Origin: Entoloma clypeatum | Taxonomy: Eukaryota > Basidiomycota > Agaricomycetes > Agaricales > Entolomataceae | Length of the DNA stretch: 64,000 nt | Direction: 5' to 3' | Assembly: GCA_963565915.1 (NCBI GenBank) | Contig: OY751492.1 | Span: 4,278,001 to 4,342,000 of the forward strand | Shown: piece by piece, positions 1 through 64,000 of the stretch | Numbering within the stretch: the first letter of the stretch is position 1 | How the letters are laid out: each line of letters starts with the position of its first letter | Notes under the pieces: model-generated | Told to the model about the DNA's origin: nothing | What the model saw: only the letters and a program-made list of their open reading frames with translations | Database searches by the model: none | Translations under genes and position numbers: made by a program

Positions 1-2
1 AT

Positions 3-2384
3 TTGGTACCATCCTATGCCCAGATGTACATCTATGATGCCGATGAACAGCTACAGATGCATGGAGCACGCAACATCAATCTGGATGCAACCATCATTGC
101 TGAGCTTCAGGCTATGCTGCACAGGGACAATCCATATGTTGAGCGCTATAAGCAGGCATGGCAAATCATGAATGAGAAGCCACCTGAGGAACAGCACAAT
201 GTCCGTCTCATTCTCACAGCTGATGGCATGGATCCCAGGAGATACAATCTGCCCAATGATGCCAATGAAATCGCTGCTATTATTCCAGGTGACAGTTTGA
301 TCCAGCCAAAAAGTGACAGAGACATTGTGTTGCGCTTCAGGGATGGTCGTCTGAAAGAAATGAGCAACCTCCATCCTATCTATTCTCCTCTCCACTATGT
401 TCTTCTATTTCCCTCTGGCCAATATGGCTGGCATCCAAAGCTTCCCATCCATCCTGGTGCTGAAGGTCAGACACGGAGCAAATTTGTCAGTGAACGCTGC
501 TATTATGCATATCATCTCCAACCAAAGGATGTGCCACTTTGAGAACAGCCTCCAATGTTTCTTTGTGGAAAGTTGTTTCAACAGTTTATTGTTGATGCCT
601 GGGCCTCCCATCAACAGAATCTCTTGGCTTGGTGCTTCCACAATCAAAAGAGATTGCGAGCAGATGTCTATCAGGGCTTGCAGGATGCAGCACATGGGGA
701 CAATGACCAGAATCTCAACTTGGCAAATCATGGTCAACGAATAATTCTGCCCTCTTCTTTCATGGGAAGCGAACGACAGTTGAATCAGTCATTTCAGGAC
801 TCTATGGCTCTGTGCCGACTCCTATTGGTCCCTCATGTCTTTTGTACCATGACAGCCAATCCAAACTGGGAGGAAATCACAAATGCTCTGTTCACACTGC
901 CAGATGGATCCAAGCAAAAGTCACAGGACCGTCCAGATATTGTCTCCAGAGTATTTGAGCTGAAGAAAAATGCAGTCCTGAGAGAGATCAAATCAGGAGT
1001 TGTGTTTGGCAAAGTCACTGGCATGGTGCATACTATCGAGTTTCAGAAGAGAGGTCTGCCCCACATGCACCTCTTGATTTGGTTGGACGAGCAGTACAGA
1101 ATCCAAACACCAGAAGAGATCGATCATATGATTTCAGCAGAGATTCCTGACAAAGAAAAACATCCACGGCTTCACAAACTGGTGACTTCCTTTATACTCC
1201 ATGGCCCATGCAATCAGCAATGTTTGGTCAATGGAAAGTGTAGTAAAGGATATCAAAAAGACTTTCAGGAGACCACTCAATTTTCTGAAAATGGATATCC
1301 AGCATACCGGAGGCGCAAGAATAATGTTACATTCAAAAAGAGTGAATATAATCAAACTGATGGGTAAGTGCTTTTTTTGAACCATTGAAAATTTTTAATT
1401 TATTGGTTTTTACAGAGCGCCTGATGAACATGTGTATACCAACCAGTGGGATTTTTATTTTTGAATCAATTGAACAAATTTGAATTGATTGGTTTTTACA
1501 GAGATGTGGTCCCCCATTGTCCATATTTGGTTTGGAAGTATGAATGCCACTTCAATACCGAGATCACAGTTTCTCTCAAATCAGTCACCTATATCCACAA
1601 GTACATCAGAAAGGGAATAGACAAAGCAACAGTCCAAATTTCTGCTGAAGGTGGTGACCAGCAGCGAAATGAAATCAAGGAGTTCCTCAATGCCCGCTAT
1701 GTGTCTGCCTCTGAGGCATGTTGGAGGTTGTTTGAGTTTGGCATGCATGACATATCCCCCACTGTCTACCGCCTTCCTGTCCATCTGCCCAACTGCCAGA
1801 TGATCTACTACAATGATGATGACAATGTGGATGAGGTCTTGAGTCGCTCTAATATTGACCTGACACCCTTGACTGCATGGTTCAAAGCAAATCAGCGGGA
1901 GGAGGGAGCACGCACCATTCTCTACCAGGACTTTCCCCAGAAGTATTCCTATGATAAAAAGACCAAGGTCTGGAAGGCTAGAACCCGCAGTGCTGGTGCG
2001 ATTGGTCGCATGTACTTTGCGTCTCCTGCCCAGGGTGAACGCTTCTATCTCAGGCTGCTTTTGACAAAGATTCCTGGTGCTACCTCCTTTGAATTTTTGC
2101 GCACAGTCAATGGTGTACTGCTGGAGAACTTCAAGCAGGCCTGCTTGGAAAATGAGTTTCTGCAAGATGATGGGGAATGGAAACAGTGCCTTCGTGAAGC
2201 TGTTGTAATGCAAACTGGATCAGCAATGTGGTCTTTGTTTGCCATCATTCTAATCCACTGCTTCCCTGTCCATCCAGATGTGCTCTGGGATGAATTCAAG
2301 GAACCAATGTGCCGTGATTTGGAGTGGGCCCTCAGACAGCGCTTTTCTGATAGAGAATTTACTCCAGACCAGGTCTATGACTTT
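3..2384 (+). pseudogene. Helitron Rep/helicase-like protein, N-terminal part, broken
   Basis: Helitron replication-initiator region (Helitron_like_N), which nicks and transfers DNA in rolling-circle transposition. The HUH nuclease motif is visible as GLPHMHLLIWL near 1056-1085, and the tyrosine motif as YIHKYIRKG near 1590-1616. Two short introns fit the sequence: about 1363-1413 and 1449-1501, both ending in TTTTTACAG. An in-frame TGA at 540-542 breaks the frame between two well-conserved blocks. The reading frame is cut at 2385, where a Gypsy LTR begins, and the SF1 helicase half is not found elsewhere in the window. The 5' end runs off the window. Family identity is firm. That it is dead is inferred from the stop, the truncation and the insertion. 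Confidence 0.85.
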
Positions 2385-2754
2385 TGTTACGGACTAACGA
2401 CTACGGACGTATGGGCTTACCTTTTTACTTTTACTCATCGGCCCCCGCTTACACATATCGTATTATACTTTATTTCCTTTAGTATACTTCGCTCCCACGC
2501 TGACTCGCTTTCCGCAGCTGTCTGACTCATTCCGCAGTCAGCTTACTCATTAGTGCATAGCCTTCTGCAGTCGCCTTACTCATGCGCACTGCCTTCCGCA
2601 GTTACTGACTCATTCACTACCGCTCATAGTCAGTACTATATAAACCTCATGTACCATAGCTACATTCCTTAGATTTAGCAATCACATTGCTCTTCGCCTT
2701 TCCATCTTCCTGCATACTCTGCCCGAACCTTGGAACGGTTTGTTACGCATAACA
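2385..2754 (+). repeat. 5' LTR of the Gypsy element
   Basis: A block of 370 bp starts TGTTACGG and ends GCATAACA, so it has the TG...CA ends and short inverted TGTTA/TAACA termini expected of an LTR. A TATA-like stretch (CTATATAAAC near 2636) would be the promoter. No second copy is present in the window, so the boundary rests on the termini and on the end of Helitron coding homology. Confidence 0.75.
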
Positions 2755-2789
2755 AGTTGCTAAATCTCGTTAGGTTCGCCCAGAGCGAA

Positions 2790-4412
2790 GAGAGCAACTA
2801 CCAGACGAGTCAAGACGTCGCGCTTCTTTGAAGACTTCACCAGTAACCCATTCAGCACGCCAGAAGCCCGACAGGAGGAGCTAAGTCCTCGAGACAGTAT
2901 CAATTTTACACTCATCCAGCAGTACATCGAATCGGAGATCCGTCGCATCCTACAGCAGGTGCTTGATGAAGAACTAGACAACGACGAGCATCGCCCCCAC
3001 GGCGAGATAGCAGAGAGAATCCATCTTGCTCGGCAACACCAGATCGCGCGTTACAACGCCCGACAGAACGAACTCGAAAGCTTTCGCGTTCAAGAAGGAC
3101 CTCAGACAGGTCGGATCACAGAGATCAGAGAGTTTATCGGTGTCCAGACAACCATTATCAGAAGATTGATTAGGACGCTCACATCGAGACATCCCAGAGC
3201 CGCATCACCACGTCTTACTCGAAGCAGCAGATCTACGCCCACTTCACCACCGACGAGCAACAGACCGAGTACAACCGTTGGGCACGAAACGAGAGACTTG
3301 ACCCCTTCTCGCGACCAACAGACGCGCAGGAACAGAGATTTCTTAGAGATCTACAGAGGAAATACCCCGAACGTTTTGCCACCGATTCCGCCGACGAGTC
3401 CCCTGACGAATTTACTTTTGACTCCGCGCAGTCAGATACCGAACAGACGCCTAGAACAGGGACTGATTTTCAACCCCTACCTATATCCCGAACCCCATCT
3501 TCATCCCAACAATCCGACACCTCTCCTACTCCGCAGGTTCTAGACATGGCAGAAGCACCGACAGTACAAACAATGAATACATCCAAAATCATCAAAGATC
3601 CTGGGATGTTCAAAGACAGACACACCTTCGACGAGTGGTGGAAAGCCACCAAATTATACATCAGGTTCCAGAAGGGCCTGTCTGACGATCAGAAAATTCT
3701 TGCGGTGTTATCCCGCATGATGGAAGGGTCCGGTAAACACTGGGCCAGCAACAAGTTAGACGACCTTGCCACCGATGGCGAGAACATCACCTGGTTAGGG
3801 TTTTCAGACGACATCGCTACGCGATTCTCTATTGCCAACAAGTCGGCAGCGGCCAAGGCGAGACTCGAAGTCCTGAAACAGGAGAAACGCACCATCGACG
3901 AATTCTTGGACGAATTCAAAGAGCTCTTGAAGCTGTCAAACCTTGGCGAAGAAACTGGGAAATACATCCTGGAAAAGAACGTCAACTGCAGAATTTCTGA
4001 ACAAGTGGCTAGCGATGGCAAGACGTACACTGATTACGCAAAGGAGATCCGAAACAAGGGACGACAGATGGAGGGACATGCATTAGTCATCCGAGGGGGT
4101 GGCGACACACGCACCGGATCAGGCACCACTTATGGTGGTCAAGGCAAAGCCATGGAGATCGACAAAGCAGGAGTAGCCCGTTGCTACAACTGTCAGCGCT
4201 TTGGTCACCTTGCCAAAGACTGCAAAGCCCCAAAGAAGAAAGATGGTCGTAAGTGTTTCAACTGCAACCAAGAAGGACATATCGTGCGCAACTGCCGCAA
4301 GCCGAAGAAGAACTCTGGAAAGATTAGGAAGGTGTCTGATGGAGATACCGATGATGATGAAACCATCACCATAGAGGCCGATGAGAAGGATTTTCCCGAA
4401 GGGTCCGATTAA
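2790..4412 (+). pseudogene. Gypsy gag region (two overlapping frames, CCHC zinc knuckles)
   Basis: The first frame is open from about 2790 to 3543 and encodes a charged, Pro/Ser/Thr-rich protein beginning around RRVKTSRFFEDF. A second frame, 3546-4412 (288 aa), is the classical gag part. It has a retrotransposon-gag helical region and two CCHC zinc knuckles, CYNCQRFGHLAKDC and CFNCNQEGHIVRNC, that bind RNA. In related mushroom elements these regions are usually one Gag, so the frame change at 3541-3546 may be a frameshift mutation or two separate proteins. An acidic tail (DGDTDDDET) precedes the stop. No start ATG is clear for the first frame. Confidence 0.7.
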
Positions 4413-4413
4413 A

Positions 4414-6294
4414 CGACGCTAAGTCGCGACCCTTATCCATTAAACGAACTCGCTTGCCTGGTGCAGTTACAGACAATATAACTTATGTTATCCCTGCAAA
4501 GCGAGCCGTTGCGTCAACTAAGATTGTCAAGGGAGATAAACCTCCGAAACGACGAGAGATCAAGCTGCAAGCTCAGATCAAAACACGACGAGGACCAAAG
4601 GCCATTCGACCCGAGGTTGATAGCGGATGTGAATGCACATGTATCCATCCCAGAATAGTACGCGAACAGAACCTTCCCACACGGGGAATAAAGCCCATAT
4701 CAATCCTAAATGCGGATGGATCGCCGAACTGACAACAGAAAGCAGAAAAACTTGCCGAAGTCAAGCTGGACTTAGGAACACACCAGGAAACCATGGAAGC
4801 AATGGTATTGGACATTGGGAGAACGGACATGCTTTTGGAACATGACTGGTTGGTGCACCACAACCCCACAATCAATTGGATGACTGGCGCTGTAACATTC
4901 AACCGGTGCCCATCAACATGTCAAACCAAACACTCTGATTTCAGGGTTAACCTTAATGGTCGCAAACATCAGGTTCGCATGGTGGAAGTACGAGACAAGG
5001 ACGCGCCCAAGAAATCGGATCAGAAATGGAAACCCGGAGACTCCATATTGGAAGCAGTTACTCCCACACCACCTCCCACAACCAAACGACCCTCATATGT
5101 TGAACGTTTTGCCCATCTCTTTGAAAAAGAAAACTTTGACAAGATCCCAAAGGAAAGAGAATGGGACCACGGCATCGAACTTACACCGGACGCACCAAAG
5201 GAGCTAGGAGGAAACACGTATCCTATGACCCAAAAGGAGCAAGAAGAACTGGACGAATTCATCGATGAAGGCCTGGCAACCGGAAAGATCCGACCGTCCA
5301 AATCCCCTTATGCATCACCCTGCTTCTTCATTAACAAGAAAGACGGCTCCAAACGATTGGTACAGGATTATCGCACGGTCAATAAATTCACGGTTAAGGA
5401 CAAATTCCCACTCCCACGCATCAACGACCTCTTGGATGTATTGAAGGACGCAGTCTACTTCAACAAAATGGACATCATGTGGGGATACAATAACGTGCGG
5501 ATCAAGAAGGGTGACGAATGGAAAGCCGCCTTCCTGACCAGCCGAGGATTGTTTGAACCATTGGTCATGTTTTTCGGTCTCTGCAACTCTCTGGGAACGT
5601 TCTCTTGGATGATGGCCAGCCTATTCAGGGATCAGATCCGTCGGCGCATCTGTGTGATTTACATGGATGACATAGTGGTTATTGGTAAAACCAAGGAAGA
5701 ACTCGCCCGGAACACCGAAGAGATCTTGCAGATTCTGTCAGACAATGACCTGTTCCTAAAGGAGAAGAAGTGTCTTTGGGAAGTAACGAAATGCCCCATA
5801 TTGGGATATGTTGTTGGTGAAGGACGTGTTGAGATGGAAACTGAAAAGGTGGACACAATCCGGAACTGGCGAGTACCCACATCAAAAAAGGAAGTCCAGA
5901 GGTTCCTGGGATTTGCCAATTTTTATCGACGCTTCATTGAAGGATACTCAAACATCACAAAGCCACTCACAACACTTACGGGAAATACAGCATTCACGTG
6001 GGGACCAGCGGCGCAAGAAGCATTTGAAGGTCTCATACGGGCAATCATGACGGCACCAGTCTTGGCATTGCCCAAACCGGACGGACAGTTCAGGGTCGAA
6101 ACCGATGCATCGGGTTATGCGATTGGAGCGGTACTTTCACAGAAACAAGACGACAAGTGGCATACTATCGCGTTCTTGTCGCGGACCATGTCCGGGGCCG
6201 AACAGAATTACGAGATATATGACAAGGAACTCTTGGCAGTCATGGTGCCGCCAGGACCGGTAGGGGATGATTCATCTTGGAGGATGTGCCAATA
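4414..6294 (+). pseudogene. Gypsy pol: protease, reverse transcriptase, start of RNase H
   Basis: The pol frame lies -1 relative to gag and is open across the gag stop, as in elements that use frameshifting. The aspartic protease motif is DSGCECTCIHP near 4618-4650. Reverse transcriptase has FINKKDGSKRLVQDYR and the catalytic YMDD at about 5661-5672. RNase H starts with FRVETDASGYAIGAVLSQK. An in-frame TGA at 4730-4732 interrupts the protease, with coding homology continuing in the same frame on both sides (LNADGSPN before, AEKLAEVKLD after). Retroelement homology ends near 6251; the frame then reads unrelated codons to a stop at 6293-6295. Integrase is missing. Confidence 0.85.
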
Positions 6295-6441
6295 AGGCTG
6301 TTTCCAGTCGGCACAATGTTTGTGTATGCAGTGTGTGGGAGGAACCACACACTACGGCCCCTTTCATTGAGATTGTTGTCATCACTGCACAGTGAGTCAT
6401 CACCCTATAAACCTTCTGATATGAAGGTGATTCCTTGGCTC
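6252..6441. other. Unassigned sequence between the truncated Gypsy and the LINE
   Basis: Non-retroelement sequence with no coding pattern I recognise. Its right end (6428-6441) is the left copy of the LINE target-site duplication. It and the stretch from 7854 onward were contiguous before the LINE inserted. Confidence 0.5.
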
Positions 6442-7853
6442 CAGGACGTTACGCCTCGTCACCCTTAACAAGGTGTTCGATGCCAACATCTGCTCTAACA
6501 AATCCGCTGTCATTGTCACCAACACGGCTGTTCCCTCCCTTGTGTCGGGCCATCAAGCTGTTGCAGCTTGGAAAACCTGGCACATGGGGTACTCCATCAA
6601 CAAAGACTGGGCGGCTGGTGGCCTCGCAGTCTCTGATGACACTGAAACTTTAGCAATAGGACACGGGTTCTCCAACCTGGTCACTCTGCTAGGGGGTCTC
6701 TCCCAACTGGAAGAAATCCACATCTTCACCAACTCTGTTAATGCCATTCGGCGCACCAGGGACCCGGACCTCCATTCCTCGCAGGCAACTGCGCTCGCTA
6801 TCATCAGTAACCTGGTTCCTTGGTTTGAGGAACGAGGTCTGAAATCCAAGGTCTTCTTTCACCATGTCCCTGATTGCTCGGACCATGGCTTCGAACCCCA
6901 TCATGCAGTGCACGACTTCGCCTCCTCAATTCACATTGAGTGTGGTGAGTCGGCCCCCAGATCCTTCGATTTCAATACGAAACAATTCACGGACGACATG
7001 CTAGGCGACTGGAACAACCTGTATCAGTCCCCCAAGTATGTTGGCCATCACTACCAATTCCCGAGGTCGTGTGTCAGACGCCAAGACCATGCTCGGGCCA
7101 AATGAATGAAGCCATCCCACCTCAAGGGCGGCACATGGCTTAAGGATGTGGGTCACTCCCAATCCCTCACGGCTCAAATGATCCACGGCCTCACCAGCCA
7201 CGCCCCAATTGGCCACTATAGACATAGGTTCAGTATTGGTGACAAGACTGAACAATGTGACTGTGGATCGGGGTCCGTCAAGGACTTCGCCCACGTATTC
7301 TACAAATGTCTGCACCACCCCACCAGGCCCCCAGACATGCCCACCTTCTCGAGAAACTCTCCCATATGGGATGTCTTTGGGAAATTCATTATGGACAACC
7401 CAGGGGCATTTGCCTTTAGGGATCGTCCAGCACCCAACACAACCGTTGGCGGTAGTCGCGTGGTAGCGTCCTGGGTACAAAGGGGTGCAGCCCCCTCTGG
7501 CAAGCGAACATGATCAAAGGGTAAGAACCGCACAGGCGCTTCTTTGGTGGGTAGGGCGCAGACACCCCCCAGCGCCGCCAACGGCCAACCTCACAAGGTT
7601 GGAGTGCTCTTGTATCGCACGGCAGAATATTCGGGTGCACATACTAACGTGTTTGTTTATAACAGACCCCCCTGTCCTGGCGCGAGGACTTATCAGCTTG
7701 ACAGAGCTTTGCGCCGCTTGTTCTTCATGCATACGTAGATCCTCGGATTGATGTAGTTTACTCTATGTCAAGCGGACTGTACCCCTAGTATACCGCTATA
7801 TAAATTGTTGACCAAAAAAAGAAAAAAAAAAAAAAAAAATGATTCCTTGGCTC
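6428..7853 (+). mobile_element. 5'-truncated non-LTR retrotransposon (LINE) with poly(A) tail and 14-bp TSD
   Basis: The insertion itself is 6442-7839. TGATTCCTTGGCTC occurs immediately before it (6428-6441) and again directly after the poly(A) tail (7840-7853), which is a textbook target-site duplication. The A-rich tail is 7814-7839. Only the 3' end of the LINE is present, as expected of incomplete target-primed reverse transcription. Confidence 0.9.
6443..7513 (+). pseudogene. LINE ORF2 3' part: RNase H and C-terminal Cys/His motif
   Basis: Open from the insertion point. It encodes the second half of an RNase H-like domain (IHIFTNSVNAIRR, then HHVPDCSDH) and the usual C-terminal region of mushroom LINEs, with HAPIGHYRHRF followed by a C-x-C-x(9)-H-x(4)-C motif (CDCGSGSVKDFAHVFYKC) and DNPGAFAF near the end. 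One in-frame TGA at 7103-7105 splits it; the frame is unchanged on both sides. Endonuclease and reverse transcriptase were lost by 5' truncation. The exact clade (Tad1- or I-like) cannot be settled from this piece. Confidence 0.8.
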
Positions 7854-8079
7854 TTGCTGATTCGTGGTAAATTGTGTTGTGTCGTACATAGCCCTATATG
7901 TACAATTCCAAGTTCGAGTAAACTCGAACTCGGTTTTTCCAGGTGACCTCAGCCAACTTCTTTCATACCCCCCCTCCCATCATGCAGATTTTTGATCAAT
8001 TGATGGAATTATTTGTTGTTATTTGTTTGACACATTGATGGCCTAGATATGTAAGTAACCTACTGCCACAACTCCTTCC
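7854..8079. other. Intergenic stretch, no gene seen
   Basis: Contains a short near-palindrome, AGTTCGAGTAAACTCGAACT, near 7910-7930. No coding pattern or known element was recognised. Confidence 0.4.
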
Positions 8080-8795
8080 CTCATTTCAACGGCCTGCCCA
8101 ACAGCGCCCAACCACCTTCCTTCATGCCCAACAGCCGCCCTTCCCATCCAACAACTGCCTCTCGCCCCCAATGGCCTCCCCTTGTGTTCAACAACTGTTC
8201 CCCAAATGGCCACCCCTTGTTCCCAACAGCCACCCCTTGTTCCCAATGGCCTCCCCTCGTGTCCAACGACCGCCCTTCATGTCCATCCCTCCGGCCCAAC
8301 AACTGCCCCTCCTGCCCAACGTCCGCCCCTTGTGCCCAATGTCCGCCCCTCACATCCAACAACTGCCCATCGTGCCCAACAACCGTCCCTCGCCCCCAAC
8401 AATCACCAGCCTCCCCTCATGTCCAACAACCGCCCTCGTGTTCAATGACCACCCTCATGTTCAACAACTGCCCTCATGTTCAACAACCGCCCTCATGTTC
8501 AATGACTGCCCTCATGTTCAATGACTGTCCCTCCTGCCCAACAACCGTCCCTCCTACCCAACGACTGTCCCTCACATCCAACGACCGCCCCACACCCCCA
8601 ATGGCCCCCCTCGTTCCCAACGGCCTCCCCTCATGTCCAACAACCGCCCCTCATGTTCAACAACCATCCCTCAGGCCAAATGGCCGCCCCTTGCCCCCAA
8701 CAACTGCCCCCCACCCCCTACGGCTGTCCCTCGCAAACAACGACCATCCCTCAGGCCAAACAGCCACCCCTCGCATAACAACCACCCCTCGTGCA
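8080..8795. repeat. CCAAC/GCCC-rich degenerate minisatellite
   Basis: About 700 bp of imperfect tandem repeats built on units such as CCAACAACCGCCCCTCATGT, strongly C-rich on this strand and G-rich on the other. Several frames stay open for 85-237 codons on both strands, only because the unit lacks stop codons; the products are simple Pro/Ser/Thr or Gly/Trp-rich repeats with no start context. I read it as a non-coding minisatellite. Confidence 0.8.
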
Positions 8796-9510
8796 CAAAT
8801 TAGTTTATATATTAGTATAGTGAATCAGATTGTTTAAAACCATCATCTACAACTACTTAAAAGTGAACCAACCAAAAATTCTTTGAAAACAACCCTGAAA
8901 TCCCAATCAGAAAAATCCCACATCAGCACCTGTGTTTGACCCACTTGACCCCATCCATCCACATACTATTTGTGACCAGGAGTTTGAAACTTTTTCAGAG
9001 ATGCTTGAATAGCTCTACATGGACTGCATCAATTACCCTCAGAGCTTTTTCCCACTGAATGAAGAATGACTCAGCAAGAATAATGTACCATTTCACTCAA
9101 TTCGTTGGGCCTGTGACACGTGACACAGTGTGGTGAAATTTTGATTTTGTTGTGGTTGAAAATTTCTGTGAAGTCAACTCAAGTGACCAATTTTCGTCAT
9201 TTTTGGTGCCATTTTTGGAAATCCTGTGTGCTGAATTTGTTGCCGGGCTCAGGGAAGCAAGGGGGTATCATGTGCCGGATTTGCCACATAGGGATGGTTA
9301 GTTAGTTGCTCGCCAGGGGTCTTAAATTTTTTTTGGAGGTCAATTTTTTATGGATGTTCAGAGCCTCTGGAAGGTTGAATACTTATGTTTTGAGATATAA
9401 TACAAGCTCCCCAGCCTGTTATGTGTTCATTTATCAGTATTGTGCAACAGGTTCCGAAAACAAGACATCCGTGATCCTCTGAGTCACCCCCCTATTCCCT
9501 CAGAAGACTG
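8796..9510. other. Mostly unassigned; possible transposon remnant at 8930-9060
   Basis: A weak coding-like trace at about 8930-9060 reads DPLHPHTICDQEFETFSEM and LYMDCINYPQSFFPL in one frame with two stops. It could be a remnant of a transposon ORF, but it is too short to assign. Nothing else was recognised. Confidence 0.3.
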
Positions 9511-12500
9511 ATGGATTCGAGTACCCTGGTGAGCATATTGAGAACTTATAGATGATAGATATAATCCTTATTTTATCTTCTTTTAGCCAGCTGAACTGAC
9601 AGTCAATGACAACAATAATGTTTTATGTCCTGATTGCAAGACACTGGTACACGTTGGTGCTGTGGGCATCGAAAACTTCAAGAAACGGCATAAGAACAGT
9701 AAGAAATGTAAGGAGAACAAGAAATGTCATGAAGCGGACCAGGCCATGGAGCGAGAAAGGCAACACGCATGAAGCTTCTTTGCCCCACGTCCCCCAAATA
9801 TACCTCCAACTGTCTCAGCACCTCCACAAGTTCACGCAGCCCCAATTGCACATCGGAGACCTCTTCTTGAACCATCAGAACCGTCACAACACTCCTCTCA
9901 TCTGACGGGATGTCCCATTGCACTCAAACTCCTATCCGAATTTCATTCAAGGATCATCATGCTTTCCCATGAAGTTGGTGAAGCAGACAATGCCCACCTG
10001 TTAGCCCAGTTCTCTGGTGATCCTGTTGGATGTGTTGGCAAAGGTGAAGATGCTTGGGAAACATTCAACGGACCTTTGGATACCGTACTCCAGAAACCCC
10101 CTGAAAAGCTTCAAGAACTCGTTCGCGTTGGTGGAAAAGGATTGATAGGACTTCATCGGCTGCTACACTACCTTGTAGTCCATCACGGAATAGTTGGGGG
10201 CCTGATAGAATCCAAGGTGAACCGAATTATACAAGCTATGGATGAGGTGTAAGTTATCACACTTTCAAGAGCATATAAATTCACTTAATCACCTCCAGTG
10301 TATCCTCAATCATCTCAGCAGGTGGAGGTAGCACCCATGGTCATGTCGATCATCAGGAAATATCTGCCGACAATCAGAGAGATGTTGAAGAGTCATCTCC
10401 TATCCATGTTGACGAGCTTTCAGACTCACCAACAAAACCTGTCAGTCCTATTGATGTTGACAAGCTTCCAGATTTGCTGGTACCACAAGCTGCACCTCGA
10501 GATCCAGAAACGTCTAGACATTGTGAAGGTGTTATCGTGAATTTACTGCCAGGCAAAAGCACACATAGTACCTACCCATTCGGCCTTCATGACGAACTTG
10601 GTGATCCTTGGGATTATACTATGAAGGGTGGACGACTCACTCTCCATGCGTGCAGTTGCGATCATAAAACCAACCAACAATCGGACACAGAATGCCGTGC
10701 TTGCAGGGCCTTGATACAGAACCCAAACCTACAGGGGGTACTCGATTGGATGGAAGCAGATGTTCATGAGAATTCTCAGCTGGTATATCATGGGATTGGT
10801 GGCCTGGTAAAAATTGTCCGTCAGAAGAATGGGGAGATCCAGGCACTACGCCTCAAAATGTTGAACGATGCTCAGAAACTTACCGCAAGGGCCACAGCAC
10901 TTGATAGTCACAAGGAATGGATTATGGCAGTAGAAAGCAGAAAGGTTGAGAGAGTTGATCGGCTTGTCCATGTGGGTCGAAGTTCCTTGTCATATATCTC
11001 GTAATTCTGTTTGGGAATTGCGAACAAGATGGGAATTTGGGGCTTGCTGGGGCTTTACAGTCGAGCGGCTCAGCGGGTATACCGGACGCAAAATTATACA
11101 GAAGAGGACGCACTTCGTGGGTTACTGCTATGGCGCTTGGGTGGAGCCCGAGTTGCAGGCATTGCGCACCGTGCACTGAGTCTCCCATCGCAGAGCACTC
11201 TCCGTCATCAAACCATTATTCCACCAATTGTGGCATCTCCAGGACAGCCCACCACAGTTGAAGTCAAAACGAATGTATCGGCATGCTTCAATATAATTGC
11301 GGATGTGGTCAGCAGTTGCAGTGTGGTGCACCAGGTGTTGATGCTGGATGAGCTGAAGGTTGAGGAATGACCTTGCTGGGATGACAAATCGAATAAGATT
11401 CTTGGAGTGTGTCGAGAGCATGGAAAACACACCAGTATTGAGTACATGTCAAAAGCTGAGGCTGATCTGCTGGTTCAGGCAGTGATAGACAGCCACGTAC
11501 ATCTTGCAGTCAAGGTGCGTTTTGAAGGGAAAAACTGTCAGCTGCCCTAACTTCTCAACACTTTAGGCAACCATGGGCGCTCTGGGTCTTCTAAGCGCCG
11601 AGACACGAATCTACAGTGCCAGGCCAGTTCTTGTCTCTGGTTCTTGCAAACGCGAGTCTGGATTTCAACATGCCCATCTGATTACCACTGGTATTGAGGG
11701 AAGTCACAAGACAAAGCTCAGAACTGTCTGTGTTGCATCAGATGGAGAATCTCGGCGAGGTGAAGCACTCATTCTTCTAACCTTCAAGTGTCCGCTCTCT
11801 CCAGAATCTCCAATACATCCATATCTTTCACCACTGCCATTCCTCAATCTTGAAGTTGGTGATGATGACTTGACAGCCGACAAGGATTACAAACATGTAT
11901 TCAAATGCCTCCAAAATCTCTCGTTACGCGCCTGTGGTTTCATAGTTCATGGTGTTCATATAACACAAGCTGTCATTCATTCTCATCTCCGTGCCTGTGG
12001 AGTTTCAGCAATACAGATCAACAGCTTACTCAAACCCAAAGATAAACAGGATGTGAAGCTAGCCTATGATCTTCTGCGCGAGATCTGGTCTCTTCCCCCA
12101 GCACCTTCATCTCCCTTCCTGGTTTCTCACAGGCTCGTGAGGCACTCCGTACCATTGGACAACTCTTTCGGCACACCATGCTTCCCTATATCTGTGTGGA
12201 TCTCTCTCTCTCAGAGCAACTAGCTCACCTCAGTGCAGCTGCCCACATGCTTCTCGCAATGCTACGGGAGGATCGTGCAGGCACCAAGCTGATGCCCACT
12301 CAACTGTACATTGATCTCATGATCATGATAAAAAATGTTTATTTCTGTGTTGCGAAATGTAAAGCAGACGACCCACAAGGAAAGTTTTGGGTCATTCTGC
12401 TCGGAACAGACCGCCTCGAAGAGTTGTTTGGCATTCTCCGAACAATGGTTGGAAATGATACCAATTTTGATGTTCTCCAGCTTGTCTTACGACTCACCAG

Positions 12501-13257
12501 CACTACTGAGGTATCCGATATTCTGGCTAAATATCCACACTGGGACCGCTCACCCCGCCGCCTCACATTACCACCACTATCGAAGGATGGCCTTGAAGTT
12601 CACAAGCATGTTGACCACATCAAACCACCATCATGGCGAGGCAATGTTGAGGTCTCACGCATTAATCTACAAACCTGCTGGAAGCTGGGGCGTGAGATGG
12701 TCAAGGATGAAAACTCGCGCTTGGCCCAAGTTCTTCAGGAGGCTGATCTTGCAAATGACGTTGGCTCGCAGAGTGTCATTGACATCCTTCGTCCATTTGG
12801 AAATGATCTTGTCCATACCCAGCGAGATGCTGATGACTATGACGATACTGCTGAGGACGACAATGTACCAATCGATCAAAATGCTGGGCTCCCTCTCGCA
12901 CCTGATATTGAGGATGCTGCAGCTGAAGAAGAGCCAACTGGACGACACAACCCGTGCTTTGACCTAGATGGAGACAACATCTATAAAGCCCGGTATCTCA
13001 ATCAGATCTTCAAAGAGCTGAGATCACCTGGTTCACAAGATCGGTTGAAACGTGTTGCCAATGTTCCACGATATGCAATCAAACGAGACGACCAATCAGA
13101 TATGGTTGAACATGATCCAATTTCGGGTGCTCCAAGTCTCAAGATCGATTCTCCAATTGCAACATTGCTCCAATGCGAGGATCACCTGTTTGTGTGTATC
13201 AGAGAGATCAACGACATCACACATGGTTCTCAACATCATCAGGAAAAAGTCACTTGA
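9511..13257 (+). pseudogene. Large basidiomycete-restricted repetitive-family protein, decayed (function unknown)
   Basis: Exon 1 (9511-9528, MDSSTL) joins exon 2 at 9587, which encodes a small zinc-finger-like module (CPDCKTLVHVG, then FKKRHKNSKKC). A middle part ends at an intron at about 10250-10299. The long C-terminal part contains YTEEDALRGLLLWRLGGARV, YSARPVLVSGSCKRE, LPFLNLEVGDDDLTADKDYK and FWVILLGTDRLEELFGILR. An intron fits 11516-11566. I know these blocks from many multi-copy mushroom proteins of unassigned function. Damage: stops near 9772 and at 11002-11004 (TAA) and 11368-11370 (TGA), and a frameshift near 12120 between SLPPAPSSPF and the frame that carries LSLSEQLAHLSAAAH. The acidic C-terminal tail ends at 13257. 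A transposase-like origin is inference. Confidence 0.7.
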
Positions 13258-13503
13258 GTATGTAGCCCTGCATAGACATGGTAGGAGGGCATAGCTTTGT
13301 ATACAAGTCCCCATTACATAGTGATCGGTAGCTTGTCCGTAGCTCCCAGCCATATGTCTGTAGTGGTCAATAGTGATTGATAGCAGTTGCATAGCTACCT
13401 GTCGAGATATGTAGTTCTTCGTACTTACCATATTGGGACAGCTACAACGGTTATTTTGTCAACATTGCTCCTGGTACTCCTGGTATTAAGACAGTCAGGA
13501 CAC
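13258..13503. other. Spacer, no gene seen
   Basis: Repeated short CATAGCT/TGTAG words occur, but there is no coding pattern. Confidence 0.4.
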
Positions 13504-14665
13504 ATTCAGAGAACGAATAAAATGACTGTATTTCGCAGGAATAACATCTACAAAGCACTGCTACGAGCTATCATCTCCACTTTCAGAATCCTCACCCTCA
13601 CTTTCTGTCTCTCCCATATGTCCTTCAAGCTCCTGCCGTACACGATCCTCTTCTTCTCCTACCAACTGCCAAACTGCTGTCGTTTCATCAATACATCCAG
13701 AGTGACGTCTAGGGAATTTGCAGTGAGCCTTGGAATTGTGCATCATGTAGGAAAAAGTGACTTACTCAGCCCGCTTAAACAAAGTCTTCTGCCGATTGGT
13801 AGTAACAATCTCGTTCACGTTGGACCACACATTGAGGTCAGCCAAGTGGACCCTGTAGGGTGACCCAGCGACCTTCTCCGAAAAGTCTTCCTGGGAATGT
13901 GTGCCTGTAGACCACTCTTTCAGGCAGAACTCCGTCTAACAACAGGAGAAATCAGAGAATGTTCACTTGAAGAGAATGTCTCCTCACAAGGGTAAAGAGG
14001 AAGGCAAGTGTTTCGAGTGAGATAGGATTGAAATAATGTTTGAAACGAACGCCTCGAGACTCGGCAGTTTTGAACCAGGCAACGTGAAGGACTTGACTAA
14101 TGATGGAATTCTGAGCATATCCGTCACGTGTCTTTGTATTCTGTAGCATGCGAGGTTAATAGATGAAAAGATACAATGATCAAATATACCTTGTAGTGGA
14201 AAGCGGCCTTTGCTGTCAGCTCTTTTGCCAGCTTTGAGTTTCGCTTGACCTCTCAAGATCGTGTATCGTGATGGAACCCAAACACAGCGACAATAAGGGA
14301 GCAGACATGTTTCAGGGTATCTTGACGAATACGTGCCCCACGTTTCTTAATCTGAATCACAGAATATCATCATATATGGCACACAAACAAATGAAATAGA
14401 CCTACTAGTGTTGCCGCCCGATCTGAGAGTTCATACATATCCGTAACATTGAAATGGGCATGAGCATTAGCCCAAACCATTGTTACCCACTTCGCCTTCA
14501 AGCCATTGTCAGGGAAAGTATTAGCTGTGCAAATGAGTACTTCATATTCTTCCATTGATCACAACAGAATTGCCTCCGCCAGTGGATCGCCCTTAAAGTC
14601 TTCGAGCTTTGGTCGTAGCTTGAGATTGAGACCCTCGCGCAGCTTGAGAGTCTTCTTCTTGATGG
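13504..14665 (-). pseudogene. DUF6532-like basidiomycete protein, decayed
   Basis: Blocks typical of the DUF6532 family read on the minus strand. KLRPKLEDFKGDPLAEAIL is near 14565-14640, and NTFPDNGLKAKWVTMVWANA near 14430-14530. Then come RIRQDTLKHVCSLIVAVFGF near 14280-14340, VLHVAWFKTAESRGVRFKHYFNP near 14030-14100, and the C-terminal EFCLKEWSTGTHSQEDF and YRVHLADLNVW near 13840-13930. Introns separate some blocks. An in-frame TGA (14559-14561) follows the first block. A Ser/Glu-rich acidic tail (13561-13746) may be its C-terminus. The family is common and often multi-copy in mushrooms; its role is unknown. Confidence 0.6.
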
Positions 14666-14905
14666 ATGGTGATTTTCAACATCAGTAAACTGCACAACAT
14701 CAAACATTACCTCGATTCAATTAGGTCTCGCGGACCTGCTGCCAATTTCAACACGGAGGCCACTGAATGGCTCCACATCGACCTCGCAAAAGTTGGCTAT
14801 CGGTTGATGAACAAGAAGGCCTACATCAAGCAGATGATGATGTGGTTAAGGCGCCAGGATGCGATACACCGATTTTCCACATACCTTCAATGGGTTAGTG
14901 CATCG
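14666..14905 (+). pseudogene. Plavaka-type transposase C-terminal fragment
   Basis: The frame reads FNISKLHNIKHYLDSIR, then FNTEATEWLHIDLAKVGYR, NKKAYIKQMMMWLRRQ and YLQW. These are the conserved C-terminal blocks of fungal Plavaka transposases, which cut and paste CACTA-like DNA elements. Only this tail remains, and it is followed by an acidic low-complexity frame to 15022. It is directly adjacent to, and on the opposite strand from, the DUF6532-like pseudogene. Confidence 0.75.
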
Positions 14906-15004
14906 GCTTCTCGAGAAGACAGAGTCAAGTCAGATGCGGAAGGTGAAGATAATATTGACGATGATAATGAGTCAGACAGGCTTGTCATGACTGCAGTCGG
15001 ACTG

Positions 15005-15060
15005 AGTCTGACTCTGACTTAGTCATTATGACTTGACTATGATTGACTAGTCTGACTGAT
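15005..15060. repeat. GACT-rich low-complexity tract, left side of the hAT element
   Basis: Dense overlapping TGACT/GACTAG words. A similar tract lies at 18625-18690 beyond the other end of the hAT gene, partly in inverted orientation. They could be subterminal repeats of the element, but no clean terminal inverted repeat was found. Confidence 0.4.
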
Positions 15061-15088
15061 CAAGGGTTTAAGGGTCCATGTGATATTA

Positions 15089-18000
15089 CTATATATGGTA
15101 TGTTTGATTCTCGACTGATTGATCCATCGCGTCGAACATTTGCAGCGGCCCACAATACTCGGCGGCAGCAGCCCCAGCCTCAGATGCCAACAAGATCTCA
15201 TACACCTCCATCTCCCTCTCCAAGTTCTCGATTCCACCTTTCCAAAAGGATCCCATCACATGCAACGACACATCTGCACTATCTGTTTTGGTGGGATATA
15301 TAAAGAGTTTATGCAGTGGTATGGAAATTTTTCGTGCTGGAGCAGACCAGGCAGGCAGATGAGTGGATGGTGGGACTGTGATGGTTGGGGGTCGCACTGG
15401 TGGTAGTGGGGCAGGTAAGTTGTCATTGTCAGGCATGTTTGCAGCGGTAGCGCTTGCAATAAGTTGCCACGAAAGTTGATCAAAGCTCAACAGGCCTTCG
15501 GAACCATCAATGTTAACCTCCAAACTATCAGTGGCCTCCGACTCTTCTTCACCCAGTCCCATGCTGAAGCTGCGCTTCCCTCGCGGATGAAGCAAGCCAG
15601 CTTCAATGTGAGCCCATTTAAGGTCCATCCCTACCATCGCCATCTTACAAACCTTCTCAACCCCCAGCCGACTGCGGATGCCCGTGTGGACCAGCCCCAT
15701 GTGGCTGAACACGCGTTCGCAATCGGCCGAATTTGCAATGACACTGAGAACACGCAGTGCCAACTTTACCAGAGAGTTGCGCCCCATTGTTTCCTGGTTG
15801 TCAACACCTTCCCAAATGTTCACGGGATCAACCTCACATCCCTAGACATGTATTTATCAGGTAATCAGTACTCTGTAGGCCACCCAGCAAGCTTTCTTGC
15901 CTCGTCTTCCGCATTTTTCTTCCACTCATCTTGTCCCATACGTTCGGGAGAAAACTCTTCACATTCATTATAATAGTCCATGAACGCGGCTTGGAAGCGT
16001 GCGTCGGCATGTGTTCTAAAGAGTCGATGATAGAGGTCCTTCAACATGTTGCACAGTCCGATTGGTGTAAGATTTATGTCTGAACGTGAAAAGCATTTTC
16101 CACGGAGAAGAATAGAGGCTAGGAACGGTGCTTGATCTGCTGCTGCCCAACGTTTCTCCAGGGTTCCGTGAATGACAGCTCGGACTTCCTCTGTAACGCT
16201 ATGATTTGAATAGATCTGATAGAGGTTGCCAAGTGTAGTCAAGTGTATTTGATCCCTGAGTAATGTTGGCGGCAATCGCAAGTGGTTCAAGTAGGCTACA
16301 TGTTCTGCGGGCAGTGGGAGTGTTATGATTGATGACCATTGACAGGGAATGCTCTCGCTCACATCTTGACCTCACTCCAAAAGATTGCACTTGTGACAAT
16401 TTCCTGAATTGATTCTGCTTTCTCTGCTGCATCGGATTTGGGACCAGCAGATGCGATAATCTCAGCACTGTACTTTAACCAACATGCTTGCAATGTTATT
16501 CGGACCTCGAGAAGTCGGCGAAGTGAGAGGTAATGTGCAATCCATCACATGATAACTGGACGGATGAGAGCGAGGATCTTGAGGTTCGTCTGATGTTGCT
16601 CTCGGCAAAAAATACCAAGAGCACGGCTATGACTGTTCATCCATTGAACGACCTCCTGGGCCTTCGGGACGCACTCCAGAAACCTAGACCCCAGACCAAG
16701 AAAATCACCGACCATCAGATTTATTTGATGAGCCCAGCAGAGCGTCACGATAAGCCAGGGCATCAGCACAAGTAGGAGTCTTCGCATCTTCTTTGCATCA
16801 CCACCGTCATCGGAGCAAACACCAACAACTGACAGTTTATATTTATCTTCGGCCCATTGGATGTCGTTGGTAACTAACTTCAAGAGTCCTTCACCAGTCT
16901 TCGCGTCCTCAGAAACATCATGAGTGCGCATCAAGTAAGGCTGTAAATAATGTGAAGTATCATGATTAAGCCGAAGCCGACCGCTGAGCTCACCTCAGAA
17001 TTTATATTCATCATCCCCGCAATGATGCTCTGCTTTGCCTTACTTTTCCAACCATCAGTTACATATGTGCCCATTTTACCACCTAGTTTCTGCTTCATTT
17101 TTTCCTCTACCTTCGCCACCTCCCGATCCAATATTGGCCCAGATAACGTCCACTGATCTGGAACGATCGCAGGTGGAATCCATTTTTTGAAAAACAAACG
17201 TGTTTCTGGATTGTTTGCCATGTTCCACGACACTTTGTTCGCAACGAGAAACTTGCAAAAATCCTCACCGAATTCCTGTTGAATACATGCATTCCATTCT
17301 CCCATTGGCTGAGGCGAGCCCACTGTACTAACATAATCTGATGTATGGCGTCGTTTGGCCGTGTTTTCAGCATATTTGTTAAGAACTGATCGACAAAACA
17401 TCGGAGCTACGTCGGACGCATCGGAAGGTCGGAGGGTCGGAGCGTGTGCAACGTAGGGGCAAGGACTTGGCTTCAACTTGCGTGTTGCGCCCTTGCTAAT
17501 ATGTCGGTGTCCTTATTTTGGAAGGATTGGAGGATCGGAGGTCGGAGGTCGGACTCAAGTTAAGAGTTGGAAAGAGGACGGAAGGTGTGATGTCGATTCT
17601 AAGTTGATATTCAAACTGAAGCTAATACATGATTCTACATAAGTTTAAATACTATGTCAGAGGACGTGTGGCTTTGTCGGAGTCGGATAACGAGTGGCTG
17701 TCGGAGTCGGATAACGAGTGGCTGTCGGAGTCGGATAACGAGTGGCTGTCGGAGATTCTTAACATAAGTAAAATGGTCGGATGTAAGTAATGTACGTAGT
17801 AACGAGATTCATAACAGTAAGTATGCATAATAAGTATTAGTCAAAATGTCAGAGGTGTCGGAGGTGTCGGGATTGGTCGGAAATCGTCAGAATGGATCGG
17901 AATGTAACAATATTGTGTATTCGGGAGTAAAAGCAGGCCTCCAATCGGAGAGGGTGCTGCAGAAAAGCTCAACGGGCCAGCTAGACCAGAAGTTGCAATA

Positions 18001-18457
18001 TACGGAACCGGAGGTGAGCCGTAAGACCAGCTGCGTGAATGTGAGATAGGTTTAGAATGCGATATTGATGGCATTGACGGCGCAGGGCTAGCTTCATCTT
18101 GCGCGCGGTTTCTGAGATCAGGGGAAACATAAACACATTTGATGAGATGGGGCACCATGTTTTGCTTTGGTTTCCCTGCCATCGGAGGTGAGTCAATTCT
18201 GGCTAGTATCCGGGTCGAAATTATGTTAACAGTCTGCAAGGTTATTTAACAAGCTCACCTTGTTGCTCCAACATCTCTTTGGTACGCGGTTGGCCTGCAT
18301 TACCAAGAGAAGCACTGACAACATCAGATTGTCGAAGCAAGTTACGGTGATAGTGAAGACATGCATTGCACCATGCATTCTTGTTTGAGTGATTGTTTCG
18401 GTAGTATTCTCCATCCGTGAAAAAAAAAACCCAGACCCAGTGTTCAACCGGGCTCAT
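15089..18457 (-). pseudogene. hAT-family transposase, decayed, with an internal repeat insertion
   Basis: From the 5' end on the minus strand there is first a BED-like zinc finger split over two exons: KNAWCNACLHYH near 18330-18380, and GKPKQNMVPHLIKC near 18130-18180. A DUF659-like block follows (GTYVTDGWKSKAKQSIIAGM, about 17000-17070), then the catalytic-core block VGVCSDDGGDAKKMRR with TLCWAHQINLMVGD (16700-16840), LEPLAIAANITQG, and TLEKRWAAADQAPFLASILL. The hAT dimerisation domain, LALRVLSVIANSADCERVFS, is near 15690-15780. Introns are at about 16943-16993 and 15845-15880. Damage: in-frame TGA at 16545-16547, a frame change near 16250-16370, and a GTCGGA-rich stretch (17395-17960) between the finger exons and the DUF659 exon. 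Confidence 0.8.
17395..17960. repeat. GTCGGA-motif cluster with a 24-bp tandem triplicate
   Basis: The word TCGGA recurs many times in about 560 bp. At 17676-17747 a 24-bp unit, GTCGGAGTCGGATAACGAGT plus GGCT, is present in three perfect copies, followed by a partial fourth. The tract lies inside the hAT transposase gene. It may be an inserted non-autonomous element or displaced subterminal transposase-binding sites. Confidence 0.75.
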
Positions 18458-18624
18458 AGTTGGTCAGAAAGCAAGGGGCATTGAAAACATTGCCGTTCGA
18501 TGGGTATTAAGGAACTGTACACGCGTACATGATACACGACTCTTCGGTGAGGATGACTTGAAGCGAGGATGGGTCGATGGCCGGTTACTCAGACACAACC
18601 GACCAGCGGGCCGGCTTGCCTTGA

Positions 18625-18690
18625 CTAGTCATGACTAGTCAGTTGAGTCAGTTGCGCTGATGTGACTGTTTTGACTTGACTGATCCGACC
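18625..18690. repeat. GACT-rich low-complexity tract, right side of the hAT element
   Basis: ACTAGTCATGACTAGTCAGT and neighbouring TGACT words mirror the tract at 15005-15060. Confidence 0.4.
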
Positions 18691-18723
18691 CACAGTCAAT
18701 GTGACTTGCACAACACTGGAGTC

Positions 18724-19430
18724 TATGGCAACAGAGCCTGGACTGCCCCCTTTTTGATTAGCGGCAGGGTCCATATTGATTGATGAAGGATCAGCCGACA
18801 AACATGCCGGCTGACTAATAACAAACAATGCATTGTCTCCATCAATTGGCCTCATTGACCACAAAATCATGTATCTCGGGCCATCCAATGGGTGGATTGC
18901 TTTCATATTTTGTATCCTCAATCTCAATTAAATAATACATTATATGCATTTTACAAAAGAGCAATGTTTATTTCAACTCATGTAGGTATATATCCTGCAA
19001 CTGCCAAAAAGTGAAAAAAGCGCACCTTATATTGCACTACAACCAGAAGGCCTATACCTAATATCTTTGTAGTCCTTATTTGAAACATAAATTAGGTGTG
19101 TCTTTTGTGAAAGGAATATGCCAGAAAATGTTTAGATGAACTGATCCAGCTATGCCTTCTGATTGCCCCAAAAATAATGATGCACACTTCATATCATCAG
19201 AACCGTGGAACCATTGCCTCTCATATTCTGCCACTGTAGATAATATATATAGAAGATGTATTTCGCCGAAGGAATAAGTGAGAAAATGCCTAGATCTATT
19301 TCTAGAGGTATATGCTTTCAACCACCTGTATTTCCAAATATGCACCATATTCCAGCAAAGGCATGGAGAATATCCCTCTGACCTTTAGACCCTCTTAGAT
19401 TTGAAGTATATAATATTGACCAAAGGAATG
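18724..19430 (+). repeat. Left inverted arm of the foldback-like element
   Basis: Reverse-complement partner of 20567-21275, with only scattered differences seen by eye. For example, CTGGACTGCCCCCTTTTTGA near the outer edge recurs inverted at the other end. Confidence 0.85.
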
Positions 19431-20234
19431 AGGATAATGTCTGCAAACTACTTTATGAGTGTATGTCCTTACATATCCATCAGCGAACCTACATTTTACT
19501 CCTGGGAGCTCATATGAGCATCAACGAGCCAAAATGAGTGCATCTGAGTTGCGATCCGATGAGCCCCACAAGATTGGCCACCAACTCCCATGAGTAAAAC
19601 TGTCAATTATAGAGAAGGCAGCTTCCACAACTTCCTTATAGTCAGTTTTGGGTGCTATAGTGGTCAGGGCTATTGGATAGGCCACAAATACATCCCATTT
19701 GATGCACAGAATAAGGGATTACCTTTTGGATGACTCACAAGGGCTAAATTGTTGTGCTGATCTTGCGTGAAGCAAATCTGGTAAAATCCCCTTCACTTTT
19801 CATTTTTCATTATAAAAGACAACTCATAGAATGAGATTTAAAAGCTCAAAATTATTCTGTGGTCTTATACAACACCTTCGCAGAGTTCTGTCCATTGGCC
19901 ACTTTGACAAGCTGACGAGGTCACGAGATTTGTGTAGATTTGCTGATGCTCTCCTCAAGACAAGTACTCTCCATCTATCAGAATTGGACTATATACATAT
20001 AACCAGATTGCTGGAAAGAGGTGAGAGATCACATATCTAGCATATACAGAAGATTCCACATAATTATGTGGAGGGTGGACAGCTGACTGCAAGATATGAT
20101 GTTGGACACATTAGTTGAGGTATTAGCCTATGGGTACTTGCAAACTGTCTCATGTTGGCACCTGTATCATTCACAAACATCCAGCCTCTCTCACTCCATA
20201 AGATTGATATGAGTCTTTTATATGAGGTAGATTT

Positions 20235-20730
20235 GTTCTCTTGCCCCTTTCCAACACTTTCATGATGTGTATTGTAGATGGAGAATACTTGACTGGACAG
20301 AATTCTTATAAATAGTCTACATATATACTCCACCTTATTCCTTTGGTCAATATTATCTCATATACTTCAAATCTAAGAGGGTCTAAAAGGTCAGAGGGAT
20401 ATTCTCCATGCCTTTGCTGGAATATGGTGCATATTTGGAAATAAGATCTAGGCATTTCCTCACTTATTCTCTTGCCCCTTTCCAACACTTTCATGATGTG
20501 TATTGTAGATGGAGAATACTTGACTGGACAGAATTCTTATAAAATAGTCTACATATATACTCCACCTTATTCCTTTGATCAATATTATCTCATATACTTC
20601 AAATCTAAGAGGGTCTAAAAGGTCAGAGGGATATTCTCCATGCCTTTGCTGGAATATGGTGCATATTTGGAAATACAGGTGGTTGAAAGCATATACCTCT
20701 AGAAATAGATCTAGGCATTTTCTCACTTAT
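20235..20730. repeat. Internal tandem duplication (~230 bp) within the element
   Basis: The segment beginning TTCTCTTGCCCCTTTCCAAC occurs at 20235 and again at 20467, each running through the block with CATGCCTTTGCTGGAATATG. The first copy lacks about 31 bp (the stretch with CAGGTGGTTGAAAGC) that the second copy and the left arm have. Confidence 0.8.
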
Positions 20731-21275
20731 TCCTTCGGCGAAATACATCTTCTATATATATTATCTACAGTGGCAGAATATGAGAGGCAATGGTTCCACG
20801 GTTCTGATGATATGAAGTGTGCATCATTATTTTTGGGGCAATCAGAAGGCATAGCTGGATCAGTTCATCTAAACATTTTCTGGCATATTCCTTTCACAAA
20901 GACACACCTAATTTATGTTTCAAATAAGGACTACAAAGATATTAGGTATAGGCCTTCTGGTTGTAGTGCAATATAAGGTGCGCTTTTTTCACTTTTTGGC
21001 AGTTGCAGGATATGTACCTACATGAGTTGAAATAAACATTGCTCTTTTGTAAAATGCATATAATGTATTATTTAATTGAGATTGAGGATACAAAATATGA
21101 AAGCAATCCACCCATTGGCCCGAGATACATGATTTTGTGGTCAATGAGGCCAATTGATGGAGACGACGCGTTGTTTGTTATTAGTCAGCCGGCATGTTTG
21201 TCGGCTGATCCTTCATCAATCAATATGGACCCTGCCGCTAATCAAAAAGGGGGCAGTCCAGGTTCTGTTGCCATA
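20567..21275 (-). repeat. Right inverted arm of the foldback-like element
   Basis: Inverted copy of 18724-19430, ending CTGTTGCCATA just before the GGAGTC duplication. Open frames in it (up to 133 codons) are matched by the other arm in antisense and carry no recognisable domain. Confidence 0.85.
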
Positions 21276-21285
21276 GGAGTCAGAT

Positions 21286-22188
21286 GAGGAAATCAACAAG
21301 GTCACGGACCCACAATGGGAAACAACCACAACTTACCACGTTGCGAAGCAGCCGGCGCTTTCTCGCGTCACTGTTGATTCGATTGCACAGGACTTCGGTG
21401 CTGTCGACTTTCTCACACACCTTAATGCCTTCATTCACGACCACAACCTCCGCCCTCGCAATCCTCCCTCCGTCCGCTCACTCTTTCCCGTTTACCACCG
21501 CCTTACGCTCCACCTTCCATCCATTCCAGAGGTCTCAAAAGGAGTTGTGAAAGACCATGTCGTCGCGACGAAACATGGAGCGCGGAAGGTGACAAGGCAA
21601 GGCATAAAAGCAGCTACACCAGCGCGGTTTAGTACTGTGCTTGTCTGTTCAAGTGTAAATCACGGAGTCCAGAATGGACGGATGGATGGTATGTGCAACA
21701 TTTGCATTCTCACTCGAAACTTGCCGTTACAGGCTACTGCCCTCCCAGGTCTTCGTTTAGGCCAAGTCCGGCTGATCTTTACCTTGCCCGATGAATATGG
21801 TTCCTTTTCCGAGCCTCTGCTCTATATCCACTGGTTCAAACCACTGCGCACACCCATCCCCGACCTAGAGATGTACAATGTCTTATTCGCATCTCGAAAT
21901 CGCCGCCGCCATGCATCAATCATCCCTGCTTCGCATGTCCTCCGAACCTGCCATTTGATGCCGCATTTTGGGCGCTCCGCAAACCGTAACTGGGCATCGG
22001 ATGATGTTCTTGACCATGCTCCCTCATTCTATCTCAATCCTTACCTTCGGCACTATGATTTCTATCATCTTCGTTACCTCCCCGCCCTTCAGTATCTCCA
22101 GAATCGTTCTCAACGAGAAGTTCTTCAAGATCAATGCGCAGCAGAATCGCATAGCATTCACCAGCAAACACTAGCACAGTTCCGGTGA
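21286..22188 (+). pseudogene. C-terminal part of a basidiomycete class II transposon ORF
   Basis: The frame opens next to the foldback element and reads VDFLTHLNAFIHDHNLRP, then IPARF-like ATPARFSTVLV. After an intron (about 21689-21731) come LRLGQVRLIFTLP, LLYIHWFKPLRTP, MYNVLFASRNRRRHASIIP, HVLRTCHLMPHFG and FYLNPYLRHYDFY. This block order is one I know from the C-terminus of multi-copy ORFs in mushroom DNA transposons of the Plavaka/KDZ sort. The exact class is uncertain. The N-terminal transposase part is absent, so it is a fragment even though the remaining frame has no stop. Confidence 0.6.
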
Positions 22189-22377
22189 TGGATTGTCTTG
22201 TGACTACATAGTACTTTGAAAATGAAATTCCGTTTCGTCCTTTTGATACCCAGAGTGACTGAACTCGAGACTGACCTTAGAGTCATTGACGTCTATAATG
22301 TCTAGACATATTTGCACGAGTCTACTATGATCGCGTAACCATGGCGTTGTGTACAGGAAGCTCCTGGGAACTACGCC

Positions 22378-24419
22378 ATGCTACCAAGTCATGCAGGCGG
22401 CTACGAGAGGCTACGAAGTGATATATATCTTCGGCGTGTTACCTGTAGCCCCAGGCTTTTTCCTGATGATGTCGAGCAGATCCCTCTCGAAATGTCGATG
22501 GAGCCAACAGTAATGGTCTCCTATCAGATGCTCTTCCTCGTGCCAGCAACTCTTGATGACGATCCCGATGCGAAAAATGACTGGTGTTGGTCATGTGCGC
22601 ATGGTGACAGCTACCGGGTCTCTGGTCGACTTGTTGAACCCATCAATCCTGCAGTCTCAACTCGACAACCATTCAAACCATTCTATCTCTTCGAAAGTCA
22701 GGTTCTCATGGTACTGGGATCCGTCATTCTTGAACGCGTGACACAAGAGGATGGCCGTCACCTTCCAACCATAAAACGAACAGATAACTTTCCCTACCGT
22801 GAAGTAACAGGTTTATATATTCTTTACTCAGCCGTTTCCTTTCATCCTTACAAAGGGCTTTTTTCAGGTAAAGCCTGTTTTGTTTGCGAAGACAGCGGAA
22901 AAGAACACGAACTCCTCAAGCACCGCCAATGTCCAAGTTGTGCCCCTCCTGTTCAACTCAACAAGTCGGCTCAAAGGATCCTGGAACATATGGCCGCGCA
23001 TATTATTTTTGACTCGAAGGTAAATGCCGCTTCACAGCCTTGTGGTTTATGCCTTCGTCCCTCTCCAATGTGTACTTTCTACCTGAAGAATGGCAAAGGT
23101 GCCGACTCAAGCCGCCAACTTAACCTCAAAACTTCACAGTGTGCAAACTTGATGCCGTTTTCGTATGCTGTCGCTTCCATATCATCCGCAGCAAGTCCCT
23201 GTGCGAATGTCCCCGTTCAGTGTCCATTATGTCCAAACAGTGCACCAGCTATTTGGCGTTACAATATGCGCCATCACATCAAAGAGTGCCATCCTATCGC
23301 GACATCAAACTTGAAGGACTATGAACATGAATGGAAGATAGGAAAATCAGAGCACCAAGGCCTTAAGCAAATCTGGGAGTCTCGACACCGGGAGAAGAAG
23401 TCACGGAAAGGAAAACGCTCCGGCATCACACAACTGGTGATCTCTCGTGCACACAGCTCACGCCTAACGTTACGGTAACTCTATTCAGTCGATTTGATGA
23501 CAAATGTTTAACCTTGGCTTCTACAGGAAAGGCCAAGAATCCGACAGCGAAAGCAGCTCACTGCAGAGCGACATGTCTGAAAAGACGAGAAGTCGGCCTC
23601 AAACGCCGACTTTCGATACGAGGAACTATCCACGTACCCGACGACCGTTTCTCATCGAAAGCAGTGAGGAAAGTGGGGGCGACGAGAATGAGAATGAGGA
23701 TCCCGTGGGCGATGATGGCATGGAGGATGGAGGCCACTTCAACACATCCAAAGAGGCACCGAGCGACGTTACCAGTCGCGGCGAAACTCCGCTGGCTTCA
23801 GACACCGAGGAGCACAGCAGTTCTGACAACTTAGAGACCGGCGGTGGCAGAGCGAGTGTGAGTCGATATTACAAACCTCAAGATTCGAGAACTCACCACT
23901 AGGCCTCAGAGTCTACCTGTGTCAGAACCTCTCCAGCTTCCTGTTGCTGCTCCCACCCACCCTCTGTCCGTTTTTATGAGCACAGGTCCATCAGGACCAC
24001 CACCGCCTTGCGGGAAGGGATTGCCGACCATAGATACGGCCCCAGGTGGAAGCTCATCTGAGCTCGAATCTCATCCATTCACGGTTGCAGCCGCCCCAGC
24101 AACTCGTTCGGGGAGAATCTGCAAGACAAGAGACCTTGGAATGCTCTCGGTCTGTACCTGTGGTGTTACCGTTGAGGAGAGGGAAATCGGTGATGGGACC
24201 GATGTTATAAGATGCAAAAGAGTGGGCTGTGAAACGAGATGGGTGAGTCAGTGTTGAGTCTCAGTTGCAAAGACTTATTTGTTGTTCGTTCTTTAGTATC
24301 ACTTGAGTTGTGTCGACCTTGAGTATCCCACAGCGAATTGGGCATGTGACGCATGTGAATCGGACGTGCGGGGAGGGAAACGGCGTCGCACCCAACGTCG
24401 AGGAGAAGATGGGCTTTAG
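22378..24419 (+). CDS. Cys-rich zinc-binding protein with C-terminal PHD finger (repetitive mushroom family)
   Basis: Four exons (22378-23474, 23527-23857, 23910-24242, 24297-24419) join in frame to about 627 aa without a stop. The first exon has several Cys clusters: CFVCEDSG with CPSCAPP, CGLCLRPSPMC, and CPLCPNSAPAIWRYN followed by MRHHIKECHP, which looks like a C2H2-type finger. The middle is Ser/Glu-rich and probably disordered. The C-terminus is a PHD-type C4HC3 finger: CTCG, CKRVGC, WYHLSC (completed across the last intron), WACDAC. A basic tail GGKRRRTQRR follows. PHD fingers usually read histone tails, so nuclear chromatin binding is plausible but inferred. The family is multi-copy in Agaricomycetes and may be transposon-borne. 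A downstream start (e.g. 22492) is possible. Confidence 0.7.
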
Positions 24420-24538
24420 TGTCGGTTCCGTCGCAGAGCTTCCGCTTCCGGTCTTTCCATATTTGGTAAATATGTCACGTGTTAGTCAGTTAGTCTGTCC
24501 TATTCGACGTTAAAAAAAAATCGACCCCAGGTCTTTTT

Positions 24539-25283
24539 CTAAATTTGTAAGACCCCCTTGGACTGTGAAGCGCTCAGATGGGCAGCGAATGTGATACGTC
24601 GGAGCACAAAATGTCTCAAGGCGAGGCCTGCGAAACGTGTGACTGGCCATAGCAAGGGCTTGGATGGGGGAAACGGCGGAGCTACTCGAAGAGAAATCGC
24701 GGAGAGTAGTAACCATACGATGAAAAGGGCCAGAACGGAGAAGTAGGTCGTGGGGCGACATCCATATTCTTCAATGATATCAAAGCGGTGGCCCTGGACC
24801 ATGATATTTGAGATGGACTTGATGTGAGCCAGATGACGAGGGGGACAAAGAGAAGTATGACATACAGAGCGGTAGACCGAAGCACATGAACATTTCGAAA
24901 ATTTGGCGGCGTCGCTTCTCGGCCATGCTGGTCTTGGCATGCCGGACAGACGCCACTTGTTCAAGGTGGATACCGATGCAAAGACAGGCAGCAGGAAGTG
25001 CCGATTTGTGCCGATGATGAGTTTGGTTGCTGGGTGAAAGGAGGTGGTAGTAAGTGTCAACACCTCTTGGATTAGAACGGATCGAACTTACTGATGTCGC
25101 ACCAGACTGGGGCAATGATTACATTGTCGCCCCATATTACCGCGTCGACGCCATAGATAACGTTGGCCAGGAAAAGCCAGAAGGCCAGCGCAAGAGTGGC
25201 TACGTTCCCTGCTCGGCAGTGCCACGGAACAACAACGAAAATTACAAAGGCTGAGATAAAGGCAACAAGGGCAAACTCGATAC
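24539..25283 (-). pseudogene. STE3-like pheromone receptor relic
   Basis: Minus-strand exons fit 25283-25092, 25029-24866 and 24817-24539. The first encodes helices 1-3 (FALVAFISAFVIFVVVPW, GNVATLALAFWLF, VIWGDN, PVWCDI). The second encodes LCIGIHLEQVASVRHAKT and KRRRQIFEMFMCFGLP. The third has VQGHRFDIIEEYGCRPTTY, a hallmark of basidiomycete STE3, then ALRHFVLRRITFAAHL and a stop before helices 6 and 7. Breaks: no in-frame ATG precedes helix 1 (an in-frame TAA lies just upstream), a frameshift near 25015 separates TKLIIG from the ALPAACLC frame, and the C-terminus is truncated. The intact STE3 at 51472-53015 is a diverged relative, not a close copy. Confidence 0.85.
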
Positions 25284-25299
25284 ATAAAAATAATAGTTA

Positions 25300-26190
25300 A
25301 GGAAGAAGAAAATGGGAATTCTTCAGGTTGCGCCAGCCGGAGGTATATTTAAGGAACTCATTGTCGCAATTGTCTTCGGTTCGGAGGCCATACTGAAGGA
25401 GTTGGTGCAGGCATGAAATAAATATGAAAAATGAGTGGCACACATCGCAGTACGAAAAGATAACCTGAAGTAAGCACAGAAAGTGAAAATGTCCTGGGAG
25501 TGTGGGAGGGGCCCAAATTGGGAAGGAAACCGTGAAACCTATGCACCTCCAACCCCCAGCACGATGAACCACGGGCACCCAAGATTTGCATCTGCACATT
25601 ACTGTCTTCATCGGGTTTTCGGTGAAGCTCTGGTATAGTTCGACACCCTTGGTCATCGGTTCACATGCTGAGGTGAAAAATAAGGCCTTATCCAGCCTTA
25701 TAATCGGCTACCAGTCTGGGGTTTAAGCATCAGTTATTGGTGCTTCGCCCCTCAGTCTGGCACCTTACGAGCAGTAAATAGAAGTATTAGATTAGAAGGT
25801 AATGAATTATAAAGTATTATAAGGACTTACGCTCAGCCATTGACATTGTATTCAGTAATCAGCCCCTGACACTTGCTTTGGCAGAATGGGCCTCGTGAAC
25901 ATCTAATATAAGTATTGTTTTGAAAGATAAGACATTATCGAGCAGTCTCAACAGGTCACCAGCATTGGATCGAAGGATCTGACGCTGATGCTCACTCCTT
26001 CGGAATTGCACGTCGTGATCGGCACAGCACATAAATCAAGACATTACTGGCAGGTCTTGTCATCACCTCGAACACTGTTCATCAGCCTGATAGTGGGTGA
26101 GCGAAATACGTCGTCATTGAGATATTATGGTAAGTATTAAAGCCTATGGCGCAACGGAATCATGATGGTATGATTTTCTGAATCTCTTGT
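25300..26190. other. Unassigned region between receptor relic and Plavaka
   Basis: AT-rich sequence with a palindrome ATAAGGCCTTAT near 25680. No CaaX-type pheromone gene was found by eye on either strand, and no convincing gene or element end was seen. Confidence 0.4.
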
Positions 26191-26194
26191 ATTA

Positions 26195-28233
26195 TTAACC
26201 ATATATAATCCCATCACCGTCTTCTGAGCCATCGTCGCTATTGCCACCGCCAGCCTCCGAAGCGTCACTCTCAACATCATCCCAACCTTCTCGGTCATGG
26301 TCATCCAAAGTCATTTCCGGATTGGCCGATTCGTTGTTCTCCAAGTCTGTGTTACGCAAATCCATATCTCCTGGCAGAACTTCGGGATCCATGGGTAAAT
26401 TGTCCAAATTGTCCAAAGTTTGGGTCTCCTTCGTCGACTGGTCGGGGATACACTGGTTGGAATGGGATGCGGATTGATGCGCATGAAGATGGCCGACCCC
26501 AAGGCCCCAATGGTATTGCATGAGAAGATCCCGGTCAGAAAATCTGTAGGATCTAAATCAACTCTATATTCAAATCATGAAATTGCTGAGCATACCGGCC
26601 AATATAATATCGTTTGTAGTCTGTGCTATCCTTAGCGCAACGCGATATGTCAATCTTGGTTCCTGGTCGTGTGCCGCTTGAAAACGCCGGAATGATGTGA
26701 CACCCCCGCAAGACGTCCGTTGGATCCACAAAGCCGAAGGATTGATCGCTTCGTAGAGGAGGAAAGCGAACTGAGTTCAGTGTGGAATTGCTCCACCCTG
26801 AAGATCCTGGGTTGATGACTTCGTACCATCGAACCCACAAGAAATCGAAGCGGTAGGTCTTATAGTCTCGCATCCCAGGTTTGATATAGATCACGTTCGC
26901 ATGGTAGGCACCCAGGACTCGTGCGTACAAAAAGGGGTGCGAGTTTGAAACAGAACCATCCACACCGTCTGCAAGTAGCATGACATTGTGGCGGGATGTT
27001 CCTGGTTTGACGATGTCGGTCCCGCGTCGCACGGCATATGTAGTGAAGTTGAACTTAAGAAGTCGGTGGTGGTATATGCGATCATTCTTGAAGAACACGA
27101 AGTCGTGCGCGTTTTCATCCAAATCAGCAGAAGACGCAGGAGCTGTACGAATGCACGAGATTCTGTCCAAATTAATGTTTTCCCGCTTGAGCGTTGCTTG
27201 GATGCGAGAAAGTAAATGTCCTTTCAACTTCGGCAGAAAATTCTGTGCAAGATATGTGAGGAGGGAGCAAGTAAGAAAAGACGAGCGGTCTTGCCTTAAT
27301 AGCGGGGTCACCCTCGTTCTGTTGTAGAAAAGTGGGAATATGTATTGGGAGATTTTGTGATGTTCCTATGTTGTAGCGGGCGTTGGGATCGATGATCATA
27401 CTGTCTGGGTCTCTTTGAAGGTGAGAGCCATTCAGGTTTTCACGGATCGTGCGGATGTGGCGTTGTCGTTGCTCAATCTTTGACAATTGCTGGGGTATCA
27501 ATCGCCCATTAGTTCGAAGGTGCCGTCCTTTTGAAGTTCGATGCTCCCGTTCAGTCTGGTGGATAATCGATATCAAACATCTTATTTGGCCTGAATCAAG
27601 AAAGGCTTACCGGCTGAGTAGAGTATGAGTCTATCGTACCGAACCGTCGAATCATAGAGGGGTAATCCCCAAGTGAATGAAATTTGTAAGTCTTTAGGTT
27701 CAGCTGCTTTGGTTGTCGCGCGCTCTTGCCCGGTTTGGGGGCTTTCGGCTTGGAGGATCCTGCTTCTGCTGTGGCTACATTTTTCTCCTGACGTCACATC
27801 CGGGCTACCTGCTCACGTTGCAATTCCCGTGTTGGAAATGCTGCACACGTTTGATCTTGGAAGGTCCGGAGTGTGTTGCCAAGTGTCGTTGTGGCTTGCG
27901 AGAGAAGGGCTAAAGTTGAGTCCGTATGCATCCGGAGCTTGGCGAGGCCATGCCAATGTGCCAGATCGAACAAAACCTTGAGAACATGTGTATTGTGGGG
28001 TTCAGGCAGAAGGCCGTCGAAAACCGGTATGGCGCACTGGAGTCGCACATCGCCGTCAGCCGGAATCATGTTATGACTGTGGTGTTGATCCGCTTACTTG
28101 TAGCATATCCTCATAGTCGTGAGCAGTCATCTTCTTGAGTTCCGACCGGTTTGTCATTATCCTTCTTATACCATCAGTTCCAAAGGGCGGGATCTCCCTA
28201 AAGCTAATTGAATGTTAATACTAGGTCTCAAAC
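26195..28233 (-). pseudogene. Plavaka transposase gene, C-terminal half (separated by Copia insertion)
   Basis: From the Copia junction the minus strand reads EIPPFGTDGIRRIMTNRSEL and HDYEDML, then LLPEPHNTHVLKVLFDLAHW, LAKLRMHTDSTLALL and FQDQTCAAFPTREL. KPKQLNLKTYKFHSLGDYP-type blocks follow, then LKGHLLSRIQ, FNFTTYAVRRGTD, YARVLGAYHANV, FDFLWVRWYEV and FGFVDPTDVLRGCHIIPAF, and last MQYHWGLGVGHLHAH with an acidic C-terminus ending at 26195. These blocks continue the protein begun at 34996-37267. Several introns are present. Apart from the retroelement insertion the gene has few visible lesions, so it was probably intact until recently. Confidence 0.85.
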
Positions 28234-28583
28234 TAATGAAATACCCGACGTAGGCAGCCCAAAGGGCGCTCAAGACGTATCGGTATGAAGGCATAGTGGA
28301 AGCTCTACTGACCTGGTTAAGAGTAACTATAGAGAATCTAGAAGCTATACTAGCTGGTTAGTTAACTCAGAGAACTGGGGTGTTCAAGAAGTTAGGATTC
28401 ATCGTACTAAATACATGGGTATTTATACTAATCCAATATGCGCACGGACCATTGTACAAACAATGTATAAACAAGTCATTCGTCCGTGGTTTGTACCATA
28501 AACTCACATATATGGTAATAGTGACTTATAGTCACTTCCTGTGACAAGCACATGGTGCGACATATCTGGCGATATGTTCAACA
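28234..28583 (-). repeat. 3' LTR of the Copia element
   Basis: A 350-bp block identical by eye to 34641-34990. On the element strand it begins TGTTGAACATATCGCC and ends ATTTCATTA, so the right terminus is TA rather than the usual CA; the edges are set by the CAAAC duplication. Confidence 0.95.
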
Positions 28584-28596
28584 CTCCCCCTCACTT
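28584..28596 (-). other. Polypurine tract of the Copia element
   Basis: On the minus strand AAGTGAGGGGGAG lies directly before the 3' LTR, where plus-strand DNA priming is expected. It overlaps the pol stop codon TGA (28591-28593). Confidence 0.85.
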
Positions 28597-31500
28597 AGAA
28601 TCCCGGGTAGGTTTCGTAAGTGGAGTATAAGGCTCTTTAAACTTCATCCGAAGTAGAGCACGGAATTTCTCAAATTCCTGGCGACCAAGTGGCTTGGTAA
28701 ACATATCAGCCGGATTCTCTGTTCCCGGAACGAACCGTGGTTCGATCAATCCATCTTGAACTCTATCGCGTATAGCAAAGTGATGGATTGCTATATGTTT
28801 GGTTCTGCCTTCAGTGACTGGGTTTTGCGCATTGAAAATCGCGCCTTGGTTATCTACATGGAACGGCATTTTGGTAATGTCCTGTAGTCCAAGCTCTTTG
28901 AAGAGATGAGTAACCCATTCGCATTCCCGCGAACATTCACTGGCAGCAACCATTTCCGCCTCAGTGGACGAGTGTGCCACTGTCTTTTGCTTGCGACTTT
29001 TCCAAAGAACAAGTCCTCCTGCAAGCTTAAGGAAATATCCCGATTGGGATTTTCTATCAGATGGGTCTGATGCCCAGTCTGAATCTGTCCATGCTTCAAA
29101 GGAAGCCTTGGATCGACCGTCATAAATTATAGAATAGTCTTGAGTACCGACAAGATATCTGATAATCCGTAGAGCGTATTTCTCATGCTCTTTGGAAGGG
29201 TTTGCAGACATTTGTGACATTTTTGCAACTGCAAAGGCAATGTCTGGTCTCGTTCCAATGGACAAGTACAACAACGATCCAATGATCATTTGGTACCTTG
29301 TTTTGAGTGTGGGATCCACCTCCCCCTCACTTGGTGCAGGGTAATAACCCTTTGGGAGTGGAGTGTCAGCAGCCTTTGCATTTTCTAAGCCAAAGCGCTT
29401 AATGATCTTCTTTAGGTATTCTGACTGATCGATTGTTACGATCTGCTTTTCTGAATCTTGTCGTATCCTCATACGCAAGAATTCTTTAGCAATACCAAGA
29501 TCACGACTTTCCCATTTATTTTTAAAGTCAGATTTTATCTTGCGAACAAGATCTGGGTTTGATCCCATGAACAGGCCGTCATCAACATAGATCAAAGCGA
29601 TTATCAAATCACCTGATTGTTTGTTGTGGTAAACAAAGACGCCTGAGTCGGTTCTACATCGAGTAAAACCTAGCTTCTCCATTGATGCATTGAGCGCGAT
29701 CCACCACGCTCTCGCAGCCTGTTTTAGGCCATAGAGTGCTTTTAATAAACGGATGACCTTCCGTTCTTGGCCTTTGACAACAAAGCCTTCGGGTTGATTC
29801 ATATAGATTTCCTCATCGAGCTCTCCATAGAGAAAAGCTGATTTGACATCTACTCCTTCAATCACCCATCCTTCAAGCGCGGCTACGGCGAAGAGGATTC
29901 GGATAGTCTCGAAACGTATCACGGGTGAGAAGATCTCATCAAAATCGATACCCTCGATTTGTGAGAAACCCTTGGCAACGAGTCGTGCCTTCTTTCGTCC
30001 GTCAGTCTTGACGTCGAATACCCATCGATTTCTGATGGTTTTACGACCTTTAGGCAGGTCAACCAACTTAAAGACATTGCGCTTCCGGAGGGCTTCTAGT
30101 TCCTCACGGCATGCTGCTTTCCATTCAAGCTTTTCCTTTTCAGGTAGCTTATTTATGTCCTTCATTTGCCAAGACTTTGGGTCTTGTGGAATTTCGTCAT
30201 ATGCAGGGATTGCTTTAGATAGCAAGTGCGCAAGCATTTGTGACTGTCCTCCCCCTTCCCTAATATAGAGTAATTCCTCCATATCTATATCCGCATTCGG
30301 ATTGGAATTGTTCTGATACATCTGAGGATCAGCGGAGCTAGTTGATGGAACAGCGCCAGATTGCTGGGGTCTGGTCTCCGATCGGGGATTATAGGCGTAT
30401 CGCCGTGAATCCTCCTGAACGGTTCTGCTCCAATCACGCTGATTTTGACGCAAGGCCTCAGCCGGGTTGTTCCCGTAAACATTTCCAGGACGCTGGGGTA
30501 TAACCCGAGTACGACGAGGACGATCAGTCTGTGGACGATAATCGCCTGGTAAGGTACGATCATCGTTTGGTGCATCTGTGCGCACACGTTTCCCTGGATT
30601 GCGAGTCCGGGGAACCCACTGCTGATTCTCAGCGGTGTCCTGTCTGTTTGTTCCATCAGAAGTCTGACTGGAACCTTCGGGAAGCTGACCAGTTTGGTCG
30701 CTATTTGTATCAGGGAGGTTATGATTGTCATCATGGGTTCCTGGATTAGACGGGTAACGTGAACCGCCAGGACCATGTGCATCATTGTTTTCCGAATGGA
30801 AATCGTCGGTTGGTAAATCAGACGGGCCATCATGTCCATTTACATCATCGTTTCCCATATCGTCTGATGTTGGATCATGGTATTGTGTTATCGAAGGTAT
30901 TTTGTTCATTGTAGAACATTTAGGGAACAGCTGTTCATCAAACATTGCTGTGACACCTATGAAGACTACGTTGTTTGGTATCCGCATAAACCGGTAACCT
31001 TTAGTTCCAGTTTTAAATCCGATGAAGATCATCAGCTCGGATTTAGCGGTGGTAGTACGAATTTCTTTTGGAAGAAAGACGTAAGCACCACATCCAAAAA
31101 CGTGTAGGTTCGACACATCAGGCTTTTCCTTTTTAAGGGACTCATACGGAGTAAGCCATCCATGTCTTTTCAATGGAGTTCGGTTATACAAGTGAAGTGC
31201 ATGTTCTACCGCAAATTGAATCCATATTTCGGGTAGGCAAGCATCATGCAACATAGCAAGTGCTTTATCCATTAAAGTTCTGTTGAAACGTTCTGCACGA
31301 CCGTTTTGTTGTGGCTGGTGCGGCACAGTAACTTCACCCTGGATTCCCATCTCACGCATATCTGCTTGGAAAGGGACAAACTCACCGCCGCCATCAAAAC
31401 GCCAAGTTTTAATTGTCATATTGAATTGGTTTTTAACCATGGCATTAAAATCACGAAGTGCAGAGTGTGCATCGGATTTTAGTCTCAATAAAGAGATCCA

Positions 31501-33807
31501 GGCGTGTGATGTGTAGTCATCAACAAAGCTGATATAATAATTGTATTTGCCATAAGTCGCCTTCTTGAATTGCTTTAAATCCGAATGGATTAGCTCAAAA
31601 GGTGCTTTAGCGCGTGTCTGAGATGGTGGGAAAGATTTTGAAGGCATCTTTCCAAGAGCGCATCCTTTGCAGGGTCGCTCAGTGGACGGTTTGTCCACTC
31701 CATTGAAACCTTTGACATGTTTAGAAGCATGTCGCAGTACTTCATGTGAAGGGTGTCCGAATCGCTTGTGCCAGGTGTCATAATCAACAGATTGTGAGAC
31801 ACTAAAACTAACCAAGTGTATTCGTTCCTCTTTAATGATCGTGGCATTTAGCCAATAAATCGATTCATTTGCCTTATGAGGATAACACATAAACAAAGGA
31901 AGACCTGAATTGGTCTTTAGCGCGATCGAACCAAATCGTCCGCTAATTTCATTTCCTTGTTTAAGGATCTCGCCTACAGATAAAAGACGAACGTCTAAAT
32001 CTGGTATATAATAAACGGGTGATAGACGAGTTATTTTATTTTGTTCTCGCCCGTTTTTCTTGATGGTGTGATTAATCAACACCGTTCCTTGTCCAAGGAT
32101 TTGAATAGTGTGACCTTTCTGTGCAATTTGCACAGATTGACGATCTTTGAGTGGGGTATACTCAATGAAATCATTGATATCATAAGTAAAGTGCAAAGAT
32201 GCACCTGAATCAAGAATCCAATTGGATTGATTCTGTTTCTTACATTCAGCACAATTCGCATAATGAGAATTTATTTGCGCTATAAGCGCGTGTACAGCAG
32301 GTGATATAAATACATTGGACCGCCGTCCATTCACTCGTCTCCAAAGAGGCTTCTGTGAAGTATTTGTTAACTGCATTGTACGTGCTGTTGAATGTGAAAC
32401 GTACCCCATGTCGTCGTTGTTTCCATCACCACGGGAAACTTCATACTCCATGTAGTCGTTGACGTATCCTTCATCGTAATAGCCCCTTATAGTGGGGGCT
32501 ATGTCTTCTGTATCCATCTCATCGGCCCAGCTGATTCTACTCGGTGTCTCTTCGAAAACCGGAATGCGGTGATTCCGGGGGTCCATTGTCGGAGGCGCCG
32601 AGAGCGGCCTTGACGTCGCAGCTTCATTACGTTGAAGTGCGGGGACATCGACGAGGCGAGTCAGATTCTGCGCTGTTGGAGGGACACCAATGCTGTTAGC
32701 CAGTGTGCGCGCTCCATCCAGGTCCGTGAAAGGGCCTGGGCCAGGAATATTACCAATCGCAAGCGATTGGTTGTTCCTGATCCTCCAATCGGTGGATGAT
32801 GAGGGGTGCGGAGTGAAGATGGACCCATTTCCGTAAATGACCGTGTTGGGTAAGGTCTGGATTGGAAGCTGCCCATCAGGGGCGCTATCCATGGCAGAGG
32901 AGGCAAAATGCGCCTTCTCTTTACCTTTCCAGGGTCCTTTGCCCTTGGTCTTCCCAGCGGAAGTCCCACGTCCCTTGCCTTTCCAGGGCTTGGAGTGCTG
33001 ATGCGAATGTTGCTGGTTAGCAGCCGGTCCTTCCGAAGATCCCTGAGAGGGTCCAGTGCGAGGCTGGTACTTCGGGGGGTTGGGCCGAGCGCGTTTTACC
33101 GCAGAAATTTTATTCGCGTGAGCACCTCCTTGGGACTGTGGAGCGTGCGGGTTTTTACGGAAGTATTCCGAGCGTATTTGCTCGATTACTTTCCCGATCT
33201 CGAGTACCGTGGACTGATTGCCGCCAGGCGCCACATAGTGTACTGCATCAAAGAGGATGCTGTGCACAAGACCATCGTAGCCCTGAGGCAGTCCATTCAG
33301 GATCATCATGATCCGGACGAACTTGGGAATGTCTATATGGTTATGCTCGAGTCGTTGGAAAAGGGTCTGCATCTTATCGATGCCAGATAAAGGATCGGCG
33401 GGAGAAAGAGAGGTGCGGAGGAGTTGCTGGAAATCAGCAAAGACGGTGGACGGACCAACCGTGGACAGTTTTGTGGCGATCAGGTCCCACATCTCCTTGG
33501 AGGTTTTAGCTCCCTTGATGTGGTGGACGAGAGAGTCCGAAATGGACATCTGAATTAGGCCTTGGGCCTGATCGTCCTGCTCATGCCAAGTGTTTAACTT
33601 GTCTTGGAAATCTGTCTCTTTGGGGTCAGCCGGGAACTTCTTGTCGCCGGTGACGATCCTCCACACTTTAGCTGCCTTTAGGTAGGCGCTCATCTTTTCC
33701 TGATAGACGGAGAAGTTGGTGGTGGTGAGCTTGGGAACGGAAGAAGCGAGGTCGAGTTTGGAGTTTGAGGACATGATGATGCTGCGAAACATAAATAGAA
33801 TCAGCAT
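28591..33807 (-). CDS. Copia Gag-Pol polyprotein (1738 aa, uninterrupted)
   Basis: A single frame carries Gag, protease, integrase, reverse transcriptase and RNase H in Copia order. A Gag domain of UBN2 type (about residues 15-220; a likelier start is MSSNSKLD at 33774) is followed by a Lys/Gly-rich stretch (KPWKGKGRG). Next is the protease ILDSGASLHFT, and the pre-integrase block WHKRFGHPSHEVL. Integrase has catalytic D in HSDLKQF, D in RFDGGGEF and E in QNGRAERFNRT. Reverse transcriptase has RWVFDVKTDG and the catalytic YVDD. RNase H has TDSDWASDPSDRKS, HSSTEAEMVAASEC and TKHIAIHHFAIRD. No CCHC zinc knuckle is present in Gag. It acts in cytoplasmic virus-like particles. All catalytic motifs that I can check look intact. 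Confidence 0.95.
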   Translation of the reverse strand: MLILFMFRSIIMSSNSKLDLASSVPKLTTTNFSVYQEKMSAYLKAAKVWRIVTGDKKFPADPKETDFQDKLNTWHEQDDQAQGLIQMSISDSLVHHIKGAKTSKEMWDLIATKLSTVGPSTVFADFQQLLRTSLSPADPLSGIDKMQTLFQRLEHNHIDIPKFVRIMMILNGLPQGYDGLVHSILFDAVHYVAPGGNQSTVLEIGKVIEQIRSEYFRKNPHAPQSQGGAHANKISAVKRARPNPPKYQPRTGPSQGSSEGPAANQQHSHQHSKPWKGKGRGTSAGKTKGKGPWKGKEKAHFASSAMDSAPDGQLPIQTLPNTVIYGNGSIFTPHPSSSTDWRIRNNQSLAIGNIPGPGPFTDLDGARTLANSIGVPPTAQNLTRLVDVPALQRNEAATSRPLSAPPTMDPRNHRIPVFEETPSRISWADEMDTEDIAPTIRGYYDEGYVNDYMEYEVSRGDGNNDDMGYVSHSTARTMQLTNTSQKPLWRRVNGRRSNVFISPAVHALIAQINSHYANCAECKKQNQSNWILDSGASLHFTYDINDFIEYTPLKDRQSVQIAQKGHTIQILGQGTVLINHTIKKNGREQNKITRLSPVYYIPDLDVRLLSVGEILKQGNEISGRFGSIALKTNSGLPLFMCYPHKANESIYWLNATIIKEERIHLVSFSVSQSVDYDTWHKRFGHPSHEVLRHASKHVKGFNGVDKPSTERPCKGCALGKMPSKSFPPSQTRAKAPFELIHSDLKQFKKATYGKYNYYISFVDDYTSHAWISLLRLKSDAHSALRDFNAMVKNQFNMTIKTWRFDGGGEFVPFQADMREMGIQGEVTVPHQPQQNGRAERFNRTLMDKALAMLHDACLPEIWIQFAVEHALHLYNRTPLKRHGWLTPYESLKKEKPDVSNLHVFGCGAYVFLPKEIRTTTAKSELMIFIGFKTGTKGYRFMRIPNNVVFIGVTAMFDEQLFPKCSTMNKIPSITQYHDPTSDDMGNDDVNGHDGPSDLPTDDFHSENNDAHGPGGSRYPSNPGTHDDNHNLPDTNSDQTGQLPEGSSQTSDGTNRQDTAENQQWVPRTRNPGKRVRTDAPNDDRTLPGDYRPQTDRPRRTRVIPQRPGNVYGNNPAEALRQNQRDWSRTVQEDSRRYAYNPRSETRPQQSGAVPSTSSADPQMYQNNSNPNADIDMEELLYIREGGGQSQMLAHLLSKAIPAYDEIPQDPKSWQMKDINKLPEKEKLEWKAACREELEALRKRNVFKLVDLPKGRKTIRNRWVFDVKTDGRKKARLVAKGFSQIEGIDFDEIFSPVIRFETIRILFAVAALEGWVIEGVDVKSAFLYGELDEEIYMNQPEGFVVKGQERKVIRLLKALYGLKQAARAWWIALNASMEKLGFTRCRTDSGVFVYHNKQSGDLIIALIYVDDGLFMGSNPDLVRKIKSDFKNKWESRDLGIAKEFLRMRIRQDSEKQIVTIDQSEYLKKIIKRFGLENAKAADTPLPKGYYPAPSEGEVDPTLKTRYQMIIGSLLYLSIGTRPDIAFAVAKMSQMSANPSKEHEKYALRIIRYLVGTQDYSIIYDGRSKASFEAWTDSDWASDPSDRKSQSGYFLKLAGGLVLWKSRKQKTVAHSSTEAEMVAASECSRECEWVTHLFKELGLQDITKMPFHVDNQGAIFNAQNPVTEGRTKHIAIHHFAIRDRVQDGLIEPRFVPGTENPADMFTKPLGRQEFEKFRALLRMKFKEPYTPLTKPTRDSK

Positions 33808-33864
33808 GTGTTTTTTCGAAAAAGCGCATCAGAAAAATAAATAGACGAGCTGCCTTGTCGGTCA

Positions 33865-34701
33865 TCATTCTTCGTCCCCTGTTTGGTCTAGTGGTAGCAT
33901 ATGAAATGCCATCACTAGTTCTACCCAATCGTCATGTGCACCCTGAGTGCTGTGTTGCCCACAGGTGCAAGATCCTCCCTGAATAGGGAGCATGACTTCA
34001 TTCGCTCTGTTCGCCGCCTCAATTAAGGGGTCATTATCCGGCAACCGAATTTGTCGGGCCGGAGGCGAAAGAGGAGGTGCACCGTGTGCTTCAGGGATGG
34101 TCCCATCATCAACATACACGGGCGGAGGATCCGTAGGATCTCCATCTTGGGTAGGTACCGCAACAGGTACCTCAGTACGGCGATTACGCCGTCTGCAGTT
34201 CAAAGCTCGAGTCCTTGCTCCTCCTGCATCACACGTAGTACACGAGTAGTCAAAGGTAGTGTTGTCTATGCAATGCCTCGGGCAATGCTGACTGTCAACA
34301 ACGAGTTGTCGACACACTCCGCAACGAGCAACGATGCGTCCATTGTCATCAAGACCTGAAGGGACTGAGCCCTGTGCCGTTGGCACCATATGGACTTGCT
34401 CTCGTGATACAATCATTGTGACAGGGATTCTCTCAAGCAATCGATCAAGAATGGCCCATTCAAAGGTACATTCAATACCTCGAATGCTGCGAGGTTCACC
34501 GTTGAGGGAACCATCGAGCTCGACGTATTCGATGCTGAGGAAGCCAGTCTCCAGGCCAGCATACAAAGCGGATGCTGCCAATAGTAGCGCAAATGCTAGG
34601 ATACTGAGAGCGTGCGGCGCTAGGGCCGGGGCCCATAACCTAATGAAATACCCGACGTAGGCAGCCCAAAGGGCGCTCAAGACGTATCGGTATGAAGGCA
34701 T
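33865..34701 (-). CDS. Extra ORF (278 aa) between the Copia 5' LTR and gag
   Basis: An uninterrupted frame starts inside the 5' LTR (ATG at 34701), crosses the primer-binding site and ends about 60-90 nt before gag-pol. The N-terminal 60 residues are hydrophobic (LSILAFALLLAASALYAGL is a likely membrane segment). The middle is Cys-rich: CGVCRQL, CPRHCID, SCTTCDAGG. The C-terminus is acidic, with SCTCGQ. I recognise no family. It could be a real extra retroelement protein, a captured host fragment, or an open stretch of leader by chance. Its length without a stop in a young element makes it worth keeping. Confidence 0.45.
   Translation of the reverse strand: MPSYRYVLSALWAAYVGYFIRLWAPALAPHALSILAFALLLAASALYAGLETGFLSIEYVELDGSLNGEPRSIRGIECTFEWAILDRLLERIPVTMIVSREQVHMVPTAQGSVPSGLDDNGRIVARCGVCRQLVVDSQHCPRHCIDNTTFDYSCTTCDAGGARTRALNCRRRNRRTEVPVAVPTQDGDPTDPPPVYVDDGTIPEAHGAPPLSPPARQIRLPDNDPLIEAANRANEVMLPIQGGSCTCGQHSTQGAHDDWVELVMAFHMLPLDQTGDEE
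34629..34640 (-). other. Copia primer-binding site matching the initiator tRNA-Met anticodon loop
   Basis: Directly after the 5' LTR the minus strand reads GGTTATGGGCCC. This is the complement of GGGCCCATAACC, the anticodon stem-loop sequence of eukaryotic initiator tRNA-Met. Drosophila copia and yeast Ty5 are known to prime from an internal half of this tRNA rather than from its 3' end. Confidence 0.8.
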
Positions 34702-34990
34702 AGTGGAAGCTCTACTGACCTGGTTAAGAGTAACTATAGAGAATCTAGAAGCTATACTAGCTGGTTAGTTAACTCAGAGAACTGGGGTGTTCAAGAAGTT
34801 AGGATTCATCGTACTAAATACATGGGTATTTATACTAATCCAATATGCGCACGGACCATTGTACAAACAATGTATAAACAAGTCATTCGTCCGTGGTTTG
34901 TACCATAAACTCACATATATGGTAATAGTGACTTATAGTCACTTCCTGTGACAAGCACATGGTGCGACATATCTGGCGATATGTTCAACA
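34641..34990 (-). repeat. 5' LTR of the Copia element
   Basis: 350 bp, no difference seen from 28234-28583. It should contain the promoter; TATTTATACTAATC near 34827 on the plus strand gives an AT-rich block in the right region. The start codon of the extra ORF lies inside it. Confidence 0.95.
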
Positions 34991-34995
34991 CAAAC

Positions 34996-37267
34996 ATCCA
35001 ATAGGTACATACCGCCGATCCAATTCATGTTTTAAATTTTCGTTTACGCAGTCCAGAAGGCGCAACAGGTGGATGAAGATCGCTTTCCAGACACCAAGTT
35101 CGACTTCATGCAATAGATCGACCACAAGTGTGTCAAAAATATTAAAGTTAAACGGTGCCAGTCTGTCTGAAAATGCATTCTAGAACAGTTGATATGGAAT
35201 CAGCCAGATAATACAGAAATGCTGAGAAAAAGTCACCATCGTTGGGACCAGGGAGTCCTCTTTTAAGAGATTTTCGACAGCCACACCACTAATTGCAGAG
35301 TTCTTGACATATATGGCCTCACGCGCGGCCTTAACACGGTCACGCCGCTCTACATCATCAATACGCGCGAGGGATTGACGCTGCATCATATCGCTGGCCG
35401 TTCCCATGTTGGGTACACGATCCATTGGGATTAGACACCGGGGACAAGGGCAGCGACCGAGGTTACGGATGCCGGCTAAAAGTATTCTAAGGTATAGCTG
35501 AGCTTACGACGATCCAGTAGCATAAAGGGAACTTACTTCTCCTTATAATCAGCGGAATTTGTGAATATCCGAGGGTAAAATCGCCGACAAATCTTGTCAC
35601 AACACTCCACAACCATTCCATGCTTATATGCTTTCAAAAAGTCGTCGTCTAGGATGATTGACCATTGAGCGTGGTACAATTCTCGGGCACAGTGTGCTGA
35701 AAAGGCGGAGTTAGGACCCTTGCCACCAATGTTCTCTGCCGCAAAGGCCGTGAAAGCATCAGGAAGCTGGAATGGGATTGAGCACCTGATAATTATTAGC
35801 ATCAAATTGACGCACCGTTTCCAGATAAGCAATGTGCTCGAACGCATGACAAGAAGGTTTCGATCTGCGGTCTTTCGATTCGTTCCCAATCGTGAGATAC
35901 ACAGGCCACAATTTTGCGGTGCTGAAGGACGTGAGCTCGGTAGCATCAGAGGCGAACATGAGACCGATCACGACCCTCGGAAGATCGCATCCCGGTTCTC
36001 CAGGGGACTCTTGGAGTTCGCGATGGGCCTCGATGAATGCTTCTGATGTGAATAGTTCACCATATACTCGGACCGGTTTAACGGCTTCACTTGGTTCCCA
36101 AAAGAGTTCGTAGGGTTCGAAATGGATATGAGGGTGCGTCGAGGGTCTGGTGAGTTTCTCTCTGATCACAGTCGTTAATCGGCGGTGGTGAAGGGTGCCT
36201 GCATTGAACTCTTTTTTCCCTGGGTTTAGCGCTCTCTGATGGAAAGGAATGTCGACCTTGATTGGTGTCTTGATCCAGTGCCCAAGTTCAATGTTATCCG
36301 CCACATCCTCCCAACCGTCATCATTCGAATCCCTGGAGTGTTTCCCGCTCAGGTGGCTATCAATATATTGCCAGTTATTCCCGGCGACATCCTCAGGGCG
36401 AAAGTCTGGATGCCCAACGATCTTGACAAGATTTTGGAAGCTAGATTGTGACTTCCTTTCACCGTCGTTCCAATACCATTCTCCAAGCAAAAAAGAGGAT
36501 TGGTTCGGATATGGGTAGTAATGGCGGGGGGGATGGGTACAAGATGAATCCGGCAATGTGTCTATCAAGTCGTTCAGCGCGACGTTTTCGTCGGGATCGT
36601 GATCCGGGAAGCGTTCCGCGAAGAATTGTCGGAAAAGGCCAAATGCATTGCGCGCGGATTTCAGCAGTTTTTTGACCGGAGATACGCACACTGGGGATTG
36701 CTGGGCTGGAGATACACGTGGAGAATCAGAAACAAGTTGTGAAAATGTTGGGGGAAGGGCCGTTGGAGGTTCGGGAGCTATGTCGCGATAGCGCCGTGGC
36801 AATTGACGATTTTGGTGGTGTGTTCTCCGTTCCGCTAAAGGCTGATCGAGATCTTGATATTTCGCGCAAGCTGGCTCAGGGACCTAACGAAAACAGATGT
36901 CTGCATAAACAAAGGCGGCGGGTTGAAGGAAAAATCTCACCTGTTCGTGGGTAGGTAAAATCTCGGATGAAGGTGACTCGCCGACGATAGGATCGGTTGA
37001 AGTATTTGTGGCTTCTCGTTCTTCCATCTTACGGCGTTTTTTGGCCCGAAAGACTTCTCTGACCTTTTCCAGAGCCGAGGAAAGGCGCTTCTTCGTCTTC
37101 GGACATGTGCGTGTATGGTATGTATATGTATGCGGTGCGGAGAACGTCCGTCCACACATGCAAGCTTGAGACCACGCGGGTGGCATATCCATTGCTGGGG
37201 CAGTACTCTGGAAGGATGTAGGACGAGGAGGGGACTCGATTTGATGGGATGCCAGCCCGCCTACCAA
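34996..37267 (-). pseudogene. Plavaka transposase gene, N-terminal half
   Basis: Exon 1 (from 37267) has a C2H2-like finger, CMCGRTFSAPHTYTYHTRTC, typical for the Plavaka N-terminus. After an intron (about 36895-36948) come LAERRTHHQNRQLPRRYRD and EPPTALPP, then AFGLFRQFFAERFPDHDPDE and HYYPYPNQSSFLLGEWYW. Further on are HHRRLTTVIREKL, HIHFEPYELFW, RVYGELFTSEAFIEAHREL and VVIGLMFASDATELTSFSTA with LWPVYLTIGNESK, and later LYHAQWSIILDDDFLKAYKHG with RRFYPRIFTNSADYKEK. RCPRC-type Cys blocks and FNIFDTLVVDLL-type blocks run up to the junction. The protein continues at 28233-26195. This is the catalytic half of a cut-and-paste transposase, inactivated by the Copia insertion. Confidence 0.9.
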
Positions 37268-37309
37268 GGGCGCCGGGGAGTCTTGTCGAAATGGCAGGAA
37301 ATTTGACTC

Positions 37310-37844
37310 ATCGGTGGGTTGCGCTGATTGTGTGGTGAGTCATTATGATGGCTGGTTGGTTGATAATGGTTGGTCGATAAGGAGGATGTAAAAGGAGGAT
37401 GTACCTTGAATTTGCTATTGCCAAAACTCTACATGCGGACTCGACGATGGGGAGTACCTGAGTGGTGGCTGGTAATCATTCTCGAGGCTTGGTTCATGCT
37501 AGTAAAGGAACCCATTTTAGTCCCGGTAAGGCGTTTTGAGAAGTCCCACTGCTTGGCATGTCTTACTAGTAGAACATCGAATCGTATTCCCAGTAGTCGG
37601 TCGAAAGGCATGATGGTCATAGCCGCCGCCGATGTGGCACGCGATGAAGGCGCAGTGCCATATGTCACACACTACCAGCATCACAACTGTCGTCACAGGA
37701 CTCGCCGTGTTCAATTCAACTTGAAGTTGGGCGGCCCTCGGTGCCGTTCGGCCGCAAATCGTACTCAGACTCGGACTCGCTCGGAGTACTATTGCCAAAG
37801 TCCGAGTCGAAGGCTTGACCCACTGGTACCACTGGCAGCTCTCA
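37310..37844. other. Intergenic region between Plavaka and the deaminase gene
   Basis: Contains short repeats of GGTTGGTTGATAATGG type near 37350 and GACTCGGACTCGCTCGGAGT near 37768. The upstream promoters of both divergent genes must lie here. An open frame (37370-37858) has no recognisable protein features. Confidence 0.4.
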
Positions 37845-40231
37845 ATGCCTCTCTTTAACTTGAACTACGGTTGGAAGTCGAGGGGTCCCGCCCCAATCAT
37901 TCGTCATGACACGACCATCGCCTCTTCCTCTCATAGGCAAGGCATCCTCGCATTCCGCGCAATCACAACGCTACTCTCTATGGTACAGAAGCATCCGCCG
38001 GAATTCGACGATGGCAGTTTAAGCCAGGCAAACACCGAGCAACGCCGAGAGCTAAGGATACTTAACGCTCTTGCAACCGTCATGGTCATGGACATGGAAG
38101 TTTTTGCGGTCATGGCGAAGGATATCGACAACAGTGGTCTATTGAGGGTCATTACGAGCCAACAGCACGGAAACAACGAAACCGACACCTCATCTTCACG
38201 TTCCTTCATGGATCTTTACCAGTTCTTCGTTAACAAGAACCCACGCCCGGATTCTCCTGTGGACAACGTCAGACCCGTCCTCATTGATCCAACGCCTCCG
38301 GAGTACTTTAGCAAGTTGTACCAGGACTTGCAGGCAGACCCGGAACGCCTGCGTCCGCAGCTGATTGAGTATGCCAGTAAACAATTGTGAGTCCCATGCA
38401 ACTGCTTCTTGCTAACATTACTCATATGTAAGTAGGAGCAACTCGGAAAAGTTTAGCTCCGAGTCCGAGCACGTATGGATTCTGACGAAACTACTCGTCC
38501 CGCCGACATCTGAAGGCCGCAAGAACTATGCCCGCGACTTCTTATGCTACGTCGTCGCTGCCAGCCACAACAAAATCTTCCATTGGTTGAACCATCAGAC
38601 GCTTTCAATGCCATACTATACATCGCTGCGGGAGGTCAAAGCCTTTCAATTTGAGGAGCTCGCCGAGAAACCGGAACCCAAGCCGGTGGAACTACAAAAC
38701 GATGTGGTACTACTGCGCGCACTCCCCGGGCTCAACCTCCGTGCAGAAATCCCGAGGTTATTGGAGCAAGCTGCTCTCTACACCGAAGACACGTTTTTGG
38801 AATTTCATGAGCTCCTATTGGAGCTTCTCTCTACCTTCTACCTTGCTCTCAGGCAACTTTGTTGCACCAATTCCTCGGGCTCTGGTCGCGAATCGAAACC
38901 CAGGGACCATTTGTTGGTTGTTGTGGCATATGGGTATGCCCTTCAGCGGATGGTCAAGGGTTCTGGGATCTCACACTATTTGCAAAACATCGAACCATCA
39001 CTCACTGACCACCGTCCTGAGGATTTGAACATGGCGTCGGAAGACCATGATGTTGACCTTGAGGCGGTTCAGCCGGGTAACCTCAAGCAAAACGATGGCA
39101 AGCAGCAGCCCCTATGGATGTCATACCTGGCCTGGCTGAGGCTAATACTGGTTCACTTCGACTCCGTTGACATCCTTGTCGACTTCGTCACGGGTCGGTT
39201 TTTCCAAGCCAAGGCTGTCTCCATCCAAATTTTGTCAATGCCGAACGTTGATCGGAGTATGCTTCCATGGAAGGACGTGCTCAATGATCAAGACACAGTC
39301 AATTTTCTAGATGCGGGGATATCCTGTCGTCCCGCAGAAATATTGGTTCGAATCAAGGGTATCAGGACGATCGGCAAGAAATTCTCACAAGGAACCGGTG
39401 GGCGATGGGGTCTGCTATCAGCCGCCGTAGACCAGTTAAAGGACCTCATATCTCCACCTCCTCCACCTCAACCCCAATCCGAATCCCCGTCTCCATTCTC
39501 CCCGGTTCAATTGGTTTGGGAGAGTTATGTAAACCAACTATCGGCAATTGTCATGGAGCTAAATCCCGCCAGAAACAAGTCGTCGACCTCGCGTGACACG
39601 CTCATCACGAGGTTGGATGAGATCCTTGGACCACTGCAAGACACCGTGGGATTCTTCAACGATCTCAAGAATTGGAACACTGAGGGTTTCAAAGGCTCGC
39701 TACATTGCGAGGCCTCCCTTGCTAGTCTCTTTATGCTCCCACAGGACTCGCTTTCCCAACTCGGCGACCATTTGGATGGATTGGAAGTAAGCTGTATTGT
39801 TTTGATACTTTTGGCTGTTATATCCTGATTAATATGAGCAGAAAAACGGACGAGTCATTGGAGTCTCAAAACGATGCTGTCCAGCTTGTTTCAATTTTAT
39901 CAAACTCGTAACAGAGCAGCTAACTAGTCATCAATTCATCGTTAAAGGCTCTCACAATACATTTACGGCATGCACCATAGCAGAGTGGCTTCCGGAGGTC
40001 ACCATTAACCAAATGAACTCAAACTTGAAAACGGTGTTGAAAGAGGAACTTCGTCGATTTCAAGTCCGTTCTCGACTACTGCGAAATCGGGTACCCTCCA
40101 CAGGCTCACGGGGAGTGTCAATAGACAGTTTCGAGATTCGACCCGGGGAAAACGCAGACGGACTGGTGGAGCTTCAGGTTCACCCACAATACGGCGGAGA
40201 GGGAGGCGCATGGGGTTTCCGGCGCGTCTGA
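37845..40231 (+). CDS. OTT_1508-like deaminase family protein
   Basis: Three exons (37845-38386, 38436-39786, 39842-40231) join in frame to about 760 aa. The N-terminal 600 residues are helical and not recognised. The C-terminal part has a deaminase-fold zinc site: HCEA (near 39703) supplies His and the catalytic Glu, and after the second intron GVSKRCCPACFNF supplies the two Cys. A KGSHNTFTACTIAEWLPE block follows. This arrangement is that of OTT_1508-like deaminases, which are expanded in mushroom genomes; their substrate is unknown, with defence or mutagenic roles proposed. ATG 37845 is chosen because the frame upstream has no ATG. A Pro-rich linker lies near 39450. The gene looks intact. 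Confidence 0.65.
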
Positions 40232-40613
40232 TGATACCCAAGTTGGTCCAGCTTCTCTTTGCATGTTTGCACCAAGCGTATCGCGATACTAGTCACATTC
40301 ATATTCTTCAGGATGGTCATCGTTGCTTTTCTCCTCCTTGGTATTCTTCAGGATAGGTCGTCGTTGCTTTTCTTCTTGCTCTGGGAACCTTGCTTTCTCC
40401 GCTCTCTCTTTTCTGGGAACATATTTACATTTAGGGCATGTGTTACTATGTAGTAGTCACTAATATTATCTTTGCATTGAGAATGGAATATTCGCGCGTT
40501 GTTAATAAATTTCCGAATCCCGATGACTCTTCAGTGCCCGGACTCCAAGGCTGCCTCTAGTCACCCTCCGACAACTTGCCATGACTCTGACCTCCGACTT
40601 GTCCCCAATTCAT
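40232..40613. other. Intergenic, deaminase 3' region
   Basis: T/C-rich sequence with a near-direct repeat (TATTCTTCAGGATGGTCATC and TATTCTTCAGGATAGGTCGT, 40303-40375). No gene seen. Confidence 0.5.
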
Positions 40614-41715
40614 TTACTCCTCATCAGTTAACTCCAAGCCGTCTTCTCCAATCCGCCTACAGTAATGACCAGGGAAGACTTGGCGTGTCATAACAAGCCC
40701 ACACGCATCACTGGCACATCTCGCGAACAGTCCATAAAACTCTTTCTCACTCAGTCCCGGCCTGTGCAGGCGGTCGAGTTTGGTGAACTTTCGCCAATGG
40801 GTTTCGTACCCCAAGTCTACGCCCTCAGGTCTGACTCTAGTTTCTAGGAGTGGTGCGTCGTTGAGATCTGCCATTCCATTCAAAAAAAGAAACAGGTGTA
40901 CGATGGCGCATTTCACGCACCTGCCCGAGCATACGTCCTTTGCAGGGATCTAGGACCCCAACAAATCTCTGAGCGATGGAGGCACAGCGGAGGTGAAATT
41001 TCGCCGGCTTCTTGTTTGATTTAAGCACTTTCATGTGTGAACGAAAGACGGAACTTTGCGACAAACCTTTCGGTGGATATCTCTTGACTGGAACCCCAAT
41101 TCTGCTGTATAGTCTCTCCAGTGGTACTAGGTGGGTCTAGCATCAATATTTCTCCTTGGTCAATGCTGAAACAAACCTAGGTAGCCGCATTGGCTCTGAG
41201 CGCATTCGGCAACATATTCCCCTGCGTAATACCCGAAAATTGGTATGTGTATGGCAGCTTCTGTGAAGGACCGCTGCTCAATCCCTCTTCGCGTCCCTAA
41301 GAGTGGGCATAAACAGCAGGGCCCGAGGAATTCATGGGTTTCGCGATAGCTGCGCAGCGCGTCTGGCGCCACACGTCTCTCTTCTTCGATAGGCCTGCAC
41401 GAACAATGACTCGACGGCAATCAAAGCGAATCACAAGTTCATGACATACCAGTGATATATTCTCAATGACAGTGTTTCAGGGTCGAGAGAAAATATACAG
41501 TGAGTTGAGTGTTTGATGACGGAAAGATATTGCTGATGAAGTGTTGGGACGGGTATGGCCTCCAAACGTCGTGGAACTTTTGGCATGGTTGGAACGAGAG
41601 GTGCGATCCAGTCGAAGCAGGGTGTTCGATGAGAGAAATTGCCGAAACGTTCAGCCTCTATCATCATGTTATAGGCTGCCAGTCGAGTCAGCGACGGTAA
41701 ACCCTTACCCTTCAT
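40614..41715 (-). CDS. Small conserved agaricomycete protein, probably zinc-binding, function unknown
   Basis: Minus-strand exons fit about 41715-41420, 41415-41176, 41126-40920 and 40860-40614. Blocks: TPCFDWIAPLVPTMPKVP; IHIPIFGYYAGEYVAECAQ with CGYL, continuing across an intron as VPLERLYSRIGVPVKRYPP; KFHLRCASIAQRFVGV; and a last exon with GLSEKEFYGLFARC and VFPGHYCRR, ending in an acidic tail. I know these blocks from many short hypothetical proteins in Agaricomycetes, with paired Cys/His that could bind zinc. Exon borders are approximate, and I could not prove that the whole model is in frame. Role unknown. Confidence 0.5.
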
Positions 41716-41907
41716 GACTCGCTGAACCCTTCTTGACTCCCCGTTGCCCAGGTTACACAGTATCTTGACTAGTAGAATTGGTGCTCTCTATCCCTGGTCA
41801 TCACTCCACATGTTCTGACTCGAGTGGGCTCCATAAAAATTCGGGACAGTGGCGAGACTATTCTTCAAGTTACCCCGTCTCCTTCTAGTGCATCCTTCGT
41901 CCTCTTC

Positions 41908-43330
41908 ATGCCCGACGAACAGTCTTCTTCAAGCAGGCGCGCTGCGGCCGCCAACGGTCTAAAGCTTGCGAAGAGAAAGCCTCCGTGAGTCCTCAACTCC
42001 GCCAACAATGTGAATCTAACACCGCATTGTCATGACTTGGCAGTCGCACAGGGGACCCATTTATCCACCATGGGCGACACTTCGGCAGGACGGTGCACGC
42101 TATGTGCAATGTTCATGCTCTGATAACGAATGGCGTGCTCCTCTTGAGCGAGTCAGACGGAGAGGTGCAAGAAGAAACGCTAACTTACGAGTTTGTTCCA
42201 GGGTTTTAGTTCTTATGTTTTACTCATGTATTACTCTCAAATTCAGGGCCAGAAAGGAGTATAAGGTATTCCAAAAGCTCTTGCAGATCATACCCCGTCT
42301 CGGCGAGCGCCTCCTAGAAGCCTCCGATGAGGAGTCTATGGTCTTGGCTGCTCTGGTACGTTTGACAGTTGATTTGGAATATTCTGCTCATCCATTATAG
42401 GTCCAGAAGGGTATTTCTACTGCCAGATCCGACGATACGAAGAGTTTGAAGGGCGTCGTCCTGGAGTGGATAACCCCAAGAGATGCGCCTTTGCTTCCAC
42501 CTCTCACCCGGAGTGTCAAGTCGAACAGAGGCTTCCATCACCCTGTCACGGGAGCCCTCCTCTGCCCTGCCGGATTGGACTGGAATGAGCCGGGGTGAGT
42601 TCTCATTTTATCTCTTCTCTACTATGAAATGTTATCACCGATTCAGAACGCGCGTGAAGCTTTCCAGTGGCGAATTGGCTGTCCGGGGTGACCAGTGGCC
42701 GTTGCTGGTATATGCGAATCAAGAGTTCGATTCCGAGGATCCATGGAATGGTCTCTTCAGAAGTCGACTCCTAGTTTGGGTAAGTCAGAAATTCTTTAAG
42801 CTCACCATTATTCATGCTGTTCATCCCTCGACACTTAGGCATTCAAGCATATTTTCACCTCACCCAGCTCCGTGGAGAAGGATCCGAAAGCCACGAGATC
42901 CGGAAATGCTCGGATACATGGGATGACTTGAACTACGACAGCCTCCTTGGCGTATGTCGCAACGCAGATGTGTATTTGTGATACTTACATTAATTCCCAG
43001 CTAACTGTATGGCAGCTTCGCTTTGCGCTGTCGTCCTCGTCAGTCTTTTGTAGGACCGACACCTCCACTGACTCAGAACGATTCTACGAGAGCGTTTTAG
43101 ATTTCTTAGATCACCCAGACGAGCAAAATGAAGTTCGTGATCTACTGGACTGGTGGAACTGGTGCGTACTTGTGATTTGTTCTTGGATTCCTTCGGACTG
43201 ATGTTTGGTTCTTGGTAGCCAAGTGTTCCCGAGCTACGTCACCCGGGACTCGCACGCCGTTTCGGAGACCAGCGCGCTGGCCAGGCTGACAGAAAAGCGG
43301 GCACGGAAGTCTCTGATTCAGCAGGAATAG
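41908..43330 (+). CDS. DUF6698-family protein
   Basis: A multi-exon gene starts at ATG 41908 (MPDEQSSSSRRAAA) and stops at 43328-43330. Introns fit about 41985-42043, 42200-42246, 42356-42400, 42597-42644, 42781-42838, 42954-43002 and 43161-43218. Conserved blocks: DPFIHHGRHFGRTVHA; EYKVFQKLLQIIPRL; LKGVVLEWITP; RGFHHPVTGALLCPAGLDW; LRSGE-like LSSGELAVRGDQWP; DPWNGLFRSRLLVW; SGNARIHGMT; RFALSSSSVFCRTDT with SERFYESVLDFL; and a basic C-terminus (LTEKRARKSL). These are the signature blocks of DUF6698, a multi-copy mushroom family of unknown function. No stop was found in the chain, so it may be expressed. Exon ends are by eye. Confidence 0.75.
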
Positions 43331-44065
43331 TCTATACCTATATTATATGTAATTGTAGACACTCACCGGGTCAATTAATTTATTTGACCATTTCTAATCT
43401 GGATTGGATACGATGATGAGAATCCCAAGTGTTACATGTATGGTCCACACTAACAGACAGATAGTCCATGATGCTTGATCAGCCGTCTTGCATATATTGT
43501 CAGATCACCAATCTAGGAACCACTTGATCACGGATAACGGTGTGGCAATTCTAGTATGATTCGCCATCTATACCAGTACTTATAATAGCTGATGCAATAG
43601 ATGATATTTTGTCAACATTGCGACAATTATATTCGGTCATCAGTCTGGCAACTCATGATCTCCATTAGCTGAATGGGTAGTGCAGTCATGAATTTGCCTC
43701 CCCGGCATCCGGCAATCACTATTATCAGTCTGCTATTCCCGGCGTGGACTGCCAACATTACCTGCGCTGACAATGCTTGAGACCAGCTGGTGAGTTCTGC
43801 CATTCCGTCAAGGACTTATACTGATTCATCATACTTTCATTTTCCGGTCGTTAGATGATACTACCAGCTAGCTCCTGCTCGTGTACCCCCATTCTTGTGA
43901 AAAGCTTCATCGCGACGCATCTGGCTGACTCCGCCAACCATAGCAGTGCTGAACTAGCCTTATATATTGTACGCAGAATGGCATTTTGGATCAGCAAATT
44001 ATACTTATTATATAATATTATCTAGCCTTCTAATTGCTGAAACATTTTGCACGAAAAACCCGATG
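43331..44065. other. Intergenic, no gene recognised
   Basis: Short palindromes occur (GTCAATTAATTTATTTGAC near 43370). A box-A-like string near 43677 (TTAGCTGAATGGGTAGTGCA) hints at a SINE or tRNA relic, but no B box or cloverleaf follows. Confidence 0.4.
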
Positions 44066-44480
44066 TTTTGCATTTAGGTTGGCCACGTGACATTTTTTCT
44101 CTCAAAAAACCCTCCGAGTACTACGGAGCCTATAACTCGAAAATGACTGAGTGTATCCCGCCGGAAATTATACCAGACGACACCGATGAACTCCCCGGAC
44201 ATTGTATTCATTGACCGAATGTTGTACGATAATTATTGGAGGCTGCAGCCAGGTTTTGGCGTTTCAGCACGCTAAACCCTGTCAAACTCCTGTGAAACTC
44301 CGAAACGCTAAATTTCTATTTCTTAGCTCCCGGTCAATGTGGAATACCTGCAGAGAGTCTCGGTGAAGCGACCAGTACAACCTCCGATGGATTCTGTCTA
44401 GTTGACGTTGAGTTATGTGCTTCCGATTCTCTGATGGTTTTTTCGTGCAAAAGTGTCACATGGCCAACCTAAATGCAAAA
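44066..44480. mobile_element. MITE-like element with ~40-bp terminal inverted repeats
   Basis: TTTTGCATTTAGGTTGGCCA begins at 44066, and its exact reverse complement ends at 44480. The match continues inward with few differences (about 40 bp in total). A further inverted pair, TTTTGCACGAAAAA, lies at 44045-44058 and 44438-44452. There is no coding sequence inside. A target-site duplication was not obvious. Confidence 0.7.
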
Positions 44481-44943
44481 GACAGTAAGGTGCATTCCTC
44501 AGTCCAACCTCTGCACGCAAAGAAACATACCCAATATCCGAAACCCACTCGTTTTCTCCCCTTACCCTGCGTATGTATCCTGCCGCTTTCCCTGCTGAGG
44601 TCGTTTAGATACAAGCCGCGACGAGCCAATCTAACGTTTCGTGAGTCGTTTCAATTATTTGGATTGAATAACCAAACCTTTCAACGCGCAGACGAAAGTT
44701 TCTTCGCGGGAGGACCGCTTTGGCGCGAAGAAGGCGGCGGCCTTGACACATCTATTCGGATCGAAGGAGGCGGAGAACGGAGAGGGCGTCTATAATGCGT
44801 GACAGGTAAATATTAGCCATTCACATTGATAGGTGATATATACATACTTGTTAGAGCCTCTTCCATCACTCCCCGTACACCCAGAACGGCCCTTGCTTCA
44901 CGTAGCTGCGCGTCCATTCATGTCCCTTGCAGATGACGGTGAA

Positions 44944-45502
44944 TCAAGGCGATCCGCACAAGACCCTCCCGCGCCCCCCTTCCCATTCCGTCGCATCACT
45001 CCCTGAAAACTCGGTCATTTTTCGCTCACTCGGCCTCTCAAGCATCCCCAACGATGATGGACGCCATAGTGATGAACCCTGACGCTGTGGAAATGGGGTC
45101 GTAGAAGCGATTTCAAGGTTTGGAAAGGCTGGGGTGGTGATGGCGTGGACGCCAAGGATAGTGGGGAGTGACGGATAAGGATAATTGATGTGAGATATTT
45201 TGCCAGAAGATGACGAGGATCTCCGCCTCAGAACGCAGCCCCGAATACCAATGCGCCGAGCCCCAGTCGTGTAGGAGAGAAAGCGGGGGGTGTTGTCAAA
45301 GACATGGGCGATGTCGTTTTCCTCGCTTTCCTCTACGCTGACCATGGGTGTTGGGTGGTTGAGGTAGAGATTCATGGAGGAAAGGTCTACAACAAGCTGG
45401 GCGGCAACGCTGCGGGGATGTTCGGCGAACTAGAATGTGGTACGTTGCCTTTAAGACATTCAATAACGCACCTTCAACTACCAAAGCAGTCTCGCATGCC
45501 AC
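44944..45502 (-). CDS. Possible hypothetical gene, low support
   Basis: Minus-strand open frames 45502-45296 (starts MACETALVVEG) and 45375-44944 (143 aa, ends LCGSP) could be two exons, but I found no convincing intron joining them, no domain and no codon pattern that favours this strand. The plus strand carries competing frames. Kept only because the 500-bp area is GC-rich and open. Confidence 0.2.
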
Positions 45503-45744
45503 GTCACTGCACTGCAGCCATCCACATCTTTCTACTGTTCAGGGTCACGAACATACCAGCACGAGCGCTGGCCTTAGCCTTCGAGGGCTTAACCCCACGA
45601 AACGTGCCGCTTGCCGTCATATCATGCGAAAGCAGTTGAAAGCGCCGATGGTCATGACGGCGGTGGACGGTAGGACAGAGAGATGTAGATGAGTGTTCTT
45701 GATTTGATCGCCAACAAACAGCGCTCAATCAGCAGGCGCTACAA

Positions 45745-48700
45745 ACGCCCAGGCATGCCATACTACACGTGTCGACACTATAGAGATAGAGAATGTCAGA
45801 TATCGAGCGCCTTCCGCCACCTCGTGTATTTTGATTTTCGAATATGAGTTCTGCGACAATGCCGCGGTGAGTACCTCATTCGCTACACTGACTAAGTTCT
45901 GACGGGATGGAGAATATAGTGTCAATGCCGTACGGATAAAAGGTATGGATAATTTCGCGATCTGAGACTGCAAGCGCTCACACTATGCGAAAGAAATCGA
46001 ACTCGTGCTTGCAAAGCCCATCGGGTTGACTCGGACGTCAGCCCCAGTTTTAGAATTGCACACAGCGACAGGGACGCCCCCACCGCCAAAGCATTTCAAA
46101 CGTGGGGAAACTATCCTAAGATGGGTGTTGGAGGATAAACCAATGTGTGTCCTTCCGTTTCTCCTGCAGTGACAGGTATTTGACTTGTCGTAGTATTGAT
46201 GTACGATCAGAAGCCCGCGTTCGTCTCCTCAAGGCTCGCAATTTGTTGCCTCAAAATAAACCCACACTTGAGAGGGAATGGACGTTGTCGTTTTACGAAA
46301 TGGCTAATCGCGATCCTTCAAGTGAGCCCTTTTTCTTCTGAACTCCATTTTTTCGAGAGATGCTGATCAATCTCACTAGCTCCTTCTCTTGTTCAAACTC
46401 ACGATCCCATCATCAAGGTCTATTTTGACCATGAGGTGCGTTTCCTCGTCAGTTTCCTCGATGAACTACAAGGATCCACGTTCGTCCCCGGTTCAGGCTA
46501 CTCCCAGTCAACCTGATATTCCGGCGCCTATTGAGGCAGTCCGCCAGGCCGCAAGTACCGCACTCTCTAATATGAAGACCCTTGGTTCGCACATCCAAGG
46601 CGTTGTATCGACAGTCGACAGCACGAAAGACCAGGTTTCTTTGTTCCTCGACACACTTTCCAAGTTCAATAATCTGGTCAGCGGGTTCGCCAAGGCAAAT
46701 GTCACTCAAGTTGTAAGATGGTATTCGTGTATTGATTTAATGCTTAGATCCACCCCTATGCACAAGCTGCTTGGACTATACTCTCCGTTGCATCCAAGGT
46801 TTGATTTCCGTATGTTACACGAGACCGATGTGGTTGACACTTGATAGATGATTCTTGATCAATTGAATCGCGACAACTCAATCATTTCCCTCTTTAGAAA
46901 GATGACTGAAGTGTATGAGTTTCTTACGGGGAAAGAGTTACAGCGCATCGAGTTCATGAAGGTCGTCGTAGAGCGCATGACCAGTCAAACTCTAGAATGT
47001 GCTCGTTTCGTTCGGGACTACTCGGAAAACGAAAAGTTCCGTAAGTTGAGGTAGCATCGTAACATTACCAGTGGCGAACTCACCTTTGTTTTAAGGCACG
47101 AGATTCGTCAAAAACTTGCTGTCTGAAACGGATGACCGCGTGAAAGATTTTAATAAAACCTTCGACCAACTTATGCAAGAGTTCCGTGATGGTGCGGCGG
47201 GAGATACGTTGGTCATTGTACATCGGATCTGGGAACATCTTGAAGCGTTGCGTAAGTCTTTTTTCAATTGATTCCGATGGTGCTTTCCTGACGCCTGCAC
47301 GTTACAGCAGAGGATTTAGACCTTAACAGTATGCCCTATGCTGCCGGTGCGGGCCTCAATACCCAAAAGCTTTGTTTGAAAGGGACCCGTGCCGAAATCC
47401 TAGGCGACATCACAGACTGGATTAACGACCGCGACGAGGACACGCGTATATACTGGCTTCACGGCACCGCTGGATCCGGTAAATCTGCCATCGCCCACAC
47501 TATCGCTTACCACTTCAAAATGCTTGGTCGCCTTGGCTCTTTCTTTGCTTTTGACCGTAACGAGGTAGCGGAACAGCGCCATAAGAAAATCTTCGCAACG
47601 ATCGCACAGGACCTCGTTAATTGCGACCCAAAATTACGGAGGGCGCTGGTTACTACCATTCATCACAATACATCGCTCAGGAACACCCCCGATATTCTGC
47701 AGCAGTGGGAGGAACTCATCGTGAAACCTGCTCAGGCAATGGAGGCGACGGCAGGTCCTATTGTCATTGTCATCGACGCTTTGGATGAGAGTGGCGATGT
47801 GGAGTCGCGGCGACATATCCTTCGAATTTTGGCTGGCCACATGACGAGGCTTCCTGCCCACTTCCGCATTCTTCTGACATCACGACCACTCCCAGACATT
47901 GAAAACGCGTTCAAGGATGTCACCCATACTCGCTGGAAGGCTATGGAAACCATTGATTCAACAGAAAGCGACATTCTGCGCTATATTTCCAATCAGCTAT
48001 CGGTGGTAGAGCTGGGGACCGCTCGAGTGCAGGAATTCGCTGGTCCTCTTGCGCACAAATCTGGATTTCTGTTCGAGTGGGCACGGTTGGCATGTGCATA
48101 TGTGAACGGGGAGAACGACGCAGGGATAGGATTTACTGCAGAGGAGCGTTTCTTGACCATCATCAATCGCAACAAAGACGTTCCGCTGCTTGACGACATG
48201 TACAGCTTCACTCTGCACACGATGTTCCCGCCACAGCAACGCCAACGCGAGATTCGTATTGGCCGCTTCAAGTCGGTTATGGCCCAGATACTCGGAACTA
48301 TTCACCCACTTCCTCTTGCCTCATTAGTATCGATGAGGCACCGCTTTTCTGACGATTCAGATGTTGATCTTTGCTCCATCGTGATCCCCATGGGTGCTCT
48401 CCTCAGCGGGACCACTGATTCTTCAATCCCTATACGCGCCCTCCATGCATCCTTTCCCGATTTCCTAACTGAACGCGATAGGAGCGGCGAGTACTTCATC
48501 GACGTGTCTGCCAAAGTACAGAAAAATCTAGCCTTGTCCTGCCTTGGAGTGATGAAGAACGGGCTGCGATTCAATATCTGCCAACTGCCGAGTTCCTACC
48601 CCCCTAATTCCAAAGTCCCCGATCTCGACGTTCGTGTCAAAGAACGTATCTCCCCGGAACTGGCATATTCATGTCGATTTTGGACCGTCCACGTGTGTAA

Positions 48701-49916
48701 CACACCCTTCAATGTGTCCATTGCAAACTCCGTTCGTGAGTTGTTCAGTGGAAAGGAACTGTTGTTCTGGTTTGAAGCGCTCAGCCTCCTCAAGTCCATT
48801 AATACATGCGCTGGGTCACTGTCGTCTCTCATTCAGTGGATCATGGTATGTCAACCCGTTTGTTTTTCATATGTCTTCTAAGGTATACTAGCCCCACGAA
48901 GAATGTAAAGGAATCGTGGACGATGCAGCAGATGCACAAAGATTTCTTCGACTATTTAGCGGCATTATTGCATTCAGTACCCCCCATCTATACCTCTCCG
49001 CACTACCTTTTTCGCCCAAGACTTCCCATATCTCGATGATGTTGGCAGACAAGTCTTGTCGTTCTGCAAAGATCATTTCGGCCCACAACATAACATGGCC
49101 GGTGGTGCAAGGAGAGCTACGTGGTCATTCTAGTGGTGTGTGTGCTGTTGCATTCTCGCCAGATGGCAAGCGCATAGTGTCGGGGTCGTATGACGAGACA
49201 ATCCGATTGTGGGATGCTGAGACCGGAGAGCCGCTGCGAGCACCTCTGGAGGGACATAACGGTGGGGTCAGCTTTGTTGCATTCTCGCCAGATGGCAAGC
49301 GCATCGTGTCGGGGTCTGATGACAAGACAATCCGATTGTGAGATGCCAAGACGGGAGAGTCGCTGGGAGCACCTCTGGAGGGACACCAGGGCCGGGTCAC
49401 GTCTGTTGCATTCTCGCCAGACGGCAAGCGCCTCGTGTCGGGGTCTGATGACAAGACAATCCGATTGTGGGATGCCGAGACGGGAGAGCCGCTGCGAGCA
49501 CCTCTGGAGGGACATCAGGATGTGGTCAGGTCTGTTGCATTCTCGCCAGACGGCAAACGCATCGTGTCGGGGTCTGATGACAAGACAATCCGATTGTGGG
49601 ACGCGGAGATGGGAGAGTCGCTGCGAGCACCTCTGGAGGGACATCAGGATTGGGTCTGGTCTGTTGCATTCTCTCCAGACGGCAAGCGCATCGTGTCGGG
49701 GTCGTATGACAGGACAATCCGATTGTGGGATGCCGAGACGGGAGAGCCGCTGGGAACACCTCTGGAGGGACATCAGGGTTGGGTCTTGTCTGTTGCATTC
49801 TCGCCAGACGGGAAGCGCATCGTGTCGGGGTCGACTGACAACGCCATTCGGTTATTTGACCTGAACACCAAAGTAAGTTCCTTTCGCAAAACTATTCAAT
49901 CAATTTTGAATGCATA
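45745..49916 (+). pseudogene. NACHT-WD40 NLR-like protein (NWD), one nonsense codon
   Basis: A fungal NOD-like receptor. The 5' exons (45745-46440) encode a short beta-rich region (TIEIENVRYRAPSATSCILI; EIELVLAKPIGL). Helical exons with IEAVRQAASTALSNMK and LDQLNRDNSIISLFRKM follow. From about 47311 a NACHT domain has Walker A GTAGSGKSAIAHT, Walker B IVIVIDALDE and sensor RILLTSRPLP; a long helical arm ends at 48845. After an intron (48846-48891) the frame has [13 protein letters not shown] and six WD40 repeats to 49916. Such proteins act in non-self recognition and programmed cell death. An in-frame TGA at 49339-49341 replaces the Trp of a LWD motif in repeat 2 and would cut off four repeats. 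Everything else looks intact, so the damage may be recent, an allele or a sequencing error. The N-terminal start is not resolved. Confidence 0.8.
49120..49870 (+). repeat. Six near-identical 129-bp WD40 repeats
   Basis: Each 43-codon unit reads GH-x3-V-x2-VAFSPDGKR, then VSGS, then [11 protein letters not shown], with very high DNA identity. Differences cluster at the residues just after GH and after V (SSGVCA, NGGVSF, QGRVTS, QDVVRS, QDWVWS, QGWVLS). The reverse strand stays open for 218 codons, but that is only a shadow of the repeat. Confidence 0.9.
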
Positions 49917-49927
49917 ATAAATTCAAT

Positions 49928-50660
49928 TCAGCAGGTTTCTTCACCAACCTTCTCGACTTGCAAACAACATGCTCTCTGTGATCCTGCTGGAATATTTCGG
50001 ACCACCAGGATGAACGAGCAAGGCTGGTTTACTGGTCGCGCCGCCGAACTTTTGTTCTGGGTTCCGTGTGATACCAGAAATACCTTCTTTTTTCCCGGAA
50101 CCATGATGGTCTTCCCCAGAGGAGCGGAGGTTGATGTCAGCTGTATGGTACACGGTGATGAATAGTGCAAGGTAAACGATTGTTGAGATCTTTGCGTTAC
50201 GATGAGGCCTAGTACCCACTTAGGCGTTCTCGAGGGATACTTATTGTCGTTAGGGCACTCACCGTGAGAGTGCGAGCAATCCTGGATCATCGACATTGTG
50301 ATTTGAATAGATATACATGTACGCGCTTTGATTGTTTCAATGCGTGGTGTAAAGAGAAAGTAAGGAGCGAGTATTGTACGGTATTCAAGTTCTCGTCACC
50401 GACATCAGAGGTTTCGTTCAAATAAATATTCCGGCTCGCTAGGAGCTTGGGATTAAGTTAGTGTGTGTATGGCTTGGGTGAGGGATGGTGAGTGCGTTCT
50501 AAAAGGTCGAAGACCTGCAGAGGGGAATGTGAGTTCAAAAGGGGACGAGCGAGAGCAGGGAGACGAACCAATGATGACGAAAGAAGACGATTAAAAAAGA
50601 GCGACGTCGAAGTTAGGAAAGAGCAGGGCGGATGGCACGTGTGGTGGACGTGGGGTGAAG
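49928..50660. other. Intergenic between the NLR and the mating locus
   Basis: An open minus frame (50296-49928) has no domain. The 50,300-50,660 stretch is A/G-rich and may hold the 3' region of the pheromone gene. No other gene was recognised. Confidence 0.4.
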
Positions 50661-50662
50661 GA

Positions 50663-50821
50663 TCAGGCGATCACGCAGTATCCCCCATAACCAGCTTGGG
50701 CGTCGGCGTTGATTAGCTCCTGCATGATGTCGCCCCGACTGCGGGGTTCAGTGGCGAAGATGGTGACATCGGATTCGACGTCGGTGAGCATTGGTAGTTC
50801 GATGGTGCTCAAGGTGTCCAT
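50663..50821 (-). CDS. Mating pheromone precursor 1 (CaaX CVIA)
   Basis: A 52-aa, intronless frame starts MDTLSTIEL and ends GYGGYCVIA followed by TGA. The C-terminal Cys-Val-Ile-Ala is a CaaX box for farnesylation, proteolysis and carboxymethylation. The acidic N-terminal pro-region and the short hydrophobic/Gly-rich C-terminus are typical of basidiomycete lipopeptide pheromones; the mature peptide would be roughly the last 12-14 residues before processing. ATG 50821 is preferred because longer upstream frames have no such pattern. It lies about 650 bp upstream of and divergent from the STE3 gene, as expected in a B mating locus. Confidence 0.85.
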   Translation of the reverse strand: MDTLSTIELPMLTDVESDVTIFATEPRSRGDIMQELINADAQAGYGGYCVIA

Positions 50822-50939
50822 TCTGGATGTGTGATTGGAGAGGATGACGGTGTGCGGAGATATAGAGGATGTGCAGAAGCGTGAAAGGTTGAACGTGGAG
50901 CGGCAAAGGTGAGCACTTGGGCGACGATATGGAAGCACA

Positions 50940-51471
50940 CCTAGGTATTTAAGCTATGTGTGCAAGGACAATGGGGTGATGGGGCCATTGTCTAAAAAAG
51001 CCAAAGGCCCATTTTTTGCACACAGACGGTGGTACCCCGTGACACGAGGGTGGATATCGAGATGTGGAGAGGGTTAGTGCGTCCCTCTTCAATCCGCTGA
51101 TTCTTTGGATCTTGAAGCACCGAGACGCGAGAACGATGGCCGACTCGTCAATGTGCTATTGATTCCGACGGGGTGGGGATAGCTTTTCAGAGGCGCGTTG
51201 TACATTCTATATAAAAAGTCACCGTTGCACATTTTCAGCTGGACGTTCTGTCGATAAGTAGAAGACTTATAAGTATTTGCGGTGGTGGGCAGTGTCGGCG
51301 CATTACATAAGTCTCTGAAAGAGGATGTCACACTGGTGTCACACCCATTGTCCCCGTTACACAACAAAGGGCTTTTGTCGACCTCATAAAGCCGGAAATG
51401 ATGAGCCTACGTTTCCTCCCCCTTACCTCTACCTCTCCTCCGGGCCACCCTTTTCCAACAACTCCGCCTCG
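50940..51471. promoter_or_regulatory. Shared upstream region of pheromone 1 and STE3
   Basis: The space between two divergently transcribed mating genes. It holds the TATA-like TTCTATATAAAA near 51208 and an ACAATGGGG motif near 50970. ACAAAGGGC at 51365 resembles the ACAAAGGG element bound by HMG-box regulators of fungal pheromone response, but this is a visual match only. Confidence 0.35.
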
Positions 51472-53015
51472 ATGTACGACCCAACTTACCCTCTTTTCCC
51501 CATTTTCGCCTTCACTGGATTCGTCCTCGTCTTGATACCTCTTCCTTGGCATCTCCATGCTTGGAACTCTGGGACATGTTTCTACATGATGTGGGCCGCT
51601 TTGGCGTGCTTGAATCAGGGCGTCAACTCTGTCGTCTGGGCCAACGACGTGATAGATCGGGCGCCGATATGGTGTGATATCTGTGAGATTGCTTTCTTTC
51701 TCCTCGTCTAGCCGACGTTCTCAAGAAAATTCTTTTATAGCGATACGGATCACGATGGCAGCAGCAATCGGCCTTCCAGCCGCGTCGCTTTGCATCAATA
51801 GACGACTCTATCACATCACGACTGTCCAAGCGGTCACCATTTCACACGCGGAGGTCGGTCATCCCTTTTGACGTATCTTTGTCTTTTCTGATATTGTTCG
51901 TTTGCTAGAGAGTCCGCGCCATACTGATAGACACGCTGATTTGTGTCGCTTTCCCACTTCTATGCGTCGGTCTTCGTGAGTTCACCCATGCCCTCTGCTC
52001 GTCAAGCCCGTAACTTACAGTGCTTCGCAGAATATATCGTTCAAGGCCATCGTTTCAATATCTATGAGGGCGTTGGTTGTTTCCCAGCCTTGTATAATAC
52101 ACTCCTTACCTACTTCCTATCGGGCATTTGGCCCATCGTCATCGGCATGATATCTGCCGTCTATTGTAGTAAGTTGTTTTCTCTCTCTTTCTCAGTCCTT
52201 TCTGACTCTTTACAGCACTCTCCATTCGCTCGTTCCTCCGTCGTCGCATACAATTCGGCCAATTCCTCGCCTCCAGCAAATCGTCACTCACCATGAGTCG
52301 CTACTTCCGCCTCATGGGCCTGGCGCTGTCCGACATCCTATGTACCACCCCTCCCGCGATATTCGCCATATGGCTCAACGCGCACGTCAACACAGTTGGT
52401 CCTTGGCGCAGCTGGGCCGATACCCACCTCGATTACTGGCGCGTGGAGCAGTACCCGGCTGTCCTCTGGCGCGCGAACAGGCTCGCGGTCATCAGCTTGT
52501 CGTTCACGCAGTGGGTGACCCCCGCGTGCGCCTTGATATTCTTCGCTTTCTTCGGGTTCGCGGACGAGGCGAAGAGGAACTACCGCGCGGCGTTCTGGTG
52601 GCTCGTCAAACCACTCGGTCTGAGGCCTCCTCCTACCGGTGGCAAGTCCTCTGCTGTCCCATCGATTGGGTAAGCAGCTTTCTCCATCCCTTCCAATTCA
52701 GTTTGTGCTCATGCTCATCCTTGTTAACTCAGGCAATTCAAAGTCAAACCTACTCCCCTCTCATCGCTCGACGGATCTCTTCCTCCGTATTCTCCACCCG
52801 CCTCGTCATTTTCAATCCTTCACGACAAGAAACAGCAAGATTCTTTGAGAGACTCTTTGACGCATGTTGACGATGCTATGTCTACCTCATGTTCTCATTA
52901 CTGCAATTCCCCATTTTCCTCGCCATCAACTGATACGTTCACCATACATACCACGTCTTCTGGGCTTGACCCTTTTCGATCACCTGACTCTGTAAAACTA
53001 GACTCCACCGTTTGA
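51472..53015 (+). CDS. STE3: Pheromone receptor of STE3 type (B mating type), intact
   Basis: Six exons (51472-51682, 51741-51853, 51909-51975, 52031-52168, 52216-52669, 52733-53015) give 1,266 nt, 421 aa, without a stop. Seven helices can be traced: LFPIFAFTGFVLVLIPLPW, FYMMWAALACLNQGVN, WCDI with AAAIGLPAASLCINRRLYHI, LIDTLICVAFPLLCVGL, YNTLLTYFLSGIWPIVIGM, YFRLMGLALSDILCTTPPAI, and VTPACALIFFAFFGF. The hallmark YIVQGHRFNIYEGVGCFPALYNT lies between helices 4 and 5. A Ser/Thr-rich cytoplasmic tail follows. The protein is a plasma-membrane GPCR that senses non-self pheromone and signals through a G protein and a MAP kinase cascade. At the fourth junction the acceptor at 52030 is chosen over 52020 because only it keeps the conserved QYIVQGHRF frame. 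Confidence 0.92.
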
Positions 53016-53788
53016 GTAGCTCACGAACTGTATTCTTTACATTAGCACAAGTTGATTCATTTCAGGTGAAATGAATAATGCACGAGTGTTTTGCCATTGT
53101 ACATTGCCTTCGTCTTGCTCGTCTTCTAATATCAATCAATTTGATTGGGGACTCCGAGTCAGAACTAGTTTTCAAATACGAAATTGGACGCTTGGTTTTC
53201 ACTGCGTAGGAATTAGACACCTCGGGGACACTGGACGGTCGTTCTGGCGTGTGCTTTTGAACCTTACCATACTTTCGGTGCACAAGACAATAGCGCTCAT
53301 GGAGCGAGGGGGGCGCTCGCGCTGACGTGTACTTGGATGTGATGTTTATTGCGTATGAGTCACAGTCAAGGGGGATAATATCATGTTCATTTATTGCATG
53401 TCAAATACAAAAGTGCATAAATATTGGTATGTTAGAACATTGTAAGACTCGAGAAGATCGAAAACTGGAATAATGATAATGAGCAATGAGTGGCGTGTGG
53501 GGCGTGGTTATGGCTACAGCTGGATGTTAAGGAAAGTATGCAACCCTTGCAAAGGGTGCTGGATAAATGTACAGTTGTACGGTAGAATGGTGGCTGTGAT
53601 GGAGGAGGGTGAGAAGACGTTCGGCTGCTGACGCGAACGGACGAGGGCACGTACTGAGTGTAAAGTAGGCATCTATCAGCGAGTCTTGAATTGGGAATCG
53701 AAACGATGCGGGGTCTGGGGAAGGAAAGATAGTTGTGGCTGGGTGACGGCTATGATGTTAAAAGGCGTACTATGGAAGTAGTAAAAGC
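53016..53788. other. Intergenic within the mating locus
   Basis: The 3' region of STE3 followed by sequence with no convincing gene. Minus frame 53650-53432 is Ser/Pro-rich without a domain. It probably includes the 3' UTR of pheromone gene 2. Confidence 0.5.
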
Positions 53789-53950
53789 CTATGCGATGAC
53801 ACAGAAGCCGACGACGAGGCCTGACCCGGATTGTTCCTCGTCAACGAGCGGCTTCTCATCAATGGTAGGTGATGTGTTTCCAGGCGAAGACAGAATGGCC
53901 GAGAGGTCGCCAGAGTCTGTGAAAGCGTCGAGAGTTGTGAAAGCGTCCAT
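53789..53950 (-). CDS. Mating pheromone precursor 2 (CaaX CVIA)
   Basis: A 53-aa intronless frame begins MDAFTTLDAFTDSGDLSAIL and ends SGLVVGFCVIA, then TAG. It has the same plan as precursor 1: an acidic pro-region with many Ser/Asp, then a short hydrophobic peptide and a CVIA CaaX box. An acidic DEEQ stretch about 12 residues before the Cys is a plausible processing point. The N-terminal MD-x3-TL/I resemblance to precursor 1 is modest, so the two would be different specificities rather than recent duplicates. It lies 770 bp downstream of the STE3 stop, on the opposite strand. It is easily missed because it is short. Confidence 0.82.
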   Translation of the reverse strand: MDAFTTLDAFTDSGDLSAILSSPGNTSPTIDEKPLVDEEQSGSGLVVGFCVIA

Positions 53951-55266
53951 TGTGGTTGGTAGTTATGAGTTGCGAGAGGGTTGTTTAGTGCAAAAAGGCT
54001 GGGAGAGCAATTTGGCTGTTTGTTGTGCAGATATGAGGGGCGTCGCAAGGTTAACTTGAAGGACCCTGGGGATATGTGCCCAACTAAATAGTCCTGTGAG
54101 AGGCCATACGCGCCATTGTTCACCGCCGCGGACAAAGGACAATGGGCCATGTGTCGAGATACTTATTTTGGGAGAAGGCCATCGTTCGGCAACCATTGTC
54201 ATGGAATGCGTGACAAAGTCACGATTGTGACAACAATAACCCAGCCGCATTTGGAATGCCATCTCTTGCGCTTGCGGATTATGAAGTCCTGTACAGTCTC
54301 ATCGGAATCGACGACAAGGCCCCCAGTGGACCACCGGAAATGTTGGGACAATGATGGCTACGCCGGGCGGCGTCAGAACTTACATGGTCATCCAGAGACC
54401 TTTGCGGTAATTTAAAGGGATCGCTAGAAGTCTTAGGTGAAGTCTTTTACATTTTATATCAATACTTGGAAAAACTCCTCGCCAGATACTGCATCATCGC
54501 CCAACACACACCAGAGCCTCTACGCCGTTACCTACCTGCAGGTCGGACGCGCCACGTCCCCTTGGGTGTTGACGCTGTTTCTGAGCGGACTTCGTGTGGC
54601 ACGTTCCAGTTAAGAGACTCGGCAGTAATCGACTATGAACTGCGTGGTGTCCACTGTCCACCATCCGAGTCTGGCAGGTTTCTCTTCTCCCTCTGTATCG
54701 ATTGCCTGTCCTTGAGGCCATTGTTCTAGAAGGCCTGAGCCGTCGCGTCCGTAGCGTCCGGATATGTCTTCACCGCCCACTGTCACCTTGTATGGTCACA
54801 CCTTTCTCTGCCGGCATTTCTTGGACCTGCGTTTCTCGTGTCTACATGCGTTCAGTTATTGCCTTGTGCAGAGATTGATGAGATTCACAGTTGAGCCACG
54901 CCGTACTTTTTCTTCAGCAATGTTATAATGAACCATCCATCAACTTGATCAGCATCCCGCACAAACGGTGGGATACGAGGCCGTCATTCATGGAACAGTC
55001 CAGAATGCTGGCCTGTTGCGAGCTGCCTCTCGTGGTCGAATGAATGTCAACCAATTGGGGCCTTGGACCCTACGTTGTAAAGTGTTTCCCCTTTGTAAAT
55101 GACATTCAATACATATTTAGCATGGTACTGTCCTAATAATCCCTTTTCATGACGCATACAATCAAGCAACAAAAAGCGTCAACGTATTCGATCAATCAGG
55201 CTTGCCTCCCTCAATTCTGGATAACATGGCCTGAGCGCCTCCAAGATCAGCATTGTCGCCGCGTTA
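53951..55266. other. Intergenic, no gene recognised
   Basis: ACAATGG/CCATTGT words recur (54138, 54204), which could be HMG-type sites upstream of pheromone 2. The short plus frame 54466-54729 contains CIIA internally but is not a CaaX protein. Nothing else was seen. Confidence 0.4.
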
Positions 55267-56924
55267 TTACGGGGGTTTAAGTGACCGAGCTCCAACTTGC
55301 TTAGACTGCATTCCCGGTAAACCCGACTTTTCATAATCAGGGTTAACTGCTGGCCGTGCTACCATTTTTGAAAGGTCAATCGAAGCACAAGGCAAAGCAA
55401 AGCAATCTGAGCTCACCCACGTCGAGAAACACATATCCGTGTTCTCAGTCGCGTCCTCCGCATCCACACTGCTCCCCTCCCATCCACCGAGTCGTAAGAA
55501 CTCCACACTGAGCTCCCTCAGCCACCACAAATTCTCGCTCAGAAAATCAAACAGCTGTGGACTCAGTACCGTGACGCGCAGGCTGAGCACCTTGAGGGAT
55601 CCTTCCCTTCGGCCTTCCGTACCAGTACCGCCCTGAAACACCTTCACCAAGCGCCTGACTGCCTCAAGTGATAACGCGGCGTGGTGGAGCGAGACCCTTG
55701 TGAGTGTTTCCTCCGAGGATTGGATGTAAGCGAGGGCTGTGCGAAAGGCCGTGACCGGTGTATACTTGGCCGTCGGAGGGTCACCGACAGGGACTGAGGA
55801 TTGGAAAAGCTCAAAGGTGTTCAGATGGCGCGAAACGGAGGAAAATGTGGAATTGTGCGCGCTATAGTAGAGAGAGGGGTGCGTGGGCACACTTTCTGGC
55901 TGCATGTGCACCTCCTTCAAGTCTCCTGCGTGCATCATGAGAAACCCCGTGACGGCAGGAGATGAGGGGAGGTCCAAAGTGCACGATCTGAGTTTTGGGA
56001 AATGCGGTAGAGAGGCGAGGGTACTTGCGGCTGTCATTGGGCAATGTAAGAATCGGATATTCAGGATACGGAGCGTTGGAGAAACCGCCAGAAGAAATGA
56101 TATGATGGCCTGAAGCTGCGCCGCGGGGCGCTTTGGTGACTGCCGGCAAAAGTCTATCGTTACCTCCTCCAAGGATCGTAGTGTGCATGTGGGAGGAGGG
56201 AGAAGGGAAGCAATATCCGCTCGAGAGGTGTATATCGAGAGCGTGCGGAGGTTGTCGCCGAAGCCAAAGAGATTCCAAGTGTTCGAGAGGGGCAAAGACA
56301 TATATTTTTTGGGGATGCCAGAATACGTCTGTCCTCCGTCAATGGTGAAGCGTGAGACAGAACGCATGTGGGGCGAGACAGCTTTCATGAGTCTATTAAG
56401 CTTGACCGCCCGCGCGAAAGGAGTATGTATCAACCGCCCTAATCCAAATGGAAGATGCGGACACATAAGCGGCCCGAGAAGAGCCCCAATGCCTCTCGGC
56501 CATGGTCGCAAAGCCTCGTCAAGGCAGAGGGTTAATTCGCGAACATAACTGGCACGATGAGGCCCATTCCTGTGAAAGGTTCGGTTAGATTTCCCGGCTG
56601 AAAAGAAGATATGGGTAAGTACCTCAGGTGCCGCAGTAACGTGGCGGGCTTCTTTGGGAAGTTGGAATTCCACCCAATCTTGATCTCGCCATAACGTGCG
56701 TTAAGTGCTGAGTAGAAGAAGGCGGGATTGACGGCGTAGAGGTTTCTGAGTGTTTCGGAAGGAATAAAGAGTGCAATGCGGTGCCATATTTCCGGCGGGA
56801 AGTCGATCCATGGAGACCTTAGATCACCTGGTTGGTATGTCGAAGTGGGACAGCCTGGGGCGTCAGTACCACCCCCGAAAGTCACATACTCACCAGCCTC
56901 AGGCTGTCCCATTTCTACGCCCAT
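55267..56924 (-). CDS. F-box/LRR-like protein
   Basis: Two exons (56924-56623 and 56569-55267) join in frame to 534 aa. The first exon has the mushroom F-box-type block DFPPEIWHRIALFIPSETLRNLYAVNPAFF and ARYGEIKIGWN. The second has an LRR-like stretch with repeated L-x2-L patterns (LRSLEEVTIDFC, LRILNIRFLHC, LRSCTLDL, LTRVSLHHAALS, LKVLSLRV, LRELSVEFLRL). F-box proteins recruit substrates to SCF ubiquitin ligases. The ATG used lies in a zone of tandem repeats, and a GTGAGT...CAG pair (about 56895-56831) could be an alternative first intron, so the N-terminus is uncertain. The two broken relatives at 58.1-58.9 kb and 61-62.3 kb show the family is locally duplicated. Confidence 0.7.
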
Positions 56925-57198
56925 GACGGGGAATCCTAGTGGGAGGTCGATCCATGGATGCCCTAATTGTGCGGAAGTAAGTACGACTCTTGAATCTTGA
57001 AGAAACCCTCATACTCACAGGCCTCAGGCTGTTCCATTTCTACATCCATGGGGAATTCTGGTAGGAGGTCGATCCATGATGGCCCTGGTTATGCCAAAGT
57101 GGGGTCGACGTAAGTACGTCAAACAAACCCCCATAGTACTCACAGGCCTCAGGCTGCCCCATTTCTACATCCATGGCGGGAAGTCAAGAGCAGCCCGG
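56790..57198. repeat. ~125-bp tandem repeats over the F-box gene start
   Basis: Three to four partial copies share GGTCGATCCATGG, ACTCACAGGCCTCAGGCTGT and CCATTTCTAC in the same order (about 56790-56895, 56890-57012, 57013-57138, 57139-57198). On the minus strand each repeat carries an ATG, a short coding block with QPEA and a GTGAGT splice donor, so they look like repeated first exons. Confidence 0.7.
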
Positions 57199-57780
57199 AC
57201 TAAACCAGAATTGTCTGAACCAAGTCTGAACCCCTGTCTGATTTCGTAGACAACTTCTGCGAGACGCACGAGACACTACTCAATGTAATCTCACGACAGC
57301 AGCTGTGAGGGGTACGACGGTAATGCGATACGCACTCCATTTTATTGACTTCAGGCTGCCATTTCGGGAAAAAAAAAACAGAAAAGAAAGTGATTATATA
57401 ATCAGTCGACGAACTACGAAAGGCGCAAAATAGGTCACGTGTTTGATATCATCCAACTTTCCGGCTTGCGCAAACCGACCTCCAAGCCCGCACCAATTCT
57501 ACTTGCCTTCTTCATTCGATGCGTCCAGCCAATACATTATTTCCTGAGATACGGATTAAGATCACACGTCTCGCTCCACCCAGCGACCTGTACCGTCTAT
57601 ACAGCCTGAATGGCTGTTTTCTGCGCGATACGAGATAATTTAAATTATCAACCGCCTCACCGACACAGAAGAGAGATACCTTCGCCGCCCAAGGTACACG
57701 CCATCTTTGGCATGCAGAACCCCGTCTTACAACTCAATGTCCTTGCTCCTCAGTAGCCGCGATCAGATCACCTCGCGCAT
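57199..57780. other. Intergenic, no gene recognised
   Basis: Includes an A-run at 57369-57377 and TTTAAATTAT-type AT-rich sequence near 57640. No coding pattern. Confidence 0.4.
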
Positions 57781-58090
57781 TCAAAACCTACTAATCAGGT
57801 CTCTCTCAATTGCTTCACCATAAACCGAAGTTGCCATGACATAGTCCGGCATATGCCGTTCAATCTGAGGCGGTTCTCGCCCGCCAAGAAGCATCGGCAG
57901 CGACCCAGTCCTCGCTAACATTTCCCAAATATCTTGAACACCACTTCGTTCACGATTTATAACCCTTTTGGCCAAGAAATTCCCGGATACGGATTCGTGG
58001 AGCAATCTAGCCCCACAGGTGTTACGGCTCACCATCGAGGCGCCGTTATCAGAGTTCTCCCATTCCCCGTGCATCTTCCTCGCGTGAAGG

Positions 58091-58905
58091 ATGTACTGCG
58101 GCCTGCGACCCCTTTCCCACCGTGATCAGTTTACCGAGGAAAAGAGTATAGCCCAACACGCTTGTCTCGCCCTTGGCGGGATTTTCCCAACGCTTCGCAG
58201 ATTGAAGATCGTGTCCCATCCTGATTCGCGTCCTGCCGATCGCTTTTACGACCCAGCAAGCCTCTTTCGGGCTTTTGACGGTATCCCCAGCCTCATTTCG
58301 TTTGCAATAGACGTCGGCGGCTACCAGTTGCGAGTGGCTAGTGCTATTCGTCGAGTTAACACGCGAGCACTTTTCAACATCTCAAAGTTCCTTCCGTTCC
58401 GTCCCAGGAATACCCAGAGTCATTGCCTTAAAATCCTCTGGATTTCACCGTCTCTCTGCCTCTCCCTCTACGTCGCTGGCGATGGCGATGGCGCTGGCAT
58501 ATATTCAGTCCTCCAAGGCACGCTGACGATCCTTGTGTTGAAGAACTGTCCCTTGTCTTTTCATGAACTCGAACCATTGTGAAGGCGGGCCTGTCCCCCG
58601 GCGAGATTCCTCGTTGCATGCACCCTTACCACACTCTAAATCAAAGTTACTTCGTTGGATCCTCAGATATTCGACCTTCTGGCAACAAAAACGTTCGCGT
58701 GAATCCCCTACGATGCTGCGCACAAAACTGCCCGGACCCGGCACGTTAGACTGTGGAATGTGCAGGTTGAATATGACGGTATGGCGAAAGTTGTTGCCAT
58801 ACATAATCTCCGAATGCTGATTCGTTCGACAGGAGATCGCTCCCTTTGATGATGAACGGCATGTATTCAGACTCGGACTGGGGACTTCACTCAATATGTC
58901 TCTGA
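58091..58905 (+). pseudogene. F-box family gene remnant, copy 1
   Basis: Plus-strand blocks RPADRFYDPASLFRAFDGIP, FDGIPSLISFAIDVGGY, LTILVLKNCPLSFHELEPL and LLRWILRYSTFWQQK lie in more than one frame with a frame change near 58490. The block AYIQSSKARLTILVLKN matches AYIQSSEETLTRVSLHH of the intact gene at 55267-56924, so it is the LRR half of the same family. No F-box exon was found upstream. The same region is present in inverted orientation at 60980-61720. Confidence 0.65.
58140..58905 (+). repeat. Inverted duplicate arm (partner 60980-61720)
   Basis: Shared strings such as TTTCAACATCTCAAAGTTCC and TTCGACCTTCTGGCAACAAA appear here and, as reverse complement, at 60980-61720. The arms are diverged by substitutions and small indels. 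Confidence 0.8.
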
Positions 58906-59216
58906 TGTCTCTGGTTCGTAGAGGGCGAGACGATTCAAAGCGTCCCGCCGATAAGGCGCTATCAGTACACTATCCCTCAATTACAGCGAAGCCGACCGTA
59001 TATCCCGTATCTCATGAAATTTTGACGAATTAATTCGATCTGCTCATTTGAAGCTGCCACCAGCGCTGTATCGAACAGGTATCACCCTGAGTCCAATTCC
59101 TTCTGCACTACTGAAATGATCGGTACATGCGTGTTTCTTTAACGGTAATTCGGCAAAGACAGATATGTATCTAAGGGTAAGTATCAGTAAGCTTGGTCCT
59201 ATTCTGAGTCGCCGCA

Positions 59217-60137
59217 TCAGGTGAAGATACTGGAACCCACGATCCGAAATGGATTTTTAGACCCGTCTCTAACTTCCCGGGAACTGGCAGGAGTAACGGG
59301 AGGTCCTTGGAATAGCAAGGGAGTAGCCTGAGGACAGGAATGGAAGGAAGGGGAGTAGGAAGGTGAAGCGCTACGTGAAACGGCGGGCACATCACATGGG
59401 ACACTGCATTGGCAGCGTGGAGGGGAAAGGATGTGCGAATGGTGGTCCTGTGTCTGCGCGGCGGTAGGTATGTGATAGTACTGTAGACGCGACCGATCGT
59501 AATATTCTGTCGGATGTATTGGTTGTGAATGGATATCAGTATGACGATGGTCGAAATAAGATGAGGCTTCATGACAGTCCGGAGTGTGGGGGCGCGTCGA
59601 GGTGGTCACCGCGTGAGGAGGAGGTGAAGGATGTGTTGGGCGATGCCTGCCAATCGAGGGTGCTTGTTGGTTAGGAAGCACATGGTGATCCCGCGCTTGC
59701 CTGAGATGCCCTCCAATATCTGACAAGGCCCTGATTAGCGCCCACGTCGCGTTCCAGTCCCGTGTTCCTGGCGTGGTAGTGTATGAGTGAACGACCGAAT
59801 CGAGTTCGGCCTGCAAAGCTTGGACGGAACAGCGCAATGCAGTCTCAAGGGCTGACAGCGGCTCATCGCGCAAGATGGGGACGGATGTGTGGATGGGAAC
59901 AGGTGATTCTGGAAATGCAAGCCCATTACTTATAAAAAAATCTCATCTCCATTGAGAGTAGGCTGACGGACCTCGTGCTTCTTGCCCAGCGGAGTTTTCT
60001 ACCGGTACATTCCTTCGAGATTTAATCGAAGAGTCGTTGTAGCAATCGAAACATTGAGTGTCCGTCCTGTTGAACGAGTTCGAGTTCACGCGGAGAAAAT
60101 TGTCGTGGCCAGCTAGCGAGATCTCGATGGAGGGCAT
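59217..60137 (-). CDS. Hypothetical protein, two exons
   Basis: Exon 1 (60137-59972) and exon 2 (59908-59217) join in frame to 285 aa: MPSIEISLAGHDNFLRVN at the start, a CFDCYN motif, then ALETALRCSVQALQAELDSV, which may form a coiled coil or helix, and a long Pro/His/Ser-rich C-terminus that is probably disordered. No domain was recognised. The clean intron and unbroken frame support a real gene. It lies between the two inverted F-box remnants. Confidence 0.5.
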
Positions 60138-60159
60138 AGGTATTCACCCTTGTTAAAAG

Positions 60160-60979
60160 GGAATGCTCTGAGGTTGATAGCCTCTTTTTAGAATCATCAT
60201 GATGAAGCTAGAGAACCATTGAATACACCTCTTATATAAGATGTGCGAGGCTGTGCACTTTGGTTGGCAAGCCTTTATAAGTTTAAGCGCCAAGCCTGAA
60301 GGCTTGCATGTATTCTAGGCGTGGACTCGTCGGGCTCGCCCCATTCCATTCATCTACTGGCAGTAGCCCCGTTCAAAGTTGACCCCCGACTTTTGTGGTT
60401 GCGGCCAGGTTGGGACACGCCAAGGACACACCAGTTCTTGGTTGGAATAATGTTTCTGAGTCGTCGCACCTTTTGCACCGCATATCGCAGCAGGGAGAGA
60501 ACTCCAGAACTCCGGTAATGCCAGCTTCCCAGACCGGCGAATGTAATTTTTGGATGTCATTCTAACAAGAATGGGCCGGGTGGCGAGGAGTGGGATCGGT
60601 TATTAAATTATAAATTAATTAAACTAAATATTTAAAACAAAAAATAAGAAATAGGATAGAAATAGAAAGCATTTACAAACTTCATAAGGTAGTCAGGTAT
60701 GATAAAATACACGCCCCTCATTGTGGAGTCGATGAAGCAGAAGCGGGGGCCAGAGAAGTATGAAATTGCGCCGCCAGGATGCTGCATATCCCACCCCTTA
60801 TGCACTGCATAAGGAGTGGGTGCGGGTAAGAGACTCGGAGTAACGACCTGTCGCCTGGGTGGACACTAAAAATTAAAATTGAGATTAAAATTTAAAATTT
60901 AAGAAAAATCTACATGCTAAGATCGGTGGGATCCTTCCAGTGCGCTCTATTTTTGGTTTGACATGCTGAATCCGAAAAT
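60160..60979. other. Intergenic, AT-rich tract at 60600-60910
   Basis: TTATTAAATTATAAATTAAT-type sequence (60600-60670) and AAATTAAAATTGAGATTAAA (60865-60900) flank a GC-richer 180 bp. No gene was seen; a small non-autonomous element is possible but no inverted ends were found. Confidence 0.4.
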
Positions 60980-61720
60980 CGGAGACATATTAAGTGAAGT
61001 CCAGTCTGCATACATGCCGTTCATCATGGGCCGCATAAAGGGAGCGATCTCCTGTCGAACGAATCAGCATTCGGAGATTATGTATGGCAACAACTTTCGC
61101 CATACCGTCATATTCAACCTGCACATTCCAGTCTAACGTGCCGGGTACGGGCAGTTTTGTGCGCAGCATCGTAGGGGATTCACGCGAACGTTTTTGTTGC
61201 CAGAAGGTCGAATATCTGAGGATCCAACGAAGCGACTTTGATATAAAGTTTGCTAAGGATGCATACAACGAGGAATTTCGTCGGGAGACAGAACCTTCAC
61301 GATGGTTCGAGTTCATGAAAAGACAAAGGGCGGTTCTTTAACACAAGGGTCAGCGTGCCTTGGAGGACTGAAGATATGCCACAGTCATCGCCAGCGACAT
61401 AGAGGGAGAGGGCACCGATGATGGTAAAATCCAGAGGATTTTAAGGCGATGACTCTGGGTGTTCCTGGGACGGAACGGAAGGAACTTTGAGATGTTGAAA
61501 AGTGCTCTCGTGCTCGACGAATGGCCAAAGAGAGGTAGCCGCTGACGTCGATTGGAAACGAAGTGAGGCTGGGGATACCGTCAAGAGCCCGAAAGAGCAT
61601 TGCTGGGTCATAAGAGCCATCGGCTGGACGCGGCTGCGGAAGGAAGGACACCAACGGGGCCGTGATAGTGAGCCGCACTCGTTGTGAAGCCAGATTCCTC
61701 CATGCCTCCGAACGAGGTGA
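60980..61720 (-). repeat. Inverted duplicate arm (partner 58140-58905)
   Basis: Reverse-complement counterpart of copy 1, about 2.1 kb apart, with the 285-aa hypothetical gene between the arms. Confidence 0.8.
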
Positions 61721-62290
61721 TATTTGAGAATTGAGGAACCTGCCTAGTACCTGCTCGCTGGGTTGCAAGGACCGCCCCAGATCAAATGGTAAATACCGGG
61801 CGAGGTCGCGGGGCGAACGTTTCCTGGTCTGCGGTTGTCGTGGTTGCGGCATCCGGACGGAAACCAGAAGAACACTTGACCCGTAGGTGGCGAATGCGAG
61901 AGGAGATGTGCGAAGACCTGCTATTGTGGCCAGCGAGCAATCAGTACGCTGTCTTATGTAGTGATGAGTAAAAAGTGTTGCACGTACCTCAGGTGCCGAA
62001 GGTACTCCCATCCAATCTTAGTTGCGGGATTGAGGACAATCTCTACCTCTCGATATCACGCATCTAGGGCCAGATCCAAGAATACACGATTGAGCCAGTA
62101 TAGACTGAGAGAGATGGTGGGGCACGTGAAAAGACGTGCGTGCAGTTTTGCGTCTGAGTGAATGGAAAGACGAACGGCAAACGTAGCGGAAACTTCATGG
62201 ACTCGTAAGGCACTTACAACCATGACTTCGGAGAAAAGGTGGTATAGGTTGGTAACCAGGATCGACATACGAGACTGCATTTCTTGAGGG
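60980..62290 (-). pseudogene. F-box family gene remnant, copy 2
   Basis: On the minus strand the first part (62280-61990) has NRVFLDLALDA then, after an in-frame TGA at 62056-62058, YREVEIVLNPATKIGWEYLRHLR. These parallel NPAFFYSALNARYGEIKIGW and LLRHLRYL in the intact gene at 55267-56924. The LRR part (61720-60980) has DGSYDPAMLFRALDGIPSL and LLRWILRYSTFWQQ-like SLRWILRYSTFWQQK, split over frames. The stop sits where the intact paralogue has Arg, so a CGA-to-TGA change is likely. Confidence 0.65.
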
Positions 62291-63547
62291 TTTATATGGT
62301 CAACAATGTTCCGCTGAGTTGCTGTCTATTTAAGGGTTGAACCAAACAAGGACAACTCATCACCATCGCCGTTCCCAACAGCCACCAGCCTTGAGCTTGA
62401 ACCTTCGACAGTGACACATAGAGGTGGAACAATGCACCCGTTCTATGATTTTCCAAAAGGCATCGAGGTCAAAACTCATGATCAGTTTCGAGGCTGTTCT
62501 GATATCGGGCCCCTTGCAGGGTCTACCGTGTGGATGATAGTCGTTCAGCACCCGCGGGGGACACCGAGGGCAACCACGGCCACGGAGGTTCAAAGCATCA
62601 GGATAGTACGCATGAGTGTCATTTCTTTCAGCTACCTGAACTCTGTGCGTCTAGATATCATCCTCTCCTTCATCGATCCATAAGTGAGCCCATCACAACA
62701 CGGCGACGAAAACGACGATGCGGTGGATATGACACCAGATAATTCGCGGGATGTGTTACCAAATAAACCAGGCGTTTCCGACGACTAGGGCTTCAAGCGA
62801 CGGGATTCTAGAGAAACAAAAGCACCACTACCGAGGCCTATCGCCCTCGCCCTCATCCTCGCCGCCCCGTGTCTCGAAGACGGCTTCTTACCGCGACCCC
62901 CACTCCCACGAGACCAAGCCTTCAACGGCCGAACCCCCCTGTTCTATCTTCCATAATACCTTTTCCGTTCCTACCCCCACCTGAACCTGTGCCTACGACT
63001 TCTACGACTGCGACAGCAGCTGCGGTTCAGTTAGGTTGAAGACTTTTGGGACTCGCTCGTCCCACGCCTTCCCTTTCGCTTTTCTTCTGCATGAGACGAT
63101 CGTCATCCAACACCGTCGCCTCGAGGCTACCGTCGCACTTCAAGTCGCGATTCAAGTCCACTACATCATCTGTACCACCACCTCCAACCGACGCTGGCAT
63201 CAGTATCGGTTCCCCACCCCTGGTCGCAGCCTCGCAGAACCCATGCACCAATGCATTCACGGGGGAATTCTGACAGTCTTGCGATTCGTGCGGCGTTGTG
63301 GGAGTGAGGTCATACTAATTTGAGAACCAGTCATGTTCATGGCGCCTGGATCTCAAATGAGAGAGGAAGATGCCATTCATTATGATACCGCCCTTGTCAA
63401 TCACCTTTTCGAAAACGTTTGGAAGGCGGTAATACTCGTCACGACATGTTGACTCTCAAACTCAGATCTAGAATTCGCAGCGTAAGTCATGTGAGCCAGT
63501 CAAAAACTTTGAAACCCCATGCTGCCTTCCCTCTTCCCGCCTTCAAA
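62291..63547. other. Region with only weak coding signal
   Basis: Plus frames at 62411-62683 and 63036-63323 are open, and a Pro/Ser-rich one lies at 62751-62984, but none shows a domain or clear introns. A degenerate Ser/Pro-rich gene (62,700-63,300) is possible. Confidence 0.3.
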
Positions 63548-63900
63548 ATGTCCACACCCGCCGCAGACCCTCCCCTTCATAACGTCAGAAACTACAAGGG
63601 TAAAGTCACTGGGAGATCCATCATTATCCTCAAGGACGACACTTCCATTCCTGACCTATTGGCTGAACTAAGCCCCAACACGTGCATCATCCACGATTTC
63701 GAGGGCATCCTCAATGGCTTCTGCGGTGTGTCCACGTCGTTTCTCTTCCTCGCGACTGAGCAAGCTCGCTGATACCGAATCCGTAAGCTCACCTCGATCG
63801 AAAGTCAATGGACGCAGTGCGTCGCTCCCCCACAGTCGACTGGATCGAAGAAGATGGCTTCGTCTTTGTCGGTAGAATCACTGAGTCTGCCTCAACCTAA
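63548..63900 (+). CDS. Peptidase inhibitor I9 (POIA1-like) family protein
   Basis: The N-terminal exon reads MSTPAADPPLHN, then YKGKVTGRSIIILKDDTSIP and FEGILNGFCG, the beta-strand and FNGF-type core of an I9 fold. After one or two short introns the frame ends VDWIEEDGFVFVG or IDWIEEDGFVFVG, matching the I9 C-terminal IEEDG strand, and stops at 63898-63900. The I9 fold occurs as subtilisin propeptides and as small free inhibitors, e.g. Pleurotus proteinase A inhibitor; the short length fits the second. Two intron models fit: LADTES as a middle exon, or a micro-exon CTCACCTCGATCGAAA. No signal peptide is seen. Confidence 0.6.
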
Positions 63901-64000
63901 CGTCACACGCGTTCCTTCCATATATTGACATGTGCGGTCTCGACCTCAGGGACTCGGACGTGCCGTTGGACCTCGCTGACGAACCTGGCGTTCTTCCCTC

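Follow-up and report, generated by a model that had tools for sequence, protein, structure and literature searches.

Receptor and precursor genes of the module

The window, by which we mean the whole stretch of 64,000 nucleotides that was analysed, spans bases 4278001-4342000 of scaffold C11 of Entoloma clypeatum, whose genome assembly comprises 60.08 Mb in 20 scaffolds. It contains an STE3 pheromone receptor gene on the plus strand at 51472-53015 (positions without a scaffold name are those of the window), flanked by two short pheromone precursor genes on the minus strand, gene A at 50663-50821 and gene B at 53789-53950. Gene A and STE3 are divergent and share a 650-bp control region (50822-51471), and gene B lies tail to tail with STE3. 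The receptor gene was modelled from the sequence alone, with splice sites picked by GT/AG ends and similarity, and has six exons (51472-51682, 51741-51853, 51909-51975, 52031-52168, 52216-52669 and 52733-53015) separated by five introns of 47-63 bp, all five with GT/AG ends. An initial annotation of this DNA had placed a six-exon STE3 gene here, and the interval indeed proved spliceable into a predicted protein of 421 amino acids with no internal stop. The HMMER comparison with PF02076 that this annotation had proposed gave a match over the full profile (positions 1-292 of 292, 353.4 bits, cut-off 29.2). A search for homologues returned 1104 proteins at E<=0.001 among 7274 candidates; in the best 120 of these 1104, the top matches came from Collybia nuda (70% identity) and Hypsizygus (68%).

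Both minus-strand frames ending in CVIA were present at exactly the coordinates annotated. Gene A is an open frame of 52 amino acids that ends in AGYGGYCVIA, and gene B is one of 53 amino acids that ends in EEQSGSGLVVGFCVIA (SGLVVGFCVIA). The two pheromone ends differ, as had been reported (AGYGGY for gene A and SGLVVGF for gene B), and as read from their sequences these ends would fit two separate specificities. Membership of the fungal pheromone family PF08015, also put forward for both precursors, held for gene B (35.5 bits, above the cut-off of 22) but not for gene A, which scored just below that cut-off (20.8 bits, E 8.7e-4). The N-terminus of gene B, MDAF, fits the pattern MD..F, and that of gene A, MDTL, lacks the F. 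A charged dipeptide is looked for 10-15 residues before the C-terminus; gene B carries EE ahead of QSGSGLVVGFCVIA, and in gene A the acidic residues stand singly (QELINADAQAGYGGYCVIA), so that it lacks a canonical ER/EH pair as processing site. The annotation had interpreted the interval as a B-type (P/R) mating-type module, and its gene content, protein families, CaaX ends, tight linkage and flanking geometry all fit that interpretation.

A second module on the same scaffold

A search of the genome with PF02076 yielded at least 11 matches, which fall into three genes, all on scaffold C11. One is the receptor described above. Another is a second STE3 gene on the minus strand at C11:4117025-4118809, with a six-exon splice model of 507 amino acids, accompanied by two CVIA precursor genes: one at C11:4119131-4119298 (55 amino acids, PF08015 22.6 bits), from which the receptor gene is divergent across a 321-bp region, and one at C11:4120188-4120340 (50 amino acids, 23.6 bits) that carries a classical EREH. 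The third, at 24560-25266 on the minus strand of the window, is a degenerate STE3-like gene, with receptor fragments spread over more than one frame and coverage of the PF02076 profile only to about position 192; there was no CVIA frame nearby, and no copy of ACAATGG, the promoter word considered below, in the 700 bp tested. The starts of the two intact receptor genes are 210,663 bp (about 211 kb) apart. A gap of 200 Ns (C11:4272480-4272679) lies between the modules, whose spacing and phase therefore rest on scaffolding.

The two intact receptors share 44% identity. We built a tree of 51 rows, consisting of both receptors and 49 proteins picked by name from 237 homologues (the best 120 per receptor, with overlap), in which two clades at 100/100 support separate the two receptors. 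The clade of the receptor at 51472-53015 includes Hypsizygus STE3.2 and B alpha 3, a Collybia nuda protein, Rcb2 B44 of Coprinopsis and Bar3 of Schizophyllum; that of the second receptor includes Hypsizygus B alpha 2 and Bbr2 of Schizophyllum. Both clades are represented in 14 genera. Taking the best matches of either receptor as rows favours two groups, but this choice does not explain why both clades occur in 14 genera. Receptor genes are trans-specific.

The assembly may be dikaryotic, with two nuclei mixed, and the two modules could then be alleles from the two nuclei that were misplaced in tandem on one scaffold. The gap between them would allow this, and alleles of one receptor can differ as much as these two receptors do. 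The assignment of the receptors to two clades that are both present in 14 genera argues against it, however, as does the absence of any DNA match between the two modules or their flanks at E 1e-3, which means that neither is a copied haplotype block. We consider misplaced alleles very unlikely and treat the modules as two subloci.

We also weighed the possibility that the gene at 51472-53015 encodes a non-mating STE3-like receptor whose position next to short CaaX frames is accidental. In the sections of the literature that we cite, B loci commonly have non-mating STE3-like genes nearby (PMC8161036, PMC5100862), but such receptors are described there as lacking neighbouring pheromone genes, and here there are two, of which gene B scores well above the PF08015 cut-off. 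The receptor, moreover, clusters with Bar3 and Rcb2. CVIA followed by TRR occurs at 34 sites in the 60-Mb genome, so that about 0.004 sites would be expected in two 3.3-kb modules; four were found, one pair per STE3 gene, which makes a chance origin of these frames unlikely. Of the 34 sites, the four P/R sites and 20 others were inspected; the remaining ten comprise three that end in TGG and seven that belong to a repeated word. In a looser CaaX scan of 260 kb, 17 frames of 20-110 amino acids were found, and only four ended in CVIA, two beside each intact STE3 gene. Together, these data make a non-mating receptor beside chance frames extremely improbable and argue for a pheromone and receptor module. 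Among the other sites, a cluster on C14, in which four CVIA words are spaced 129 bp from one another, was rejected, as its frames have no start codon and sit within repeats whose period and appearance are those of WD40 repeats read from the opposite strand. A scan for TGTGTTATYGCTTGA (14 sites in total) revealed a precursor-like frame at none of the seven sites inspected.

The interval between the modules is rich in repeats. Its right-hand part, positions 1-50600 of the window, contains pieces of Helitron, RT/RNase H, hAT, copia-type and Plavaka elements and a NACHT/WD40 gene. Repeats of at least 300 bp, as found within the 260-kb stretch, cover 41% of this 208-kb interval; by the same measure they cover 0% of the 17 kb flanking the first module and 4.8% of the 28 kb flanking the second on its outer side, both flanks being short. 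CpG observed/expected ratios fall to 0.55 in parts of the interval and are near 0.97 outside. The repeat-rich and partly CpG-depleted block (C11:4120400-4328600) is thus bounded by the two modules. The NACHT (NPHP3_N) and WD40-repeat gene, at 47292-49914, adjoins the module in the window, and its 129-bp repeats are nearly identical. In Agaricus bisporus, according to the cited section of PMC8305134, a centromeric repeat island is bordered on either end by pheromone-like genes. The one interval repeat that we tested here gave no support for a centromere, because it is not confined to one place per scaffold; the 40 scored of 1367 candidates lay on many scaffolds, with several on each. Matches to PBD, used as the PAK/CLA4 synteny marker, were present on C6, C11 (3.39 Mb), C12 and C15, and none of these adjoins the modules; the nearest on C11 is about 725 kb from the second module.

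On scaffold C12, a Peptidase_M3 gene (3284648-3286148) has two Homeobox_KN genes next to it (C12:3275807 and 3280351), and by their domains the three would be the HD and MIP genes, as expected. The P/R modules on C11 and the HD locus on C12 are unlinked at the scaffold level, and since the HD locus is on another scaffold than the two P/R subloci, the layout of the genome is tetrapolar.

In Schizophyllum commune (B alpha and B beta) and Coprinopsis cinerea (the Rcb groups), Bar3 and Rcb2 B44 share a clade with the receptor in the window and Bbr2 shares one with the second. The pheromone numbers and spacing known from these two systems, as far as their descriptions go, are unlike those here. In Flammulina velutipes, PR-a and PR-b lie 177-181 kb apart (PMC3140503, PMC5100862), so a wide spacing of P/R subloci is already known. 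As far as the cited sections go, that species also carries its two P/R subloci on a single chromosome, with one or two pheromone genes belonging to each receptor, and has STE3-like genes linked to the subloci; the locus described here differs in its 211-kb spacing, in having two pheromones at each sublocus, and in the degenerate STE3 gene and the repeat-rich interval between the subloci. Hypsizygus marmoreus supplied the closest receptors among the best 120 matches (STE3.2 and B alpha 3 for the module in the window, B alpha 2 for the second). The relevant part of PMC8686365 describes, as here, a five-intron receptor, pheromones that flank a receptor and CVIA ends. The H. marmoreus locus, however, holds three receptors, three pheromones and two receptor-like genes within 22 kb (PMC8686365), in contrast to two modules 211 kb apart. 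We infer that a compact locus like the 22-kb one of Hypsizygus may have been pushed apart by repeats.

A promoter word and its sister word

Upstream of the pheromone and receptor genes we noticed by eye the word ACAATGG, which was afterwards counted exhaustively. On either strand (ACAATGG/CCATTGT) it occurs three times between the divergent gene A and STE3 (at 50968, 50985 and 51345) and three times in the region upstream of gene B (53951-54250, minus strand; at 54113, 54139 and 54193). The regions counted were those 50-300 bp upstream of the six P/R genes of both modules, 1279 bases in union, and they hold ten of the 66 copies of the word in 260 kb (binomial 1.4e-12). Of 8204 canonical seven-base words counted, ACAATGG ranked first among those with at least three copies in the regions. 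When the mask of regions was shifted, at most four copies fell within it at any of 19847 positions, compared with the ten observed. All six P/R genes have at least one copy 127-250 bp upstream, although, because intergenic regions are shared, the six genes amount to four independent regions. Recent copying does not explain the word, since the P/R upstream regions barely align (non-overlapping ones over 36 bp at most, at 81%). There are 20 occurrences in the window, chance copies included; those at 53094 and 54718 lie outside the counted upstream regions, and the word also coincides with start codons at 53947 and at one HD1 gene.

The HD genes provided test data that had played no part in finding the word. 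A copy lies between each of the two divergent HD1/HD2 pairs (C12:3275273 and 3279893), inside a 20-base stretch that is identical in both. There is thus one copy in each HD intergenic region (two of two; chance 0.0011), these regions measuring about 166 and 105 bp as judged from inferred start codons. In smuts, the element ACAAAGGGA is the pheromone response element and is bound by the HMG-box factor Prf1 (PMC3248468, in the part cited). The word in E. clypeatum resembles it, as set out there, in that a short word of the form ACAAxGG precedes pheromone and receptor genes, here lying also between HD genes, and differs in that T replaces the A of the smut consensus. These results suggest that ACAATGG is a putative HMG-type mating promoter element, an assignment made from sequence. 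The genome has 14 HMG_box matches, none of which was tied to the word. Judged by titles, the open-licence literature searched held no report of ACAATGG in mushrooms, only work on response elements in smuts and Cryptococcus.

The promoter word bears on whether the module has lost its mating-type role, as has happened in bipolar mushrooms, where the genes are kept and do not differ between mating types; such modules are described for Volvariella volvacea and A. bisporus in the cited portions of PMC4938666 and PMC8305134. Here, however, the receptor and precursors look intact, ACAATGG is retained at all six P/R genes and a second intact module is present. We regard a lost role as unlikely and favour a module that acts in mating.

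Pattern and protein searches revealed pheromone-like genes outside the P/R locus. These are at C8:4456741-4456929 (62 amino acids, two repeats ending in YCVVC and YCVVA), C10:1366558-1366737 (59 amino acids, two repeats), C12:1132920-1133030 (36 amino acids, one repeat) and C9:827626-827805 (59 amino acids, PF08015 25.3 bits), with a degenerate gene ending in CVVRA near C12:1131.3 kb. The pattern searches covered eight of nine sites matching [FY]CV[IVM]A followed by TRR (all but C9:116950) and, for a further pattern, seven of eight (all but C1:3241464). The C9 site, at C9:116950-116967, is an FCVVA-stop. The outside genes share the core GG[ST]GTGAYC, which resembles the non-mating pheromone-like peptides GGGSGNGAYC of C. 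cinerea and GGGSGNNAYC of Laccaria bicolor given in the cited part of PMC8305134; genes of this kind are therefore already known. Among 22 relatives at E<=1, 11 carry the peptide twice (including those of Tricholomella constricta and Tricholoma matsutake) and 11 carry it once.

None of the five 700-bp regions upstream of these outside genes contains ACAATGG. All five contain ACAATAAG, which is found in none of the six P/R regions. In an exhaustive count, ACAATAA was the top word upstream of the four intact outside genes, with 11 copies (Poisson 7e-15 over 700 bp). When intergenic regions are taken as the units, ACAATGG occurs in six of six MAT regions and in none of the five others (Fisher 0.0022). 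The sister word is based on five genes, which are partly paralogues and include the degenerate one, and one copy is 655 bp upstream. Our tentative proposal, to which we give a little under an even chance, is that ACAATGG marks both MAT loci (the six P/R genes and both HD pairs) and that the outside genes use ACAATAAG, so that two HMG-type codes would separate mating signalling from a second lipopeptide system that includes two-copy precursors.

A probable two-part B locus

Positions 50663-53950 of the window very probably constitute one Bar/Rcb2-like sublocus of an agaric B (P/R) mating-type locus. The second module, the grouping of the receptor with established mating receptors, the unlinked HD locus and the common promoter word lend further support to a mating-type role. 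The module by itself is not the whole B locus but one of two, and the arrangement is consistent with a tetrapolar B locus whose two subloci lie far apart, as they do in F. velutipes.

From the gene content, layout, clade and promoter word, all of which the sequence shows, we infer how processing, specificity, signalling and regulation might proceed. The precursors encoded by genes A and B would be cut near a charged pair or an acidic residue, and the cysteine of CVIA would be farnesylated to give secreted lipopeptides. STE3 is predicted to act as a seven-transmembrane receptor. It is an established rule for P/R modules that a module's own pheromones do not activate the neighbouring receptor; in a haploid strain, this receptor would accordingly be silent to its own two pheromones and would answer those of other alleles of the same sublocus. 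Its activation would engage the G-protein and MAPK B pathway, leading to nuclear migration and clamp fusion. A second, Bbr-like sublocus with its own receptor and two pheromones would operate 211 kb away, across the repeat-rich block. ACAATGG, upstream of the P/R and HD genes, probably serves a Prf1-type HMG-box regulator.

The locus is a clear agaric case of widely separated B subloci, and the distribution of repeats, which are frequent between the modules and few outside, bears on how compact P/R loci come apart. The module itself is of an ordinary kind, and what merits following up is the promoter word together with its sister word. If true, the promoter word would offer a sequence test for pheromone and receptor genes under mating control, which the precursors, being short and quick to change in sequence, do not provide, and it would connect mushrooms with the Prf1-type control of smuts.
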